DNA from: Thermogemmatispora onikobensis
GTDB lineage: Bacteria; Chloroflexota; Ktedonobacteria; Ktedonobacterales; Ktedonobacteraceae
Length of the DNA: 64,000 bases
Assembly (NCBI RefSeq): GCF_001748285.1
Contig: NZ_BDGT01000018.1
Span: forward strand, 1-64,000
Direction: 5' to 3'
Shown: positions 1 to 64,000 of the stretch, piece after piece
How positions within the stretch are numbered: the first letter of the stretch is position 1
Layout of the letters: every line of letters starts with the position of its first letter
Notes under the pieces: generated by a model
What the model was told of the DNA's origin: nothing
The model's database searches: none
What the model saw: only the letters and a program-made list of their open reading frames with translations
Program-made: the position numbers and the translations under genes

Positions 1-201
1 TTGCGCATCCTGATGAGCTGCCCCGATCAAGTGGTCAGCCGCGATCAGCTTCTCTCTTCAGTCTGGAATGATAATGAGAATAATAGTAATATTGTTGATG
101 TTTACATTGGCCGTTTGCGCAAAAAATTAGAGCCGGATGCGGCTCACCCACGCCATATTATTTCTGTGCGCCGTATCGGATATAAGTTTGTCAGTAAGTA
201 A
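1..201 (+). CDS. response regulator, C-terminal DNA-binding domain (partial)
   Basis: The 3' end of an OmpR/PhoB-type response regulator; the reading frame is open to the left edge, so the TTG at position 1 is not a believable start and the receiver domain lies outside the window. The visible 66 residues are a winged helix: a VVSRDQLL recognition-helix approach, the VDVYIGRLRKKLE signature of the long helix, and a RRIGYKFV wing hairpin. Such proteins bind direct repeats in DNA once phosphorylated. The stop lies 15 bases before a histidine kinase gene, so the two should form one two-component operon. The family is clear; target genes are unknown. Confidence 0.9.
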   Translation: MRILMSCPDQVVSRDQLLSSVWNDNENNSNIVDVYIGRLRKKLEPDAAHPRHIISVRRIGYKFVSK

Positions 202-216
202 GGAAAAGGGGGGAAC

Positions 217-1542
217 GTGGTGAAATCGGCCTCTCGCCGCTCTCGGGTAAAGGAGCGTGCGCCTGCCGGGACCGAAGTCCGGCAGGTACGCGACGTTGAC
301 GGCGTTGACCAGCCTGATCAGTTGTTGTCTGAGGATCAAGCACGGATGCAGGGAGGAAGGGCAGGGAGGAAGAAGGTGGTGCGTGAGCGGCATCCGTCCG
401 AGCAGGGGGGGCGGGCGGATATGGAGCTGTTGGCGGACTGTGCCGGGAAGGCGCTGGCGGCCACGACTGATGTCGCCTTTCTTCTAGACAGCTGTTTTCG
501 CCTCCGTGCCTTCAATCCTGCAGCGGCGGCTCTCTTAAGCTGGGAAGGGGCTGCCACCATTGGCCAGGGCTGTGCCCAGGTACTCAGGTGTCGCAACCTG
601 GATCATATGCCGCTCTGTGGCACCTCTGGCTGTCCGCTGGTGCGTGTCTTGCAGGGAGGGCAGCCGCTTGCCAACGAAGAAATCATTCTTGGTCCCGAGA
701 CTGTGCAGGGTTGGGAAGCCTCGGTCAGTGTCACTCCTATCGAAGCTGTCGATGAGCGCTATGTCTTCTTCCTGGCGCGCGATGTCTCTGCGCTCAAAAT
801 GGCCAATCGCATGCGAGAGCACTTTGTATCGATGGTCTCGCATGAGCTACGTACGCCGCTCAACTCCGTGCATGGGTTTATCGAGCTGCTCTTGCGCGGT
901 CAGATGGGACCTTTGAACGATACCCAGCGTGAATACCTGGGCTACGCCAGCGAGGCTTTGCAGCAACTACTCTCGCTGGCCGAGGATGTCCTCTTCATGG
1001 CACGTTCCGATGCTGGCCATTTTGAGATCCGGCTCCAGCAGGTGAACGTTGAGGTCCTCTCTCAACAGGTTCTGGAAAGCTTGTTACCGCTGGCGCGCAA
1101 GGCTGAGATCGTCATGAGCAAGGAGATAGAGCTGCCTGCTCCGCTCTTGCATGCTGATCCGCAGCGCCTTAAGCAGGTACTCTCTAATCTGCTGGGGAAC
1201 GCCATTAAGTTCACCCCACCGGGGGGAACGGTGGTCCTACGCGCCCGTCCTGATCCCGATGATCCTCAGATGGCGCTGCTCTCCGTGAAAGACACTGGCT
1301 TTGGTATCGCGCCCGAGGATCAGCCTCATGTCTTTGAGCGCTTCTATCAGGCCACGCACAGTATGCAGTCCCGTATGGGGGGCTATGGGCTGGGGCTGAC
1401 GATTGCCCGCCTCATCATTGAACAACATGGAGGAAGGATCTGGTTTGAAACGGTCCCGAATCGGGGTACCACCTTCTATTTCACCCTCCCTCTCTATCGC
1501 GAACAGACAGTGCTAGAAGGAGGGAGAAGCGATAACAGCTAG
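217..1542 (+). CDS. PAS-domain sensor histidine kinase
   Basis: Sensor kinase partner of the preceding response regulator. The GTG start is preceded by a purine-rich ribosome site. Residues 1-68 are basic and probably disordered, 75-190 form a PAS domain, 200-265 the dimerisation and phosphoacceptor domain with SHELRTPLN (His209), and 300-430 the ATPase domain with an N box (NLLGNAIKFTPP), G1 box (DTGFGIAPED) and G2 box (GGYGLGLTIA). No membrane segment is visible, so it should sit in the cytoplasm. The PAS domain carries four cysteines spaced C-x5-C-x8-C-x4-C (119, 125, 134, 139), which could bind a metal or iron-sulfur cluster; that is inference. The signal it senses is unknown. Confidence 0.93.
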   Translation: MVKSASRRSRVKERAPAGTEVRQVRDVDGVDQPDQLLSEDQARMQGGRAGRKKVVRERHPSEQGGRADMELLADCAGKALAATTDVAFLLDSCFRLRAFNPAAAALLSWEGAATIGQGCAQVLRCRNLDHMPLCGTSGCPLVRVLQGGQPLANEEIILGPETVQGWEASVSVTPIEAVDERYVFFLARDVSALKMANRMREHFVSMVSHELRTPLNSVHGFIELLLRGQMGPLNDTQREYLGYASEALQQLLSLAEDVLFMARSDAGHFEIRLQQVNVEVLSQQVLESLLPLARKAEIVMSKEIELPAPLLHADPQRLKQVLSNLLGNAIKFTPPGGTVVLRARPDPDDPQMALLSVKDTGFGIAPEDQPHVFERFYQATHSMQSRMGGYGLGLTIARLIIEQHGGRIWFETVPNRGTTFYFTLPLYREQTVLEGGRSDNS

Positions 1543-1623
1543 CCAGGCGGGAGATTTATTCGCCGCACAGCCTGCTTCTCTGAACGAGGCTGGAAAAGGT
1601 GCAGGTGAGGCGTTGGAACGTGC

Positions 1624-2376
1624 TCACTGCCAAAGCGAGTTCTGAACGGCTCCGTTCGATGGTCCCTCTGCTCCCTGGGGGCCGCTGGTTGGTTCTCGAT
1701 AGGCGTTATTCTTCGAGAGCCGATCGGCCAGGCGCGTTGGCTCGGGCAGGCGATAGCCGCGGCAGCAGGAGAGGACATAGTGGATGCTTGTCTCCAGGCT
1801 GATCCGGTGGCCGAGAGAGATGATCATTGGCTTGGCGTGCTCGCGTGTGCGCACGGCGGCGCCGATGATCTCTCCATGATCGCGCAGGGGAATCCAGGAG
1901 CCAACTGTTTCGCCTAGCTCCTGCTCGTTGTAGTGGCCACGCAGGACCGATTTGGCGCACCCAATTGTGGGAAGGTCCAGCCAGAGGCCCAGGTGGGAGG
2001 CAATGCCCAATCGGCGCGGGTGAGCAATTCCCTGGCCGTCGACCATGATCAGATCTGGCTCCTGTCGCAGCAGATGGAGCGCTCCCAGCACGCAAGGCAG
2101 CTCACGGAATGAGAGCAGGCCCGGGATATACTCCATGCGTACTGGCTCCTCGTAGACATGTTGCTCCTCTAGCTCCAAGGAAGGATAAGAGAGAAGAACA
2201 GCAGCGGCGCGCGCCAGGCCATTATTTTCATTGATCGCCAAATCGACGCCAGCAATGTGCTGGATCTGGGACGGCAGGCGATCCTCGCGGATCACCCGGC
2301 TGGCAAGCTCTTTCTGCAGAGCGATGGCCTGCTCTGGTTGCAGGTTCCACTCGTGCAGGGGGCGTACTGCTCGCAT
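1624..2376 (-). CDS. nfi: endonuclease V (deoxyinosine 3' endonuclease)
   Basis: Endonuclease V cuts DNA one nucleotide 3' of deoxyinosine, starting repair of deaminated adenine. The 250-residue protein has the family motifs in order: GVDLAI with the metal-binding Asp45, YIPGLLSFRE with Glu92, VDGQGIAHPRRLG with Asp113, and PTIGCAKS further on. These match the Asp-Glu-Asp set known from the Thermotoga enzyme. The last 25 residues are a polar tail beyond the usual fold. The gene starts 3 bases after the stop of the methyltransferase upstream on the same strand, so the two are co-transcribed. Identification is secure. Confidence 0.93.
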   Translation of the reverse strand: MRAVRPLHEWNLQPEQAIALQKELASRVIREDRLPSQIQHIAGVDLAINENNGLARAAAVLLSYPSLELEEQHVYEEPVRMEYIPGLLSFRELPCVLGALHLLRQEPDLIMVDGQGIAHPRRLGIASHLGLWLDLPTIGCAKSVLRGHYNEQELGETVGSWIPLRDHGEIIGAAVRTREHAKPMIISLGHRISLETSIHYVLSCCRGYRLPEPTRLADRLSKNNAYREPTSGPQGAEGPSNGAVQNSLWQ

Positions 2377-2379
2377 GGG

Positions 2380-3159
2380 CTATCGTGCCTCCGCAATGAA
2401 AATCATGCGCGGGCTTTGCAGTTCGTAGGGGGCCATCTCATAATTGCCGTAGACATCCTTGACGACAAAACCCGCCTGCTCTAGCATCAATTCCAGCTCG
2501 CTGCGCTCGAAGAGGTAAAACGTGGTGCGGGTAACTGTGCGCCGCACCGTTTCCCCCTGGCAGTACTGATCATAGAAGTGGACCAGCTCCAACATGTGGC
2601 GAGTGTTGGACGCGGCAGGAGAAACGAAATGGGTTAAAAGACTGCCATCCTCGCATGTCCAGGTCCCCTGATGCAGAAGCTGCCCACTTAGATTTTCCAT
2701 CGCGCGAGCATCGGCGTTGCTGAGATCAAGAATGAGTGTGGCGCCGGTCACCAGGTGAGCGCGTAGTAAGGCCAGTGCTTGCTGCTGATCTTTGCGTGTG
2801 GTCAGGTGGGCGAAGGAGCCGAGTGCGATAAAAGCCAGCCGAAAGCGCTGCTCCAGGTGTAAGGCGCGCATATCCTGCTGCACCAGCGTCACTCGTGACA
2901 GAAGGCCCTCCTGGGCCAGCCGCTGGCGTGCACGTTCCAGCATCTTGGCCGAGATATCGACCCCGGTCAGCTCGTAGCCTTCGCGCGCCAGTGGTAGAAG
3001 CAGGCGACCGCTGCCGCAGGCCACCTCCAGCAAAGGACCGTAGGGGCCGCACAGCTCGGCGAAGTCCCGATAGAGGTCCAGGTCCTCCAGGAAGTGGGCA
3101 TGCTCGATATCGTAAAAAGCTGCAAAGGCATCGTAATCGTTCACTGTATCTCTTTGCAT
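2380..3159 (-). CDS. class I SAM-dependent methyltransferase
   Basis: A 259-residue Rossmann-fold methyltransferase. Motif I is LLEVACGSGRLLLPLA near residue 45, followed by the acidic end of strand 2 (ELTGVDIS) that binds the ribose of S-adenosylmethionine, and a motif IV region (FIALGSFAHL) typical of small-molecule methyltransferases rather than DNA or rRNA enzymes. The C-terminal part has beta-strand-rich sequence and a long insert. It is first in a two-gene operon with endonuclease V, only 3 bases away. The substrate cannot be read from the sequence. Confidence 0.85.
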   Translation of the reverse strand: MQRDTVNDYDAFAAFYDIEHAHFLEDLDLYRDFAELCGPYGPLLEVACGSGRLLLPLAREGYELTGVDISAKMLERARQRLAQEGLLSRVTLVQQDMRALHLEQRFRLAFIALGSFAHLTTRKDQQQALALLRAHLVTGATLILDLSNADARAMENLSGQLLHQGTWTCEDGSLLTHFVSPAASNTRHMLELVHFYDQYCQGETVRRTVTRTTFYLFERSELELMLEQAGFVVKDVYGNYEMAPYELQSPRMIFIAEAR

Positions 3160-3411
3160 AAGAAGATCCGCTCCGCATGGCTCGGCGATGGGCGCTTGCC
3201 TCTAGAATACTCTCCCGATGATAGCACGGTGGCAAAAGAGCCGCAAGAGGGGAAAAAGCGGAGAGGCAAACAAGGTCTGCCGGGGCGGGGTGACCACAAG
3301 CACAAGGAAGGAGCTGAGGCGCCATGACCTCTCTTCTCGCCTGCCGGCAGCAGGCTAGCAGACCGTGCTGGTGAGGTCCTCGACAATGGGCGGCTCTGGA
3401 ACCGGGAAAGG

Positions 3412-4125
3412 CTAAATCCCATCCGCCGAGGTGATGCGGTCGAGGGTGGGCAGGGTCTGAGTAGCGAAAGTCAGATGAACATCATAGATTGCCAGGTCGC
3501 GCCAGACCGTGACGGTGAAATGGTAGGGGTCCAGCTCATTCACTGAGAATTCAGAGACCGTGCCGAAGCGCTGATCTTGCGCGCGTGCGAGCTGAAGATA
3601 GCCATCCAGATCCAGATGCTGCCCTTTCACTGTGGCGTTGCTTGCCAGCTCGATATAGGCTAATTGATACTGCTGCTGTTGGATAGCCGTGTAATAATCC
3701 TGCACGACCGTGCGGTGGGCCGTTTCGAGCGTGGCAGGCGAGACGTTCTGTGCGAGGCCCTGGGTGAGGTTCTGGCTGGCCTGTTGGAAGGCAAGGAAGG
3801 CGGCGAGGCCGCAGCTGACCAGACTGGCTACGATGAAGAAGGTGATGGCCAGCGGCAGCCACCACGGTTGCTGACGGGTCAAACGCGGAGCCGGAGGAGC
3901 TGGTAATGGTCTTGGAAGCGGCGCAGGACCGCCATAGGGCGGAGGAGGAAATGGCGCCATACTCATGCCGGCGGGAAAAGCCATCGATGGGGGTGGAGGG
4001 AACCAGGTCGGAGGCACCATGTTCGGCGCGCCGGACCAGGGTTGCGGGCCTGGCGCTGCGGGAGGCCACGGAGAAGCGAGTGGTGACTGCTCGGGCTGAT
4101 TCTGTTGCTGAGGATCTGATTGCAT
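3412..4125 (-). CDS. proline-rich single-pass membrane protein
   Basis: Not a recognised family. Residues 1-85 are extremely rich in Pro, Ala and Met and should be a flexible cytoplasmic segment. One membrane helix follows (residues 90-112, ITFFIVASLVSCGLAAFLAF). The remaining 110 residues, outside the membrane, start with a helix (ATLETAHRTVVQDYYTAIQ) and continue into alternating strands, a pattern like NTF2/SnoaL-like or DUF4878-type domains. Such Pro-rich tail, helix and small outer domain architectures are common in Ktedonobacteria. It is transcribed alone, about 400 bases after the dikinase gene. Function unknown. Confidence 0.7.
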   Translation of the reverse strand: MQSDPQQQNQPEQSPLASPWPPAAPGPQPWSGAPNMVPPTWFPPPPSMAFPAGMSMAPFPPPPYGGPAPLPRPLPAPPAPRLTRQQPWWLPLAITFFIVASLVSCGLAAFLAFQQASQNLTQGLAQNVSPATLETAHRTVVQDYYTAIQQQQYQLAYIELASNATVKGQHLDLDGYLQLARAQDQRFGTVSEFSVNELDPYHFTVTVWRDLAIYDVHLTFATQTLPTLDRITSADGI

Positions 4126-4371
4126 TGAACCTTATCCTCCTGCTCCTGATGAGCCAGATAGCTAGTAGCAGGATTTCAATCAAGCCTCTCCCCGTAGGGC
4201 AAGATAAGTATAATGGACCTGGGTATAGTTGGCAAGATCGCAACGCTGTTTCCCGGGCTGTACCCTGTAACAGCTTGCCTGGCCTCCACCCACAAGTGCC
4301 TGCCTGAGCGTGCCGCACAGCGAAAGGAGGAGTCTGCCCGGCGGCCAGCAGCGCTCTTGCGCAGGCCAGGA

Positions 4372-4439
4372 AAAGCGGGCAATTCCCCTTGACGCTCCCT
4401 GAGCTGAGGAGCTGGGATCGGCGAGGAATTGCCCGCTTT
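4372..4439 (-). terminator. long inverted repeat downstream of ppdK
   Basis: A perfect 15-bp inverted repeat, AAAGCGGGCAATTCC at 4372-4386 and its complement at 4425-4439, separated by 38 bases. It lies about 90 bases after the dikinase stop on the minus strand and before the next minus-strand gene, so a terminator or mRNA 3' end is the simplest reading; the arms end in a short A/T run. The long loop is unusual for an intrinsic terminator. Nothing else is visible in the rest of the 4126-4528 gap. Confidence 0.5.
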
Positions 4440-4528
4440 CCTTGATGCTGCGATGCTGCGCGCTTCAAAGGTAACCCACGGGCCAGCGTCACAGTGCGAC
4501 GAACGTGACAGGCCCGGGCCTGACCTAC

Positions 4529-7327
<2,799 letters not shown>

Positions 7328-7502
7328 GAAATACTCCTCCCAGTTGATAGAATACTCAGGATCTATAGAAGCCGAATCACGACGCCAGGGGAATCCTCCT
7401 CATAGAGGATGGGTAGGACGTAGCGCTGCAAGCAACCGGGTCGGCGCTGACCCGCGCCGCTGGATTGCGCTGGAGAAGGCGCGTGTTCAGTCGGCTGGTC
7501 AA

Positions 7503-8138
7503 TCAGGCGCTGGTAAAGATTCTTCCCCTGGCCCAGCGCAAGACACGGCGGGCACGCTGCACATGGTCGTTGGCCTCGGAGGCGCTAATGACCTCATCGG
7601 CCTCCTCGGGGGGCGTATCGGCATAAAAGGTTTCGGGATGGAAAGGAGTGAGAGCCTCCATATCGTGCAGGATCTCCGTTGGTGCACCGACGCGCTCGCC
7701 CAAGGCTCGCAGATCATGGTTATAAGGGGAACGACGTCCGAAAAGGAGCAGGCTCACTGCCTGGGTGGCTTTCTCAGCCACCTGGTTACAGTAATCGACG
7801 CAGGCGAAGTGCCGACCGAGGTTCAGCTCCAGGCTTGCGGTGGCCATGTCCTGGGCGGCCTCGGCGAACAGAGCCAGGGCCCCCTGCAAGTCGCCTCTTG
7901 CAGGCTGTGTGGTCTCTGTCTCCTCCTCGTCCTCTGTCTCCGCCTCCGCTCCATCTCCTTTGTTGCTCTGGCGCCCCGTTCCTCTGTTGGCTGGCGTTGA
8001 GCTGCCCTCTTCCCTGGTGTGGAAGGGAGGAGCCTGCTCCGACTGCTGCGGGCTGACGCCTTCCAGCAGCAGCCGCTCCAGATCCTCCTCAGGCTCATGT
8101 GGTTGAGGGGCGTCACCCGCTGTGTGGCGCTCTGACAT
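7503..8138 (-). CDS. HEPN domain-containing protein
   Basis: The C-terminal 125 residues look like a HEPN helical bundle: ALFAEAAQDMATASLELN, then CVDYCNQVAEKATQAVSLLLFG (the usual QxAEKxxKAL helix), NHDLRALGERVG and a final helix EANDHVQRARRVLRWARGR. Residues 1-85 are acidic, Glu/Thr/Gln-rich and probably disordered. HEPN proteins are often RNases or partners of MNT nucleotidyltransferases, but no MNT gene adjoins it, and the R-x4-6-H catalytic pair is not clearly present, so toxin or RNase activity should not be assumed. The ATG at 8138 has a GGGGAGAG site 13 bases upstream. It stands alone between ppdK and a divergent sigma factor gene. Confidence 0.72.
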   Translation of the reverse strand: MSERHTAGDAPQPHEPEEDLERLLLEGVSPQQSEQAPPFHTREEGSSTPANRGTGRQSNKGDGAEAETEDEEETETTQPARGDLQGALALFAEAAQDMATASLELNLGRHFACVDYCNQVAEKATQAVSLLLFGRRSPYNHDLRALGERVGAPTEILHDMEALTPFHPETFYADTPPEEADEVISASEANDHVQRARRVLRWARGRIFTSA

Positions 8139-8581
8139 CTGAGTAAGCTCTCCCCAGTGCCCGCCCAGGGGCCAGCGAGCGCCCCGGGCGGCTTATTCTC
8201 TTAGCTCAAACGACCTGTCCCCTGCCCGTAACGTACCAGGCTTTCCGCTTATCGATACCTCTGTGTGTTTCTCCTCTATATTAGTCCTGTCAGCGCGTGG
8301 TGTCAATGCAGCTTCACCAATCATTGATAGAGAAGAGCGAGAGTGGTCTCTGCCGGCCTCCTGCCGGGCTATTCCTGCTGCTCGTGTCCCCTCTCGTCCT
8401 CCGCCTGGCGGCGAGCCACCACCGCTGGTAGAGATGGGCTGCGCTGGAAAAACTGGCTGAAAAAGCTGGCCTGTTGACTCGTGAGAGGGAGAAGGAGAGA
8501 GCGAGGTGGTGGCTCCTGTGGGTCTGATGAGTGGGGAGCATCTCCTCAGCACCTACTGGCATGTTCTATTCACCGGGCGTT
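8139..8581. other. intergenic region between HEPN gene and sigma factor gene
   Basis: About 440 bases separating two divergent genes. It contains a GC-rich imperfect hairpin at 8161-8191 (CCGCCCAGGGGC against GCCCCGGGCGG) just upstream of the HEPN start, which could affect its translation. I see no convincing coding sequence; open frames here have no ribosome site and no family resemblance. Confidence 0.4.
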
Positions 8582-8583
8582 CC

Positions 8584-8592
8584 TGCTATACT
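8584..8592 (+). promoter_or_regulatory. extended -10 promoter of the sigma factor gene
   Basis: TGCTATACT is an extended -10 element (TGn plus TATACT). No good -35 is visible. A transcript from here would begin near 8599, which argues that the sigma factor gene does not start at the ATG at 8531. Confidence 0.45.
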
Positions 8593-8710
8593 AGGTATAC
8601 ATATGCATGCTTTTAGCAAGGTCAGTGAAGGTGGCGAGGGCGCATTAACTGCTGGTAACGCTGATGTCGCCGCTGTCGCAGAGGCCCGGAGAGAAAGAGT
8701 ACATGTCAGC

Positions 8711-9337
8711 ATGACAGAGAAAACGCCTGCGCATTCGCAGAGAGCCGGCCCTGAAACGTTTGCCGATGCTGAGAGTGCCCTGGCCTTAAGCAGGCTCTAT
8801 GAGCGGTTCAGTCGGCCAATTCACTCCTATATTTATCATCTCTTGGGGAACCGTGAGGACGCCGATGATATGACGCAGGAGGTCTTTATCCGAGCCTGCC
8901 TGGCCTGGGATCATCTGCATGACCGTGAGAACCTGAGCGCCTGGCTCTATCGTATTGCGACCAATCTCTGCGTAGACCTCTTGCGCAGGCGGAAACGTAT
9001 TGCCTGGTGGCCTCTCTCCCTGAGTAGTCATCAGGGCGACCATGATGAAGGCTCGATCTCTGAGGAGTTTACTCTGTTGCTGGCTGATAGCGGAGGCATC
9101 CCCGAAATCGTAGAGCGCGAGCATATCCGTGCCGCGCTGGCGGCGATGCCGCTGGACTATGCTATCGCGCTCGTGCTGAACACCGTTCAGGGCCTTCCCT
9201 ATCAAGAGGTTGCTACCATCATCGGAATCTCCCCCAATGCTGCCGCAACACGCATATCTCGGGCAAAGAAGATGTTTATCGAACGTTACACGCGAATCGA
9301 GCGAGAGCATCTGAAGGGGGAGGAGCGCCGGCGATGA
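8711..9337 (+). CDS. ECF-type RNA polymerase sigma factor
   Basis: Extracytoplasmic-function sigma factor. Region 2 is visible as LYERFSRPIHSYIYHLLGNREDADDMTQEVFIRA followed by LSAWLYRIATNLCVDLLRRR; region 4 as IRAALAAMPLDYAIALVLNTVQGLPYQEVATIIGIS and an RISRAKKMF recognition helix. The chosen ATG (MTEKTP, 208 residues) has GGAGAGAAAG upstream and lies after the probable promoter; an in-frame ATG at 8603 is also possible, while 8531 is unlikely. The stop overlaps the start of the anti-sigma gene by four bases, so the two proteins are made together. The regulon is unknown. Confidence 0.9.
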   Translation: MTEKTPAHSQRAGPETFADAESALALSRLYERFSRPIHSYIYHLLGNREDADDMTQEVFIRACLAWDHLHDRENLSAWLYRIATNLCVDLLRRRKRIAWWPLSLSSHQGDHDEGSISEEFTLLLADSGGIPEIVEREHIRAALAAMPLDYAIALVLNTVQGLPYQEVATIIGISPNAAATRISRAKKMFIERYTRIEREHLKGEERRR

Positions 9338-10380
9338 GTGAGGCGATGCACGAATCTGATTTGCCGCCGTTACCCCTGGCTCGTGAGCGCGGGCTGCAGG
9401 TCTGCGAAACCATCCAGCTCTACCTGGCCATTCTCGATGACTTGGACCTTGAGCAAGCGCAGGCGGTGCTGGAGCATGTCTACGATTGCCCATCCTGCTT
9501 GCGGGCCTATCGTCTCTTGAGCCAGGCGACGCAGCTGCTGCGGAGTAACCTGGAGCAAACACGTCCCTCAGCGCGCGTCGACCGGGCTGTCTATCAGGCG
9601 ATTGCGGCTCGTTGGGGGGTGCCAGCCGCTACCTCTCGGGAGGACGGGGCAGGAGCGTTCCGCAAGCAGGCCGAAGTATCTCGTACTCAGCCGAACCGCC
9701 GGGTGTGGCGATCCCCAATCCGTCCCTCTTCTGTGCGTCGCCGCCTCTTACTCTTGCCGGCAGTAGCGGCCCTGGTGCTGCTGGTCCTGGGGGCCTCTCT
9801 GGGGGTAAGCGCCATCTGGCGACCGTCGCAGGCTTTTGCCTTGCCGGCGGGGCTCTCCTGGAGTGGCTATGTCCTCTATCATCGTCAAACCAGGATGAGT
9901 GATGAAGGGCGACCTTATCGCGTCGAAACCTATCACAACCTGGGAACCGGTGAGTTGCACGTGGAGGCCACCATGCCTGGTCAGCTGGATGTAGTGCTGA
10001 TCAGCGATGGGAAGATGGTCCTTGGACTGGACATGATGCATCACGTGGTGCAGTGGAATCCTGCCCGTTGGACTGTCCAGGACACGGCCTTTGATCTTGA
10101 GCAATTGCGCCACGATCTTCAGCAGGGTAGGGCCCACTATCTTGGTCAAAGCCGATTACAAGGGCAAACGGTCTACCGTATCTGGCTGCCCAGTGGCTAT
10201 ATTTTGGTGCTGGATCAGCACTACCATCCGGTCAACCTCCTGTATGCCGATGGTGCTCAGCAAGGTCAGCCGGTGTACGACAGTCTGCGCTTGCTGACGG
10301 AAGACCAGGTCTCTGAACGCCTCTGGGACATGCACCCCCCCGCGGACTTTCTGCCGGGCCACCTTCCCGCTGAGCCTTGA
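9334..10380 (+). CDS. membrane anti-sigma factor with zinc motif and sigma-E regulator-like outer domain
   Basis: Probable inhibitor of the sigma factor just upstream, with which it overlaps by ATGA. The N-terminal cytoplasmic part has the zinc-associated anti-sigma motif H-x3-C-x2-C (His48, Cys52, Cys55). One membrane helix follows near residues 132-153 (LLPAVAALVLLVLGASL). The outer 190 residues (GYVLYHRQTR...HLQGQTVYRIWLP) are beta-strand-rich and resemble the half-barrel of LolA/RseB-type lipid or lipoprotein sensors. A release mechanism through this outer domain is inference. Family assignment rests on motif, membrane topology and gene order. Confidence 0.82.
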   Translation: MSEAMHESDLPPLPLARERGLQVCETIQLYLAILDDLDLEQAQAVLEHVYDCPSCLRAYRLLSQATQLLRSNLEQTRPSARVDRAVYQAIAARWGVPAATSREDGAGAFRKQAEVSRTQPNRRVWRSPIRPSSVRRRLLLLPAVAALVLLVLGASLGVSAIWRPSQAFALPAGLSWSGYVLYHRQTRMSDEGRPYRVETYHNLGTGELHVEATMPGQLDVVLISDGKMVLGLDMMHHVVQWNPARWTVQDTAFDLEQLRHDLQQGRAHYLGQSRLQGQTVYRIWLPSGYILVLDQHYHPVNLLYADGAQQGQPVYDSLRLLTEDQVSERLWDMHPPADFLPGHLPAEP

Positions 10381-10392
10381 CCTCACCTCATT

Positions 10393-10416
10393 CTTGCTTG
10401 CTTGCTTGCTTGCTTG
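10393..10416 (+). repeat. CTTG tetranucleotide repeat, six copies
   Basis: Six perfect tandem CTTG units between the anti-sigma stop and the thiolase start. Such runs can change length by replication slippage. It lies outside the believable thiolase frame (start at 10537), so any effect would be on transcription or mRNA structure. Confidence 0.85.
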
Positions 10417-10536
10417 CATCGATTCGAAACGGGAGGCTACAATGGGAAAACGGAGGAGCAGCAGGGCCTTGCGAAGGGTGGCTGTTCCAGCGATGAAGCA
10501 ACTCGAGAGGCTGCACTGGCAGCAGGAGCAAGCATC

Positions 10537-11724
10537 ATGGCAACAGAACCAGTGCCTGTGATTGTCGGCGCGGCACGCACCCCGACAGGGAAATTCTTAG
10601 GGGCGCTTGCGAACTTTACGGCCCCCCAGCTGGGGGCAATTGCGATCAAGGAAGCGGTGCGTCGTTCGGGCATCGCTGTCGAAACCATCGATGAAGTGAT
10701 TATGGGCAATGTGGTCTCGGCGGGCGTAGGCCAGGCCCCGGCGCGCCAGGCAGCAATCGGGGCTGGCCTGCCAGTTGAGATTCCTGCCTTTACTGTCAAC
10801 AAGGTCTGTGGGTCTGGCCTCAAGGCTGTGATGCTGGCAGCTCAGGCCATTCGGGCAGGCGATGGGCACGCCTTTGTCGCCGGCGGCATGGAGAGTATGT
10901 CGAATGCCCCCTATCTCCTACCGAAAGCGCGCACTGGCTACCGCATGGGCCATGCTGAGCTGGTGGACGGCGTGATTCACGATGGTCTCTGGTGTGCCTT
11001 CGAGCACGTCCATATGGGGAACGAGGCAGAGGTCATTGCCGAGACCTTTGGGATCTCCCGTGATGAGCAGGATCGGTTCGCACTTGCCAGCCATCAGAAA
11101 GCAGCAGCAGCTACAGCCGCTGGCCGCTTCAAGGACGAAATTGTCCCGATCGAGGTCAGGCAGAAGGGCACCAGTCTCTTCGTTGAAAGCGATGAGCCGA
11201 TTCGCCCTGACACCTCGCTGGAGGCCCTGGCCAGGCTCAAGCCGGCTTTCCAGGAGCAGGGCACGGTCACGGCTGGTAATGCTCCTGGACTCAGCGATGG
11301 AGCCTCGGCGACGGTGGTGGTGGAGCAAACCCTTGCTCATGAGCAGGGCTTGCCCGTGCTGGCGCGTGTTATTGGCTATGCCTCGGCTGCCATTACGCCA
11401 CGCTATATCTTTGCAGCCCCAACACGCGCTGTCAAGCGGCTACTGGAGCTGACCGGTTTGCAGCTGAGCAACTTCGATTTGATCGAGGTGAATGAGGCTT
11501 TTGCTGCTCAAACGCTGGCCAATGGGAAAGAACTTGGTTGGGACTGGAACCGGGTCAATGTGAACGGGGGGGCGATTGCTCTTGGTCATCCTATTGGCTC
11601 CAGCGGTTCGCGCATCTTGATTACCCTCATCTATGAGCTGCGGCGCCGTGGCGGTGGGCGGGGCCTGGCGACACTCTGCCTGGGCGGCGGCGGCGCTGTG
11701 GCCCTGGCCGTTGAGGTCTCGTGA
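10537..11724 (+). CDS. acetyl-CoA acetyltransferase (thiolase)
   Basis: Degradative/biosynthetic thiolase that joins two acetyl-CoA to acetoacetyl-CoA or cleaves 3-ketoacyl-CoA. Catalytic residues are all present: the nucleophile Cys91 in NKVCGSGLKAV, the His in GGAIALGHPIGSSG, and the second Cys in CLGGGGAVAL. With the ATG at 10537 (AGGAG nine bases upstream) the protein is 395 residues, the normal family length; the longer frame beginning at 10402 adds an unrelated leader. It sits alone between the sigma operon and the glycan cluster. Which chain length it prefers cannot be read from the sequence. Confidence 0.93.
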   Translation: MATEPVPVIVGAARTPTGKFLGALANFTAPQLGAIAIKEAVRRSGIAVETIDEVIMGNVVSAGVGQAPARQAAIGAGLPVEIPAFTVNKVCGSGLKAVMLAAQAIRAGDGHAFVAGGMESMSNAPYLLPKARTGYRMGHAELVDGVIHDGLWCAFEHVHMGNEAEVIAETFGISRDEQDRFALASHQKAAAATAAGRFKDEIVPIEVRQKGTSLFVESDEPIRPDTSLEALARLKPAFQEQGTVTAGNAPGLSDGASATVVVEQTLAHEQGLPVLARVIGYASAAITPRYIFAAPTRAVKRLLELTGLQLSNFDLIEVNEAFAAQTLANGKELGWDWNRVNVNGGAIALGHPIGSSGSRILITLIYELRRRGGGRGLATLCLGGGGAVALAVEVS

Positions 11725-12102
11725 ACGGCACCAGCCTGCATGTGGTCTCCACTCCGCTCCTCGTCTGTTCTGTCGACTACTAGGACCAGGATGGGCGAGG
11801 AGCAGGAGGAGCGCTAGTCAGTTTGGCCGCTTGATCTGGCCAGGCCTGCGCTGAGGCCGGCAGACCTCCCCGCTGAGACGATTCCCCTCCTCCTCTCTCC
11901 CCTTTTTGTCACTGCAATGCTTAATTTTTTTGCTACTCTTCTTCCTCTACCTTCCAAGCGTCCTTTGTTATAACTGTGGCAACCATACATTTAAGATGGT
12001 CAATATTCAATAAATCACAAAGAAGTAGTTACCTCCTTCGAAGTGAATCGTTAAGACAGATGCTAGGAAAAATAAAAAACTGGAAGGTTGTATGATATAA
12101 AC
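11725..12102. other. intergenic region before the glycan cluster
   Basis: GC-rich to about 11900, then markedly AT-rich from 11920 to 12100, unlike the neighbouring coding sequence. This probably holds the promoter of the first glycan gene, but no clear -35/-10 pair could be assigned. No coding sequence seen. Confidence 0.5.
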
Positions 12103-13089
12103 ATGTTTAAACAAGCTAGCTCTTTATCCTTGGTTATCCCTGTACACAATGAGATGGGGAACCTGATGCTTTTGCATCGGAGAATTCGTGACGTTATGTC
12201 TAGTATGAACGATCGGTATGAAGTCATTTATGTTGATGATGGTAGTACCGACGGTAGTTTCTCTGTATTAGAGCAATTGGCTGCAACCGATCTCCATGTA
12301 AAGGTGGTGGGGTTAAGCCGCAATTTTGGGCAGACGGCGGCGCTGGCTGCTGGAGTGGCTCACAGCAGAGGCGAGGTACTGATTCTGCTCGATGCTGACC
12401 TGCAGAATGATCCTGCCGATATCCCGCGCTTGCTTGTCAAGCTAGAAGAGGGGTATGATCTCGTCAGTGGCTGGCGGCGCAAGCGGCAGGGAGATGGCTG
12501 GCTGCGTTGCCTGCTCTCTCGTCTGGCCAATTTTCTTGCCGCCAGGGCTGCTGGCATTCCCATCCACGATCTCGGTTGCACGCTGAAGGTCTATCGCCGT
12601 GCGGTCTTTGCCCATGTTCCCCTCTATGGAGAGATGCATCGCTTTCTCGCGGCCTATGCGGCTCTGGCTGGCGCGCGCATTGCCGAGGTTGAAGTGAGGC
12701 ACCATCCCCGCTATGCTGGGCGTTCGCACTATGGTCTGGACCGCACACTGAGGGTGCTTCTCGATCTCTTGCTCTTGAAGTTCTACAGGAGTTTTGCCAC
12801 TCGTCCTCAGCAGCTGTTAGGCTTGCCTGGGTTGCTGGCGCTTGCCCTTGGTGTAGCCTTTCTGCCGCTTGTCCTGATTCTTGTCTTGCTGGCTGGTAGA
12901 TCGCGGGTGGCCTCCTGGTCGGGGCCGTTGTTCTTAGGCGTACTTGGCGCTTGTTGCTTCGGCCTCCTCTCGCTCCAGCTCGGTGTCCTGGCAGAGATGC
13001 TGATGCGTACCTACTATGAGTCTCAGAACAAGCAGCCTTATGTGGTGCGCTGCCTTGTCTCGGGCACGGAGCGCTGTGAATGCTGGTAG
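12103..13089 (+). CDS. polyprenyl-phosphate glycosyltransferase, family 2 (DPM1/ArnC-like)
   Basis: Transfers a sugar from a nucleotide sugar to a lipid phosphate carrier, by family. The N-terminal GT-A domain has LVIPVHNEMGNL, VIYVDDGSTDGS and the metal-binding LLDADLQNDP; the phosphate-carrier type is suggested by GLSRNFGQTAAL and a C-terminal pair of membrane helices (LLGLPGLLALALGVAFLPL and LFLGVLGACCFGLLSLQL). Start choice is uncertain: the ATG at 12103 has GGAAGG 15 bases upstream, and an in-frame TTG at 12088 is an alternative. It opens the surface-glycan cluster that runs to 25210. Confidence 0.88.
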   Translation: MFKQASSLSLVIPVHNEMGNLMLLHRRIRDVMSSMNDRYEVIYVDDGSTDGSFSVLEQLAATDLHVKVVGLSRNFGQTAALAAGVAHSRGEVLILLDADLQNDPADIPRLLVKLEEGYDLVSGWRRKRQGDGWLRCLLSRLANFLAARAAGIPIHDLGCTLKVYRRAVFAHVPLYGEMHRFLAAYAALAGARIAEVEVRHHPRYAGRSHYGLDRTLRVLLDLLLLKFYRSFATRPQQLLGLPGLLALALGVAFLPLVLILVLLAGRSRVASWSGPLFLGVLGACCFGLLSLQLGVLAEMLMRTYYESQNKQPYVVRCLVSGTERCECW

Positions 13090-13173
13090 GGTCTCGCATG
13101 AATTGATGGCCCACGTCTCATCTGTCTGATGTTTGTGGAGAAGTTGCTTGAGGGAAGAAGTAGGTAGCACAAA

Positions 13174-14472
13174 ATGAAGATCTTGGTGATTGCTCCTCAA
13201 CCCTTTTTTGTCCCCCGTGGAGTGCCGTTCAGTGTTTACGCCCAGCTGCGTGCCCTGAGCGAACTGGGCTATCAGGTAGACCTGGTGACCTATCCTCTTG
13301 GGGAGTCAGTGGCGCTGCCCGGTGTGCGCATCTGGCGCATTCCCGGTCTACCTTTCGTGCGCGAGGTCCCTGTTGGTCCCTCGCCTGCAAAGCTCCTCTT
13401 TGACTTGCTGCTCTTTTTGTGGGCTTGCTGGCGCCTTTGTGGTCAGCACTATGACTGCATGTGCACACATGAGGAAGCTGGCGTCTTCGGTGTTGTGCTC
13501 GCGGCGCTCTTCCGCTGTCGGCATGTCTATTATATGCATTCTCACCTTGCGCAGCAGGCTGCCTGCCTGGGGTATGGGCACAAGCGCTGGCTGCTCTGGG
13601 GCCTGCATCGTCTGCAAGCCTGGATCCTCCGCCATGCCGGTGCCGTGGTGGCGATTTGCCCGGCTCTGGAGCGAGAAGCCTGGCTGATGGGGGCTCATGG
13701 CAAGACCTATGTGATAGAGAATGTGGCCTTGCCGGAGGAATTGCTGCCTGCAGATGGAGGGAGCGCAGAGGAGCCACGCCTACAGCAGGTTGCCGCGGCA
13801 GCGACCGTAGCTGAGTCGAGTGAGCCGGCTGCTCTGACGCAGGCCCACAAGAAAACCAGGGGTGCGGTGGATCACCCTGACGCTCGATCGGCCTCTCTGG
13901 AGGTGGCGCCCTTGCTGCTCTACACCGGCACGCTTGAACGCTACCAGGGGATTGAGCTGCTCCTGGAGAGCGCTGTCATGGTGCGGCAACGCTGCCCTAC
14001 CGTCCGTTACCGGATTATTGGCGGACGACAGGATCAAGTCGCGACTTTGCGGGCGCTCTGTAGTCGTCTGGGAATCGAGGAGTGTGTGGAGTTTCTTGGT
14101 CAGCGGCCACCTTCTGAGATGGCTGCTTATATGGAGCAGGCCACCATCCTGGTGAGCCCGCGCTGCACAGGGACAAATGCGCCGCTGAAGCTGGCCAGCT
14201 ACTTGCACTCTGGTAAACCCGTGCTGGCCACCTCGATTGCAGCCCATACGCAAGTCCTTAACCCGGAAGTGGCCCTGCTGGTGCCCCCAACGCCAGAGGG
14301 TCTGGCTGCCGGTGCGCTCCTCCTCCTGGAGAATGCCGCTTATGCGCGCGCTCTAGCCTGTGCTGCCAAGCGTTTCGCCGCCAGGCGCTGGAGCTGGCCC
14401 ACCTTTGTGAGACAGCAACAGTGCCTCTATGCTGATGTGATTGCCGATAAGGTGGGGAGGTGCTCCCGATGA
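13174..14472 (+). CDS. glycosyltransferase family 4 (GT-B)
   Basis: A 432-residue retaining GT-B glycosyltransferase. The N-terminal lobe starts KILVIAPQPFFVPRGVPFSVY, typical of GT4 acceptor domains, and the C-terminal lobe has LLYTGTLERYQGIELLLES, RIIGGRQDQV, VEFLGQRPPSEMAAYM and the nucleotide-sugar region VSPRCTGTNAPLKLASYLHSGKPVLAT. A low-complexity insert (residues about 190-240) separates the two lobes. It follows the GT2 gene by 85 bases and overlaps the next methyltransferase gene by ATGA, so translation is coupled. Donor and acceptor are unknown; mannosyl or glucosyl transfer is common in the family. Confidence 0.88.
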   Translation: MKILVIAPQPFFVPRGVPFSVYAQLRALSELGYQVDLVTYPLGESVALPGVRIWRIPGLPFVREVPVGPSPAKLLFDLLLFLWACWRLCGQHYDCMCTHEEAGVFGVVLAALFRCRHVYYMHSHLAQQAACLGYGHKRWLLWGLHRLQAWILRHAGAVVAICPALEREAWLMGAHGKTYVIENVALPEELLPADGGSAEEPRLQQVAAAATVAESSEPAALTQAHKKTRGAVDHPDARSASLEVAPLLLYTGTLERYQGIELLLESAVMVRQRCPTVRYRIIGGRQDQVATLRALCSRLGIEECVEFLGQRPPSEMAAYMEQATILVSPRCTGTNAPLKLASYLHSGKPVLATSIAAHTQVLNPEVALLVPPTPEGLAAGALLLLENAAYARALACAAKRFAARRWSWPTFVRQQQCLYADVIADKVGRCSR

Positions 14473-15263
14473 AGCGCTATTTGCGCGATCTTTTCGCCGA
14501 GGCGGCTGCGGAGGAGTTACGGCTGCCTCGCTGCTTGATGCGCCTTTACCTGACTCTACTGGAGCCACCGCTTGGCAAGACGATCCGTCTCGATCTGCTG
14601 CGCTCGGTGCTGCGTGGCTACAGCGTGAGAGGAGAGCGCTGGCTAGATCTCGGCTGTGGCATCGGCGATCTGACGTTGCGCCTGGCTGCTTGTGGCGCCA
14701 AGGTGGTCGGGATCGAGCGTGATCCAAGACGTGTAGAGCGTGCTGCGGCTGTGGCGGCTCGTGCTCGTTTGGATCAGGCGCGCTTTCTGGCGGCTGATGT
14801 CTGCCAGCTGACAGAGCTGGAGCTTGGGTCGTTCGATGGAGTTTGTTGTCTGGCTGTACTGGAACATATTGTCGATGATCTCGCTTTGCTTCGGCAGATT
14901 GCCGCTGTACTGCGCCCCGGAGGTCTCCTGGTGCTGCAGGTGCCTTCGGCACGCCGCAAGGTGCTCCCCGCTGCCGAAGAGGAGGATGGGCATGTCCGCC
15001 CCGGCTATGCCCTCTCTGAGATCTATGCCCTGCTCGAAGCCAGCGGCTTCCGCGTGCTCAGAGATGACTCACGTGATCCCCTCAACTTGCTGTACTGTTG
15101 GTCCCTCTGCGCCTGGCTGCTGGCAGGGGTATTCAACAGTGGTCGATTGCGTGGCCCCTGCTTCGCTCTGTTAGGCCCTCTCTTTCTGCCCCTCATTCGC
15201 CTCTCTTCTCGCTGCATTCGGCGGGTCGGAAGCGAGTTGGCTTTCCTGGCGGTGAGGTGCTGA
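14469..15263 (+). CDS. class I SAM-dependent methyltransferase of the glycan cluster
   Basis: Methyltransferase with a clear S-adenosylmethionine site: WLDLGCGIGDLTLRLA (motif I), VVGIERDPRRVERA (acidic strand-2 end), and FDGVCCLAVLEHIVDDLALL (motif IV), as in lipid or sugar methyltransferases of the UbiE/Coq5-like group. The ATG at 14469 has GGGAGG eight bases upstream and overlaps the glycosyltransferase stop; a GTG at 14460 is less likely. The C-terminal 90 residues are hydrophobic (LLYCWSLCAWLLAGVF) and may touch the membrane. It may methylate a sugar or lipid of the surface polymer; the substrate is inference. Confidence 0.85.
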   Translation: MKRYLRDLFAEAAAEELRLPRCLMRLYLTLLEPPLGKTIRLDLLRSVLRGYSVRGERWLDLGCGIGDLTLRLAACGAKVVGIERDPRRVERAAAVAARARLDQARFLAADVCQLTELELGSFDGVCCLAVLEHIVDDLALLRQIAAVLRPGGLLVLQVPSARRKVLPAAEEEDGHVRPGYALSEIYALLEASGFRVLRDDSRDPLNLLYCWSLCAWLLAGVFNSGRLRGPCFALLGPLFLPLIRLSSRCIRRVGSELAFLAVRC

Positions 15264-15346
15264 ATGACGAGGAGCCAATGCCAGGTGAGCAGTATGTGCT
15301 CTAACGCTATGCAAAGTAGTTCCCTTTTTCATTTTCTAAATATTGT

Positions 15347-15393
15347 AGGATTTGTATCCTTTTGATTGTTTCTGTGGCTCATTTTGTGAGCCA
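15347..15393 (+). promoter_or_regulatory. AT-rich control region with two small inverted repeats
   Basis: Inside an AT-rich stretch (15310-15395) ahead of the epimerase gene are AGGAT-TTGT-ATCCT at 15347-15360 and a perfect hairpin TGGCTCA-TTTTG-TGAGCCA at 15375-15393, the latter ending nine bases before the GGAGG ribosome site. They could be an operator and a translation-control hairpin respectively; neither is proven. Confidence 0.4.
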
Positions 15394-15416
15394 AACTATG
15401 TGGTGGAGGTGAACGT

Positions 15417-16442
15417 ATGCGCTGTCTTGTTACAGGTGTAGCTGGTTTTATTGGTTCCCATCTGGCTGAACGCCTGCTGTCTGAGGGACATGAGGTCTGT
15501 GGTATCGATGCTTTTACTGATTTTTATCCGCGCCAGATCAAGGAGCGAAATATTCAAGGGATGCTGACATCCAATCGTTTCGACTTTATCGAGGGCGATC
15601 TGCTCCGACTGCCTCTGGTCTCACTCCTGGATGGGGTGGACTGGGTGTTTCACCTTGCTGCTCAGGCTGGGGTACGCCAGGGGTGGGGTAATGAATTTGT
15701 GCGCTATGTTGATGCCAATGTGCTGGCGACCCAGCGCTTGCTGGAGGATGCTGTCCGCGTAGGGAACGTGCGACGTTTCGTTTGTGCCTCCTCTTCATCC
15801 GTCTATGGTGAGGCGACCAGCTTGCCAGTGAAGGAGGCGACTCCCTTGCGGCCTGTCTCGCCCTATGGGGTGACCAAGGCGACCACCGAGCAGTTGTGTA
15901 TGCTCTATCACCGTAACTGTGGCCTGCCGGTGGTCATTCTTCGCTACTTTACTGTGTATGGCCCCCGCCAGCGCCCCGATATGGCCTTTTACCGCTTCTG
16001 CTATGCACTGATCAACCAGCAGCCGGCTCTCGTCTACGGCGATGGTCGCCAGACACGAGATGTGACCTATGTGGATGATGTTGTAGAGGCAAATTTGCTG
16101 GCGGCAGTCGCCCCGGCGGCGGTGGGCCTGGTCTTTAATATTGCGGGGGGCGCTCGGGTCAGCATTCGCGAGGTCATCGATCTGCTGAAGGAGATGAGTG
16201 GCATGCCTCTGCCGGTGAAGTTCCTCGATGACCAGCGGGGCGAGGCCCATGATACCTTCGCAGACATTTCACAGGCCAACTATGTTCTGGGCTTCTCTCC
16301 ACGGATAGGGCTGCGCGAAGGGTTGAGACGCGAGCTGGATTATGTGATCTCGTACACTCGCGGCCTGGCTTCTCGGCCCTATCTCGGCTGGCCTTTGGAC
16401 TCTATCAGCCAACGGCTGGGGGAGAGCGACAATGATAAGTAG
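15417..16442 (+). CDS. NAD-dependent sugar epimerase/dehydratase (UDP-glucuronate 4-epimerase-like)
   Basis: Extended short-chain dehydrogenase acting on a nucleotide sugar. The NAD site [14 protein letters not shown] begins at residue 7, the catalytic [13 protein letters not shown] supplies Tyr and Lys, and the Ser is in [11 protein letters not shown]. The [17 protein letters not shown] and [14 protein letters not shown] segments are typical of UDP-glucose/UDP-glucuronate 4-epimerases and related dehydratases. Length (341) is normal. A GGTGGAGGTGAAC ribosome site precedes the ATG. It overlaps the next gene by 11 bases. It most likely supplies an activated sugar to the glycosyltransferases around it; which one is uncertain. 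Confidence 0.88.
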
Positions 16443-17700
16443 ACCACCATTTCCATCCTTGTCCATCCTTGTTGGGCCCCTCAAAAGGGTGGGGACGATG
16501 CCTTCGTCCCCACCTCCCCCCCCATCGGCGAGGAGATTAGCGCGTATCAGACTGTGCCCGCTGGAGCAGGAGACTTCCCTCCCCTCCCCTGCTGAGCGCA
16601 CAGGAGCGGCAGCCGATGGTTCCTCTGTCTCTGTTCCGCCTGGAGGCTGCCTCTCCCAGGGCAAAGGTGCCGGGCAGAGTAGCTGCTTTGCGGGGTCGGC
16701 CTTGAGTAGGGGACCTGGTTGGCGGCGCGCTTTGGGTGTGCAGGCGTTGGGAGCTGTCTCCCTGGCTGCCATCTGTTTGCTGCTTTGGAAGCCTCTCGCT
16801 GCTTCCGCGGACTGGGCGGAGCTTGCGCACAGTCAGGTGAGCTGTGCCTGTCTGCTGCTGGGAGGGTCAGGAGGGCTGCTCGGTGTAGTGATCAGTGCCT
16901 ATCAGTGGCGTGCTTTGTTACATGCCCAGGGCAGACAGCTGGATCTGGCCGAGCTGATTAGGCTCTATCTGATAGGTCTGGCTTTTAGCCACTCTCTCCC
17001 TCTAGGGATGGGGGGCGATGCCATCAAAGCGCTCTACTCGGGTCAAGCGCTCGGCTCCTATCCGCTGGCGGCAGCCACCCTGGTCCTTGCCCGCTTGCTG
17101 GGTTTGCTGGCTCTGGGTCTGCTGCTTGGGGGGGTGCTCTGTGTCTGGAGGCAGCTCCTGCCTGCCCCTTTGGGTGCTGTGGCTGCTGCTGTCAGCCTGG
17201 TGATTACGCTTGCTCTGGCGGGCCTGTTTATGGTTGCCAGGCTGAGCGGCAAGCGGCGGTGGCCTGGCTGGTGTGCTCAAGCGGGCGCCTTGTCTCGCCT
17301 TCCCTATGGTAGGAAGCTGGGTCTTGTGGGCGCTGCCCTGACAGCAGCGGTGGCCAAACCGTTTTCTCTCTTGCCTCCCCTGGGCTTCAGCCTCTGTTTC
17401 TGGGTTGTGGCTGCGCTGAATTACTATAGCTATGGTCTGGCCCTCGATATCCATCTGCCATTGCCCTGCTACCTTGTCGCCATTCCGCTGGTAGCTCTCG
17501 CCGCTGCCCTCCCACTCTCTTTATTCAATGGACTTGGGATACGTGAGGGGAGCCTTGTCGCTATCCTGGCCCTTTACCACGTACCTGCGAGTAAGGCTCT
17601 GGTCCTGGCGGCCTGTGTGGATGCCCAGGGGGTGCTTCTGGCGCTTGGGGGCTGGCTGGCCTATGCCTTGCAAGCCTTGCAAAGAAGGGAGAGGAAGTAA
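16432..17700 (+). CDS. flippase-like integral membrane protein (UPF0104/AglD-like)
   Basis: Multi-span membrane protein of the lysylphosphatidylglycerol synthase-like/UPF0104 family, often found with glycosyltransferases. Residues 1-100 are a Pro/Ser-rich cytoplasmic leader. About seven membrane helices follow, with the family motif GMGGDAIKALYSGQ after the third helix and LFNGLGIREGSLVAIL near the end. It lacks the soluble C-terminal domain that makes lysyl-phosphatidylglycerol, so the membrane part alone is present. The ATG at 16432 overlaps the epimerase stop by 11 bases; an ATG at 16498 is also possible. A role in moving or modifying a lipid-linked sugar is inferred from context. Confidence 0.8.
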   Translation: MISRPPFPSLSILVGPLKRVGTMPSSPPPPPSARRLARIRLCPLEQETSLPSPAERTGAAADGSSVSVPPGGCLSQGKGAGQSSCFAGSALSRGPGWRRALGVQALGAVSLAAICLLLWKPLAASADWAELAHSQVSCACLLLGGSGGLLGVVISAYQWRALLHAQGRQLDLAELIRLYLIGLAFSHSLPLGMGGDAIKALYSGQALGSYPLAAATLVLARLLGLLALGLLLGGVLCVWRQLLPAPLGAVAAAVSLVITLALAGLFMVARLSGKRRWPGWCAQAGALSRLPYGRKLGLVGAALTAAVAKPFSLLPPLGFSLCFWVVAALNYYSYGLALDIHLPLPCYLVAIPLVALAAALPLSLFNGLGIREGSLVAILALYHVPASKALVLAACVDAQGVLLALGGWLAYALQALQRRERK

Positions 17701-17703
17701 ACA

Positions 17704-19032
17704 ATGACTCAGCCGCCTGCCAAAAAGCGCCAGTTTAAGCCGGGCGTTGGAATGCCTTCGTCTCAAGTACGTTTTTGCTTCGACGATGAGGAAACTACCC
17801 GTGTTCTGCCTCTCCTTCCAAAGTCGGCAGAGGGGGCTGCATCTGGCGAGCGCGCTAGCTCCCGTCCGGACGCTGCTCCGGAGCCTCGACAGGCCTTCAT
17901 CCCTCAGTCTTTGCCACTGTTGGATGCTGGGGAGTCGCCGCAGCAGCCAATCTGGCTGGCCACCACTCTGCACCTGCGGGTGCTGCCGGGAAGCTGGCGG
18001 CGTCGGAGCAGTCAGCGCTTACGATTGGTTCTTGCGAGCTGTGGCCTGTTCGTCTTGCTCTTAGTTGGCTGGCTGGCCTTCCTGCGCTCCTCTGTACCGG
18101 AAGTGGTCCTTTATCAGCCTCAAGGTCAGGACTACGATCAGAGTCTGGGAGGGGAAGGTCTGGTCTATCCCCAAAGACAGCTTGTGCTTTCTCTGCCTTT
18201 CTCGGGCAAAGTTGATGCTGTACTGGTCAAGGTGGGCGACGCTGTCAGCGCTGGTCAGGCCGTGTTGCGCCTTGATCCACTTGAGTTGTCTGTACAGCTA
18301 AAGCTGGCCCGGGACGAGCTAACAGCTGCGGAAAGTTACTTGCAGGAAGTGATGACCAGCGGCAATGCAACGGTTGTGGCTCAAGCGCGTCAACGCTATG
18401 CGCTAGCCAGAAGCAGATATGAGGCCATGCAGGCTCGTTCCTCTTCCCTCCTTTCGGAGAATTGCCTTGTGGCTCCGCTGAGGGGAGTTGTGGCAGCGGT
18501 GAATGTCGTGGCTGGTCAGTCCTTCTCGGCCAATGCGTCCTTGCTCACAATCAGTGATCAATCGAGGGTGATAGTCCACGCTAAACTGCCGCTGAAGGCT
18601 CTCGGCCTGGTCCATGTAGGGCAGGCGGCGGAGGTCTTTACGGTCGCAGGGCCGACACCGACTCTTAGTGGCACGGTGCTGACCATTGTGCCGCGTGCCG
18701 ATCCGCAGACCGATACCTTCGAGGTATGGGTAGTACTGGATAACCGGAGCGGGATTCTCTTGCCGGGCATGAGTGTCTTTGTACGCATTGCTGTAAAGGG
18801 GAGCGCCTTGGGACTGCCGCGACTGGCGGTGCTCGATCTGGATCTGGCTCCGGCTGTCTTCGTTGTGAAGCAAGAGCGCGCTTATTTGCGCTCAGTCCAT
18901 GTAATCGCTCGCTCATTCACCCGGATCTTTATTGACCTTGGCTTGCGCCGTGGGGAGCTGGTCGTCCTGGTGGGACTGGCCGACCTTCGCGATGGACAAG
19001 AGGTACGTGTAGTAGGGATTGAGAAGGGTTGA
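17704..19032 (+). CDS. HlyD-like membrane fusion (adaptor) protein
   Basis: Periplasmic-adaptor type protein. Residues 1-100 are a cytoplasmic, Pro-rich segment, the single membrane helix is at 107-127 (LVLASCGLFVLLLVGWLAFL), then a barrel-sandwich hybrid (SLPFSGKVDAVLVKVGDAVSAGQAVLRLDPLE), a short coiled-coil hairpin (LKLARDELTAAESYLQE and RQRYALARSRYEAM), the second lipoyl half (CLVAPLRGVVAAVNVVAGQSF) and beta-barrel domains. These proteins usually work with an ABC or RND pump, but no pump gene adjoins it. The short hairpin suggests it does not reach an outer-membrane channel. It begins 3 bases after the flippase-like gene. Its role here, perhaps polymer export, is inference. Confidence 0.85.
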   Translation: MTQPPAKKRQFKPGVGMPSSQVRFCFDDEETTRVLPLLPKSAEGAASGERASSRPDAAPEPRQAFIPQSLPLLDAGESPQQPIWLATTLHLRVLPGSWRRRSSQRLRLVLASCGLFVLLLVGWLAFLRSSVPEVVLYQPQGQDYDQSLGGEGLVYPQRQLVLSLPFSGKVDAVLVKVGDAVSAGQAVLRLDPLELSVQLKLARDELTAAESYLQEVMTSGNATVVAQARQRYALARSRYEAMQARSSSLLSENCLVAPLRGVVAAVNVVAGQSFSANASLLTISDQSRVIVHAKLPLKALGLVHVGQAAEVFTVAGPTPTLSGTVLTIVPRADPQTDTFEVWVVLDNRSGILLPGMSVFVRIAVKGSALGLPRLAVLDLDLAPAVFVVKQERAYLRSVHVIARSFTRIFIDLGLRRGELVVLVGLADLRDGQEVRVVGIEKG

Positions 19033-20507
19033 TGGTTCACTCGCTGTATCAGCGTGGGAAGGGATGGGATATGATAATGAGACACCAAAGGATCGCTGCC
19101 TTGGTGCAGTGGTTGGGACAGTGGCCCTGGCAGGAAGGGAAAGCTGATCGTGGCAGATTTCTGCTGGCCTGCCTCTTGATGCTGGGAGCGAGTGGCTTGC
19201 CCTGGCTAGCAGACCCTCTGCAGGGAGGATGTTCTCCCTGGCAGACGCCGCTGGTGCCAGCCTGGTCTTTGGCCGCTCCCGATACGATCGGGGCGGCACT
19301 GACAAGCGTTGGCGCAGGCTCTTTCATGGCTGCTTTGCTCTGCTTGGGCTGCGCTCTGAAACCTTCTGCTCATCAGGGCCTGTGGCGCTATCGTCTGGCA
19401 GGGGCCAGCTGTTTACTGCCTCTCTGCCTCTTCTTGCTGCACTTTACTGCTGTCGACACTCGACAGGGTGATCTGCTGGCTTATCATAAGCTGGAAGCTC
19501 TGCTTATCAGGCGTCACTTGGGCTACAATCTTCCCCGGGACTGGCTCCCTGTGACGGCTCCTTTCGCCCTCGATATGACGGCACTCCACTGGCGCCTCGT
19601 CTTGTTGGTGGATCAGCTTCGCCCAGGGGCTGTGCTTCCTTTGATTGGCCTGAGCCTTTGGTTCCCTCTCCAGCAGCCAGACCCCAAACGATCAGACGAT
19701 AAGGTAAGGCCGCGGCGGCTTGCCCGGGGCTGTGCCTGGCACCCGCTCTGGGTGACGGTAGCGCTAGGAGTGGGCCTGCTACCAGTTCTCAGCGCTCCGC
19801 TCTGGTCTCTGCTGGCTACATGGCAGGCGAGCCTGGCCATCGCCTCCGGTGAGTATCAGCAGGCTCTCGGACGATTGGAGACAGTCCGCTGGCTGGCTCC
19901 TGGCACTGTCGACTCTGTGACCTATGAGGAGCAGCTCGGTCAGTCCCTCTTCGGGTTAGAGGCTCACTCACAGAGGGAGGCAGTGAGCTTTGCGGCGGCT
20001 CACTCTTTGCTGCAGCAGCGAGCCTACCTGCGTGCCTATCAGCTGCTCTTCCCGCATTGGTTGGCCCATACCCAGCGGCAGCAAGATCCCCCTGAGTCGT
20101 GGCTAACTACTGCCCTCAGCGAAGCCCTGGAGGGGCTGGTCGAGGCTGCCTGGCCTTCCAGGACGCTCTCAGCGGATATGCTGGAGCGAAACCACCGATT
20201 GAGTATGGCTCTGGTCTGGCTGAGACGACTCGCGCAAGTCAATCCAGCTAGTCTCTATGCTCACTACCTTCTTGGGCGCGCTGACTACGAGCTTCGCAAC
20301 TATCCAGACTGCCTGACGGAGATGAGAAGAGCGTCGACGCTCTCCGCCGATAATGACCTCCGTTCGTCTGCCTATACCTACATGGGTCTGGCTGAGATTG
20401 CTTTAGGCCGCTCCGTTCAGGGACGAGAGGCTTTGCTGAGAGCACTCGCGCTTGATCCCGACTATCACAATAACACGGCGCGAGAGGCTCTCTCTGGTTT
20501 GCACTAA
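19032..20507 (+). CDS. membrane protein with C-terminal TPR repeats
   Basis: Not a named family. The N-terminal 250 residues hold about four to five membrane helices (GRFLLACLLMLGASGLPWL, GAGSFMAALLCLGCAL, ASCLLPLCLFLLHFT, VTVALGVGLLPVLSAPLW). The C-terminal 220 residues are helical pairs that read as tetratricopeptide repeats, for example PASLYAHYLLGRADYELRNYPDCLTEM and RSSAYTYMGLAEIALGRSVQGREALLRALALDPD. The ATG overlaps the adaptor gene stop (TGATG), so it is translated with it; a TTG three bases earlier is possible. TPR proteins with membrane anchors often scaffold polysaccharide assembly, which would fit, but this is inference. Confidence 0.7.
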   Translation: MVHSLYQRGKGWDMIMRHQRIAALVQWLGQWPWQEGKADRGRFLLACLLMLGASGLPWLADPLQGGCSPWQTPLVPAWSLAAPDTIGAALTSVGAGSFMAALLCLGCALKPSAHQGLWRYRLAGASCLLPLCLFLLHFTAVDTRQGDLLAYHKLEALLIRRHLGYNLPRDWLPVTAPFALDMTALHWRLVLLVDQLRPGAVLPLIGLSLWFPLQQPDPKRSDDKVRPRRLARGCAWHPLWVTVALGVGLLPVLSAPLWSLLATWQASLAIASGEYQQALGRLETVRWLAPGTVDSVTYEEQLGQSLFGLEAHSQREAVSFAAAHSLLQQRAYLRAYQLLFPHWLAHTQRQQDPPESWLTTALSEALEGLVEAAWPSRTLSADMLERNHRLSMALVWLRRLAQVNPASLYAHYLLGRADYELRNYPDCLTEMRRASTLSADNDLRSSAYTYMGLAEIALGRSVQGREALLRALALDPDYHNNTAREALSGLH

Positions 20508-20527
20508 AGTGTATTGAGCAATATAAT
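20499..20527 (+). promoter_or_regulatory. promoter of the GT-C glycosyltransferase gene
   Basis: A perfect TATAAT at 20522-20527 lies 17 bases after TTGCAC (20499-20504), in an AT-rich gap after the TPR gene. A near-palindrome GCAAATgattATTTTGC follows at 20531-20547 and could be an operator. This would give the last two genes of the cluster their own transcript. Confidence 0.5.
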
Positions 20528-20595
20528 ATAGCAAATGATTATTTTGCTGTATGAGCAGCAAATAAGCAAGTAAGAAGGGATGGTCGTAGGGTTCT

Positions 20596-23500
20596 ATGTT
20601 TGAACGCTGGTACTTGTGCCGCCAGTTCCTTCCCTGCCCTGGTGCTCTCTGCCTCCTGCTGCTGGCGATGTTGGCGGCGGTCTGGTTTACCTGGCAGGTT
20701 ACGGTGGTTCCTCAGCCGGGGGATTTTGACCCCGGTTGGGGAGGAGCCCGCTGGATTACCGCAGCAGATGGGAGCGCACCGGTCGCCTACTTCCGTTACA
20801 GCCTGCGGCTCAATTCGTGGCCGGAGGAAGCGCTGCTGACGGTAGCGGCACGGCAGACTTTCACCCTGGCTGTCAATGGCGTGTCGCTGAGCAACACTAG
20901 CGGCCAATTCACCCCTCGTGCCTTTCTCTATGATCTACGCCGCACGTTGCGGATCGGCGTAAACGTCATTGCTGTGCGCGTAGCCAATGGAGACTTGCAG
21001 GTACCGGCTCTGAGGGCCTTACTAGAGATCAGGAATGAGGCAGGGACCTACCGCTATGGCTCGGGAGAGGCCTGGCGCGCCACTGCTCAAAGCAGTCTGG
21101 CCCATCGCCGTGATGCAGTGACGGTCAATGCCTGGAGCCTGGCCGGCTTCGACGCGACTGACTGGCACCAGGCGAGAGTGCTTCCAGAAGCAGCCGGCAC
21201 TGAGCCACATCTCCCATTTGATCCCCGTCCCTATGAGCAGCCCTTGCCTCACCTCTGGCTAAGAGCGGACAGTCCTGACTCCTGCTTTACCCGGCTCTTT
21301 GATCTGCCCGAGGGAGTGACCACGGCCTGGCTCCGCCTGGGAAGCCCTGATCGGACGAGTGTTTATCTCAATGGGAAGTTGCTGACGACCCTGAGCGGAG
21401 GAGTCCAGTCTCTGCCTTTCAAGCAGTCTCCTTCTTCAGAAGGCTATCTGGCCGGGCTTCCGGTCGCGCTTTATGACATCTCGCCCTGGCTGCACACGGG
21501 ACATAATACACTTGCCATCCATGCGGTTCTGCAAGTGCCGCCAGTCGAAGGGCAGGGGGAGCACCTCTTCACGAAGGTGGCAGTGCTGACCGATCTTGTT
21601 CTTGAGAAGAGCGAGGGTCGCTCGCTGTGGCTGGAGCCATCAGTGGCCTGGCGCCTGGCCAATCATCAGGCCTGTGGACAGTTGAATGCGGAACAACTAT
21701 TGAAGCGCTGGCCGTCAGCCCCTCTCGAAAGTCCTTCGGCCCCCTTGCTCCTGCCATACCTGACCACTGTGACGGTCGCTTCGCCTTCTCTTCTCTCCAT
21801 GCCCACCAGAGGCTGGGTCGCCCTTGGCGGAGCAATAGCCACTGTCTGGCTCCCCTGGCTTGGATCAGGTTTGTGGCTCGCGATTGGATGCTCTACAGTA
21901 CCGCGAGTGATCTGGCGGCGGTTGAGTCTGGCCGTGGTCCCACCGCTCACTCTGGCAGCACTCTTGATAGTACTGGCCTGCGTTCCGGCTCTCCCACACC
22001 TCTGGCCGTATACCTGGTTCTGGCTCTGGTTTCTAGGCGCATTCCTCTTGCTTGACTACGCTGTGCTGGCCTGGGCAATCTGGAGAGCCGGTCGCCGATT
22101 GCAGGCCGGTCAGACAGCTGCCGAGCAGAGAAAAGAGAGCAGCCTCAGCGAGGTCGAGAAAGAGAAGTGCGTTGAGGTAGGCTCTCAAGGCCGGGAGCGT
22201 TTGTCTGGCTATCTGTTGGGGCGCCATCATCCCTCCTGGCAGTCCTGGCGCTTCTGGATGGCCATGCTCCCGCTCTTGGCCATAGCCGTCCTCTTCTCAG
22301 GCTATCAACTCTCTTATGAGCCTTATTGGCAAGATGAGCTTTCTAGCTACTATGCAGCGCGCGGCATTTTGACCACCGGCTGGCCAAGCTTCCCTTCGGG
22401 TTTTCTCTACACCAAGGCAGAACTCTATTCCTATCTATTGGCCGGCTGGAGCCTGCTCTTCGGAGACCGTCCAGAGATAACGCGCGCCATCAGCGTTGGA
22501 GAGTACCTTCTCTGCCTGCCCCTGCTCTACCTGGCAGGCTGCTACTTCTTCTCCCGCCGCGTAGCCTGGTTAGCTACGGCTATGCTGGCCTGCTCACCCC
22601 TGGCCTGGGTCTGGTCGCGTCAGATGCGCATGTACCAGCAAGCACAGCTTCTCACCCTGTTGACCTTGCTGCTCTTTTATAGCTGTCTACAACGCCAGGC
22701 GCGCTCTCGCCTCATCTATGGAGTGGCGCTCAGCCTGCTGGCAACCTACCTGAGCCATGAGGAGACCTTTATCATCCTGCCAGCCCTGTTGCTCTGCGCT
22801 CTCTGCTGCAGAGACCGGGCCCGGCTCAGCCTGGCAGCCCTTTGTTGCTCGCCCTCCTGGCAACGAGCTGGCCTGCTCGCTGGCATTGGTATCGGCATTC
22901 AGCTCCTGCTAGCTCATGGGAGCCATCCGCCTCTCCTCGGAACAGATGCCTCGCAGCGCCCTCTTGTCCAATTCACCTTGAATAATGTCATCTTCTATAC
23001 GGAAATGCTACTTTCGCCCGATGCAAATGGACGAATGCCCTGGCTCTTCCTGAATTCGGTGAGCATGATACTTGGCTGCTTGCAAGCTATCCGTAGAAAG
23101 GAGCCACGCGCCTGCTACTGTCTCTTGTTTTTGCTAGCTTCCTGGCTGACGCTGATCTACGGCTTTACGCTTCAGGCGGACCGCTACCTCTATCCATTGC
23201 TCCCTTGCTATTACCTGCTGAGCGCCTATGGAGCGAGCGAGCTCATACAGGCTGTTGGAAGATTCACAATGACCTTGAAAGAGGCAAGCCCCTTACCGCC
23301 TGACCAGAGCTGGAAGCGCGTAACGACGGTACAGCGCCTGTTCTTGATAGGAAGCTCGGGTCTGCTGTGTGCCCTCCTCTTGATTGCGCCGTTGAAAGCG
23401 ATGAGCGCCAGCAACCTGTTTCTGAGCCGGCTGCTGGGCCTGCCCTATCACCGTCATTACGCCGACTATGATCTCGTCGGAGCCTATCTACGGCAACATC

Positions 23501-23823
23501 TGCGCCGAGGGGACGTGGTAATTGCGGTAGCACCTGCCAACTGCGTGCGCTACTATGTGGGGCAGGTCGATTACTTTTTCTCCATCGACCGCGCCCTCTA
23601 TCTCATGGAGCAGCGCGGGCATATCATAGAGACCGCCTCTGCGGCGGAGGCGCTCCTCAACCAAGAGGACTTCGCGGCGGTGCTGGCTGAGCACCCGCGG
23701 GTCTGGATAGTTTCAGATGGCGGGCCATATGAGTCTGCTGTCAAAAAGCGCTTTCTCTTTCCGCCCGATGTGCACCTGGTCTTTGAAGGGTATGCATCCG
23801 CTCTGTATCTGCGTGGCGGTTAG
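20596..23823 (+). CDS. giant GT-C (family 39-like) glycosyltransferase with N-terminal lectin-like domains
   Basis: A 1075-residue membrane protein. A membrane helix at 16-38 is followed by about 350 outer residues forming two beta-sandwich modules (around [20 protein letters not shown] and [20 protein letters not shown]), each with the galactose-binding/rhamnosidase-like pattern of a strand pair then VNGVSLSN or LNGKLLTT. Three to four helices span 405-500. The catalytic part starts near 552 and has the GT-C acidic pair after its first helix ([11 protein letters not shown], Asp580-Glu581), then RISVGEYLL-like and [12 protein letters not shown] segments and about nine helices. GT-C enzymes use polyprenyl-phosphate sugars, which the upstream GT2 could make. 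The lectin-GT-C fusion is unusual. Confidence 0.8.
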
Positions 23824-23845
23824 CTATTTCGGAGGGTCTAGTTCT

Positions 23846-25210
23846 ATGCAAATGAAGCTATACCGATTATTGCGGACTATCGTGTGGATTCTGATTGTGC
23901 TCTGGGTAATCATGACCGCGGCTGGCTACATTGTGAGCTGCGCGCCACTCTGGGAGCAGCTCCCTCATCCACCCTTGCTCGTGGGGGATAGTCTCACCCC
24001 CAGCTCAGGCCAGGACCTTGTCGCAGCCGCGACCTCTCTGGCCTTGTTGCCTGGGTGGCGCGAGCAGGTTGAGACAGTGATCAACCAGGTGCTGGAGAGC
24101 ATGCATCAGCATGCCTGGAATCCCCTGGCCGAAACGCATGGCCAGCGCACTGGCGGTCTCTTCATCAACTGGAAGATGACCCATCCAGAGCGTGTCAATG
24201 CCATTCGACCTGGGCCTGGGCCGCAAGAAGAGACGCTGAAAAAGCATGATCCCCAGGTTGATCTGCTCTATCTGAATGCCTTGAGCACCTATCAGCATCG
24301 CAACCCTGGAAAAAGAACCTATCAAGCCGACCTGCAGCGAATACTGGCTGTGGTCAGGATCGATTTTCAGCATTACAACCTGCCCAAAGGCTGGATCTAC
24401 TTCTCGCTCCTCTCAGCGGCGCTCACCTTGCCGGATGCTCCTCTACTGCAAGAGGCCCGTGCTCTGGCCGAGCGTTTCTATCGCTTTTGGTATGATCCGC
24501 TGGTAGGGACAGTCTATGACCGACGTCATCGACTACCTGACTATAGCACAGTCCATACGCTAGAGTGTGGTGTTGCTCTCATCGATGCAGGAAAGCGCTG
24601 GCGGGTGCCAGCCTGGAGGGAGGCCGGCGAGCGAACCCTGCAACACGTCGTCAGCGTCGCCTTTGATCCTCACAGACACTTACTCTACGAAAGCATGGTG
24701 GTCGAGCCAGCAGGCCCTGACCAGCCCCAAAGCGATCAAGTCAGAGCAGCTTCCGAAGGAGAGGCGGTCTCCGCACTGGCCCTGGCCTATCATCTCACCG
24801 GCCAACGCCAGTATCTTTCACTCGCAAGCACGTTGCTCCAGAGCCTCTTCGCCACCAGTGGTCTCTGGGACAAGCAGCGAGGCGGCTTTTACTTTGCTCT
24901 TCATCTGAGTAATGGGAGCGTTATCCAGGATTATAAAGAAACACGTGCTCAGTGTCTCACGCTAAGCGGCCTACAGCTCTATAATGCCCAGGTCACACTC
25001 CCCTTCCTCAACGAGGAACGTACTCTTATCGCCTTACTGTTGGGACCATTTTATGAGCATACCTATCATGGCTACTTCTACCGTCTGCGAACCGATTTTC
25101 AGATCTACGTCAGCAAACCGGGTGCCGGGATCGGCACAGAAGACTATTTCACCTCAGAGGCAATGGGATGCGTCGTGAACGCGCTGCTAGCGGTGACCCA
25201 GCCTGTCTAG
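23846..25210 (+). CDS. membrane-anchored alpha/alpha-barrel protein (six-hairpin glycosidase-like)
   Basis: A 454-residue protein with one N-terminal membrane helix (LLRTIVWILIVLWVIMTAAGYIV) and a large outer domain of helical hairpins. Repeats such as PQVDLLYLNALSTYQHR, LLSAALTLPDAPLLQEARALAERFY, EGEAVSALALAYHLTGQRQYLSLASTLL and FFTSEAMGCVVNALLAV-like ending fit the (alpha/alpha)6 barrel of glycoside hydrolases, lyases and glucuronyl epimerases. Catalytic acids cannot be assigned. GGAGG ten bases before the ATG at 23846 fixes the start; the open frame from 23717 overlaps the previous gene. Last gene of the cluster; likely trims, cleaves or epimerises the surface polymer, by inference. Confidence 0.7.
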   Translation: MQMKLYRLLRTIVWILIVLWVIMTAAGYIVSCAPLWEQLPHPPLLVGDSLTPSSGQDLVAAATSLALLPGWREQVETVINQVLESMHQHAWNPLAETHGQRTGGLFINWKMTHPERVNAIRPGPGPQEETLKKHDPQVDLLYLNALSTYQHRNPGKRTYQADLQRILAVVRIDFQHYNLPKGWIYFSLLSAALTLPDAPLLQEARALAERFYRFWYDPLVGTVYDRRHRLPDYSTVHTLECGVALIDAGKRWRVPAWREAGERTLQHVVSVAFDPHRHLLYESMVVEPAGPDQPQSDQVRAASEGEAVSALALAYHLTGQRQYLSLASTLLQSLFATSGLWDKQRGGFYFALHLSNGSVIQDYKETRAQCLTLSGLQLYNAQVTLPFLNEERTLIALLLGPFYEHTYHGYFYRLRTDFQIYVSKPGAGIGTEDYFTSEAMGCVVNALLAVTQPV

Positions 25211-25288
25211 CAGCCCTCCTTGCGTGCGTTGTAGCAGAAGGACCCAGGAGACGCTCCGGCTACGAATCGCAAAGAGCCAGCGCATCGG

Positions 25289-26623
25289 TCAGCGCTGGCT
25301 GGCCATTGGCTGTTGACGAATCAAAGTCAGCAAGCTTCCTGCCAGGAGATAGGAGAGGGCCATCACCATAAAGGCAAACTGGAAGCCAAACTGATCAATA
25401 AGCCAGCCAACGATGCCACCCCAGGCGGAGCCAACGCCAAAGGCCAGCGCGAAATAGAGGCTGAAGGCGTTGTCGCGCAAATCGCGGCTGGCCGAATCTG
25501 CCAGGTAAGCCTGGAGTAAGGGAGCTTCGGCGTAGACAGCAAGGCCCATCAGCAACAAAGCCGGTGGGATCAGCCAGAAAGGCATACCGGGGCGAGCCAG
25601 CTCAATAAAGAGGAGCGTCGTTAGAGCCGAGGCTCCATAGAAGAGATAGAGCATCGGGCGGCGCCCCAGGCGGTCGGAGAGGCGGCCACCTAGCAGTGGG
25701 CCAATGACGCTTCCGAGCAGTAACAAAGTCAAAAGGAGACCCTGGAGACGGCTATCAACATGGCGCACATTCTGTAAATAAAGGGGGACATAGGTCGTAA
25801 CATTGCCCAGACCACGACCGCCAGCGGCAATAATAGAGACAGCCATGATAATCAGCAGTGTACGGTCGCGCAGCGGAAGCAGCAGACTTTTGCCTGTCTG
25901 GAGCAGCTCGCTCCCGCGCAAGGCCAGGCTGTGAGCAGGTTGAGGCCCTATTTCTGCTGTCTGCTGCCGGAGGCGGCTACGCCGGTCGAGTGGTCCCCTC
26001 TCCTCAAGCAGAATCAGAATAGCGATGCCAATCAAAATGCCTGGCAAAGCGGCCACATAGAGCAAAGGACGCCAGCCCCAAAGCCCGAGCAGTGGGCCGG
26101 CGATAAAAGGGACGGCCAGCGTGCCGATATTGCCGCCGGCGATATGCCAGGCCAAAGCATAGCCATGCCGGCGCTGGCCGTAGCGATCAGTCAGATAAGA
26201 GCTGCCAACGGGGTGTTGAGGAGCGGTAGCCAGCCGAAAAGCCGTACTCCAGACCATCAAGGGCCAGAAGCCGTTGATGGTCCCTGTCAGCAAGGTGCTC
26301 AGGCCACCGAGGATAGCGCCGACGCCAAGCAACACCTTGCGCAGGATATAACGACTCGCCAGGCCGAAAACCACCTGGAGAAGGCCCCCGAGAGCATTGG
26401 GAAGAGCGACTACCAGGCCAATCTGGGTATAGCTGAGATGGTACTCCTCCTGGATGAGGGGGTAAACGAGAGGCATCAAGACTGTAATAGCATGAATAAA
26501 GGCATGAGCTGTACTGACCAGAAAGAGGTCGCGGCCTGCGGCAGGCAAAGCAGTAATCTGCTCTTCCGGTAGCATGGCCGTCTGGCCTGGACCAGCCGTC
26601 GATTTCTGCTCTGCTTGTTTCAT
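25289..26623 (-). CDS. MFS transporter (12 helices)
   Basis: Major facilitator superfamily permease, 444 residues. The loop after helix 2 has FGLASRYILRKVLLGVG in place of the standard RxGRR signature, while the second half shows the full motif GGRLSDRLGRRPMLYL. The N-terminal pattern STAHAFIHAITVLMPLVYPLIQEEYHLSYTQIG resembles the fosmidomycin-resistance (Fsr)-like and related families, so an efflux role is possible but not provable. It is divergent from the mutase gene and shares a short promoter region with it. Its stop lies 78 bases from the end of the glycan cluster, facing it. Confidence 0.88.
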   Translation of the reverse strand: MKQAEQKSTAGPGQTAMLPEEQITALPAAGRDLFLVSTAHAFIHAITVLMPLVYPLIQEEYHLSYTQIGLVVALPNALGGLLQVVFGLASRYILRKVLLGVGAILGGLSTLLTGTINGFWPLMVWSTAFRLATAPQHPVGSSYLTDRYGQRRHGYALAWHIAGGNIGTLAVPFIAGPLLGLWGWRPLLYVAALPGILIGIAILILLEERGPLDRRSRLRQQTAEIGPQPAHSLALRGSELLQTGKSLLLPLRDRTLLIIMAVSIIAAGGRGLGNVTTYVPLYLQNVRHVDSRLQGLLLTLLLLGSVIGPLLGGRLSDRLGRRPMLYLFYGASALTTLLFIELARPGMPFWLIPPALLLMGLAVYAEAPLLQAYLADSASRDLRDNAFSLYFALAFGVGSAWGGIVGWLIDQFGFQFAFMVMALSYLLAGSLLTLIRQQPMASQR

Positions 26624-26724
26624 ATGATCCCTCCAAACTCAGTGTAACACGGAGGGAAGTGGGAGAGATAGAGAAGAAAAGGGCCATCGCTGGGGAGAAG
26701 AGGGGCGTTTAGAGGCCACCCCTA

Positions 26725-26733
26725 TGGTACAAT
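26725..26733 (+). promoter_or_regulatory. extended -10 promoter of the mutase gene
   Basis: TGGTACAAT reads as TGn plus TACAAT. No clear -35 is present. It is 86 bases before the mutase start and lies before the leader hairpins. Confidence 0.4.
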
Positions 26734-26747
26734 ACAACTGTGGAAAT

Positions 26748-26787
26748 CGTCCCAGGGGACGGCAATGTCAACGGCTCAGGCCGTCCC
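26748..26787 (+). promoter_or_regulatory. mutually exclusive hairpins in the mutase leader
   Basis: The segment GGGACG at 26756-26761 can pair upstream with CGTCCC (26748-26753, two-base loop) or, extended to GGGACGGC (26756-26763), downstream with GCCGTCCC (26780-26787, 16-base loop). The two stems exclude each other, which is the layout of a switch or attenuator. The region is too short for, and lacks the conserved box of, a cobalamin riboswitch. Confidence 0.35.
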
Positions 26788-26818
26788 GCAGGGTTCTCGA
26801 TGAAGAGGAGTGAGCGGC

Positions 26819-28552
26819 ATGCTAGACCAGGAATCTGTGGATATTGGTAAGGAACCCCGCCTTGTGCAGGGGACCCTCTTTGATACAGCTGAGCTAGAAC
26901 GGTTGGCAGCCGAGCAACGGCGCTGGGAAGAGACCACGCTCAAACAGTCGCTTGAGCGCATGCCCGAGCGAGAGCACCTCATGACCACCTCCAGTGTACC
27001 CATCAAGCGCGTCTACACCCCGCTAGATGTGGCCCACCTGGATTACATGCGCGATACCGGCCTGCCGGGCGAGTACCCTTTTACCCGCGGTGTACAGCCG
27101 ACAATGTATCGGGCCAAGCCCTGGACCATGCGGATGTTTGCCGGCTTTGGCACAGCTGAAGATACAAACGCGCGCTTCAAGTATCTCCTGCAGCAGGGAC
27201 AGACAGGTCTATCAACCGCCTTTGACATGCCCACACTTTACGGCTACGACACTGATCATCCGATGGCAGCCGGTGAGTTTGGCAAATGTGGCGTAGCAGT
27301 CTCCTCGTTGGCCGACATGGAAATCCTCTTTAAGGATCTGCCGCTTGATCGCATTACCACCTCCATGACCATCAACAGCCCGGCGGCAGTCATCTGGGCC
27401 ATGTACATCGTCAACGCCGAGAAGCAGGGGTATTCGCGTGAGAAGCTGGGAGGCACTCTACAGAACGACATCCTCAAAGAATACATCGCTCAGAAAGAGT
27501 TTCTCTTTCCTCCCGAGCCTTCCCTTCGGCTCGTCGTCGACACCATCGAATTTGGCGCGCGCCACATGCCGCGCTGGAACACCGTCAGCATCAGTGGCTA
27601 TCATATCCGCGAAGCAGGCGCCACTGCCGTCCAGGAGCTGGCTTTCACCATTGCCGATGGCATGACCTATGTAGAAGCGGCGCTTCAGCGTGGCCTCAAG
27701 ATTGACGAATTCGCGCCGCGACTCTCCTTTTTCTTCGATGTCCATAATGACTTCTTCGAGGAGATCGCCAAATTCCGCGCGGCGCGCCGCATTTGGGCGA
27801 AACTCATGCGCGAGCGCTACGGAGCCAAAAATCCGCGTTCCTGGCTGCTGCGCTGTCACGCTCAGACGGCGGGGGTCTCCCTCACCGCTCAACAACCGGA
27901 GAACAATATCGTACGCACAACCATTCAGGCGCTGGCCGCAGTTCTCGGAGGCACGCAGTCGCTCCACACCAACGCCCTCGACGAAGCGCTGGCGCTTCCC
28001 ACCGAGAAGGCAGCCCTGATTGCTCTGCGTACCCAGCAGATTATTGCCCACGAGAGTGGGGTCGCCAACACGGTTGACCCGCTGGGAGGCTCCTACTTTA
28101 TCGAGAAGCTCACCGATGAGACCGAGCAGGCGGCGTGGGAGTATATCAGGCGGATCGAAGAGCTGGGGGGAGTGTTGGCCTGTATCCAGAATGGCTTCTT
28201 CCAGCGAGAGATTGCCGAATCAGCCTACCGCTATCAACAAGAGATTGAGCAAGGCAAACGCATCATTGTTGGCGTGAATAAGTACGTCATGGAAGAGGAG
28301 ATGAAGGTTCCCACGCTCTACATCGATCGTGAGGGGGAGCGCGTCCATCTGGAGCGCTTAAACCGTGTGCGCAGAGAGCGAGATCAAGCGGCAGTCAGGA
28401 AAGCTCTCGACAACCTGCGGCGCGTGGCTGAAGGAAGAGAGAACACGATGCCGGCCATTATTGAGGCCGTGAGAGCCTATGCTACTCTGGGCGAGATCAT
28501 GGATGTCTTCCGCTCGGTCTTTGGTGAGTATACAGAACCGACAGTTTTTTAG
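26819..28552 (+). CDS. B12-dependent acyl-CoA mutase large subunit, isobutyryl-CoA mutase-like
   Basis: Catalytic subunit of the methylmalonyl/isobutyryl-CoA mutase family, 577 residues, a TIM-barrel domain without the cobalamin-binding domain, which must be a separate protein outside this window. The family core is clear: [59 protein letters not shown] (His262), [15 protein letters not shown]. At the positions that hold Tyr89 and Arg207 in methylmalonyl-CoA mutase this protein has Phe107 and Gln225, the pair known for isobutyryl-CoA mutase; Ala134 argues against 2-hydroxyisobutyryl-CoA mutase. GAGGAG eight bases before the ATG supports the start; a GTG at 26810 is possible. Generic annotation as methylmalonyl-CoA mutase may be wrong. 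Confidence 0.88.
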
Positions 28553-28857
28553 CCAGGCGAGGGCCTTAGCCGGGTGCCTGGCGCTGCCTGGTAGTTGGAG
28601 AGGCTGCCAGGAAGGGCGAGGGGCGGGTAGAATTAAAGAATCGCGCTGCCACCTGGCTGGTCTCCTGGAGGCCAAGCCCCAGAGATAGGAGGGCCAGACT
28701 GGGTGGCAGGGATTGTCACCGATCTCCCTGCCTGATCCGCCAGGGGTGGGGAAGCGCGTTGCGTGCGCGCTCTCCTGATGGCATAATAGAATATCGCGCG
28801 ACCCTTGGGATAAGAGTGAGAGGGCATTACCCGATTTAAGGTGAGGATCGAGATGCG
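28553..28857 (+). other. intergenic region with hairpins and prmA promoter
   Basis: After the mutase stop come a 7-bp inverted repeat (GCCAGGC at 28552-28558, GCCTGGC at 28576-28582) and a perfect 8-bp hairpin GGCAGGGA / TCCCTGCC at 28705-28732; either may end the mutase transcript. A promoter for prmA follows. No coding sequence is visible. Confidence 0.4.
28759..28787 (+). promoter_or_regulatory. prmA-rsmE promoter
   Basis: TTGCGT (28759-28764), 17-base spacer, CATAAT (28782-28787) with TG one base before it (extended -10 TGGCATAAT). The distance to the prmA ATG is 70 bases. Confidence 0.5.
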
Positions 28858-29778
28858 ATGCAGTGGATAGAATTAACGGTGCAGGCGCACCCCGAGGCGG
28901 TTGAGTCCGTCAGTGAACTCCTCATGCGCTATACGCATGGTGGTGTGGCCATTGAAGAACCGATCGAACTGCTTGATGATGGGCAGGAGTATCGCATTCT
29001 CCCTGGCCATCCTGTCAAGATTCATGCCTATCTGGCGGTTGATGGCAAAGAGGAGGAGGCCCAACAGCGGATTGCTGAGGGGCTATGGCATCTTGCCAGC
29101 ATCGGAGCCGGGCTTGTTGGAGAGCTAGAGACGCGCCTGATCCGCGAAGAGGACTGGGCCAACGCCTGGAAGGAGTCCTATCATGTGACACATATTGGCC
29201 GCCGCCTGGTCATCTGCCCTTCGTGGCGCGAGTACAGGCCCGCTGAGGGCGAGGTGGTCATGACGCTCGATCCGGGCATGGCCTTTGGCACTGGTCTCCA
29301 TCCGACCACCAGAATGTGTCTGGAAGAGCTGGAACGGCGCGTACAGCCGGGTATGCGTGTCCTTGACCTGGGAACTGGTTCGGGCATCCTGGCCCTGGCC
29401 GCCGCCCTGTTGGGGGCTGACGAAGTCGACGCCTACGATATTAGCGATGTTGCTGTCGAGAGCGCCCGCGAGAATGTGGAGCGCAACCATCTCAGCGAAC
29501 GCATTCGGGTGATTCACGGAACACTCGACGAAGAAAGCAGCCTGGCCCTGGCCGGTCGCTATCATTTGCTGGTGGTGAACATTCTGGCTGGCGTGATCTG
29601 CTCTCTGGCCCCTTTTATGGCGACCGTCCTGGCTCCTGGTGGCCTGCTGCTAGCCAGCGGGGTACTGCAGGAGCATCGAGATAAGGTTGAGGAGGCGCTC
29701 CAGGCAGCCGGGCTTTGTCCAATGGCCACTGTGCAGACCAACGACTGGTTGCTTTTTGTCATGCGCAAGCCAGCCTAA
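28858..29778 (+). CDS. prmA: ribosomal protein L11 methyltransferase
   Basis: Methylates lysine residues and the N terminus of ribosomal protein L11 with S-adenosylmethionine. The N-terminal substrate-recognition domain starts WIELTVQAHPEAVESVSELL, and the catalytic domain has the family-specific DPGMAFGTGLHPTTRMCLEEL followed by VLDLGTGSGILALAAALLGA (motif I), YDISDVAVESARENV and LLVVNILAGVICSLAP (the N-I/P-F type active-site strand). Length of 306 is normal. A GGTGAGGA ribosome site precedes the ATG. It is followed 14 bases later by rsmE, the common gene order, forming a translation-modification operon. Confidence 0.95.
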   Translation: MQWIELTVQAHPEAVESVSELLMRYTHGGVAIEEPIELLDDGQEYRILPGHPVKIHAYLAVDGKEEEAQQRIAEGLWHLASIGAGLVGELETRLIREEDWANAWKESYHVTHIGRRLVICPSWREYRPAEGEVVMTLDPGMAFGTGLHPTTRMCLEELERRVQPGMRVLDLGTGSGILALAAALLGADEVDAYDISDVAVESARENVERNHLSERIRVIHGTLDEESSLALAGRYHLLVVNILAGVICSLAPFMATVLAPGGLLLASGVLQEHRDKVEEALQAAGLCPMATVQTNDWLLFVMRKPA

Positions 29779-29792
29779 CCTGATAGGCGATC

Positions 29793-30602
29793 ATGCACCG
29801 TTTCTTTGTCTCGCCTGAGTTAGTAGCCCAGACTAACCATTCCTCGTTGTACCGGGTGATGTTGCCCGCAGCAGTAGCTCATCAGGTTCGTGATGTTTTG
29901 CGACTCACCCCCGGTGAGCGTGTGGTCCTGCTGGATAACAGTGGTGACGAAATCGAGGCGAGGATTGTTCACACTGGGCGCTCTGGGGTTGAGGTGGAGG
30001 TCGTCGAGCGGCGTAAGGGCCGTAGTGAGGGCTGCCTCCGGCTAGTGCTGTATCAGGGACTGCTGAAGTCAGCCCGCTTCGAGTGGATTTTGGAGAAAGG
30101 GACAGAGCTGGGTGTCAGCGCTTTTGTCCCGCTCCGCTGCCAGCGATCGCAGAGTGGACAGGAGGCGCTGGGGACGACGAAGGTCCAGCGCTGGCAACGT
30201 ATTCTCCAGGAAGCGGCGGAACAATGTGGCAGGTCCCGTCTCCCCGAATTGCTCTCCGTACGCAGCCTCCCCCAGGCTTTAGCTGAGCTTCCTCCTGACG
30301 CCCTGATCGTGATGCCGTGGGAGCAAGAAAGAAAGCTCAGTCTGCGCACAGCTCTGCGCACTCGGCTGCGACAGACACGCCAGGCTGGGCTACATGGGCC
30401 GTTCACTGTGGCCCTCTTTATCGGACCCGAGGGCGGACTGGCCCCCGAGGAAGTGGCTCTGGCTCGTGAGCATGGCGCTCTCGTTGTCTCACTCGGCCCC
30501 CGTATCCTCCGGGCGGAAACGGCGGCTCTGGTGGCCGCTGCCAGCATACTTTACGAATACGAGGATGGAGAGGAGCAGGCCGACGAGGCTCTCTCTGGCT
30601 AG
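29793..30602 (+). CDS. rsmE: 16S rRNA (uracil-1498-N3)-methyltransferase
   Basis: RsmE methylates N3 of U1498 in 16S rRNA. The protein has the N-terminal PUA-like domain (HRFFVSPELV to HQVRDVLRLTPGERVVLLD) and a C-terminal SPOUT knot with the SAM site FIGPEGGLAPEEVALA and VVSLGPRILRAETAAL. Also visible is the family segment LYQGLLKSARFEWILEKGTELGVSAFVPLRCQRSQ. Length of 269 is normal. Second gene of the prmA operon; the last residues EDGEEQADEALSG are an acidic tail. Confidence 0.95.
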   Translation: MHRFFVSPELVAQTNHSSLYRVMLPAAVAHQVRDVLRLTPGERVVLLDNSGDEIEARIVHTGRSGVEVEVVERRKGRSEGCLRLVLYQGLLKSARFEWILEKGTELGVSAFVPLRCQRSQSGQEALGTTKVQRWQRILQEAAEQCGRSRLPELLSVRSLPQALAELPPDALIVMPWEQERKLSLRTALRTRLRQTRQAGLHGPFTVALFIGPEGGLAPEEVALAREHGALVVSLGPRILRAETAALVAAASILYEYEDGEEQADEALSG

Positions 30603-30811
30603 CTGAGGCTGGTTGATACGAGGCGATCCCTTCCTGTCAACACATCTGCAGCGCCTCCACCTGCGGGAACTCCACCAGTCAAAACGCTGACAGTAACCTG
30701 ATGGGCCAGCAATCGCCGCGCTACTTCCAACAGTGGCCCTGGCTCTCGGAACAAACAGGTCTCCCTCTCCAACGCTAGCTGAGAAATTTCTGGAATCTGG
30801 GCCAAAACCCG

Positions 30812-30840
30812 TTGACAAATCACCGGAGATGTGCTATCTT
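30812..30840 (+). promoter_or_regulatory. tRNA operon promoter
   Basis: Consensus TTGACA at 30812-30817, 17-base spacer, TATCTT at 30835-30840 preceded by TGC (extended -10). The first tRNA begins 38 bases after the -10. This is the clearest promoter in the window. Confidence 0.75.
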
Positions 30841-30878
30841 AATGGCACAAGGTTAGAGAACTCCCTCTAACCAGATAT

Positions 30879-30953
30879 GCGGGAGTGGCTCAGTGGTAGA
30901 GCGCTTCCTTGCCAAGGAAGATGTCGCGGGTTCGAATCCCGTCTCCCGCTCCA
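30879..30953 (+). tRNA. tRNA-Gly (anticodon GCC)
   Basis: Cloverleaf: acceptor GCGGGAG pairs with CTCCCGC, the D arm contains GGCTCAGTGGTAGAGC, the anticodon arm CTTCC-TTGCCAA-GGAAG carries GCC at 30911-30913, and the T arm has GGGTTCGAATCCC. The 3' CCA is encoded in the DNA. It is five bases before tRNA-Cys, in the same transcript. Confidence 0.97.
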
Positions 30954-30958
30954 GGTGC

Positions 30959-31029
30959 GGCGACGTGGCCAAGTGGTAAGGCAGGGCTCTGCAAAAGCCC
31001 GATCAGCGGTTCGAATCCGCTCGTCGCCT
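30959..31029 (+). tRNA. tRNA-Cys (anticodon GCA)
   Basis: Cloverleaf: acceptor GGCGACG pairs with CGTCGCC, anticodon arm GGGCT-CTGCAAA-AGCCC carries GCA at 30991-30993, T arm GCGGTTCGAATCCGC. The discriminator is T (U), as expected for Cys. The sequence after it is CCT, so CCA is not encoded, unlike the tRNA-Gly next to it. Confidence 0.96.
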
Positions 31030-31100
31030 CCTCCTCTTCTCTCATGGAAAGGCGTGATGCTCTGCGATCACGTCTTTTTTGTTGCTAAGGACTCCAGCGC

Positions 31101-31949
31101 ATGCGACAGCAGCGTAGCTACTCCACAAGAGCAATCGTCCTCAGACGGATCAACCTCGGTGAGGCAGACCGCATTGTAACTCTCCTCACTCCAACTCATG
31201 GCAAGATGCAGGCAGTGGCCAAGGGGATACGTCGCCCGACCAGTAAGCTTGCTGGCCATCTAGAACTCCTCTGCCATAGTCAGTTGCAGCTCGCCCTCGG
31301 GCGCGACCTGGATATTGTGACGCAGGCAGAGAGCCGCGAGAGCTTCCTTGATCTGCGCATGAGCCAATGGCACATGACCTGCGGCTTCTATCTGGCTGAG
31401 CTGGTGGACCGTTTTCTGGAGGAGCATACGCAGCAGAGTCGGGTCTACTTCCTTATGCTAGAGATGCTGCGTGCGCTCGATGCCGATGCCGCCCACTCTC
31501 AGAAGAAGCAGTCAACTGGTCAGGCAGATGATTCCTTCCACACACTTTCGCAATTGCTGCTGCGCTACTTCGAGATCCATCTTTTAAGTCAGGTTGGCTA
31601 CGAGCCGGCCTTCCGCGCTTGCGCTCATTGTGCTGCCGAATTGCGTCCCGAACAAAATGGCTTCTCTCCTTCCCTGGGCGGCGCCCTTTGTCCTCGCTGC
31701 TCGCGCCTCTGGACTCGTCCCCTCTCTGTGAAGGCGCTGCACGTGCTGCGCGTCCTGCAGCGTAGTGAGTGGCAGGCTGTTCCTCATTGGCGTCTCAATG
31801 CTCCGCTGCTGCTAGAGATCGAGCGTGTGATGCATGATCTCCTCCGATTTCATCTGGAACGCGACTTGAAAACCTGGAGTTTTCTTGAAATGCTGCGCCT
31901 GGAACGAAATCTTGATAGTCCCTCCCTTCCCACCGTCCCAAATCTGTGA
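31101..31949 (+). CDS. recO: DNA repair protein RecO
   Basis: RecO works with RecF and RecR to load RecA on SSB-coated single-stranded DNA. The N-terminal OB fold is seen as YSTRAIVLRRINLGEADRIVTLLTPTHGKMQAVAKGIRRPTSKLAGHLELL. A helical domain follows with HTLSQLLLRYFEIHLLSQVGYEPAFRACAHC, then a zinc module with C-x2-C (CAHC) and C-x2-C (CPRC). Length of 282 is slightly above the family average. It starts 71 bases after tRNA-Cys and may be read from the tRNA promoter; no separate promoter is evident. Confidence 0.93.
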   Translation: MRQQRSYSTRAIVLRRINLGEADRIVTLLTPTHGKMQAVAKGIRRPTSKLAGHLELLCHSQLQLALGRDLDIVTQAESRESFLDLRMSQWHMTCGFYLAELVDRFLEEHTQQSRVYFLMLEMLRALDADAAHSQKKQSTGQADDSFHTLSQLLLRYFEIHLLSQVGYEPAFRACAHCAAELRPEQNGFSPSLGGALCPRCSRLWTRPLSVKALHVLRVLQRSEWQAVPHWRLNAPLLLEIERVMHDLLRFHLERDLKTWSFLEMLRLERNLDSPSLPTVPNL

Positions 31950-32025
31950 TAGAGTGGTGCTCAGGTCAGTCCCTTTGCGGTTGTCGTTCGGCTTCTTTGC
32001 CTATCTCCCTCTGAGGAGGTTGTCC

Positions 32026-33792
32026 ATGAAACCATTTGCTCCCTCAGTCAGTGCCGACCTGGGAGCCGCGAAACGGCGCACCTCGGGCTATGCGACCTAC
32101 GCTTTTGCGATCATGTTCTCCATTAATTTCCTCAACTACATGGATCGTTATGTTTTCACAGGAGCCTCTACGACCATTGGCCAAGAGCTGGGACTGGGCT
32201 TAGACCAGCTTGGCTACATTGCCTCAGCCTTTCTGATTGTCTACACGCTAGGGACGCTGCCTTTTGGCATCTGGGCAGATCGCACGCGGCGCAAGAATGT
32301 AGTGGCGCTCTGCGTGGCTATTTGGAGCCTGGCCACGGCCTTTACTGCCCTGGCCAGCAACTTTATTGCCCTCTTTCTGTCTCGCATGGTCTTGGGCGTC
32401 GGCGAGGCCGGTTACTATCCAGCGGGCACAGCTTTACTGAGCGACTACTATAGTCGTAAGAAGCGGGCCCGGGTCATGAGTCGCTGGGGAGCAGGCTCGC
32501 TGATTGGTCTGATGGTGGGTTTCATCCTCGGTGGCGTCATTGCAGGATTGGGGCGAGGGAGCTGGCGGCTCGCTTTTCTTATCTCAGGGATTCCAGGCCT
32601 CGTGCTCGCCCTGTTGGCCTGGCGCTTACGTGAGCCGCGACGCAATGAAGCTGATGAACTGGAGGGGGAAGAGGGGGGGCAGGTCGATGAGCCACAGGAG
32701 TTAGAGGAGGAGAGCCTCCGGGCCGGCTACGATCTTGTGCTTACGCATTGGAGGTCAGTGGTCAACGCGCTGATCTATCTCTTAGGAGGCTTCATCTTAG
32801 GTGGAGTAGTCACTGGCATGGTCCTCAAGGACTGGAAGGTAGCCTTGACCTTTATGACTATCGGGCTGGTGCTGGTCTTGGTCATTGCCCTGCTGGCCAT
32901 CGGCGGCCTCTTTCTGGTGCTGCGCTGGCAAGCCAGCACTGCCCAGGCTGAAGAGACAGGGGCCAACGCCGGAGAAGAAGGAAGCTCTTCTCTTACAGAG
33001 GCAGTGGTCACTGAGTCCTCTCCGCCTGTGGTAGCAGGGCAGCGATTGCCCTTCTCCTGGCGACAGCTCTGGGGGGACTTCACTTCCCTGCTGCGCATTC
33101 GCAGCCTGGTTGTGTTGACACTTGTCCAGGTCTTTGCCTTCTACGCTCAGGGAGCGAGTGTCTCCTTTTTGCCGATCTATCTGCATCAGAAGGATGCTCT
33201 GGGGCTGACAGTGGCGCAGGCGGCGACGCTCTCAGGCGTGGTGGTAGTCATCGCGGGCATTGCGGGGATGATCATCGGTGGTTATCTGGCAGATATTCTG
33301 AATACCTTCCACCCGGGGGCGCGTATTCTTGTCTGCGGGATTGGCTTTTTGCTCTGCGCCCCAAGCTTCGCCCTGGCGGTAACCGTGCATAGTACCACCG
33401 CCTTTATGGTCTTTTTCTTTATTACGGCGATGCTCATCTTGCTTTATAATGGGCCCTGCACGGCGGCCATTCAGGATACTGTGCCCTCGGCCTTGCGCGC
33501 TTCGGCGGTTGCTCTGGCGCTGCTTCTGGCTCACTTGCTCGGCGACGCCTTTGCCCCATCGCTGATAGGGGTGCTGGCCCAGCATTTCGATCCGACAAAC
33601 GGTGGTCATTTTGCGCACGATGTAGCTGGCCAGGATCTACGCCTGGCGCTGTTGATGACCTGTGTACCGATGTTGACGCTGGCCGGACTGGTTGGCATCT
33701 TCGGGGCTCGCTGGATGAAGCGCGATATTGCTGCCGCGCAGCGTGCCGACGCCCTTTCTCAGGCGCGCGGTTCAGGTGCTGCAATGGTCTGA
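32026..33792 (+). CDS. MFS transporter, Spinster-like, with inserted helical hairpin
   Basis: Major facilitator of the Spinster/glycerol-3-phosphate-like type: MFSINFLNYMDRYVFTGA in helix 1, FGIWADRTRRKNVVALC after helix 2, and MVLGVGEAGYYPAGTALLSDYYSRKKRARVMS around helices 4 to 5. The AGGAGG site before the ATG at 32026 fixes the start (588 residues); the frame open from 31885 overlaps recO. The central loop is exceptional: an acidic stretch (DELEGEEGGQVDEPQELEEE), then two extra membrane helices (IYLLGGFILGGVVTGMVL and IGLVLVLVIALLAIGGLFLVL), then a second acidic stretch, before the second six helices. Substrate unknown. Confidence 0.87.
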   Translation: MKPFAPSVSADLGAAKRRTSGYATYAFAIMFSINFLNYMDRYVFTGASTTIGQELGLGLDQLGYIASAFLIVYTLGTLPFGIWADRTRRKNVVALCVAIWSLATAFTALASNFIALFLSRMVLGVGEAGYYPAGTALLSDYYSRKKRARVMSRWGAGSLIGLMVGFILGGVIAGLGRGSWRLAFLISGIPGLVLALLAWRLREPRRNEADELEGEEGGQVDEPQELEEESLRAGYDLVLTHWRSVVNALIYLLGGFILGGVVTGMVLKDWKVALTFMTIGLVLVLVIALLAIGGLFLVLRWQASTAQAEETGANAGEEGSSSLTEAVVTESSPPVVAGQRLPFSWRQLWGDFTSLLRIRSLVVLTLVQVFAFYAQGASVSFLPIYLHQKDALGLTVAQAATLSGVVVVIAGIAGMIIGGYLADILNTFHPGARILVCGIGFLLCAPSFALAVTVHSTTAFMVFFFITAMLILLYNGPCTAAIQDTVPSALRASAVALALLLAHLLGDAFAPSLIGVLAQHFDPTNGGHFAHDVAGQDLRLALLMTCVPMLTLAGLVGIFGARWMKRDIAAAQRADALSQARGSGAAMV

Positions 33793-33885
33793 GCCGAAGA
33801 GAGGAGAGATCTTCAACGAGCGAACGTCGTAGGGAGATCAGCAGCAAGCAGAAAACGGAATCTTTTCGTCAGAGGCTGGTAGGTA

Positions 33886-35217
33886 ATGGTGCATTTCTAT
33901 GAGCTGGCGACAATGGATGCAGCTCAGCGCCGGCGTCTACTGCGTCGCGCCGAGCTGCGCATAGAAGAGGTAGCGGAGCGCGTGCGGCCAATCGTGGAGG
34001 ATGTGCGCGCGCGTGGCGACGCCGCGGTTCTGGAGTATACAGCGCGCTTTGATGGCGTTCAGCTGAGCGCAGCGCGTCTGCGAGTGAGTGCTGAGGAGAG
34101 AGAGCGCGCTCATCGTCAACTCGATAGTCGTGTGCGCGCTGCGCTTGAACAGGCCATTCGCAATGTCAAGGTCTTTCATCAACGGCAATTGCCGCAAGAG
34201 CAATGGTATACCCAGGTAATGCCGGGGGTCATGGCCGGGGAGCTGGTGACGCCGATCAGCAGTGTCGGCCTCTATGTCCCACGTGGCAAAGGGGCTTTCC
34301 CCTCCGTCATGTATATGCTGGCTGCCCCTGCCAGCATTGCCGGCGTACCGCGGATCGTTGTCTGTACCCCACCTGGTCCCGATGGTGAGATCGATGCCGC
34401 CTCTCTGGTGGCTGCCGATCTCTGCGGTGTGCACGAGATCTATCGCGTTGGTGGTGCGCAGGCCATAGCGGCCCTCGCTTATGGTACTGAGACCATCCCG
34501 CGGGTACATAAGATTACAGGGCCTGGCAGCGGCTATGTCGCGGCTGCTAAGCGGCTGCTCTACGGGGTCGTTGACGTCGGACTCCCGGCAGGACCCAGTG
34601 AGGCTATTCTCCTGGCCGACGACAGCGCTGACCCCGAGCTGGTCGCGCGCGATCTGCTCATCGAGGCCGAGCACGGACCCGATTCTTCCAGTCTCCTGGT
34701 CACCCCTGCTCGAACCCTGGCGGAGGAGGTCAGCCGGCTCTTGCCGGCCAAAATTGCGGCCCTGCCTGAGTGGCGGCGCGCCTTCTGCCGCGCGGTCTTG
34801 GAGGAAGAGAAAGGGACAGGGGGGATCATCCTGACGGGCAGTATGGATGAGGCTGTGGACTTTGTCAACGAATATGCCCCTGAGCATCTGGAGGTTCAGG
34901 TACGTGAGCCATTCGCTCTACTGACGCGCCTACGAAACGCGGGGGAGATTCTCGTAGGACCTGCGACCCCCATCTGTCTCGGCAACTATTGCATAGGCAC
35001 CAACGCCATTCTGCCAACCGGCGGCTTTGCTCACACCTTTTCGGCAACCTCGGTTCACGATTTTCTCAAGCGCACGGGCGTGGCCTATGTGACAGCTACA
35101 GGGTACCGTGCGTTAGAAGAGACAACGCGGACGCTGGCAGAATTTGAAGGCTTCCCAGCTCACGCGGCTGCCGTCAGCGAGCGTGCCCTGCCGACGTGGC
35201 CAGAAGCTGGCGAGTAA
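33886..35217 (+). CDS. hisD: histidinol dehydrogenase
   Basis: Last enzyme of histidine synthesis: oxidises L-histidinol to histidine with two NAD. Key segments: VGLYVPRGKGAFPSVMYML, VGGAQAIAALAYGTETIP, KITGPGSGYVAAAKRLLYG, PAGPSEAILLADDSADP, IEAEHGPDSSSLLV with zinc and substrate residues, NEYAPEHLEVQ and GGFAHTFSATSVHDFLKRTGV. Length of 443 is normal. No other his genes adjoin it, so the pathway is scattered in this genome. It follows the MFS gene by about 90 bases on the same strand, without a clear promoter of its own. Confidence 0.96.
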   Translation: MVHFYELATMDAAQRRRLLRRAELRIEEVAERVRPIVEDVRARGDAAVLEYTARFDGVQLSAARLRVSAEERERAHRQLDSRVRAALEQAIRNVKVFHQRQLPQEQWYTQVMPGVMAGELVTPISSVGLYVPRGKGAFPSVMYMLAAPASIAGVPRIVVCTPPGPDGEIDAASLVAADLCGVHEIYRVGGAQAIAALAYGTETIPRVHKITGPGSGYVAAAKRLLYGVVDVGLPAGPSEAILLADDSADPELVARDLLIEAEHGPDSSSLLVTPARTLAEEVSRLLPAKIAALPEWRRAFCRAVLEEEKGTGGIILTGSMDEAVDFVNEYAPEHLEVQVREPFALLTRLRNAGEILVGPATPICLGNYCIGTNAILPTGGFAHTFSATSVHDFLKRTGVAYVTATGYRALEETTRTLAEFEGFPAHAAAVSERALPTWPEAGE

Positions 35218-35360
35218 GGTGGCGGCCTTATGGGCTGTGGCTGGCTCAGCCGGTCCCCAGGAAGGTGGAGCAGTGCGGACTTGCCGGGCATGGGGCGGCT
35301 GAGCTGTGCAGGGTTCACATAGAGATAGTACAATAGCTTACTTCCTGTTCAGTGAAAATG

Positions 35361-35369
35361 TGCTATAAT
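35361..35369 (+). promoter_or_regulatory. extended -10 promoter of the kinase-phosphatase operon
   Basis: TGCTATAAT, a perfect TATAAT with TGn extension; no good -35 at 16-18 bases. The same TGTGCTATAAT occurs before the nuo genes. Confidence 0.6.
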
Positions 35370-35375
35370 GCGCCC

Positions 35376-35631
35376 AGCACCATGAGCAACGAGCGAGCGT
35401 TTTTCCTGGAAAACCAGGAAGCCTGAGCTGGTAGGCTGGGGGCGAGAGAAGGGTCGAGAGGGGAGCAGGGGCGAACCTGATAAAGAGGATAGCCAGTGGC
35501 AGGGGCTTGGAGACAACGGAGTGGTGGACAGGCCAGCAGAGCAGGGTCGATACGCCTTGCGTGAATGCAAGGGCAAGGGGCGACCCTTTCAAGAGAATTC
35601 TGGGCTGCATTAAGAAGCGGTGTAAGGAAAG
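35376..35631 (+). promoter_or_regulatory. long structured 5' leader of the kinase gene
   Basis: About 255 bases lie between the promoter and the kinase ATG. Three stems are visible: TTCCTGG-AAAA-CCAGGAA (35403-35420); GCCT / AGGC (35421-35436); and a two-part stem GGGTCG (35544-35549) with CGACCC (35581-35586) enclosing CCTTGC-GTGAAT-GCAAGG (35555-35572). It matches no RNA family I recognise (not SRP RNA, tmRNA, 6S or a known riboswitch core). It could be a regulatory leader or an independent small RNA. The rest of the gap from 35218 holds nothing visible. Confidence 0.4.
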
Positions 35632-37431
35632 ATGGCTAGCAATCACTCTGATCCCAGAGAAGTCGTGTCTGCCGGGAATGCAGCAACACCTTCAAGCGGG
35701 CAAGGCGAGAGCGGACCTCGGTTGCCCCCGCCGCCGGGAGCTCCGGCGGCGGTTGGGGCTGGTAGTGTGATGCCGGCGAGTGCCGGGTCAGCAGCATCGG
35801 GGGCTGGGGTGATGCGCCTCAGCCCTGGGGTCTTGCTGTCGAATGGGCGCTATAGAATTGAGCATCTGGTGGCGGCGGGCGGTATGGGAGCTGTGTATCG
35901 CGCGATCGATCTGCGCTTTGAGCGTCCCTGTGCGGTCAAAGAAATGCTGGACGATTTTCAGAGCGAGGTGGAGAGGAACCAGGCAGTCGAGTGGTTCAAA
36001 CGAGAAGCAACCCTGTTGCTTGATTTGAATCATCCCTGTATCCCGCGCGTACGCGACTTCTTTGTGGAAGAGGGGCGCCATTATCTGGTGATGGACTTCA
36101 TTGAAGGGCGCACGCTGGCCAAAGTGCTGGAGGAGGAAGGGAATGTTGTGGGGCTTAACGGTGCGCGGGGTGTCCCCGAGGCGCGCGCCAGGAGCTGGGC
36201 GCAGCAGATCTGCAACGTTCTGAGCTACCTGCATCGCCAGAATCCGCCGATTATCTTCCGTGATCTGAAGCCGTCGAACATCATGGTCACGGATCGTGAT
36301 GAGATCAAGCTCATAGACTTTGGGATTGCGCGTACCTTCCAGTCGCAGCGCCAGGCCACCATCATCATGACCATTGGCTATGCGCCTCCGGAGCAGCTGC
36401 ATGGGATGCCGGAACCGCGCAGCGACATCTATGCCCTGGGGGCGACTTTGCATCGCCTCCTGACGCATCACGATGCGGCCAACAATAGGCCGACGATCTT
36501 CTCGTTCCCTCCAGTGAGGAGCTTGCGCCCCGATGTCTCACCCGAGTTTGAGCAAGTCATCATGAAGGCGCTGGCGCCCAGCGTAGAGCAGCGCTGGTCG
36601 AACGCGGCGGAGATGGAGCGGGCGATTCTGAGTCTGCCGCCGATCAAAGTGACGCCGCCGTTGGCGAGCAGCGTGCCGCCAACAATAGCAGCTGTGCCGG
36701 CGACGCCGGGGCAGGTGGCGCTGCCAGTCGGTGGTACCACCGGCCCAGCCGGGCAATTCATTCTCACAGCGCAGGCTCAGCTGCAGGCTGGGCGAATCGA
36801 AGCTGCCTATGCTGCTGTCCAGCAGGCTTATGCCCTGGAGCCAAACAATGCCCTGGTCCATAAGATCTTTGGGCAGGTTTTTGCGCGCCGTCAGCCGCCT
36901 GATCCTCAGCGGGCGATTCAAGCGTACAACCGCTCAGTTCAGCTCAATCCCAATGATGCTGAGACGCATAAGCTGGTTGGGGATGTCTATCATTTCATCC
37001 TCATGCGCCCAGGTGATGCCAGCACAGCCTATACGCAGTCTCTGCGCCTGAATCCCAATGATTTCGAAGCCCACCAACGCCTGGCGCAGTGCTACGAGCG
37101 GCTGAATCAGTTTGAGCCTGCCTTACGGGAGTTTCAAGAAGCCCTGCGGCTCGCTCCCAAGGTTCCGAATCTGCTCGTCGCTTTGCACTATGAGATCGGC
37201 CAGCTGGCCTGGCGACTCAATCAGCTACCACTGGCTGAGCGGAGCTTTGTGCAGGTCCTGATTATCAATCCCGCGGATCATCAGACGCGCTTCCTCTTGA
37301 GCCAGGTCTATGAGCGGGAGAACAAGCTCGGCGATGCACTGCGCGAGTGCCGCTATGTCGTTGGGGCCATGCCCACCAATCAGGCGGCTCAGGCCATGTT
37401 ACAGCGCCTGCAAGCCAGGTTAGGACGATGA
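35632..37431 (+). CDS. Ser/Thr protein kinase with C-terminal TPR repeats
   Basis: Hanks-type kinase, 599 residues, no membrane helix. Residues 1-65 are Pro/Ala/Gly-rich; the kinase domain (75-335) has AAGGMGAVYRAID, the ATP-binding Lys103 in CAVKEML, the catalytic loop IIFRDLKPSN (Asp211; the usual His of HRD is Phe), and the metal-binding LIDFGIAR (Asp229), followed by GYAPPEQ. After a linker rich in Pro and Ala, residues 375-595 form about six TPRs (for example AYNRSVQLNPNDAETHKLVGDVY). The gene ends in the start region of a PP2C phosphatase gene (ATGA overlap possible), so kinase and phosphatase should be made together as opposing partners. Confidence 0.93.
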   Translation: MASNHSDPREVVSAGNAATPSSGQGESGPRLPPPPGAPAAVGAGSVMPASAGSAASGAGVMRLSPGVLLSNGRYRIEHLVAAGGMGAVYRAIDLRFERPCAVKEMLDDFQSEVERNQAVEWFKREATLLLDLNHPCIPRVRDFFVEEGRHYLVMDFIEGRTLAKVLEEEGNVVGLNGARGVPEARARSWAQQICNVLSYLHRQNPPIIFRDLKPSNIMVTDRDEIKLIDFGIARTFQSQRQATIIMTIGYAPPEQLHGMPEPRSDIYALGATLHRLLTHHDAANNRPTIFSFPPVRSLRPDVSPEFEQVIMKALAPSVEQRWSNAAEMERAILSLPPIKVTPPLASSVPPTIAAVPATPGQVALPVGGTTGPAGQFILTAQAQLQAGRIEAAYAAVQQAYALEPNNALVHKIFGQVFARRQPPDPQRAIQAYNRSVQLNPNDAETHKLVGDVYHFILMRPGDASTAYTQSLRLNPNDFEAHQRLAQCYERLNQFEPALREFQEALRLAPKVPNLLVALHYEIGQLAWRLNQLPLAERSFVQVLIINPADHQTRFLLSQVYERENKLGDALRECRYVVGAMPTNQAAQAMLQRLQARLGR

Positions 37432-37490
37432 GAGACTATTTGCTCCTTCGGCGCATTTCGTCAGCTTTGGATGTAAGGGAGAAAGTGCCG

Positions 37491-40196
37491 ATGAGTACGT
37501 ATCACCTGTGTTCCGCGGAAAGGAAAAACATCGGCCTGCTGTCAACCAGAATTGGCCTCTTGCTTGGCGCGCTTCTCATCGCCTTACAGCTCCTGTGGCC
37601 TGTTGCTGCAGTCGCTGCTCCTGGAGGTGGGAGCGTCGACGTCGGGAAAAGTCAGGTGCTTGACCTGGTGGGGGCTGCAGTCGTTCGTTTGCTGGTGACC
37701 TATACTTCTGATCATGCGAGTGGTGGTCAGCTACCTCTCACACGGACCTCAGTGGGAAGCGAGCTGTCCGATGAGCCGGCCCCGCTGAGTCCGCCTGATG
37801 TTCAGTGCACAGGCTTGGGGGTGCTTGTCAGAAGCTGGCAGCCGCGGGGAGCAAATGACCTCAACGCCTGGGTCTTAACCGACGGAGACCTGGTGAGCAG
37901 GTTGCGCCTCTGTGGAAACAGTGGCAGCCTCCCGGGCCAATTAACCTCGATTGATATTTATAGCAGCTCAACCGGGCTGGGAACCCTGTTGACTCGCATT
38001 GCTTGTGCTGGCTTACCGCTGAGCTGCTCGAATCGTGGCCCGTTGTTCCCAGAGGGTGGCAGTAGTTGCCCGATAGCACTCGATAATTGTGCTCATACTC
38101 TCGTGCTTGTTCCTTTCCATAGCGCCTATGCTCTCCCTTCTGCCGACCTGGCATCGCTCTCCTCGGGGGAGCAGACAACGACCTTTGGACTGGAGCTTAC
38201 TGACGCCAGCGGCGCCCTGCCTGCTCAGGCCAGCCAGGCGCCAAACTTTCTCACTCCCGAGCTGATTGGGGGCCAGGAGCGACCTGTAAACACCGCCACC
38301 TCGACACCTGGTGAGCCGCAGGAGGGGGGGACGCCAATCGTTAATCAGGCTGGGCAGGTCGTTGGCTTGCAGCTTCTCAGCGGCGAGGCCAGCGACGCCA
38401 GTCAAGTGCGTGCTCTCCTCAACAGCTTCAACCTGCTAGAGGCGCCCGCTAATCCGCTCCTTGCTCACTGGCGAGCTGGCATCCAGGACTATTATCGTGG
38501 CCAGTATCAGCAGGCCAAAGGGGAGTTTCAGCAAACCCTCACGCTCAGCCAAAACCAGCTGCGAGGGGCCCAGCAATTCCTCCAGCTCATCAACCAGCGT
38601 CTGCAGACTCCAACAAGTAGTCAGGCCCAGCCGCAGGGGGCAGGCAGCGAGGTCGGTTTCGCGGGGCTCCCGCTGCTTGTCTGGGGAGGCATCGTCGGCT
38701 TGCTCCTCCTGGTAGTCATTCTGCTGTTGATCACTCTCACGGTGGGGCGCGTCAAGAGGCGCAAGGAGCTGGAGCGCTTCCGCAAAGAAGAGGAAGAAGC
38801 CAAGCGCCAGGCAGATCTGGAAGCGGAGCGTCAACGGCAGCGGGTCAGAACTCTCCAGGCGCAGCCGCAGCCGCAAGCCGCAGTTCCTGCAGCGAGACCC
38901 CAACAGAGCCAGCTGGAGAGGGAAGAAAGAGCGGTGGCCTCGGCGTCGACAGCTGGAGCCGCGGCCCTGCTGCAATGTCCGCGCTGTAAGCAGCAGGTCA
39001 GTCGTGGTGTCGAATATTGCCCCTCATGTGGTGTGTTGCTCTCACCATCGACCTCGGGCCTGCGCCTCCGTGCGCTCGTGCCGCCCGAGGCTGCGGCTCC
39101 TCAGCCAGCAGCACCCATGCCGGGGACAGAGGCGCCGACCGAGAACGAGATGCCGGCGGCGGCTTTCTCGACGTCCCCTTCCCCTGCTCAATCCGCCTCG
39201 GTGACCCCGCTCAGCGATCAACCCACCTTTGTCTTGCCCCCACTCAGCGATCAACCAACGCAAGCGATCGCTGCCCCTGCCGCTTCGAGGTCAGAGGGCA
39301 AAACTCAGGTCATAAGAGGAAGACAGCGGATGAAGAGCCTTCAGCTGGTGGTTGGTCATCGCACTGATCCAGGCATTAAACGGCGCCATAAGCCGAATGA
39401 GGACAGTCTGCTGGCCATTCTTGGGGGGCGGCAACTCGGCGGTGGGCAGGTGCAGCCCTGGGGCCTCTTCGTTGTGGCTGACGGCATGGGGGGCCATGCC
39501 AATGGACAGGATGCCAGCCGCCTGGCCATTCAAACGATTGTCGACTACGTACTCCCTTCGCTCCTACGCGGGCACGAGCTGAGTAGCAATGACTACCAGC
39601 GCCTCCTGGTAGAGGGAGTGCAGTCGGCCAATCAGGCTGTTCACGAGCAGAACCAGCGCGAGCATGCCGACATGGGAACCACCATGACCACAGCTTTGAT
39701 TGTCGGCTCCGTGGCCTATGTTGCCAATGTAGGTGATAGCCGCACCTATCTCTATCGAGAGGGTGGAGGCCTCAAGAAGGTCACACAAGATCATTCGGTA
39801 GTTGCCAGCCTGGTAGAAGCAGGCATTATCAAACCAGAGGATATCTACACCCATCCGAAGCGCAATCAGATCTATCGGAGCTTAGGCGAAAAGCCAATCG
39901 TCGAGGTCGATCCTTTCCGCGAGGAGCTGCTGCCTGGCGATAAACTCTTGCTCTGCTCCGATGGTCTCTGGGATATGACTCGTGATCCCTACATTGAGTC
40001 TGTGCTGCGCAAGTCCGCTGATCCTCAACAGCTCGTTAACGATCTGGTGCAGCTCGCGCTCGATGGTGGCGGAGAGGATAACATTTCCGTCATTGTCGTC
40101 CAGCTCGTCGAAAGTACACGCGCGAAAGGCTCGACAGTCCTGCAAGTCCTTGCTCAGCCGGATCAGTTTGCTCTACCTACCTTGCCACAGAGCTGA
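37491..40196 (+). CDS. transmembrane PP2C protein phosphatase with pseudoprotease-like outer domain and zinc ribbon
   Basis: From N to C: a signal-anchor (IGLLLGALLIALQLLWPVAAVAAP); an outer domain of about 330 residues resembling a trypsin/HtrA fold, with GLGVLVRSW, WVLTDGDLV where active proteases have TNAHVV, and EGGTPIVNQAGQVVGLQ where they have GNSGGPLVN; a helical repeat; a membrane helix (LLVWGGIVGLLLLVVILLLI); a charged coiled coil; a zinc ribbon CPRCK/CPSCG; and a PP2C phosphatase with NEDSLL, VVADGMGGHANG, ANVGDSRTYLY, LLCSDGLWDM and GGEDNISVIVV, all metal ligands present. The ATG at 37491 has AGGGAG upstream; ATG 37428, overlapping the kinase stop, is the alternative. It should reverse the partner kinase in response to an outside signal (inference). 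Confidence 0.88.
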   Translation: MSTYHLCSAERKNIGLLSTRIGLLLGALLIALQLLWPVAAVAAPGGGSVDVGKSQVLDLVGAAVVRLLVTYTSDHASGGQLPLTRTSVGSELSDEPAPLSPPDVQCTGLGVLVRSWQPRGANDLNAWVLTDGDLVSRLRLCGNSGSLPGQLTSIDIYSSSTGLGTLLTRIACAGLPLSCSNRGPLFPEGGSSCPIALDNCAHTLVLVPFHSAYALPSADLASLSSGEQTTTFGLELTDASGALPAQASQAPNFLTPELIGGQERPVNTATSTPGEPQEGGTPIVNQAGQVVGLQLLSGEASDASQVRALLNSFNLLEAPANPLLAHWRAGIQDYYRGQYQQAKGEFQQTLTLSQNQLRGAQQFLQLINQRLQTPTSSQAQPQGAGSEVGFAGLPLLVWGGIVGLLLLVVILLLITLTVGRVKRRKELERFRKEEEEAKRQADLEAERQRQRVRTLQAQPQPQAAVPAARPQQSQLEREERAVASASTAGAAALLQCPRCKQQVSRGVEYCPSCGVLLSPSTSGLRLRALVPPEAAAPQPAAPMPGTEAPTENEMPAAAFSTSPSPAQSASVTPLSDQPTFVLPPLSDQPTQAIAAPAASRSEGKTQVIRGRQRMKSLQLVVGHRTDPGIKRRHKPNEDSLLAILGGRQLGGGQVQPWGLFVVADGMGGHANGQDASRLAIQTIVDYVLPSLLRGHELSSNDYQRLLVEGVQSANQAVHEQNQREHADMGTTMTTALIVGSVAYVANVGDSRTYLYREGGGLKKVTQDHSVVASLVEAGIIKPEDIYTHPKRNQIYRSLGEKPIVEVDPFREELLPGDKLLLCSDGLWDMTRDPYIESVLRKSADPQQLVNDLVQLALDGGGEDNISVIVVQLVESTRAKGSTVLQVLAQPDQFALPTLPQS

Positions 40197-40230
40197 CACC
40201 GCAGCAGCACGGCGGCGATCGAAAGCAGCA

Positions 40231-40256
40231 GAGGCGAGCAGAGGCGAGCAGAGGCG
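40231..40256 (+). repeat. short tandem repeat GAGGCGAGCA
   Basis: Two full copies and one partial copy of a 10-base unit between the phosphatase stop and its terminator hairpin. No function evident. Confidence 0.7.
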
Positions 40257-40291
40257 CGCCAGGAGAAGCATCCTCCTGGCGCTTGCTTTTT
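40256..40291 (+). terminator. intrinsic terminator after the phosphatase gene
   Basis: Perfect 10-bp stem GCGCCAGGAG / CTCCTGGCGC (40256-40265, 40273-40282) with a seven-base loop, followed by TTGCTTTTT. It ends the kinase-phosphatase transcript and isolates the nuo operon. Confidence 0.85.
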
Positions 40292-40349
40292 GGGTCGGGG
40301 AGTGGTCCGGTTCTGCCAGGCCAGAGAGGGGTAGAGTCAGCCGGTCAGT

Positions 40350-40378
40350 TTGTCGCCTGTTCAACCCTGTGCTATAAT
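40350..40378 (+). promoter_or_regulatory. promoter of the nuo cluster
   Basis: TTGTCG (40350-40355), 17-base spacer, TATAAT (40373-40378) with TGC directly before it. The nuoA GTG lies 66 bases downstream of the -10. Confidence 0.65.
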
Positions 40379-40443
40379 CTTTGCAGCATCTTCTGACCCT
40401 CTTTTCCTTTGTAAACAAGGGTCCGACAGCTGGAGGAAGGCGT

Positions 40444-40812
40444 GTGTCACTAACTACCAGTACTGGTTATCTTTATGCCGCGATTCTGCTGGCCGCTGGC
40501 TTCACCTTTGTCTTGATCACAATGACGGTCGCGAATCTGCTGGCTCCCAGACGTAGGACAGCAGAAAAGCTGCAGACCTATGAGTCGGGCGAGGTGCCGA
40601 TCGGTTCGGCCTGGGTCCAGTATCCGCTGGGATTCTACATCTTTGCCTTGCTCTTCGTTGCCTTCGATGTCGATATTGTCTTTATTGTCACCTGGGCTGT
40701 CCTTTTCAAAAGCCTGAGTATCTTTGGCTTTTTTGAGATACTCTTCTTTATTATTGTACTTGCGCTCGGTCTGGTCTATGCCTGGCGCAAGGGAGTGATC
40801 CGATGGATATAG
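40444..40812 (+). CDS. nuoA: NADH-quinone oxidoreductase subunit A
   Basis: Small membrane subunit of respiratory complex I. Three membrane helices are visible, with the invariant YESGEVPIGSAWVQYPLGFYIFALLFVAFDVDIVFI loop and second helix (conserved ESG, Gln and FDV-acid). The GTG start is preceded by GGAGGAAGG and gives 122 residues, the normal size; the frame open from 40381 includes the promoter side and is not credible. It overlaps nuoC by 10 bases; nuoB, which normally sits between A and C, is absent. Confidence 0.94.
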   Translation: MSLTTSTGYLYAAILLAAGFTFVLITMTVANLLAPRRRTAEKLQTYESGEVPIGSAWVQYPLGFYIFALLFVAFDVDIVFIVTWAVLFKSLSIFGFFEILFFIIVLALGLVYAWRKGVIRWI

Positions 40813-41528
40813 TACCGCGTGTTTCGCAGATTCCGAGCGCCTCCGACTATAGTGACGAGCTAAACGAGCTTGCGCGCGACCTGGCGCCGCTAGCGCAGAT
40901 CACCGGTCAGCCGGTGGTGTCGCGGGTGATGAAAGGCAATTATCTGGGCATCGAGGTTGATCGCGCCCATCTGGTGGCTGTCTGTCGCTTTCTCCGCGAT
41001 CAGCTTGGCTTTGACCTGCTCAGCTGCGTTTCCGGGGTTGACATGCTTGACCATCTGGAAACGGTCTATCATTTGCGTTCGACCACGCGCGGCTCGCTCT
41101 TGCAGATCAAAGTGCGCCTGGAGGCCGAGAACCCGGAGGTGGATAGCGTAGTTTCGGTCTGGCCGACGGCGAACTGGCTGGAGCGGGAGACCTACGATCT
41201 GTTCGGCATCCGTTTTACGGGGCATCCCGATCTGCGGCGCATGTTGCTAGATGACGATTTTGAGGGGTACCCCCTGCTGAAGAGCTTCCATCAGGTGCCT
41301 CTGACGGTCAAACCGCCAGCCACGACCCAGGTTGATCCCAATATGGCGGTTGCTGGCCAGTATCAACAGCGTGGGGTCGAGCATGTGGTGCAGAAGAAGT
41401 TTGGCCAGGGCAAACTAGAGCGACTGCATCCAGGAACGCCAACCTTTGGCCATGCCTCCCATGCTCACGAGCACGAAGAGGAAGAAGGAGAGGCGCGTTC
41501 GAGTTCGACGGAGGGCCAGGCTCGCTAA
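40803..41528 (+). CDS. nuoC: NADH-quinone oxidoreductase subunit C
   Basis: Peripheral-arm subunit (30 kDa subunit) of complex I. The signature is ANWLERETYDLFGIRFTGHPDLRRMLLDDDFEGYPLLKSF. The N-terminal half, with VDRAHLVAVCRFLRDQLGFDLLSCVSGVDMLDH, is standard. The C terminus has an extra acidic, His-rich tail (HASHAHEHEEEEGEARSSS) that could bind metal or be disordered. It follows nuoA with a 10-base overlap and overlaps the next small gene by one base. Length 241 is somewhat above the usual because of the tail. Confidence 0.94.
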   Translation: MDIVPRVSQIPSASDYSDELNELARDLAPLAQITGQPVVSRVMKGNYLGIEVDRAHLVAVCRFLRDQLGFDLLSCVSGVDMLDHLETVYHLRSTTRGSLLQIKVRLEAENPEVDSVVSVWPTANWLERETYDLFGIRFTGHPDLRRMLLDDDFEGYPLLKSFHQVPLTVKPPATTQVDPNMAVAGQYQQRGVEHVVQKKFGQGKLERLHPGTPTFGHASHAHEHEEEEGEARSSSTEGQAR

Positions 41529-41866
41529 TGGCCAGCAGCAGGGGGAGCAGCAAAGGAACCAAAGCCAGAGCCTCAGCGAAGGCCGCCCGGCGCGCTGAGG
41601 AGGAGCAGCCTTCACAAGGGCCAAGCTCGGGGCGAGGGTTATCAGCGCAGCGGGAGCGACCGCTGCCTGCCCGCTCGCCGTCCGAGCTACGGAGCTTGCT
41701 CTGGTCTCTCTTTCTGGCGCTGGCCTTCTGGTGCCTGGCGATCATCTTTTATGTGAGCCTGGAGCGAGATCCGAACCGCGTTCTCTACGCTGCAATGGCG
41801 GCGCTCCTGGGACTGCTTTGGACTGTCAACTTCTGTCTCCGCCTCTCCCGAAGGCGAGGGCGCTGA
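41528..41866 (+). CDS. small two-helix membrane protein within the nuo cluster
   Basis: Not a recognised family. 112 residues: a basic, Ser/Ala-rich cytoplasmic N-terminus of about 55 residues, then two membrane helices (SLFLALAFWCLAIIFYVSL and YAAMAALLGLLWTVNFCL), ending SRRRGR. The start ATG overlaps the nuoC stop (TAATG), so it is translated with nuoC. Its size and place suggest either an accessory or assembly protein for this complex I, or an unrelated passenger; nothing in the sequence decides this. Confidence 0.7.
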   Translation: MASSRGSSKGTKARASAKAARRAEEEQPSQGPSSGRGLSAQRERPLPARSPSELRSLLWSLFLALAFWCLAIIFYVSLERDPNRVLYAAMAALLGLLWTVNFCLRLSRRRGR

Positions 41867-42139
41867 GGCGCTCGCCCGGTAGCTATCTAAAGCAAGGTTT
41901 GCCTCGCCCATCATCTGGGCCTGGTTGCTGCCCTGCCTGTCAAGCGGTCGGCCAGCCAGCTAGCAGCGAAAAACCAAGAGGGAAGAGTCATCCTGCTCTG
42001 AGTGGCTGGAGAGCTGCATCGAGGTTCAGGTACAGTGCAGTTAGTGGAGCGATACGTTGGCCAGGCTTGCTCACTGCGGACACTGAACACTGACTACCTC
42101 TACTACCTGCTGAGTGAGACAAAGAGCTGCGAGGAAGCT
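41867..42139 (+). other. gap between the small membrane gene and nuoD
   Basis: About 270 bases with no convincing gene. The nuoD frame is open upstream to 42002 but that extension has no family resemblance. Compact nuo operons rarely have such gaps. Confidence 0.4.
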
Positions 42140-43291
42140 ATGGCGACCAATCAAGGTGTGAATAGACCTCCTCTCGAAGGGGTTGCGCCCGGTGAGCTGC
42201 GCTCCGAGGAAATGATCCTGAACATGGGGCCGCAGCACCCGAGCACTCACGGCGTGCTCCGTCTTGTCCTCACCCTCGAAGGTGAGACGGTGGTGGATTG
42301 TACGCCGGTTATTGGCTACCTCCATCGGGGCATTGAGAAGATTCTGGAGAATCGCACGGTGATGGCCGGCATTCGCTATATGGACAATGCCGACTATCTC
42401 TCACCGATGCTCAACGAGACCGCCTATGTAGGGGCGGTCGAGCAGTTAATGGGTATTGAGCCGCCGCGCCGCGCCCAATACATTCGCCTGATCACCAATG
42501 AGCTGCAGCGCATCGCCAGCCATCTGGTGGCCATTGGCACCTATCTGCTCGACCTGGGTGCTTTTACGCCGATTCTATGGACCTTTCGCGATCGTGAAGG
42601 GATTCTCTCGCTCTTCGAGGCCCTGGGAGGAAGCCGCTTTAATGTCAACTACATGCGCGTGGGCGGCGTCCTCCATGATTTTCCCAAGGGCTGGCTTCAG
42701 CAGTGTGAAGCCTGGTGCAATCAGTTCGAAAAGAACCTGCAAGAGCTAGAGACCCTGATCACGGGAAACGAGATTTTCGAGGCGCGTACCCAGGGCGTTG
42801 GCTATGTTGATCCTCAGCAGGCCATTGCCTATGGACTGACTGGTCCCATGCTGCGCGCCAGTGGCGTGAATTGGGACCTGCGGGTCAATCGCCCCTATAT
42901 GGCCTATCGGGAAGTCAAGGTCAATCCCCAGGTGCGGCAGGAAGGTGACTGCTATGCGCGCTATCGGGTGCGTATGCAGGAGATGGCGGAGAGCCTGCGC
43001 CTGGTACGGGTGGCAATGGATCAGCTGCCGGGTGGCCCAATCTCGACGCGGACACCAATTGCGCTCCGTCCACCACGCGGCGAAACCTACTTTGCCATTG
43101 AGAGCAGCAAGGGCGAGCTGGGGATCTACTTTATCAGCAATGGCAGTGAGTACCCGTGGCGGGCCAAGATTCGTGGGCCTTCCTTTGTCAATCTTCAGAT
43201 TCTGCCCGAATTGCTGCGCGGCCACAAGATGAGCGATGTCGTGGCCATTCTGGGAAGCCTGGATATTGTGCTGGGAGAGGTCGATCGTTAA
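42140..43291 (+). CDS. nuoD: NADH-quinone oxidoreductase subunit D
   Basis: 49 kDa quinone-site subunit of complex I, related to the large subunit of NiFe hydrogenases. Hallmarks: LNMGPQHPSTHGVLRLVLTLEGE, GYLHRGIEKILENRT, RFNVNYMRVGGVLHDFP, GPMLRASGVNWDLR, and the C-terminal LRPPRGETYFAIESSKGELGIYFISNGS with PSFVNLQILPELLRGHKMSDVVAILGSLDIVLGEVDR. The ATG at 42140 (GAGGA just upstream) gives 383 residues, close to the family norm. It is separated from nuoC by a small gene and a gap and from nuoH by another 200-base gap. Confidence 0.95.
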   Translation: MATNQGVNRPPLEGVAPGELRSEEMILNMGPQHPSTHGVLRLVLTLEGETVVDCTPVIGYLHRGIEKILENRTVMAGIRYMDNADYLSPMLNETAYVGAVEQLMGIEPPRRAQYIRLITNELQRIASHLVAIGTYLLDLGAFTPILWTFRDREGILSLFEALGGSRFNVNYMRVGGVLHDFPKGWLQQCEAWCNQFEKNLQELETLITGNEIFEARTQGVGYVDPQQAIAYGLTGPMLRASGVNWDLRVNRPYMAYREVKVNPQVRQEGDCYARYRVRMQEMAESLRLVRVAMDQLPGGPISTRTPIALRPPRGETYFAIESSKGELGIYFISNGSEYPWRAKIRGPSFVNLQILPELLRGHKMSDVVAILGSLDIVLGEVDR

Positions 43292-43491
43292 CGCGCGCGG
43301 GCAAGGCCATAAGCCGCTCTTCTCGCGAGGCAAGAGCTGCCAGCTGTTCAAACGCTTGCTGGCTCCAGGCTGGGCAATCGCTCCTGCCTGGCAGCGGTGA
43401 CCACGGCTGGTAGCCTGCTCTGAAGAAAGAAGGGTGCGCGTGTCTTGCTTGTAAGCCCGCTGATGCAAGGTAAGAGAGTGGAGTGTATCCT

Positions 43492-44886
43492 ATGTCCGGT
43501 GGAGTTGTATTAGCCGAAGTCTGGTGGGAGCAGCTCCTCCACGGCATCCTTTCTTGGGAGTTTCTCCAGTTCGTGGTGGCGTTTGTTTCCATCTTTGGCT
43601 TCGTGTTGACAAGTGCAGTGATTCTGATCCTGGCCGAGCGCAAGGTCATGGCCTGGATGCAGGATCGCTATGGCCCATTGCACACGGGACCCTGGGGCTT
43701 GTTGCAGACAGTGGCCGATGTGGGCAAATTGCTGCTTAAGGAAGATATTCATGCTGGCAAAATCGATAAGGCTGTTTTTATCCTGGCCCCTTCGGTCTTT
43801 CTCGCCCCGGTGATTGCCTCGTTTGCCGTGCTGCCCTTCTCGCCCTATATTAGCCTGCCAGGGGGGCCGTTGGCGACGGGCATTGTCTACTTGATCGCTA
43901 TGAGCTCGCTCGATGTGGTGGGCGTGGTCATGGCAGGCTGGGGTTCGAACAACAAGTATGCCCTCATTGGGGGCCTGCGCTCTGCGGCCCAGATGATCTC
44001 TTACGAGCTACCGCTCGTTCTCTCTCTGGTCAGCATTGTGATGCTGACGAGCATCCTGCTTGACAACGGCCTCGGCACCATCGCTATCAAGGACATTATG
44101 AATCTCCAGATGGCGCAGAGTTGGCCGGGCAAGGGCAACCCAGTCTGGGACTTCATCTTCGAGGGCTTCACCCCCTGGGCCTGGTTTATTCTGGTGCAGC
44201 CGTTGCTCCTTTTGATCTACTATACCTGTGGATTGGCCGAGACGAACCGCTCGCCTTTTGATCTGCCCGAGGCCGAATCGGAGCTGGTGGCCGGCTACCT
44301 CACTGAGTATAGCGGCATGCGCTGGGCGCTCTTCTACCTCGGCGAGTATGGCAACATGACCATTGTCTCAGCGATCACGGCCATGCTCTTCCTTGGTGGC
44401 TGGTCGGGTCCGGGCGTGGCCTTCCTGACGGCTCCCGGTATGGCCATTGGCTGGCAAGTCCTGGGCAATCTGCTGGCGCTCTTCTACTTTATCCTCAAGA
44501 TCTACCTGCTCTGTGGCGTCTTCATCTGGGTGCGGACGACTCTGCCGCGCCTGCGCGCCGATCAGCTGATGCAGTTTGCCTGGCTGATTCTGATCCCCAC
44601 GACCCTGGTCAACATTGTCCTGACTGGGGCGCTCTATCTGGTTCTGAACGCTCTGGGGGCCTCGAACCTGGTCTTCCTGATCGTCCTGGGGGTCGTCAAC
44701 TGGCTGATGCTCTTTGGCTTCTTCTGGGTGGTCAGCCGGGCGACGACAGCCTCGACGCGACGTGCGGTGGCGCCAGCCATTCGCGCTCGCCAGCGCCTGG
44801 CGGCCCTTACGACGACTCCCGTCGCACCCCAGCTCCCTGAGCCAGAGCGAGCCGGCGTGACCGGCGCCGCCGGCGGCGGCAGGTAA
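43492..44886 (+). CDS. nuoH: NADH-quinone oxidoreductase subunit H
   Basis: Membrane subunit next to the quinone chamber of complex I, eight or more helices. Conserved elements: LAERKVMAWMQDRYGPLHTGPWGLLQTVADVGKLLLKED, AAQMISYELPLVLSLV, CGLAETNRSPFDLPEAESELVAGYLTEYSGMRWALFYLGEYGNM and TTLPRLRADQLMQFAWLILIP. The C terminus has an extra 50-residue tail rich in Ala, Thr and Pro. The ATG at 43492 has GTGGAG eight bases upstream. It is the last nuo gene here; nuoB, E-G and I-N are not in the window. Confidence 0.95.
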   Translation: MSGGVVLAEVWWEQLLHGILSWEFLQFVVAFVSIFGFVLTSAVILILAERKVMAWMQDRYGPLHTGPWGLLQTVADVGKLLLKEDIHAGKIDKAVFILAPSVFLAPVIASFAVLPFSPYISLPGGPLATGIVYLIAMSSLDVVGVVMAGWGSNNKYALIGGLRSAAQMISYELPLVLSLVSIVMLTSILLDNGLGTIAIKDIMNLQMAQSWPGKGNPVWDFIFEGFTPWAWFILVQPLLLLIYYTCGLAETNRSPFDLPEAESELVAGYLTEYSGMRWALFYLGEYGNMTIVSAITAMLFLGGWSGPGVAFLTAPGMAIGWQVLGNLLALFYFILKIYLLCGVFIWVRTTLPRLRADQLMQFAWLILIPTTLVNIVLTGALYLVLNALGASNLVFLIVLGVVNWLMLFGFFWVVSRATTASTRRAVAPAIRARQRLAALTTTPVAPQLPEPERAGVTGAAGGGR

Positions 44887-44991
44887 AGTTCGCTCAGCAG
44901 TAGTCAGTGAGATACCATCGGGCGCTGGAAGAGGCTTCAGTCAAGAGGGTTGCGACTGGCGGATGATTGCTACTGGTTCGGCCTGCTGCTA

Positions 44992-45012
44992 CTGCTGCTG
45001 CTGCTGCTGCTG
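44992..45012 (+). repeat. CTG trinucleotide repeat, seven copies
   Basis: Seven perfect CTG units in the gap after nuoH, preceded by further imperfect copies. A small open frame through it would encode a run of cysteines (positions 44963-45154) but shows no ribosome site or family match, so I treat it as non-coding. Confidence 0.8.
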
Positions 45013-45049
45013 CGCCAGGCCGGTATCTCTCCAAGAGAGCGGCATGATC

Positions 45050-45102
45050 AAGAAAGGGCAGGAGCCTGTCAGAGCCGACGCGGCTAGACAGGCATCCTGC
45101 CC
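45050..45102 (-). terminator. terminator of the murI-PAP2 operon
   Basis: A long, slightly bulged hairpin: GGGCAGGA (45056-45063) with TCCTGCCC (45095-45102), GCCTGTC with GACAGGC inside, and AGCC/GGCT at the tip. On the minus strand it is followed by TTTCTT. It is 140 bases after the minus-strand operon and may also stop nuo transcripts from the other side. Confidence 0.7.
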
Positions 45103-45245
45103 TGCTCATCAGGGCCCGTGTTCTTGCTTGCCTCTCCCGCCGGGATGCCCTTAACCTATCCTGGTGTCCTGCTTTTCTCCCTCCCCCATTCTCCCCTGAA
45201 AAGAGGCCGCTCAGGCGAGCCGAAGGGCAGGCAAGTGGCTCCTTC

Positions 45246-45923
45246 CTAGAAACCCCGCAGCTTAAGAATGACAGTGGTGAGCAGGATGTTCAGGAGAGCG
45301 CCGAGGGTCACCTGGGCCACCGTATGCCGGCGTAAGACCACCCGTGACCAGCTTACCAGAATGAGCAGCAGGAAAAGCGGCAGCATCACTGAGCCGTACA
45401 TGGCGGTCAGCAGGGTTGCAGCACTGGCCATTGAGGAGGCATGAACGCTGATTTTCCACCAGAGTGTAATGAAGAGCATCACGATGCTGCTTGCGATGGT
45501 AATGATCAGCAGCGTCATCAAGTTATAGGGGCCGTGGAGAGTTTGCAAGACAAAGAGGCCAACGGTGGCGGAAGAGATAGAGAAGACATAAGGGCCCATG
45601 CGCTCGGAACGGCGTGTGATCTCCAGATCGGAGAGCCGACCAGTGTGAACGCCGATGGCGATATAGAGCAGGGGACCCAGGCTTAGGAAAAAAAGAGCGA
45701 TAAAGGCGCAAGCCAGTGCATGGCGCGGGTCGGCGCTATGGTAAAGTGCTACTAGTGTTACCAGTGGCAAAGAGATAGAAAAAGGCGCAAGGATATTGGA
45801 AACATGACGCGCAATCCGTAGACGCAAAGACTCGCTATCAATCATACCAAATTCACCAGGTTGAGGGCCGGCGGCGTCTTCTTTGAGTACCTGAGTCAGA
45901 CGGCGGCTATTCATCACGATCAC
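45246..45923 (-). CDS. PAP2-superfamily-like integral membrane protein
   Basis: Five or six membrane helices, 225 residues. Two segments recall the PAP2 acid phosphatase active site: VHASSMASAATLL (motif 2, His present) and SWSRVVLRRHTVAQVTLGALL (motif 3, Ser-Arg and His present, with Gln where Asp is usual). Motif 1 may be LEITRRSERMGPY. With one active-site acid changed, activity on lipid phosphates or pyrophosphates is plausible but uncertain. The GTG start overlaps the glutamate racemase stop (GTGA), so it is made with a peptidoglycan enzyme; undecaprenyl-phosphate recycling would fit. An ATG nine bases later is an alternative start. Confidence 0.68.
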   Translation of the reverse strand: MIVMNSRRLTQVLKEDAAGPQPGEFGMIDSESLRLRIARHVSNILAPFSISLPLVTLVALYHSADPRHALACAFIALFFLSLGPLLYIAIGVHTGRLSDLEITRRSERMGPYVFSISSATVGLFVLQTLHGPYNLMTLLIITIASSIVMLFITLWWKISVHASSMASAATLLTAMYGSVMLPLFLLLILVSWSRVVLRRHTVAQVTLGALLNILLTTVILKLRGF

Positions 45924-46903
45924 TCTTTCCCTTCCTCGTGAGCGGCGGCAGTTGTGATCTGAGCGAGCTGGCTGGCCTGGTGCACCACGACAGGATAGCC
46001 CAGAATGCTAGAGGCGACCTGGCGGAAGGAGGTCGGGTCACCGCTGCACCACACTTCCAGTCTGCCGCTGGGGTGCTGGCCCTGTGACTTCGTCGAGGGC
46101 TTGAGGAGCGCGGTGGCTTCCAACACCGAGCGTGTCCGGCGAGCAATCGCCGCTCCGCTATCGATAACCTGGACGCCGCTGCCAGCCACGCGCTCGATCA
46201 GCGGGCGCAAAGCCGGAAAATGGGTGCATCCCAGGACCAGCACATCGATATCTTTGCTGAGCACGGGCCTCAGAGCCTGGCGCACGACCTCCTCCGCCGT
46301 TGGCGTATCCAACTCGCCGCGTTCGACGAGAGTCACCAGCTCAGAGCAGCCGTGGCTATAGGTCTCAGTATCGCGAGCAAAGTCGGCAATGAGCTGCTGC
46401 AAATAGGGCGAGCGTGCCGCTTGATTCGTAGCAATGATACCAATGCGTCCCTTGCGTGTCAGGCGTGCTGCGGGCTTCACGGCGGGCACTACCCCGACGA
46501 AAGGCACAGGGAACGTGGCGCGCAGAGTGGCAAGGGCCGCTTGTGAGGCGGCATTGCAGGCAACAACGATCAGTTTCACGCCGCGCTCTACCAGGAAGCG
46601 ACTGATCTCCAGCCCCAGCTGGGTGATCTCAGCCTCGCTGCGCAGGCCGTAGGGGCAGTGAGCCGTATCGCCGACGTAGAGGTAGTCCTCGCCGGGTAGC
46701 TCTTGCCGCAGGACGCTGAGAATAGTCAAGCCGCCGGCTCCCGAATCAAAAACCCCGATGGGAGCGCTGGCCTGACCGGCTCCCGGGGCTTGCAGGGTCG
46801 GCTGCTTTGATGGCTGGGATTCTATCCCCTGCTGGAGATGGGCACTTTGTAGTCTACTACTCAATGGTGTCTCAGATGCTTGTTTCAACTCACTATTGTG
46901 CAT
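45920..46903 (-). CDS. murI: glutamate racemase
   Basis: Makes D-glutamate for peptidoglycan. The two catalytic cysteines are seen in VVACNAASQAAL and LGCTHFPALRPL; the substrate region IGVFDSGAGGLTILSVLRQELPGEDYLYVGDTAHCPYG is typical. Residues 1-45 are a polar extension not needed for the fold, and the C-terminal 40 residues also extend past the usual 270. First gene of a two-gene operon with the PAP2-like protein. The long gap before it may hold its promoter, though none is clear. Confidence 0.93.
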   Translation of the reverse strand: MHNSELKQASETPLSSRLQSAHLQQGIESQPSKQPTLQAPGAGQASAPIGVFDSGAGGLTILSVLRQELPGEDYLYVGDTAHCPYGLRSEAEITQLGLEISRFLVERGVKLIVVACNAASQAALATLRATFPVPFVGVVPAVKPAARLTRKGRIGIIATNQAARSPYLQQLIADFARDTETYSHGCSELVTLVERGELDTPTAEEVVRQALRPVLSKDIDVLVLGCTHFPALRPLIERVAGSGVQVIDSGAAIARRTRSVLEATALLKPSTKSQGQHPSGRLEVWCSGDPTSFRQVASSILGYPVVVHQASQLAQITTAAAHEEGKE

Positions 46904-47531
46904 AACACTACTGCAGATTCACCAGCATAGTCATGACATGGAAAAGTACGTCTCCTGATAGCGATCGCCTGGTCTCATGCTGGAGGCGCTGGCAGGTGGG
47001 ATGCTGACCAGAAGAGCCAGGCTTCTCAACCGTAAGGTCAGGAGAGTGGCCCAGATAGAGGCGAGCAGAGAGGTGCCAGGGCCTCTTTGTTAGAATACTC
47101 CCCTGTCCCAGGCCATGCAATCCAGGTGCGTGGCTGTCGCTCTCGCCTGGTCCTTACCTTGCTCGCTTGCACGCAGGCTGGCTCAGACCCTTCCGGCGAG
47201 CCGCAGTGACTCAGCCGGACTGGCCTGACTGACGACATTGGCTATTTCCGCGAAGGACACGCTTCGCTGGATGTGGCCATCGGCCTGGGGCGGTGCTTCT
47301 CTCAAGTGAAGCGATCCATCCGTCCAGGGGCCGCAAACGCCGGTTGTATCAGTCAGGGTACTCTATATAAAACGATCCAGACGAGGGATCAACCACACTG
47401 GCGACACCTGTCCCACTCGTCGCAAGGGTCCGTTTGATCAATGACTCAGCCGCGAGCCGCGGCAGTAGCAGGCGCTGGGAAAGGAGAGGGAGGTCGCAAC
47501 GCAGCCGTGCATTCTGCATGCAGCCGGGCGG
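46904..47531. other. large intergenic region upstream of murI and the chaperonin region
   Basis: About 630 bases between divergent genes with no convincing gene. Small palindromes occur (CTGCATGCAG near 47513) but no RNA family is recognised. An open frame around 47230-47440 has no start codon or family match. Confidence 0.4.
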
Positions 47532-47597
47532 TGATTCTAACGCTTCTCTAACACTCTTCCTACGCTTCTCTAATGCTTTTCCTACGTAGCTCTAATG
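47532..47597 (+). promoter_or_regulatory. six 11-bp direct repeats, probable activator binding array
   Basis: Six consecutive 11-base units with register kept throughout, beginning at 47532, 47543, 47554, 47565, 47576 and 47587. Examples are CTTCTCTAACA and CTTTTCCTACG; bases 5-6 are TC in all six, base 9 is A in all six, base 11 is G in five. One-turn spacing is what PhoB/OmpR-type and SARP-type winged-helix proteins bind. The array ends 10 bases before an extended -10, the position at which a pho box replaces the -35. Confidence 0.7.
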
Positions 47598-47604
47598 GGG
47601 GGTA

Positions 47605-47613
47605 TGGCATACT
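47605..47613 (+). promoter_or_regulatory. extended -10 promoter downstream of the repeat array
   Basis: TGGCATACT (TGn plus CATACT). The expected -35 position is occupied by the last direct repeat and has no consensus, as in activator-dependent promoters. The first ATG is 48 bases downstream. Confidence 0.5.
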
Positions 47614-47661
47614 CGAAGCAGGCTCAGGTGTTGCTTGGACAGCAAGGAGAGGCGAGGACCC

Positions 47662-47949
47662 ATGTACGCAGCGAGCAATCGGTCACAAGGGAACGCTGGT
47701 CAGAGTGCTCAGCGGGCGCCGCAACCGCAGCCGTTGCGCTGTGCGAACTGCGACATCGAGATTCGCTGGTCTCCAACGATCGTGCAGGGCAAGGCTTATT
47801 GCTGTAGTGGGTGTGCTGCTGGGGGCCCTTGCAGCTGTGATTATTCACAGTATCGCTCAGTCAACATTGCTGGTGTGATCCACTACATGCCTGAGCATGA
47901 GGGGCAAGATTCTACTCAGCCGCATGGGATGGAAACAAGCCCGTCCTGA
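47662..47949 (+). CDS. small cysteine-rich (zinc-binding) protein
   Basis: 95 residues. After a 25-residue Gln/Ala/Pro-rich start comes a compact metal-binding core: C-x2-C (Cys27, Cys30, in RCANCDIEIRW), then CCSGC (47, 48, 51) and CSC (57, 59), ending DYSQYR. Seven cysteines in 33 residues fit a treble-clef or TRASH-like zinc site. The ATG at 47662 has GGCGAGGA upstream. It is the first gene after the repeat-array promoter and precedes groES by 330 bases on the same strand, so it may be in the chaperonin transcript. Function unknown. Confidence 0.72.
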   Translation: MYAASNRSQGNAGQSAQRAPQPQPLRCANCDIEIRWSPTIVQGKAYCCSGCAAGGPCSCDYSQYRSVNIAGVIHYMPEHEGQDSTQPHGMETSPS

Positions 47950-48283
47950 GCTGCTAGAAGGGTACTTGTGAGAGGCTCGTTGGCTCCAGTGGCCCCTGGT
48001 TCTGCTGTCTCCCCGTCCTGCAGCAGCTGCCGATTGAACGCACAGAGTGTGGAATCGGAGTCTGCATCGTCCCACGCCGATCTGAGGCCATAGGCAACGT
48101 GAGGGAAGCGGTCTGGTCTGTGACAAGGTGGCCGGCGAGGAGGCGCGAAGCTTTTCTGAGAGTGGAAGCTCGCCTGGTAGCCCCTTTTGTTCGCTTGTGT
48201 ACCTACGCGAGAGACGCGATGGGTCCTGTACAAGAGAAGTGCGCAACCCTAAAAAACTAGCGGAAGAAAGGGAGAAGACGTTC
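47950..48283 (+). other. gap between the cysteine-rich gene and groES
   Basis: About 330 bases. No CIRCE element (TTAGCACTC inverted repeat) and no clear promoter is seen here or between groES and groEL. Nothing else recognised. Confidence 0.45.
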
Positions 48284-48574
48284 GTGGCGAAGATCCGTCC
48301 TGTTGGCGACCGCGTGGTGGTGAAGCCCGCGGCCAAAGAAGAGGTCACTAAGAGTGGTATCGTCATTCCTGATACAGCTAAGGAGAAGCCCCAGGAAGGG
48401 ACCGTCGTTGCCGTAGGGAGCGGTCGGCTGCTTGATAATGGCGAGCGGGCGGCGTTGGAGGTGCGCGAGGGCGATCGGGTGCTCTTTGCCAAGTATAGTG
48501 GCACTGAGTTCAAGCTCGATGGCGAGGAATACCTGGTACTAAAAGAGAGCGATATTCTCGCCGTTCTGAGCTGA
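48284..48574 (+). CDS. groES: co-chaperonin GroES
   Basis: Heptameric lid of the GroEL cage. The 96 residues cover the full family: [44 protein letters not shown] with the mobile loop [13 protein letters not shown], then [32 protein letters not shown]. The GTG start at 48284 has AAGGGAG about 10 bases upstream; the frame open from 48128 adds 52 residues with no homology to the family. GroEL follows after 114 bases. Confidence 0.95.
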
Positions 48575-48688
48575 TTGGACCCCGCTGTGAACTCTCCCAT
48601 GTGTTCGCGCTCCCCCCTCCGAAGAGGGAGAGCTGCGGTCGACCGAACAATCGCTTAGCCGAGATAGAGAGGAAGGAACAAGCGATAA

Positions 48689-50314
<1,626 letters not shown>

Positions 50315-50369
50315 CACTCTTCGAACCGCTTCACCCCGACTCTCTGCAACGGGAGCGGGACCAGGTTCT

Positions 50370-50425
50370 AGCGAGGCCCTCTTTCCTCTCCGATGCTCCT
50401 TTTTGGAGAGGATGAGGGCCTCGCT
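50370..50425 (+). terminator. two-tier hairpin after groEL
   Basis: Outer stem AGCGAGGCCCTC / GAGGGCCTCGCT (12 bp perfect) enclosing inner stem CCTCTCC / GGAGAGG, 50370-50425. It sits between groEL and the convergent zinc-ribbon gene and can serve both strands. No T run follows. Confidence 0.6.
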
Positions 50426-50470
50426 GGCTGTGGGAGCGCTGACTGGACTGGCTGCCGACGCTGGCTTTAC

Positions 50471-51400
50471 TCAGGCGATAAAGTGCAGCGAGGCGAGCAT
50501 CGGATTGTAGTATTTTTGCATTGCCTCGTCAAAAACGTTGTTGCTGGCATAGAACTGAAGACTATAGTAATGTTGCTTATACATGACACTTAGAGTGACG
50601 AGGTGCAAGCTCTGGTTGTTGTTCAGGGGAAAGCTCACGTCGTCCTCGCTCCAGGCCTGGCCCCCGACGGTCCGTGTCTGGGGCGTATTGGTCAGCGTTT
50701 GTGGATTGCTCAGGCTGGTGGCCTGAGCGAAGTTCTGAATCAGAAACTGGTCAAGCTCGTGCGCGCTGGAAAAGGCCTGGTTGGCATCGCTAGGAAATTG
50801 AACAACGAGCAGACTCAATGGAACTGAGAGACTCTGAGGAGGATCGAGTGTGAGCGTTTTGACCCCGCTGCTGGAAGTGTTGAGCTGGCCCTCAAGCCAA
50901 TCCTGGGGAAGGTTCATGGTCAGACCCAGAGATTGGCTACTGGCATTGCTCAAGGGCTTGAAAGAGGATGGTGTGGGCAGAACGTTCGTGGTCGAGCTCT
51001 GACTGCCTGCCGTGGCGGTTGCTGCTGGCGCTTGACTGGGGAGCTGAACGCTGTGCGCGGGCGCTTTGGGGGCGAAATAGCCGTGGACCCACAACAGTCC
51101 CACGGCAAAACCAGCGCCGAGCAGACAGCTCAGGAGCAGCACGGTGACCACCGTGAGCCAGCGGCTGGAACGTCCTGCTGGTCGAGCCTGGCCCGGAAAA
51201 GCGATAGCTGTGCTCTGACCAGCAAGACCGTTGGCCAGCAGCAAGGGGTTGGAGACTTCGCGCGGGTCACGTGGCCAGGCAGGCGTATCGGCAGGGAGGT
51301 ACGAATAATATGCCTGTGCTCCTGATGAGACTGCCGTGCCACACTGAGGACAGACCACGGCAGAGACCGGTAGTTCTATCTTGCATTGTGTGCAGGTCAT
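50471..51400 (-). CDS. zinc-ribbon membrane protein with PsbP-like outer domain
   Basis: 309 residues. An N-terminal zinc ribbon (CTQCKIELPVSAVVCPQCG), a Pro/Ala linker, one membrane helix near residues 78-100 (WLTVVTVLLLSCLLGAGFAVGLLWV), a Ser/Thr/Gln-rich stalk, and an outer domain LTMNLPQDWLEGQL ... HYYSLQFYASNNVFDEAMQKYYNPMLASLHF that follows the PsbP/DUF1795 pattern. Zinc ribbon, helix and outer domain architecture is frequent in Ktedonobacteria. Function unknown. A perfect hairpin lies 24 bases before the ATG. Confidence 0.75.
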   Translation of the reverse strand: MTCTQCKIELPVSAVVCPQCGTAVSSGAQAYYSYLPADTPAWPRDPREVSNPLLLANGLAGQSTAIAFPGQARPAGRSSRWLTVVTVLLLSCLLGAGFAVGLLWVHGYFAPKAPAHSVQLPSQAPAATATAGSQSSTTNVLPTPSSFKPLSNASSQSLGLTMNLPQDWLEGQLNTSSSGVKTLTLDPPQSLSVPLSLLVVQFPSDANQAFSSAHELDQFLIQNFAQATSLSNPQTLTNTPQTRTVGGQAWSEDDVSFPLNNNQSLHLVTLSVMYKQHYYSLQFYASNNVFDEAMQKYYNPMLASLHFIA

Positions 51401-51423
51401 GGCTGCACCTCTCTCGTGTTCGT

Positions 51424-51448
51424 TCCGACAACAGCTGCTGTTGTCGGA
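51424..51448 (-). promoter_or_regulatory. perfect palindrome upstream of the zinc-ribbon membrane gene
   Basis: TCCGACAACAG-CTG-CTGTTGTCGGA, an 11-bp stem with a three-base centre, beginning 24 bases before the start of the minus-strand gene. It may be a repressor operator or a leader hairpin near the ribosome site. The rest of the gap 51401-51741 shows nothing else. Confidence 0.5.
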
Positions 51449-51741
51449 GAATGACCTCTGTTCAAGAGATGAATGGATGGGTAGATAGGGTGGCTACAGC
51501 CGGGTGAGGCTGTTCCTCTTGCTCCGGCGCCCCTTCTTCGCTCGCGCTTGGCCGCTTCTCCCTGGCCAGCCAGGCCAGCTGGCTAGTCGGCGAGCGCTAT
51601 CTCGGCTTGGATGCTGGCCTCCTCCACCAGGGGGCAGAGTCCCTTGCCTGATCGGTGCGGCCCGGTTCTGTCCAGGCGATTCATCAGGGCTCTTGCTCAC
51701 TGAGCGTCAGGCGCTCCTGGCCCCTTCCGATGAGCTGCGAG

Positions 51742-52029
51742 CTAGTGAACCCAACGGCAGTCAAAGCGAACCTGTCCGCTGCGACGATCGGTGATGGCTC
51801 TGATGATCTCCAGTGTAATTGGCTCGCCAATAGCGACCGGCAGATCGTTCTCATCGAGCACGCGGCACTCAAAATGGCGTGTTGGGTCATTGAGATCGGC
51901 AATGACGCAACGCACATAAGAACGCTCCTCACCGCCAATAGAGGCCCGTAAGCCGGATTCCTTAGCGAGTAACTTTCCCGTGCGCTTCACCGTCCCCTGG
52001 CCCCCCTCTCTGGGAATCCTCTCACTCAC
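51742..52029 (-). CDS. small conserved-looking soluble protein
   Basis: 95 residues, GTG start preceded by a strong GGAGAGGAGGAC ribosome site. The body alternates short strands (SYVRCVIADLNDP, HFECRVLDENDLPVAIGEPITLEIIRAITDR, GQVRFDCRWVH), consistent with a small beta-barrel such as an OB fold. No family recognised. It follows the 2-hydroxyacid dehydrogenase gene on the same strand but a terminator-like hairpin lies between, so it may have its own transcript. Confidence 0.6.
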   Translation of the reverse strand: MSERIPREGGQGTVKRTGKLLAKESGLRASIGGEERSYVRCVIADLNDPTRHFECRVLDENDLPVAIGEPITLEIIRAITDRRSGQVRFDCRWVH

Positions 52030-52140
52030 CGTCCTCCTCTCCCACTAGGATGGCAACCTGCTAAAGACATAGTAGAAGAATCTGCAGCAAAAGTCAACGA
52101 TGCTGCCACCCGGCAACCAAGGCGCTTCTCTGTTGACCTG

Positions 52141-52178
52141 CCCTGCTCCCGGCCCTTCTTGAGGAAGCGGGAGCAGGG
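52141..52178 (-). terminator. terminator-like hairpin after the 2-hydroxyacid dehydrogenase gene
   Basis: CCCTGCTCCCG (52141-52151) pairs perfectly with CGGGAGCAGGG (52168-52178); the loop has an inner CTTC/GAAG pairing. It lies 75 bases after the dehydrogenase stop. No T run follows on the minus strand. Confidence 0.55.
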
Positions 52179-52252
52179 TGGCCTGGGGCTGCTCGTTCTC
52201 CTCGGCGGCCAGTGCCTGGGAGTACTGGGCTGGGCCTTAGTGAGCGGGGTCC

Positions 52253-53248
52253 TTAGCCCAGCACCTCGGGATTGACCAGGTTGGGGGGGCGGCGCCCTTC
52301 ATGGTGGGCAACAATGTTATTACTGGCCACCAGCGCCATCTGATTGCGTGTTGCGTAGGAAGCGCTGGCAATATGCGGTAGCAATACCACGTTTTCCATC
52401 GTCAAAAGCTCTGGTTCGATGGCCGGCTCGTGCTCATAGACATCCAGGCCGGCGCCGGCGATTTGCTTCGCCTGCAAAGCACGGACCAGGGCCTTCTCAT
52501 CGACAACGGGGCCGCGAGAAGTGTTGATCAAATAGGCTGTTGGCTTCATCAATGATAGCTCCCGTTCGCCGATCAGGTGGTGGGTTGAAGGCAGATAGGG
52601 AGTATGGATGCTGACGAAATCGGACTCGCGCAGCAACTCGTCTAGCGGGGCATAGGTCAGATGATGGGCTGCTTCCTCCTCGGGTGGCAGGCGGTAGAGA
52701 TTGTAGTAGAGGACGCGCATTTCGAAGCCGCTGGCCCGTTTGGCAACGATCTTCCCGATGCGTCCGACGCCGATCAGTCCCAGGGTTGCATGATGCACAT
52801 CGGCGCCGCAGAAGAGCAAGGGACCCCAGCCTTTGAACTTCCCGGCGCGTACGAAGCGCTCGGCCTCGGGGATGCGACGAGCGACGGCGATCAGGAGGCC
52901 GAAGGCCAGGTCAGCGGTAGTATCGGAGAGGACGCCGGGAGTGTTACTGACGGCAATGCCGAGGCGGGTGGCAGCTTCGACATCGATATTGTTGTAGCCA
53001 ACGGCCATATTGGCCACCATCTTCAGACGTGGCGTGGCTGAGGCGCAAGCCTCCAGAAAGCGGGCGTCGATCTGATCGGTGAGCAAGCAAAAAATATAGT
53101 CATGGCCGGGGCCGCGGCGGAGCAGCTCTTCGTAGGGCCAGATAACGCCTTCCTCCCTATTGGCCTCTACCTCGCCGATGGCCTCCAGAGGTGGGTAGGC
53201 GACATCAGGTACACGCTGGGTCACCAGGATTTTGGGACGTTCTGCCAT
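52253..53248 (-). CDS. D-2-hydroxyacid dehydrogenase (glyoxylate/hydroxypyruvate reductase-like)
   Basis: NAD(P)-dependent reductase of 2-keto acids. NAD site GLIGVGRIGKIVAKRA, substrate-binding Arg in LINTSRGPVVDE, catalytic Glu in LDVYEHEPAI and His in LLPHIASAS. The segment NMAVGYNNIDVEAATRLGIAVSNTPGVL is typical of glyoxylate reductases. The ATG at 53248 has CAGGAG upstream and gives 331 residues, the normal length; the frame open to 53374 is not supported. It lies downstream of the glycosyltransferase gene on the same strand, about 160 bases away. Preferred substrate is uncertain. Confidence 0.9.
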   Translation of the reverse strand: MAERPKILVTQRVPDVAYPPLEAIGEVEANREEGVIWPYEELLRRGPGHDYIFCLLTDQIDARFLEACASATPRLKMVANMAVGYNNIDVEAATRLGIAVSNTPGVLSDTTADLAFGLLIAVARRIPEAERFVRAGKFKGWGPLLFCGADVHHATLGLIGVGRIGKIVAKRASGFEMRVLYYNLYRLPPEEEAAHHLTYAPLDELLRESDFVSIHTPYLPSTHHLIGERELSLMKPTAYLINTSRGPVVDEKALVRALQAKQIAGAGLDVYEHEPAIEPELLTMENVVLLPHIASASYATRNQMALVASNNIVAHHEGRRPPNLVNPEVLG

Positions 53249-53406
53249 AGCACTCTCCTGCCGATCTTGCTTGACTGCTGCTGCTGCTGACTTGCTGGCG
53301 CAACGGCCTGCCTGAAGCATAAATTGAAGCTGGGAAGCCTTGCTTAACAGACCAGGCGCAGACGGTCTGTGCATGACCGCTGGCCATGCCGGCTAGAACT
53401 TTCCTT

Positions 53407-54180
53407 TTATTGTATAACCTCTGACAAGCCTCTCGTCTGATCCCTCTGGTCGTCGGCGCGATCAGTCGGTTGGTAAGCCGGAGGAGCGGGTAGGCGGAAG
53501 GGTTTGGCCAGGCGGCGACGCAGGAGCATCAGGAGGGCAGGCCATCCGTCACGCCAGGGAGAGAGCTTTTTCGCCTGGCGGGGGGTATAGCGAATGGGGA
53601 CTTCCAGGATAGTGAGGCCGGCCTGTACGAGATAGATGGTGATCTCTGGCTCAATCTCGAAGCGGCGCCCCTGGAGAGGGAGGGCCTGCACCACAGCGCG
53701 TGGCATGAGCTTGTAGCAGGTTTCCATGTCAGAGAGGCGGCAGCCGTAGAGTAGGTTTGTGACCACTGTCAAAAAGCGGTTGCCCCAGCGTGTCAGCCAG
53801 GGCTGTTGAGAGAGATCACGGCAGCCGTACACAGCCACGAGGGGGTGGCCCGCCGAGATCCAACGTTCCACGAGCAAGGGGATATCTTGAGGATCGTACT
53901 CCAGATCGGCGTCTTGAATAAGGACCAGGTCGCCCGTGATATAGCCAAAGCCCGTGCGCAGAGCCGTGCCTTTCCCCTGGTTGGTGCTGTGGCGTAGGTA
54001 GTGGTAGCGATCAAAGGGCGGCTGCTGGCGCAGGCTCTGTAAGATCTCCCAGGTACGGTCAGTGGAGGCATCATCGACGATGACCACCTCCAGATCCAGA
54101 GGGACATGGGCCAACATCTCCAGGAGCCGGGCCACCGTGGCTTCCTCGTTGTAGACGGGTACAACCACCGAAACGCGCAT
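53407..54180 (-). CDS. glycosyltransferase family 2 (DPM1-like)
   Basis: GT-A glycosyltransferase without membrane helices. Motifs: VSVVVPVYNEEATVARLLEML, VVIVDDASTDRT, GKGTALRTGFGYITGDLVLIQDADLEYDPQDI (metal-binding DAD), METCYKLMPRAVVQ, and FEIEPEITIYLVQAGLTILEVPIRYTPR. These last two are typical of dolichol/polyprenyl-phosphate mannosyl- or glucosyltransferases. The ATG at 54180 has GGAAGTGAGG upstream and starts the family core; a TTG at 54267 would add 29 residues. It may extend the glycan pathway of the cluster at 12-25 kb, but the gene is distant. Confidence 0.88.
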   Translation of the reverse strand: MRVSVVVPVYNEEATVARLLEMLAHVPLDLEVVIVDDASTDRTWEILQSLRQQPPFDRYHYLRHSTNQGKGTALRTGFGYITGDLVLIQDADLEYDPQDIPLLVERWISAGHPLVAVYGCRDLSQQPWLTRWGNRFLTVVTNLLYGCRLSDMETCYKLMPRAVVQALPLQGRRFEIEPEITIYLVQAGLTILEVPIRYTPRQAKKLSPWRDGWPALLMLLRRRLAKPFRLPAPPAYQPTDRADDQRDQTRGLSEVIQ

Positions 54181-54363
54181 GCTTGCAGTAACCTCACTTC
54201 CCGATGCTGTGGAGCGGAGAGCATGGGGGCGCAGTCTGCCCTTTTGCTTCTCTCTCTCCTTATCCAATCCAGGATGACGAGTCTCTGGATGGTAAGGTGT
54301 AAGAATAGAGCGCTTTCCTCTCCAGACCGCGGCCCTTTATCAGGTCTGCCGCCTGATCTCGAC

Positions 54364-55791
54364 TCATTCCCAAAGCTGAATCGTACCATCGGTCAAGGCG
54401 ACGAGCAGGCGACGATCGGCAAAATGCAGGGCGCTGATCTGCCAGGGGTGGTAGAGCTTTTGGACAAGTTGCCCTGCTGTCAGCGACCAAAGCTCAACCA
54501 CGCCCTCGTTGATCTCGCTATCTTCGCGGGCCACGGCCAGCCAGCTGGCATCATCGGAAAGCGCCAGGCGCGAAGTGCCTCCCAGGGTGCCGACAGCGAG
54601 ATCGTAGTAGGTGGCGGCTCGCAAATCCTGCACGCGCACGCGATTACGCTCCTGCCGCGCTGCGAAGACCACCGTCTGCAGATCGGGTGTGACGGCATAG
54701 GGCGGAGCACAATCGCTACACGCTCCAGCCAGCACAGAGGTGACAATGCGCGGGCGTGGACGGTTCCCAAAGCGGGTGCGGGCAGTTAGATCCCAGCGCC
54801 GGACAACAATCACCTCCTCCCGGCTGCCTGGGCTGTGCCCACAGGAAAGCGTCAGCAGGGCGCGCGTATCGCGCGAGAGGGCGCGCAGGCGGATGGCCCA
54901 AAACTGGCGCTTCTCGATTTCCTCCTCGATGCAGACCAGGGTCTCCTGGGGAATGGCGCCCTGCCCGGGCTGGTAGAGCAGGACATCGGTGGCACGCGCT
55001 CCCACTTTCCGCGGGGTGCGCGGGTCCTCGGCCTGATAGGGAAGAGCGAGGCGCAGGCACGGCGAAGAAGAGTCCGTTGTCGAATCCGGCGAGGGCTGAG
55101 CAACGCTTGCTTCCTCCATGAAAGCCAGATCAAGCGTGTAGTGGTCAAAAACGGTGCGCTGCTGCAGAGGATAGCTCCAGATCAGCGAGCCGCTCTGTGT
55201 ATGCCAGACGTGCAGGCCGAGGCGTCCCCAACCGGCCAGCAGCTCCCCATGAGGGGAAAAGCGCAGTTCGCGCAGCGATTCGACTGTCAGGGCGGGATCA
55301 GTGCGAAACTGAGCGAGCTGAGTGCTGTGGGCCACGCTCCAAATGGCTCCCTGGCCATCCAGTGTGCCGGCGGCGATGTACAAGTCCTTATCTTCGGTTT
55401 GGAGGCTACCCAGGGCCGAGATCACTCCCAGGGACGTTTGGAGACGAGCACCAGCGCGCAAGGGGCCGCGTGTGCTGAAGATGCTCAGGCTGGCAAACTC
55501 TAGCTCCTCCTGTGGGTCAACGCGCTGAGGGTGCCGGCGAGGTCGCAGCAGGCCGCCGCGTACATCCAGCACACCCCGCAGGGCCACATCATACTGCTGT
55601 CGCTTCTGGGGGTCACCCAGGACAGCGTAGGCGCGATTGATGCGCTTCATCTGGGTTGCCCCCTCGGGGCCAGCCAGATCAGGGTGGTAGCGCCGTGCCA
55701 GCTGTCGATAGGCGCGTTTGATCGTCTCCTGATCGGCATCCGCTGGTACGCCCAGAATGGCGTAGTAGTTTTCCAGTTCGTCCCTCTCCAT
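54364..55791 (-). CDS. DnaJ-domain protein fused to a WD40-like beta-propeller
   Basis: Residues 5-70 are a J domain (ELENYYAILGVPADADQETIKRAYRQLARRYHPDLAG, with the HPD that stimulates DnaK ATPase, and RINRAYAVLGDPQKRQQYD). The remaining 390 residues are repeats of four-stranded blades with WD-type ends, for example LYIAAGTLDGQGAIWSVAH, LAGWGRLGLHVWHTQSGSLIWSY, DASWLAVAREDSEINEGVVELWSLTAGQL and LLVALTDGTIQLWE. There is no Gly/Phe or zinc region, so it is not a standard DnaJ. It may recruit DnaK to a partner held by the propeller (inference). It stands alone between a glycosylase and a glycosyltransferase gene. Confidence 0.85.
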   Translation of the reverse strand: MERDELENYYAILGVPADADQETIKRAYRQLARRYHPDLAGPEGATQMKRINRAYAVLGDPQKRQQYDVALRGVLDVRGGLLRPRRHPQRVDPQEELEFASLSIFSTRGPLRAGARLQTSLGVISALGSLQTEDKDLYIAAGTLDGQGAIWSVAHSTQLAQFRTDPALTVESLRELRFSPHGELLAGWGRLGLHVWHTQSGSLIWSYPLQQRTVFDHYTLDLAFMEEASVAQPSPDSTTDSSSPCLRLALPYQAEDPRTPRKVGARATDVLLYQPGQGAIPQETLVCIEEEIEKRQFWAIRLRALSRDTRALLTLSCGHSPGSREEVIVVRRWDLTARTRFGNRPRPRIVTSVLAGACSDCAPPYAVTPDLQTVVFAARQERNRVRVQDLRAATYYDLAVGTLGGTSRLALSDDASWLAVAREDSEINEGVVELWSLTAGQLVQKLYHPWQISALHFADRRLLVALTDGTIQLWE

Positions 55792-55829
55792 AGCCAGCTC
55801 TGTTGCCTGCTGAAGGTAAGCGGCTCGTA

Positions 55830-56495
55830 CTAGAGCGATACAATGCGTGTTTTGACGCGGTTGCTTTGTATCAACAGGCGTCGCGTGCGCCAGATATACC
55901 AGGTTGCCAGAGTGCGATAGGGCCGCCAGCGCTCGCCGAAGACCAGCAGCTCTTTGCGCGTTGGGCGCTGCTCTAGTCCGTAGAGGAGGCGGAGGCCCTC
56001 GGCCAGGCCCAGATCATCAACGGGCCAGACATCGAGGCGACCCAGCGAAAAGATCAAAATCATTTCGGCTGTCCAGCGCCCGATACCTCTGACAGCGGTC
56101 AGTGCACGGATAACAGCCTCATCGTCAAGCTCCGGGAGCTGCTGCAAGTCCAGCTCGCCGCTCAGAACATGGGTGCAGAGATCGCGTATGTAGCGAATCT
56201 TTTGCATAGAAAGACCGACTGCCTGCAGTTGCCGCTCATCGAGGGTGGCAAGAAATTGGGCCTGGATAGGGCCGGGAGGAAGCAGAGCGCGTAAGCGCGC
56301 CATAATGGCGTCGGCGGCCTGGACAGAAATCTGCTGTGAAATGATGGCATCGACCAGCGCCTCGAAAAGGTTAGGGTCCGGCACCAGGGTACACGGCCCT
56401 ACGCGCTCAATGGCGCTGGCCAGAACAGGATCACCGGCTTGCAGCGCCAGGGTGGCTGTAGCAACAAGGTCGGTCCAGGATTGCTGGATTGTCAT
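55830..56495 (-). CDS. DNA-3-methyladenine glycosylase II (AlkA-like)
   Basis: Helix-hairpin-helix DNA glycosylase that removes alkylated bases. The core is complete: LFEALVDAIISQQISVQAADAI (first helices), the hairpin LTAVRGIGRWTAEMILIFSLGRLDVWPVDDLGL with the catalytic Asp, and FGERWRPYRTLATWYIWRTRR. The ATG at 56495 is preceded by CGGAG and gives 221 residues, typical of the short HhH-GPD group lacking AlkA's N-terminal domain. The open frame reaches 56855 but the extension is low in family signal. It follows the DnaJ fusion by 38 bases upstream on the same strand and could share its transcript. Confidence 0.88.
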   Translation of the reverse strand: MTIQQSWTDLVATATLALQAGDPVLASAIERVGPCTLVPDPNLFEALVDAIISQQISVQAADAIMARLRALLPPGPIQAQFLATLDERQLQAVGLSMQKIRYIRDLCTHVLSGELDLQQLPELDDEAVIRALTAVRGIGRWTAEMILIFSLGRLDVWPVDDLGLAEGLRLLYGLEQRPTRKELLVFGERWRPYRTLATWYIWRTRRLLIQSNRVKTRIVSL

Positions 56496-56703
56496 CTCTC
56501 CGTCTTTCTGCTCGCTCAACGCTCTCATACCAGTCGCTTGCTCGCTGATTGCCAGGCGGATTAGCCCCGCCCGGGGGCTGGCCGCTGAGGCAAACAGCAC
56601 AGCCGCTGATATTGTAGCACATGCTGGCCTCCTGCCGCTGGCGCGCTCTGGCCTGGCAGGCGATGGATGCAATGGAGCAGATAATGACTGAAGAAGTAGA
56701 TAG

Positions 56704-56739
56704 ACAGGCGGAGGAGATGCGATTTCCTCCTCCGCCTGT
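56704..56739 (-). terminator. hairpin terminator after the ABC permease gene
   Basis: Perfect 13-bp stem ACAGGCGGAGGAG / CTCCTCCGCCTGT with a 10-base loop, 20 bases after the permease stop on the minus strand, followed by a T-rich stretch (CTATCTACTTCTTC). It ends the TetR-ABC operon. Confidence 0.75.
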
Positions 56740-56758
56740 GGAGCATTGCAGGCGCTCG

Positions 56759-58405
56759 TCAGGCCCTGGCCATGAGGCTGCTTTCCTTGAAGTGGAAGAG
56801 AGCAGCCAGGGCCACCGCGATGGCCAGGCCGAGGACCGTCAGGGTGGGACCCCAACGCATACCTTCTGTGATTGGGTCACCGTAAAGGTGGAAAATCGAG
56901 AGGTTGATCAGCCAGTCAGGCAGTTTCAGCATCGGCTGCAGAAACTCCATTAAGAAGGAAAGAGCTACGAGAAGGCTGGCCAGACCCGTGGTTAGACCAG
57001 CGGAGAGGCGCGTTGCAAGCAGGTAGACCAGGGCGGCTGCCAGCCATTCCAACGGCAAGATACCGAAGCAGGCGGCAGCGGTGTCACCAACATCGATGCG
57101 CAGATTGATGCTGCTGGCCGTCACCAGGAGGCTGAGCCAGATCCCCAGCGGAGGAATCAGCGAGGCCACCACCACAGCCGCGGCGTGCTCGCCGAGCAAG
57201 CGGATACGGGAGTGAGGCGTACTCAGGATCAGCTCCAGGCGGTTGTTATCCAGATCGCGGCTCCAGCTGTGGGCCAGCGTCAGGGCGAAGATGGTCAGGG
57301 CGACGGGAATAAAGGTGAAGACGGTCGCTCCCAGAAGACCCTGATTGGTGGCGACGTTGTAGCCGCTGAAGAGCTGGCTCATGACAGCATTGCCCTGGAC
57401 CGCCTTCCTGAAGACATCCAGCAGGTTGGGAATGAGCGCGGTCAGGAAATCGGCGAAGAAGACCGTGATCACCGTCCACCAGAAGAGGGCGGTGAACTGC
57501 GCGCGCAGGGTGCGCAGACCCAAGGAGCGCAGGAAGGGGTCGCCAGCGGCGCGCGCCAGAGAGCGGGCTCGTTCGACGGTGGACGGTTGCCGTCGTCCGT
57601 TGAGGGCGAGCTGAAGCGCCACGCCGCCCAGATCGCGGCGGGCAAAGATCACGGTGCTGGCCACGATCAGGATCACGGCGAGCAGGATGAGGAGTGCCAG
57701 GGCGCCCCAGTTGGCGGCCACCGAAGGGATTAAAGGCTTATTCCTGTTATAGTAGTAAAAGATCGACAGGTGCCGCAGCCAGTCAACATTTTGCTGAAGG
57801 CGCCCAACGCTATCGAGCAGGAACATCAGCACCAGGATAGCGGCGGTCCAGCCGGAGGCAGCGCCGCGCCAGCGCACGAACTGCGAGATCAGCAGGGCGA
57901 TGCTGGCGAAGATCAGCTCAAAAAGGCCGACGTTGAGAGTCGTCAGCAGGGCCCGCGGGTAATCGGCTGTTTCGTGGGCGCTGAGCTGGCCGAGGAGGAT
58001 GAAGACACTGAGAATGAGCATCATCATGAGAATGGCCAGCGTCAGGGCAAGCAGCTTTTCCAGCAAGAGGCGCGCCCGCGCCACCGGCTGCGAGAGCAGC
58101 ACATCGAGCGTGCCGCGCTCTTCGTCTCCGCGCACCAGGCGGGCGCCGGCCAGGATGGCCCAAATGGCCAGGAAGGCCGGCAGGGTCGTGCCAAAGACGC
58201 GGAAGGTGACGTAGCCGGGGATGGTATTGAGGGCCACCTGATCGCCATAGAAGCCGAAGGACTGGTAGATCTGGGTGACGCCGGCGTTGAGGACATCCTG
58301 AGCGGTAGCATACATGGCGTAGATCAGCAGGCCCAGGCCGAGGCTCCAGCAGAGGATGGCGATCCAGTACTCACGTAAGGTTTTGAGCCAGATTGTACGC
58401 AGCAT
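56759..58405 (-). CDS. ABC-2 type transporter permease, duplicated fold
   Basis: Membrane half of an ABC exporter, 548 residues with about twelve helices in two similar halves, each beginning with a short amphipathic motif: TIWLKTLREYWIAILCWSLGLGLL near residue 3 and SLGLRTLRAQFTALFWWTVITVFF near 290. ABC-2 permeases usually have six helices, so this looks like an internal duplication that forms the whole transmembrane unit in one chain. RGDEERGTLDVLLSQPVARARLLLEK is the typical cytoplasmic loop of multidrug or lipid exporters. Third gene of the operon after TetR and the ATPase. Substrate unknown. Confidence 0.87.
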   Translation of the reverse strand: MLRTIWLKTLREYWIAILCWSLGLGLLIYAMYATAQDVLNAGVTQIYQSFGFYGDQVALNTIPGYVTFRVFGTTLPAFLAIWAILAGARLVRGDEERGTLDVLLSQPVARARLLLEKLLALTLAILMMMLILSVFILLGQLSAHETADYPRALLTTLNVGLFELIFASIALLISQFVRWRGAASGWTAAILVLMFLLDSVGRLQQNVDWLRHLSIFYYYNRNKPLIPSVAANWGALALLILLAVILIVASTVIFARRDLGGVALQLALNGRRQPSTVERARSLARAAGDPFLRSLGLRTLRAQFTALFWWTVITVFFADFLTALIPNLLDVFRKAVQGNAVMSQLFSGYNVATNQGLLGATVFTFIPVALTIFALTLAHSWSRDLDNNRLELILSTPHSRIRLLGEHAAAVVVASLIPPLGIWLSLLVTASSINLRIDVGDTAAACFGILPLEWLAAALVYLLATRLSAGLTTGLASLLVALSFLMEFLQPMLKLPDWLINLSIFHLYGDPITEGMRWGPTLTVLGLAIAVALAALFHFKESSLMARA

Positions 58406-58462
58406 AGCGGTTTCCTCCCGTCATTGGCCGCTGCAAACGCTGCAAAATGCGGCCAGCAGCGC

Positions 58463-59377
58463 TTAGCGGCCAGCGGCGACCGGCTGGTCGGCCTGATAGA
58501 AGCGCAGGAAAATCTCTTCGAGGCTCGGCTCGTGGGTGGTCAGGCTGAGCGCATCGTGGGCAGCGGCTGTCTTGATGACCGCCTGGAGGTCGCCCTGGAC
58601 GTCGAGATGCAGCTCGCGACCGTCGCGGTTGAGCTGGACGGAGGCCACGCCCGGCAGGCCCCGGAACCACTGCGGCGAGGCCGGCGCCGGAAAGCTAATG
58701 ATGACCGTCTGCTGACGTATGTGCTTGAGCCGACTCACCTCGTTCACCTCGACCAGGCGCCCCTCGCGGATGATGCCGACGCGGCTGCAGGTCTGCTCAA
58801 CCTCGGGCAGGATATGCGACGAGAGAAAGACCGTGCGTCCCTCGCTCTGCACTTCGCGCAACATGCGATAAAACTCCTGCTGGTTGAGGGGATCAAGACC
58901 ACTGCTCGGCTCGTCCAGAATGAGCAGCCGCGGACGGTGCATGAAGGCCTGGATCAGGCCCAGCTTCTGGCGGTTGCCGCGCGAATACTCGCGGAAGCGC
59001 TTGCCGGGATCGAAGTCCAGCCGCTCGCAGAGCTGCTGCACATAGGTGCGGTCGACACCGCCGCGCAGGTGGCCGAGGTAGGTCAGGATCTGAGCCCCGG
59101 TCAGCCCGGGATCAAAGGCGAACTCCGAGGGCAGGTAACCTACGAGCCGCTTGACGGCGGGGGCCTGCGACCAGCAGTCCAGACCGGCGATGGTGGCACG
59201 GCCCGCCGAGGGGCGCAGGAAGCCCATCAGTGTGCGGATGGTGGTGGTTTTGCCGGCGCCATTCGGACCGAGAAAACCGAAGATTTCGCCTTCCTCGATC
59301 TCAAAGGTCAGGTCAAGAATGCCGCGGCTGCGACCGTAATACTTCGTCAGGCCGCTGGCTTGAATCAGTGCTGTCAT
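58463..59377 (-). CDS. ABC transporter ATP-binding protein
   Basis: Nucleotide-binding subunit of an ABC exporter. Walker A GFLGPNGAGKTTTIRTLMGF, Q-loop GYLPSEFAFDPGL, a variant signature YSRGNRQKLGLIQAF in place of LSGGQ, Walker B LLILDEPSSGLDPLNQ and the H-loop SSHILPEVEQ. The C-terminal 90 residues form the regulatory extension common in CcmA/DrrA-type proteins. The ATG at 59377 has CAGGAGGG upstream; 304 residues. It overlaps the end of the TetR gene by 65 bases and precedes the permease by 57. Confidence 0.93.
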   Translation of the reverse strand: MTALIQASGLTKYYGRSRGILDLTFEIEEGEIFGFLGPNGAGKTTTIRTLMGFLRPSAGRATIAGLDCWSQAPAVKRLVGYLPSEFAFDPGLTGAQILTYLGHLRGGVDRTYVQQLCERLDFDPGKRFREYSRGNRQKLGLIQAFMHRPRLLILDEPSSGLDPLNQQEFYRMLREVQSEGRTVFLSSHILPEVEQTCSRVGIIREGRLVEVNEVSRLKHIRQQTVIISFPAPASPQWFRGLPGVASVQLNRDGRELHLDVQGDLQAVIKTAAAHDALSLTTHEPSLEEIFLRFYQADQPVAAGR

Positions 59378-60152
59378 AAGTGTTCCCTCCTGAAATGCCT
59401 GGAATATATTGCTCCAGATAGGAGCGAATGGCTGCCACAAAGCTCGCAATATGCTCATTTGCTGCGTGAGCCAAACGGCGACGCCTCTCTGGTGGCGGTA
59501 GCTGCTGGCTTTCTAGAGACAAGCGGATGGCCTCGCCCAGATCCTGGGCCTGCTGCTCGAGCGGAAGGCGTTCTTCTGCCGGCCAGAGCGGATCGAGCGT
59601 CAGATAGCCTATAAAGATGGCTGACAGCATGTATTCTAAGCGCCTGAGACTCAGGTCTGAGCGCAGCAGACCCTCCGCCTGCATCTGCTCCAGAATAGCG
59701 TGGGCGAAGAGCACTTTGCGGCGCGCTATCGAGTTATCCTGCAGATAGTCATGCTGGGCCACTGAGCCAAGCAGACTGGCATCGTTGGTGAGCAGCGCCT
59801 TCACCAGTGGACGCTGCTGGTAGAGCAGAAAGGCATAGGGAAAAAACGTGTGGAATGCAAAGCTATCAGCATTCTCGGTGATGTACTTCTGCAGTGACTC
59901 GATGACGACCAGCGCCTCGCGCATGATCACGGTCATAAAGAGATCCTCGCGCGTCTTCCAGTGCAGATAGATGGTCCCCTTGGCCACGCCGGCCTCGCGA
60001 GCGATGTCGTCGATGGTCGTCTTATCGTAGCCCCAACGCTCGATGAGCTTGACTGCAGCATCGAGGATGCGCTCAGCGCGCGCCCGGCGTTTCTGGGGAG
60101 AGGTAGGCGCCCTGCCACGCCGCCGCGGAGGCTGATCTGACTGGCCTGCCAC
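59313..60152 (-). CDS. TetR-family transcriptional regulator
   Basis: Repressor of the exporter operon, 279 residues. The N-terminal helix-turn-helix is clear: RILDAAVKLIERWGYDKTTIDDIAREAGVAKGTIYLHWKTREDLF. The rest is the all-helical ligand-binding domain with EYMLSAIFIGYLTLDPLW. It is longer than typical because of a 60-residue C-terminal tail, and its coding end overlaps the ATPase gene by 65 bases. The GTG start has GGGAGG and AGGAA upstream. It is first in the operon and likely represses its own promoter through the palindrome at 60176-60209. Inducer unknown. Confidence 0.9.
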   Translation of the reverse strand: MAGQSDQPPRRRGRAPTSPQKRRARAERILDAAVKLIERWGYDKTTIDDIAREAGVAKGTIYLHWKTREDLFMTVIMREALVVIESLQKYITENADSFAFHTFFPYAFLLYQQRPLVKALLTNDASLLGSVAQHDYLQDNSIARRKVLFAHAILEQMQAEGLLRSDLSLRRLEYMLSAIFIGYLTLDPLWPAEERLPLEQQAQDLGEAIRLSLESQQLPPPERRRRLAHAANEHIASFVAAIRSYLEQYIPGISGGNTYDSTDSSQRPDEVLRSQPRHS

Positions 60153-60175
60153 TGTTCCTGGCCTCCCTTGTTTTA

Positions 60176-60209
60176 TTGACTAAATGACTGAATAAATAAA
60201 AACAGTCAA
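60176..60209 (-). promoter_or_regulatory. probable TetR operator overlapping the promoter
   Basis: TTGACT (60176-60181) and AGTCAA (60204-60209) form an inverted pair, with an inner pair TGACTG (60185-60190) and CAGTCA (60203-60208). The region is AT-rich and 24 bases upstream of the TetR start. The right arm read on the minus strand, TTGACT, is also a good -35, so binding would block the promoter. Confidence 0.55.
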
Positions 60210-60349
60210 AAAATTCTGATTAGAGAATAATCCATTGTGGCAAGAAAGTCAAGGGGAGGGCGAGAGACAGAAAGGCAGGGGCTGCGCCAGTGCTAGCGGA
60301 GCGAGCGGCTGCTATCTTGAGCGAAGCCGGTGATCGCTGTCGAGGAGAG

Positions 60350-60383
60350 AGGCCCTCTGCTCCCGCCCGGGGGCAGAGGGCCT
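60350..60383 (-). terminator. terminator-like hairpin after the lipoprotein gene
   Basis: AGGCCCTCTGC (60350-60360) pairs perfectly with GCAGAGGGCCT (60373-60383). It is 32 bases after the lipoprotein stop on the minus strand; no T run follows. Confidence 0.55.
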
Positions 60384-60414
60384 GAAGGCAGCGCTGATCA
60401 AAGCCAAAGCTATT

Positions 60415-61107
60415 TTAATTGCAGTTCGCCAGGTGCTGTTGCAGGGAGCTGAGACTGAGAGCGACCTGGACCGCTGGCTGTGGCTGACCTGGTCCAGGCT
60501 CAGCGGGGGCGCCGGGTTGCTGGAGGGTCACGATCCCGTGGGCGTCGACGGGGAAGGCGTCATAGACCTCCAGCCAGCTTTCCTGGCGGCCTCGCGGCGG
60601 TTGAAGACCGGGGGCGAAAACAAGCACATAGTGGCCATTCGGTTGAAGCTGTGGAAACCCAATGATCCAGAACTGATCTGATCCCACCTGGCCACCGACC
60701 GTAACAAAGGCCTGCGTCGCTTGCCGCCGCCGATCGTGGAGGATTCTCATCGTGCCGAAATGAACAGGGGTGTAGATGCGATAGCCCTCTGCCACGAGCG
60801 TCTCGGCGAGCGAGCTATGGGAAGCTGGCGCCATGTGTGGTCGCAAGCCGTCGGGGGTGTTCCAGCGGCTTTTTCCGTAGCTCACGGTTTGAACCTCGGC
60901 GGTCAGGATGCTGGTGCACATGCTCGCCGGCGAATTGAACTCATAGCGATCGACTATCAGGTGGATATTGAGAGACGCCTCAGCCTCTGGACTGCTTGAG
61001 GAGTGCTGTGCGGCGGGGGTCTGGCAGGAAGAGAGCATGACGACCAGTAGCGAGGCCACCAGGGCGGCAAATATAGCAGAAAAATATGAAGCGAGCTTTT
61101 CTTTCAT
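60415..61107 (-). CDS. predicted lipoprotein of unknown function
   Basis: 230 residues starting MKEKLASYFSAIFAALVAS with a signal peptide ending in the lipobox LSSC (Cys28), so it should be lipid-anchored outside the membrane. After a Ser/Thr/Pro-rich stretch the body alternates strands: LNIHLIVDRYEFNSPASMCTSILTAEVQTV, GYRIYTPVHFGTMRILHD and FVTVGGQVGSDQFWIIGFPQLQPNGHYVLVFAPGL. No family recognised. The ATG at 61107 has AGAGGTAG upstream; the frame is open to 61413 but the extension is not credible. Divergent from the thioredoxin-domain gene. Confidence 0.75.
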   Translation of the reverse strand: MKEKLASYFSAIFAALVASLLVVMLSSCQTPAAQHSSSSPEAEASLNIHLIVDRYEFNSPASMCTSILTAEVQTVSYGKSRWNTPDGLRPHMAPASHSSLAETLVAEGYRIYTPVHFGTMRILHDRRRQATQAFVTVGGQVGSDQFWIIGFPQLQPNGHYVLVFAPGLQPPRGRQESWLEVYDAFPVDAHGIVTLQQPGAPAEPGPGQPQPAVQVALSLSSLQQHLANCN

Positions 61108-61411
61108 ATTATGGACTACCTCTGAGATAACGTTTACGTTTCTATTCTCCATGAAACGGGCCTGGCAGATAGCTACAACTGGAGAAGCGTCACGGGAAAG
61201 GAACGATCTGCTGCTTAGACGTGCAGGGGAACCGTTTGGTTCCCAGGCAGCTTGCTGTCGGTATCCAGGGAGACAAGTGCAAGGTACACTCCGGCCTAGC
61301 GAAGGGGCTGTGCGGTCTCCTGTCCCGTCTCTTGATGTCGTACAATGAAGATCTAAAGGGGCAAGCTGACTATTCTTGAAACGTAAAGCGAGCAGATGCT
61401 CGGGAGGCAAC

Positions 61412-63571
61412 ATGACAGAAGCGAGCGGCGCGCCGCAAGGCGCTCAGCATACCAATCGTCTCATTCATGAGACGAGTCCCTATCTGCTGCAGCACGCACA
61501 CAACCCGGTGGACTGGTATCCCTGGGGGGAGGAAGCCCTCAACAAAGCCAGACAGGAAGACAAGCCCATTTTTCTCAGCATCGGCTACTCCGCCTGCCAT
61601 TGGTGTCACGTCATGGAGCGTGAGTCATTTGAAAACGCAGAGATTGCGGCCCTCATCAACCGCTACTTTGTGCCAATCAAAGTTGATCGCGAGGAGCGGC
61701 CCGATCTTGACGCCATCTACATGCAGGCCATCCAGGCTCTGACCGGTCAAGGTGGCTGGCCCCTCAACGTCTTTCTGACGCCGGACGGCAGACCCTTTTT
61801 TGGTGGAACCTACTTCCCGCCCGAGGACCGGCGCTACGGCGGGCAAGTGATGGCCGGGTTTCCACGAGTGTTGCTGACCATCGTCGACGCCTATCAGAAT
61901 CGGCGTCAGGAAGTTGAGGAGCAGGCCGAGCGCCTGGCCGAATACCTGCGTGAGCGGAGCAGCGCGCCCCTCTTGCGCCGCGGGCAAGGGCAGGTTCTGC
62001 CGCAGCTTGAGCAACTGGCCAACGCGGCGCGCGAGCTGGCTGCCGAATTTGACCCCGTCAATGGCGGCTTCGGCGGCGCTCCCAAGTTCCCCAACAGCAT
62101 GGCGCTGGAGTTCCTGCTGCGTGTCCACCTACACCGCGCCTCTGGCGAGTTACCAGCAGTCAAAGAGGGCGAGCGCTCGGAGCTGGAGATGGTGGAGCAG
62201 ACCCTGCAGCGCATGGCCTGTGGTGGCATCTACGACCAGCTTGGCGGCGGCTTTCATCGCTACTCGGTTGACGCCCGCTGGCTGGTTCCCCATTTCGAAA
62301 AGATGCTCTATGACAATGCTTTGCTCAGCCGTCTCTACCTGCATGCCTATCTGGTTACGGGCAATCCCTTCTACCGGCGCATTGCCGAAGAGACGCTAGA
62401 CTACGTCATGCGCGAGATGACGGCGCCAGAAGGGGGCTTCTATTCGACCCAGGACGCGGACAGCGAAGGGGAAGAAGGCAAGTTCTATCTCTGGCAGGCT
62501 GAGGAGATTGCCCGCCTACTGCCTGGCGAGGATGGAGACCTCTTCATGGCCTGGTATGGAGTGACCCCACGCGGCAACTTTGAAGGCAAGAACATTCTCC
62601 ACGTGCCCGAGCCTGATGCCCAGCGGGTAGCTGAGCGTCTCGGGGTCAGCCGAGAGCGTCTGGAGCAGGCTCTGGAGAAGGGGCGCGCGCTCCTCTTGGC
62701 GGCCCGGGAGCAGCGCGTCAAGCCGGGGCGCGATGAGAAGGTCCTGACGGCCTGGAATGGGCTGATGCTGCGCAGCTTCGCCGAGGCCGCGCGCTATCTC
62801 GGGCGCAGCGATTACCGGCAAGTCGCCGAGCGTAACGCCGACTTCCTGCTGGCGACGCTGCGCAAAAATGGGCGCCTGCAGCGTACCTGGAAGGATGGGC
62901 GGGCCCATCTGGCCGGCTATCTGGAGGACTATGCCTTTCTGGCGGATGGCCTGCTGGCTCTCTACGAAGCCAGCTTCGAGCTGCGCTGGTTCAGCGAAGC
63001 GCGCAGCCTGATCGAGGAAGCCCTGCAGCTCTTTGCCGATAGCGAGAATGGGGGCTTCTTCGACACCGGCAGCGATCAGGAGGCCCTGGTCAGCCGGCCC
63101 AAAGAGATCATGGACAACGCCACGCCGGCGGGCAACAGCGTTGCTGCGGAAGTGCTATTACGGTTGGCGGCCTTCACAGGAGAAGAACGCTATCACCAGG
63201 CGGCTGAGAGCTATCTGCAAGCCCTGGCTGATATCATGACCCAGCATCCGCATGCCTTCGGGCATCTGCTGGGTGCGCTTGACTTTGCCCTCTCACCTGG
63301 GCGTGAGATTGCCATCATTGGAGATCCGCAGGCGGAAGAGACCGCGGCTCTCCTGGCTGTGGTCAACAGTCACTATCGACCCAACAGCGTCCTGGCCTGT
63401 GTCGCACCCGGCAGCGTGCAGGAGCGTGCCGCCGCTCTCATTCCACTCCTGGCCGAGCGGCCTCAGCAGAACGGACGGGCGACGGCATATGTCTGTCAAC
63501 ACTTTGCCTGTCAGGCGCCTGTGACGACAGCCGAGGAGCTGCAGGCCCAGCTTGGTGAGCTGGACCACTAA
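61412..63571 (+). CDS. thioredoxin-domain protein, YyaL/SPATA20 family
   Basis: 719 residues. N-terminal DUF255/thioredoxin-like domain: [25 protein letters not shown] and the redox-like [19 protein letters not shown] with Cys62 and Cys65, then [25 protein letters not shown]. The C-terminal two thirds form an (alpha/alpha)6 barrel related to N-acylglucosamine epimerases, including [34 protein letters not shown] and [21 protein letters not shown]. The ATG at 61412 has GGGAGG upstream. The family is widely conserved; its reaction is unsettled. It is transcribed alone. Confidence 0.93.
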
Positions 63572-63767
63572 CGGGCGCTGAAGCGGAGCGCGGAGAAGAG
63601 ACAGGCCCTGCGGATCAGCCGGGCGGAGAGAAAGCTGGTCCGCAGCGCTGCGCCTGGAGAGCATCCTGACGAACGTGGGGCCAGGGTCGCCGGTGGCCGG
63701 ACAGGCTCAGGGTGGGCTGAGAAGAGGTGCGACCCGGGCCCGCAGCGGCAGGCCGTGGCTAGCGACC

Positions 63768-64000
63768 TTAGTCATTAACATAGCGCAGTTGGCCTTTCAC
63801 CTCGCGACGGCAGAGCCTGCCGCTGTTGACGAGATGCTCAAGCGCGAGGGTGGCCGCGGCAATCTCCTTTCTACCGGCCTTCTTCTTGCTGGCCGGCAGA
63901 AACATAGTGGCTACCTCCTGGGGAGTGAAAACGGCCAGAGCGCCAGTCTGCTCCTCCAGATAAGCGGTCAGGGCCTTGCGATACCAGGCGACCAGATCGC
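63768..64000 (-). CDS. partial protein at the right edge, possible winged-helix domain
   Basis: Seventy-six C-terminal codons of a minus-strand gene that continues beyond the window. The sequence reads AWYRKALTAYLEEQ, FTPQEVATMFLP, KKAGRKEIAAATLALEHLVNSG and RLCRREVKGQLRYVND: helices followed by a two-strand wing, as in small winged-helix DNA-binding proteins. The frame has an internal ATG but no start near the edge. Identification beyond that is not possible. The gap 63572-63767 between it and the YyaL gene holds nothing visible. Confidence 0.6.
   Translation of the reverse strand, partial: DLVAWYRKALTAYLEEQTGALAVFTPQEVATMFLPASKKKAGRKEIAAATLALEHLVNSGRLCRREVKGQLRYVND

Follow-up and report, generated by a model that had tools for sequence, protein, structure and literature searches.

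A transmembrane PP2C phosphatase with a predicted dead HtrA-fold outer domain, encoded beside a soluble Hanks-type kinase in Thermogemmatispora onikobensis

Introduction

Serine/threonine signalling in bacteria has been studied mostly through receptor kinases. Among membrane-tied proteases, DegS binds peptides and in this way detects misfolding of outer membrane proteins. DegS and the HtrA stress proteases share with the protein described here a membrane-tied outer domain of trypsin fold; their signal is proteolytic cleavage and they have PDZ domains, whereas here neither catalysis nor a PDZ domain is apparent and the output would be a PP2C phosphatase. The host of the present locus, Thermogemmatispora onikobensis, is a thermophilic soil bacterium of the order Ktedonobacterales.

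The closest described systems resemble this locus in different respects. In PASTA kinase/Stp1-type pairs (PrkC/PrpC, Stk1/Stp1) the genes of a Hanks-type kinase and a PP2C are adjacent, as they are here (PMC6213207), but it is the kinase that acts as membrane receptor in those pairs, whereas here the phosphatase bears the outer domain. Similar in build is PstP of M. tuberculosis, a transmembrane PP2C whose disulfide-bearing periplasmic domain is of unknown function (PMC12421883, PMC12088040). Encoded in one operon with PknA/PknB, PstP shares with the present phosphatase a single membrane pass, a cytoplasmic catalytic domain, an outer domain with a (here likely) disulfide, and a place beside Hanks-type kinases (PMC12421883, PMC12088040, PMC6213207). 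The present protein and PstP, the best-known membrane PP2C, are both transmembrane phosphatases with an outer domain, albeit in reversed order: the PP2C of PstP is N-terminal and its outer domain, described as a putative PASTA, is C-terminal, whereas the outer part comes first here and is predicted to be a dead HtrA fold. Moreover, the PstP partner PknB is a membrane receptor, whereas the kinase here is soluble. MamO of magnetotactic bacteria resembles the outer domain, in that a trypsin-2/HtrA domain has lost catalysis and gained another role with an active relative alongside (PMC4794232); it differs in binding a transition metal, in being fused to a transporter domain and in involving no phosphatase.

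The first-pass annotation of this DNA had held that bacteria usually place the receptor on the kinase and leave the phosphatase soluble. This is too broad, as PstP is transmembrane (PMC12421883, PMC12088040) and T. onikobensis itself encodes at least two more membrane PP2Cs. Two of these (L131 and L132, on contigs C2 and C7) differ in layout: L131 starts with the PP2C, followed by a helix and an outer part as in PstP, and in L132 the membrane segments are N-terminal and the PP2C is similar to that of the present phosphatase. Transmembrane PP2Cs (PstP) and dead HtrA domains (MamO) are already known; what would be new is that a PP2C has a dead protease for its outer domain. Our literature search returned no report of such a combination, a paper that surveys the architectures of bacterial PP2C proteins makes no mention of trypsin in its text, and nothing relevant was found in the literature on kinases or phosphatases of Thermogemmatispora or Ktedonobacter.

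Results

Gene pair and upstream elements

The window, i.e. the whole stretch of 64,000 nucleotides that was analysed, carries the kinase and phosphatase genes in tandem (Table 1). Both reading frames were confirmed in the list of open reading frames at the positions first assigned to them. The likely start of the phosphatase is ATG 37491, given the upstream Shine-Dalgarno sequence and the MST[YH] start of the relatives' proteins, and this start sets the length of the gap after the kinase gene. The sole terminator-like site on the coding strand lies 3' of the phosphatase, and a promoter-like site for the gene that follows was found at 40350.

Two stretches are unusually conserved at the nucleotide level. 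The region 37340-37640, which runs from the 3' end of the kinase gene across the spacer into the codons for the phosphatase signal peptide, is 90-100% identical in four close relatives within the genus, with an apparent synonymous divergence of about 0.02-0.06 as compared to 0.3-0.6 in adjacent parts. It may contain an RNA or DNA element; no Rfam family matched the conserved junction. Upstream of the kinase, positions 35360-35419 show 98-100% identity among four relatives, with poor conservation on either side, and are likely the promoter or leader of the pair.

Table 1. Coordinates of the features of the kinase/phosphatase locus
Feature	Position in the window	Strand	Basis
Kinase, soluble Hanks-type Ser/Thr, 599 aa, C-terminal TPR repeats	35632..37431	+	Pfam, catalytic residues, hydropathy
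Kinase domain	35854..36600	+	Pkinase match in own-genome search
Spacer, 59 bases, kinase to phosphatase	37432..37490	+	About 96-98% identity across four genus relatives; AAGGGAG before ATG 37491
Receptor-type PP2C phosphatase, 901 aa	37491..40196	+	Open reading frame; orthologues across order
N-terminal hydrophobic segment, likely cleavable signal peptide	37491..37619	+	Hydropathy; AVAA-PG motif; high nucleotide conservation
Predicted outer dead trypsin/HtrA-fold domain	37632..38450	+	AF2 model; Foldseek HtrA1, DegS, DegP; hhalign to intact proteases
Cys106 and Cys141, pair bracketing dead His site	37806..37913	+	Of 31 sequences, all have Cys141 and at least 90% have Cys106
Catalytic His position, here Asp133 (LTDGDLV vs LTADHVV)	37887..37889	+	Joint alignment
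Catalytic Asp position (probable), here Thr203	38097..38099	+	hhalign alignment; least certain of the three
Catalytic Ser position, here Gly279 (QEGGTP vs GDSGGP)	38325..38327	+	Joint alignment
TPR-like helical hairpin common to intact proteases	38451..38606	+	Model helices 275-288, 292-305, 311-324, pLDDT at least 95; hhalign
Single membrane helix	38676..38732	+	Mean hydropathy 3.08
Zinc ribbon CPRC-X11-CPSC	38976..39029	+	Zn_ribbon_3 4.4e-5, below curated cut-off
PP2C catalytic domain	39363..40103	+	Pfam PP2C 7.3e-19; NCBIfam Stp1_PP2C_phos 2.3e-64
Terminator-like hairpin then T run, ends transcript before nuoA	40256..40282	+	

Kinase and phosphatase anatomy

Pfam assigns the kinase a Pkinase domain (3.1e-39) and matches to several TPR models, and the protein retains the catalytic residues Lys103, Asp211 (FRDLKPSN) and Asp229 (DFG). 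Phe replaces the His of the HRD motif, as it does in those relatives in which the motif could be located. No hydrophobic segment was detected (best 19-residue mean hydropathy 1.0), in agreement with the initial description of a Hanks-type kinase that lacks a membrane helix. The protein does not belong with the PASTA kinases, i.e. membrane kinases with PASTA repeats: the Pfam scan gave no PASTA match, and its score against NF033483 is 195 bits at a cut-off of 450. Within the genus the kinase domain evolves slowly (dN/dS 0.02-0.05).

Hydropathy analysis of the phosphatase revealed exactly two hydrophobic segments, the N-terminal one and the membrane helix. Together with the Pfam matches this bears out the arrangement of outer part, membrane helix, zinc ribbon and PP2C originally proposed; the exception is the N-terminal segment, described at first as an anchor, whose AVAA/PG end makes a cleavable signal peptide the likelier reading. 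A charged linker separates the membrane helix from the zinc ribbon, whose pattern recurs in 19 of 19 aligned phosphatases of family f1 and was not found in families f3 and f4. All metal-binding aspartates of the PP2C domain are present (Asp638, 664, 749, 824 and 863), and the catalytic motifs of kinase and PP2C are intact here and kept in relatives. Against the Stp1/IreP equivalog NF033484 the phosphatase scores 217.1 bits, below the curated cut-off of 230.

Fold of the outer domain

The protease assignment of the outer part had rested on two short motifs, since neither Pfam nor sequence profiles recovered a protease relative: the Pfam scan of the phosphatase found no protease, trypsin models included, and a profile search against PDB sequences gave nothing convincing for the outer domain. 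Comparison of predicted folds did reveal such relatives. A first model, built from an alignment of 20 phosphatase ectodomains that included no intact protease, had as its best matches among PDB chains (Foldseek) HtrA1, M. tuberculosis HtrA, HtrA2 and DegS. As this run provided only one good model in five (pLDDT 65 vs about 45), prediction was repeated with 31 ectodomains, stripped of signal and membrane parts and again free of intact proteases. Four of the five models now reached a pLDDT of at least 76, and the best AF2 model a pLDDT of 82.4 and a pTM of 0.84. In the PDB, Foldseek found 90 matches with E no higher than 0.001, and the best 50 of these 90 all belong to the HtrA family (HtrA/DegS/DegP). 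E-values for the ectodomain models were about 1e-6, and TM-scores of the better model, on the target, reached 0.65. The predicted fold is thus HtrA-like, of the trypsin-type double beta-barrel kind, rather than unrelated to trypsin. In the model, a short helix after strand 79-84 occupies the site of the catalytic His in trypsin folds.

Alignment of profiles provided a similar result. With hhalign, the phosphatase ectodomains match intact paralogues (see below) at 99.5% and E 2.5e-22 over 373 columns, which span the protease region, the TPR-like part and the membrane helix, a resemblance much greater than chance would give. Of the outer part, about 55 residues form a TPR-like helical hairpin instead of belonging to the protease. 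The Pfam scan found no PDZ domain in the phosphatase, and the hairpin stands in its place. Predicted structure and alignment together support a dead HtrA/trypsin fold for the outer domain.

Lost catalytic sites

The TDGDLV and EGGTP motifs, proposed from the outset as the dead His and Ser sites, are placed identically by the joint alignment with intact proteases. At the Ser site the oxyanion Gly is replaced by Gln. The catalytic Ser is missing in 31 of 31 aligned phosphatase ectodomains and the His in 29; the two exceptions, L104 (TDAHLV) and L105 (TDSHVV) of the sister family f3, keep His in the absence of Ser, and are plausible intermediates of a stepwise catalytic decay. MAFFT placed a conserved DL[AP] motif of f3 and f4 at the catalytic Asp site, whereas hhalign puts it one strand later. 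Of the catalytic His-Asp-Ser and the GNSGGP motif that define HtrA/trypsin-2 proteases, the outer domain lacks the His, the Ser and the motif, and probably also the Asp. A search by conservation for an intact triad elsewhere in the domain found no invariant His or Ser in alignments of 20 and 31 rows, which argues against an alternative conserved triad.

Other positions have been gained rather than lost. Cys106 and Cys141 likely form a disulfide, judging from sequence and predicted secondary structure; the columns conserved in the intact proteases do not include them. In family f1 of the dead proteins, W[VIL]LTD and ExGxP are new segments as well. Both the cysteine pair and the segments around the two dead sites are kept across the order.

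Intact paralogues and evolution of the dead domain

Profile searches identified intact homologues in the same genomes. These are secreted trypsin-like proteases with ILTADHVV and GDSGGP motifs (Pfam Trypsin_2, about 1e-15), in which the protease is followed by a TPR-like hairpin, a membrane helix and often a zinc ribbon, with no PP2C. An intact paralogue of matching outer layout is present in 45 of the 47 genomes of the class. The copy of T. onikobensis itself (L109, C58:19855-21066) is an intact membrane protease of HtrA-like type that carries TPR-like helices and, at its C terminus, a weak match to a zinc ribbon; no NCBIfam equivalog matched it above cut-off, and in several relatives this type of protease adjoins a fabI-like gene.

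In the tree, phosphatase ectodomains and intact proteases form the two sides of one fully supported branch, the root of which is not determined. This topology is consistent with a single recruitment of the protease domain before the order diversified. One homologue outside the class, L116, is of the intact type (GNSGGP), an indication that the intact form came first. Comparisons within the genus give the dead domain a dN/dS of about 0.12-0.27 and the PP2C one of about 0.04. The dead domain thus evolves about four times faster than the PP2C, as expected of a sensor domain relative to enzymes; still, values clearly below 1 show that it is kept under purifying selection. The dead-protease assignment accordingly gains further backing from the intact paralogues, the half-decayed intermediates and the selection acting on the domain.

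Distribution and kinase partnership

The close relatives of the phosphatase come from named Thermogemmatispora and are 75-87% identical, and orthologues were found across the order; beyond Chloroflexota, the search consisted of a single pattern scan in which the whole protein was run against the genome collection. The kinase gene immediately precedes that of the phosphatase, on the same strand, in nearly all loci of family f1 that were read, mostly at a gap of -88 to +62 bases, and it also adjoins the phosphatase in the f3 loci L103, L104 and L105. Family f4 phosphatases have no such kinase adjacent, and no relative of the kinase TPR tail was found in those genomes. Two further genomes (G029 and G030) encode the phosphatase without the partner kinase. 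Since the kinase is adjacent in nearly all f1 loci and absent in one sister family, the receptor-phosphatase appears to be the conserved core and the kinase its usual partner. In G029 (L042), hisD abuts the phosphatase and the order hisD-phosphatase-nuo is retained, a natural loss of the kinase. Natural loss of the PP2C, in contrast, was rejected for two broken frames (L047:8970 and L049:9895, in genomes from two different genera): within the codons for DGMGG, both lack a single base adjoining a run of G, and homopolymer assembly errors are most likely.

The T. onikobensis genome (5.6 Mb) encodes about 70 Hanks kinase domains as compared to nine PP2Cs. The phosphatase therefore probably serves more than one kinase, and the neighbouring kinase need not be its sole substrate.

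Discussion

A dead-protease outer domain on the phosphatase, combined with a soluble partner kinase, suggests that this pathway senses the outside via the phosphatase rather than the kinase. We consider it probable that the pair is a two-gene phosphorylation module with the sensor on the phosphatase, in which an outside ligand alters PP2C activity. The cleft or surface of the dead protease would bind a ligand from outside the cell; by analogy with its HtrA relatives, a peptide or an unfolded protein is most likely, and binding would shift the arrangement or clustering of the membrane phosphatase. The signal could then pass from the TPR-like hairpin through the membrane helix to the PP2C, raising or lowering its activity on the activation loop of the neighbouring kinase and on the substrates of that kinase. 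The dead ectodomain could also act as a scaffold instead of a receptor.

The main rival to the receptor reading is a partnership with the intact paralogue, made through the protease or TPR-like parts, by which the phosphatase would regulate the protease or read its state. The equal outer layout of the two proteins and, in family f1, the zinc ribbons on the inner side of both would suit such an arrangement, and MamO offers a loose precedent as a dead HtrA relative that promotes MamE proteolysis via its C-terminal transporter domain (PMC4794232). The two genes are, however, not neighbours in the loci examined, and genomes G001, G019 and G026 have the intact protease although the searches recovered no phosphatase from them. 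As the intact protease is nearly universal, its co-occurrence with the phosphatase is weak evidence, and we regard the partnership as unlikely.

More doubtful still is that the outer domain is a mere anchor or stalk, which positions the PP2C at the membrane while its sequence drifts and conveys no signal. The loss of catalytic residues and the faster evolution of the domain would be expected in that case; likewise, L132 is tied to the membrane and has no large outer domain, and the periplasmic domain of PstP is dispensable and of unknown function (PMC12421883). Yet a stalk has no need of a folded domain of 270 residues, and drift is difficult to reconcile with a dN/dS clearly below 1 and with a fold, a cysteine pair and segments around both dead sites that are retained across the order. 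Finally, a protease with a rearranged active site would account for the conserved neighbours of both sites but is extremely improbable, considering that neither alignment holds an invariant Ser or His, that the oxyanion glycine is lost, and that pairing of invariant Cys141 with near-invariant Cys106 in a disulfide is the better explanation.

Returning to the receptor reading, the identifiable fold, the living intact paralogue and the half-decayed intermediates make the notion of a bacterial phosphatase as receptor directly testable by mutation of a defined cleft. A broader proposal, which we put forward tentatively and as possible rather than probable, is that Ktedonobacterales hold a distinct class of receptor-phosphatases, in which a dead HtrA domain, kin of a membrane protease that the cell itself continues to produce, would serve as a sensor of extracellular peptides or misfolded proteins and control dephosphorylation, thereby reversing the logic of receptor kinases. 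The finding matters for how PP2C phosphatases may be controlled from outside the cell.

Follow-up and report, generated by a model that had tools for sequence, protein, structure and literature searches.

A row of 11-bp direct repeats before groESL in Thermogemmatispora onikobensis as the putative operator of a two-component chaperone regulon in Chloroflexota

Textbook heat-shock control comes down to a few solutions, namely sigma-32, HrcA-CIRCE, CtsR and HspR, and in many bacteria it is HrcA-CIRCE that governs groESL. In the 64,000-nucleotide stretch of Thermogemmatispora onikobensis DNA analyzed here (the window; contig NZ_BDGT01000018.1, positions 1 to 64,000), groES and groEL are preceded by a small gene and, before it, by a row of short direct repeats, which raises the question of what such a row does at a chaperone locus and which protein reads it. 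The original prediction, made from the letters alone, had described six in-register 11-bp repeats abutting an extended -10 element without a -35, and had guessed at OmpR/PhoB-type two-component or SARP control of the chaperonin region rather than HrcA-CIRCE. The features concerned are these (R1 is a sequence model introduced below):

47536 to 47546, plus strand: array unit 1, TCTAACGCTTC; also covered by the R1 match at 47536-47573
47547 to 47557, plus strand: array unit 2, TCTAACACTCT
47558 to 47568, plus strand: array unit 3, TCCTACGCTTC
47569 to 47579, plus strand: array unit 4, TCTAATGCTTT; the class-wide pattern uses the three units nearest the promoter, beginning with this one
47580 to 47590, plus strand: array unit 5, TCCTACGTAGC; TCCTAY at unit 5 is typical of the class
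From 47591, plus strand: array unit 6, TCTAATGGGGG, with its core TCTAAT at 47591 to 47596
47605 to 47613, plus strand: extended -10 element TGGCATACT, with the hexamer CATACT at 47608-47613 and without a -35
47662 to 47946, plus strand: 95-aa cysteine-rich protein, the first gene past the array, with no Pfam family
48284 to 48574, plus strand: groES (Cpn10)
48689 to 50314, plus strand: groEL (Cpn60)

Six in-register units of the form TCYWAY-N5 occupy 47536-47601 of the plus strand; the units had originally been drawn from 47532, four bases earlier, which leaves the register unchanged. The plus strand of the window has 43 TCYWAY and a single six-long run in an 11-bp register, no run exceeded two in 200 windows simulated with a first-order Markov model, and the array was also called by Tandem Repeats Finder. 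Eight bases separate the TCTAAT of unit 6 from TGGCATACT, and the hexamer CATACT begins 11 bases past TCTAAT. Between 47400 and 48800 a scan turned up no -35/-10 pair of the sigma-70 type. Both the repeats and the extended -10 without a -35 were therefore as described, and a separate groES promoter, which would have told against the original prediction, did not appear, no sigma-70-like promoter lying nearer groES in that scan. A known RNA element was rejected for the array region, there being no Rfam match in 47400-48400.

The genome itself (G000, genus Thermogemmatispora) is assembled as 5.56 Mb in 112 contigs. A three-unit pattern, with at most one mismatch allowed, matched the array of the window, arrays before a second groES and before htpG (both on contig C45) and, in reversed orientation, one before an hsp20 gene on C10 (hsp20-1), and the reversed control of this pattern gave one match. 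Before groES1, groES2 and htpG exactly 8 bases lie between the last unit and TGGCAT. The model R1, built from 31 sites and trained inside the class (Ktedonobacteria), gave seven matches in this genome at E<=1, and all seven fell at chaperones, at five loci in all: groESL1, groESL2, htpG, hsp20-1 and, on C56, hsp20-2 (Hsp90 and Hsp20 identities were assigned by Pfam). The original prediction had proposed a genome scan for the repeat at promoters, for which these seven matches speak, and had made itself refutable by a register that was not conserved in relatives; the class-wide pattern and R1 comparison bore the conservation out.

Extended to include the -10 and allowed at most two mismatches, the pattern matched 32 of the 47 class genomes, with 29 of 29 in the family of T. 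onikobensis, and its reversed control matched 1 of 47; three matches lie outside the family but within the class, one of them (L012) without a chaperone nearby. R1 (E<=1) matched 46 of the 47, the exception being a 58% complete draft (G017) in which neither the array nor an orthologue of the regulator described below was found. The array stands before groES, or before a cysteine-rich gene preceding groES, in 46 of 47 class genomes (in G040, G045 and G046 only the cysteine-rich gene is visible past the array), and the cysteine-rich gene between array and groES is conserved in the family. Among 59 R1 matches fetched from the class, which are part of all its class matches, 53 lie at groES, htpG or hsp20 (the chaperones at L108 and L113 need a shorter ORF limit), 2 at contig ends and 4, all weak, elsewhere. 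Those four (L088, L118, L119 and L128; E 0.047-0.79) are not at chaperones and were taken as chance. In class sites TGGCAT is kept at a fixed spacing from the array; at hsp20 the -10s resemble TATACT, with the spacing unchanged, and most sites have 10-11 bp between the last unit and the -10 hexamer.

Across the phylum R1 at E<=0.01 matched 68 of 400 genomes, 46 in the class and 22 outside it, against about 4 expected outside by chance. The outside-class matches number 24, and 19 of them stand before hsp20 (as in G151), htpG, groES-groEL or dnaK; the remainder comprise one before a kinase-regulator operon (G204), one at a contig end and three elsewhere. L141, L152 and L154, which are not at chaperones, were taken as chance, and the matches L092, L115 and L142 run into contig ends. 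Judged by this comparison of genomes, the array is the local copy of a chaperone control element that recurs across the phylum.

The genome of T. onikobensis carries 28 Trans_reg_C matches. A candidate for the protein that reads the element was found through a Trans_reg_C census in small array-bearing genomes combined with a tree (bootstrap not settled), and tree and census together single out one orthologue group, represented here by the following pair:

C34, 27175 to 28860: histidine kinase with PAS, HisKA and HATPase domains
C34, 28863 to 29582: response regulator with a receiver and an OmpR/PhoB winged helix, directly after the kinase gene

PF00072 and PF00486 score above cut-off in this regulator and in those of G342, G204 and G295, which meets the domain criterion for the OmpR/PhoB family. 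D61 and the acidic pair are invariant in seven regulator sequences and the partner kinase gene lies directly upstream, phosphotransfer itself being inferred. A GAF domain is added to the PAS-HisKA-HATPase kinase in G342 and, weakly, in G204, and no membrane domain was apparent in the kinase in the family scan. The nearest solved relatives of the regulator are an unnamed regulator (6lgq) and KdpE, and it met no NCBIfam equivalog cut-off among those shown. Orthologues in the family's other genera are 84-89% identical to it, those in the phylum at large about 60-70%. At E<=1e-82 an orthologue was found in 44 of 47 class genomes, one of these split (a split reading frame in G027), and in 114 of 353 genomes outside the class; the search scored at most seven candidates per genome, and misses are possible. 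None was found in the array-bearing drafts G021, G044, G245 and G287. An OmpR-type gene near hsp20 in G125 was dropped as a lead, the tree placing it in another clade.

The surroundings of the regulator were examined in 50 orthologue neighbourhoods outside the class (L266-L314 and L325), picked from the orthologue match list for family spread. An hsp20 gene lies within 4 kb of the regulator in 11 of the 50 (a weak hsp20 in L306, family f40, passed in one of two neighbourhood scans only). With L136 and L148 added, a chaperone (hsp20 or groESL) lies within 4 kb in 12 of 52 neighbourhoods versus 0 of 59 paralogue loci; these two were found through the array and so are not independent of the array evidence. 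The paralogue loci are mostly 3 kb long; an equal span of ±1.4 kb gives 4 of 52 versus 0 of 59. The kinase-regulator operon of G342 is divergent from groESL with an array in between, and in G204 an array stands before the kinase gene. On its side away from the kinase, the G204 array faces a small zinc-ribbon-like ORF (L148:2419-2703).

A matrix built from 94 chaperone-promoter sites, with L136 and L148 excluded, gave 18 hits (>=14 bits) in 14 of the 50 regulator neighbourhoods and none when reversed; on 62 paralogue loci it gave 2 forward and 2 reversed hits. The hits fall in the gaps that precede hsp20, upstream of the regulator itself (three f40 genomes), upstream of the kinase (G162) or past the regulator (G105, where the next gene is without identification). 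R1 (E<=5), which is less sensitive there, matched only L285, L274 and L269 among the 50. Outside the class the orthologue is present in 18 of 22 array-positive genomes versus 96 of 331 others (Fisher p=1.1e-6, uncorrected for phylogeny). The 96 genomes that carry the orthologue without an R1 match at E<=0.01 may reflect low sensitivity, because the training sites of R1 came from within the class. In class genomes 0 of 30 loci have the regulator beside a chaperone, and no array was found before the regulator. The guess of OmpR/PhoB-type two-component control thus gained support from the gene neighbourhoods, with no need to invoke SARP control, and the most likely candidate is this one phylum-conserved OmpR/PhoB-family response regulator with its PAS (or GAF-PAS) histidine kinase, a choice drawn from genomic context without binding, mutant or expression data.

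In E. coli a Pho box stands where the -35 would be, some 10 bp upstream of the -10. In the accessible parts of two papers it is described as a pair of 11-bp direct repeats, each made up of a conserved 7-mer and 4 further bp (PMC2648988), on which PhoB binds in tandem and contacts polymerase (PMC3348028). The array shares with this E. coli system, as there described, direct 11-bp repeats of a 7-mer plus 4 bp, but it reads TCTAACR and not CTGTCAT, has four to six units and serves chaperones, not phosphate genes; the regulator, at 217 of 296 bits, falls short of the cut-off for the PhoB equivalog, and the regulator tree has a separate clade linked to PhoU (PhoU recognized by eye). Membership of a Pho regulon was rejected, given that the matches in the T. 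onikobensis genome are at chaperones and that the regulator fails this cut-off. For KdpE, the available excerpt of one paper gives 6-bp half-sites with a 5-bp spacer, the site TTTATA/TTTACA and R193, R200 and T215 as residues that matter for DNA binding (PMC3264566). By alignment offset these residues correspond to R204 and R211 (both invariant) and T/S226 of the regulator, and half-sites of 6-7 bp at 11-bp steps are common to kdpFABC and the array; the kdpFABC site, as that excerpt has it, differs from the array in sequence. KdpDE membership was not met, the regulator standing below the KdpE equivalog cut-off (213 of 325 bits) and the kinase showing PAS-HisKA-HATPase only.

We consider it quite probable that this kinase-regulator pair runs a chaperone regulon and that the array is the operator of that regulon. 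The array, its spacing and conservation, the content of the regulon and the neighbourhood and co-occurrence of the regulator are established at the level of sequence; it is by inference that the regulator is phosphorylated, binds the array and activates rather than represses, and the signal, too, is inferred. In the proposed mechanism, the PAS-HisKA-HATPase kinase would phosphorylate the response regulator encoded directly after it, and the regulator would bind head to tail, one monomer per 11-bp unit (the 7-mer TCTAACR plus 4 bp), four units seating two dimers and six units three, all along the same face of the helix. The -35 would be replaced by the last unit, which ends 10-11 bp before the -10 hexamer, and the regulator would act as a class-II activator that recruits sigma-A RNA polymerase. 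Upon protein misfolding groESL1, groESL2, htpG and hsp20 would be raised, with hrcA-dnaK kept separately by HrcA-CIRCE. Class-II activation fits because the -35 position falls under the last unit and, in most sites, the -10 follows 10-11 bp on, and the criterion for a class-II activator-dependent sigma-A promoter (operator over the -35 position, fixed distance to the -10, no -35) is met by the letters alone; that the promoter depends on an activator is an inference from this geometry. Heat induction is likewise inferred, from gene content only (groESL, htpG, hsp20 and dnaK). Two sets of arrays appear as exceptions to the class-II layout. Many arrays of family f4 bear further units closer to the promoter, and the reversed array of hsp20-1, which is conserved in the genus (L130, L122-L126), lies before a consensus TTGACA/TATACT promoter and is unexplained by the class-II model.

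Rre1 of cyanobacteria is a NarL-type regulator. On heat, the two-component pair that it forms with Hik34 switches on major chaperone genes directly (PMC13232611 and its reference 33), and Rre1 resembles the proposed regulator in that respect; it differs in its minimal site, GTnCGG, with no tandem 11-bp array described in the part of that paper available. RprY of Porphyromonas gingivalis, of the EnvZ-OmpR family, binds the groES, dnaK and clpB promoters (PMC3646045) and is thus a family relative at chaperone promoters, for which, in the portion accessible, no array is described; MXAN_4468 of Myxococcus acts at groEL (PMC9040617). That chaperones can come under response regulators is borne out by these three, and two-component chaperone control is already known; new by comparison are the OmpR-type array, the activator geometry and the phylum-wide spread. 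No account of the element or of a two-component chaperone regulon in Chloroflexota/Chloroflexi was found in open-licence papers, searched by titles and abstract openings.

Two of these precedents make it conceivable, if unlikely, that the regulator represses at the array and is released by heat or misfolding. RprY differs from the proposed activator in appearing to repress its chaperone promoters (PMC3646045) and MXAN_4468 represses groEL together with HrcA (PMC9040617), both on partial access to the source, and polymerase could moreover be blocked by dimers lined up across the -35 region. Against repression speak the absence of a -35 and the steady 10-11 bp between the last unit and the -10 at many sites, a layout like that of an activator standing in for the -35.

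Given the number of winged-helix proteins in the genome, we also considered that the array is a chaperone operator bound by some other winged-helix or one-component protein (OmpR, SARP or unknown), the candidate merely traveling with hsp20. The 28 Trans_reg_C matches leave room for such a protein, the candidate adjoins no chaperone within the class, and in G125 a second OmpR-type gene, in another clade, lies about 2 kb from an array-hsp20 locus. However, among the regulators examined only the candidate orthologue group turns up repeatedly, in several families, next to arrays or chaperones, arrays stand before the candidate regulator gene itself in the three f40 genomes, and none of the 59 paralogue loci has a chaperone neighbour, so that we regard a different binder as rather improbable.

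HrcA is present in 44 of 47 class genomes, several of which (e.g. G009, G014, G005 and G002) have CIRCE-like inverted repeats immediately before hrcA. In T. onikobensis the copy is weak (5 mismatches), some 440 bases upstream of the hrcA match. With three mismatches the reversed CIRCE control also has many matches in some genomes, this one included, so that single weak matches say little. CIRCE (TTAGCACTC-N9-GAGTGCTAA) was not found at four or fewer mismatches in the chaperone loci scanned. The array is a direct repeat, and the criterion for an HrcA-CIRCE operator, an inverted repeat at groESL, is not met. Thus these genomes share HrcA itself with the known system but differ in that its inverted-repeat repressor site is found at hrcA, not at groESL, and a CIRCE variant was rejected for the array on these grounds. 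Because HrcA and CIRCE at hrcA persist in these genomes, the array would be a second system. The expectation of control other than HrcA-CIRCE therefore held in that the element is distinct from CIRCE, and needs qualifying in so far as HrcA and CIRCE do exist, at hrcA.

That HrcA binds a rearranged CIRCE is very doubtful: TCTAACACTC in unit 2 is like the CIRCE half TTAGCACTC, 7 of 9 letters of CTAACACTC agreeing with the half-site in our own comparison, and HrcA is widespread in the class, but the array is direct, its conserved core is TCTAAC and not the ACTC part, the same genomes carry CIRCE-like inverted repeats before hrcA, and the scanned chaperone loci hold no CIRCE within four mismatches. 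Hardly more credible is an alternative sigma factor that reads array and TGGCAT as promoter elements, for TGGCAT is indeed conserved at a fixed spacing, but the array has four to six tandem units, occurs reversed upstream of a sigma-70-like promoter, and is followed in hsp20 sites by TATACT-like -10s at the same spacing.

Returning to the kinase-regulator pair, we think it reasonably likely that Chloroflexota inherited a phylum-wide OmpR-type regulator and a soluble-looking PAS or GAF-PAS kinase that use rows of 11-bp sites to switch on groESL, htpG, hsp20 and sometimes dnaK, beside HrcA, as a positive heat-shock circuit without a dedicated sigma factor. If true, a conserved two-component activator with its own class of operator adds one solution to heat-shock control, in a phylum that is deep-branching and rich in thermophiles. 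The proposal is directly testable through its target promoters, the kinase-regulator pair and the site rule (a TCTAACR every 11 bp, with 10-11 bp between the last and the -10), and the kinase offers a handle on the sensing of cytosolic misfolding or temperature.

Several further observations were made at these loci. An array similar to the reversed one of hsp20-1 lies, also reversed, before an hsp20 in G020 (L110). At many hsp20 promoters of the class an inverted repeat, TTGATAG-N5-CTATCAA, lies a few bases before the first array unit (C56:27671-27689 in T. onikobensis; L095-L121 and L127) and is possibly a second operator. The window begins, at 1-189 (the contig start), within an OmpR-type DNA-binding domain. 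The small cysteine-rich protein has the pattern CANCDIE...CCxGCAxGGPCxCDY, conserved at L014-L040, L073 and L147, and in G007 (L078:301-963) and G006 (L077:847-1380) such a cysteine-rich stretch and GroES share one open frame, a possible fusion.
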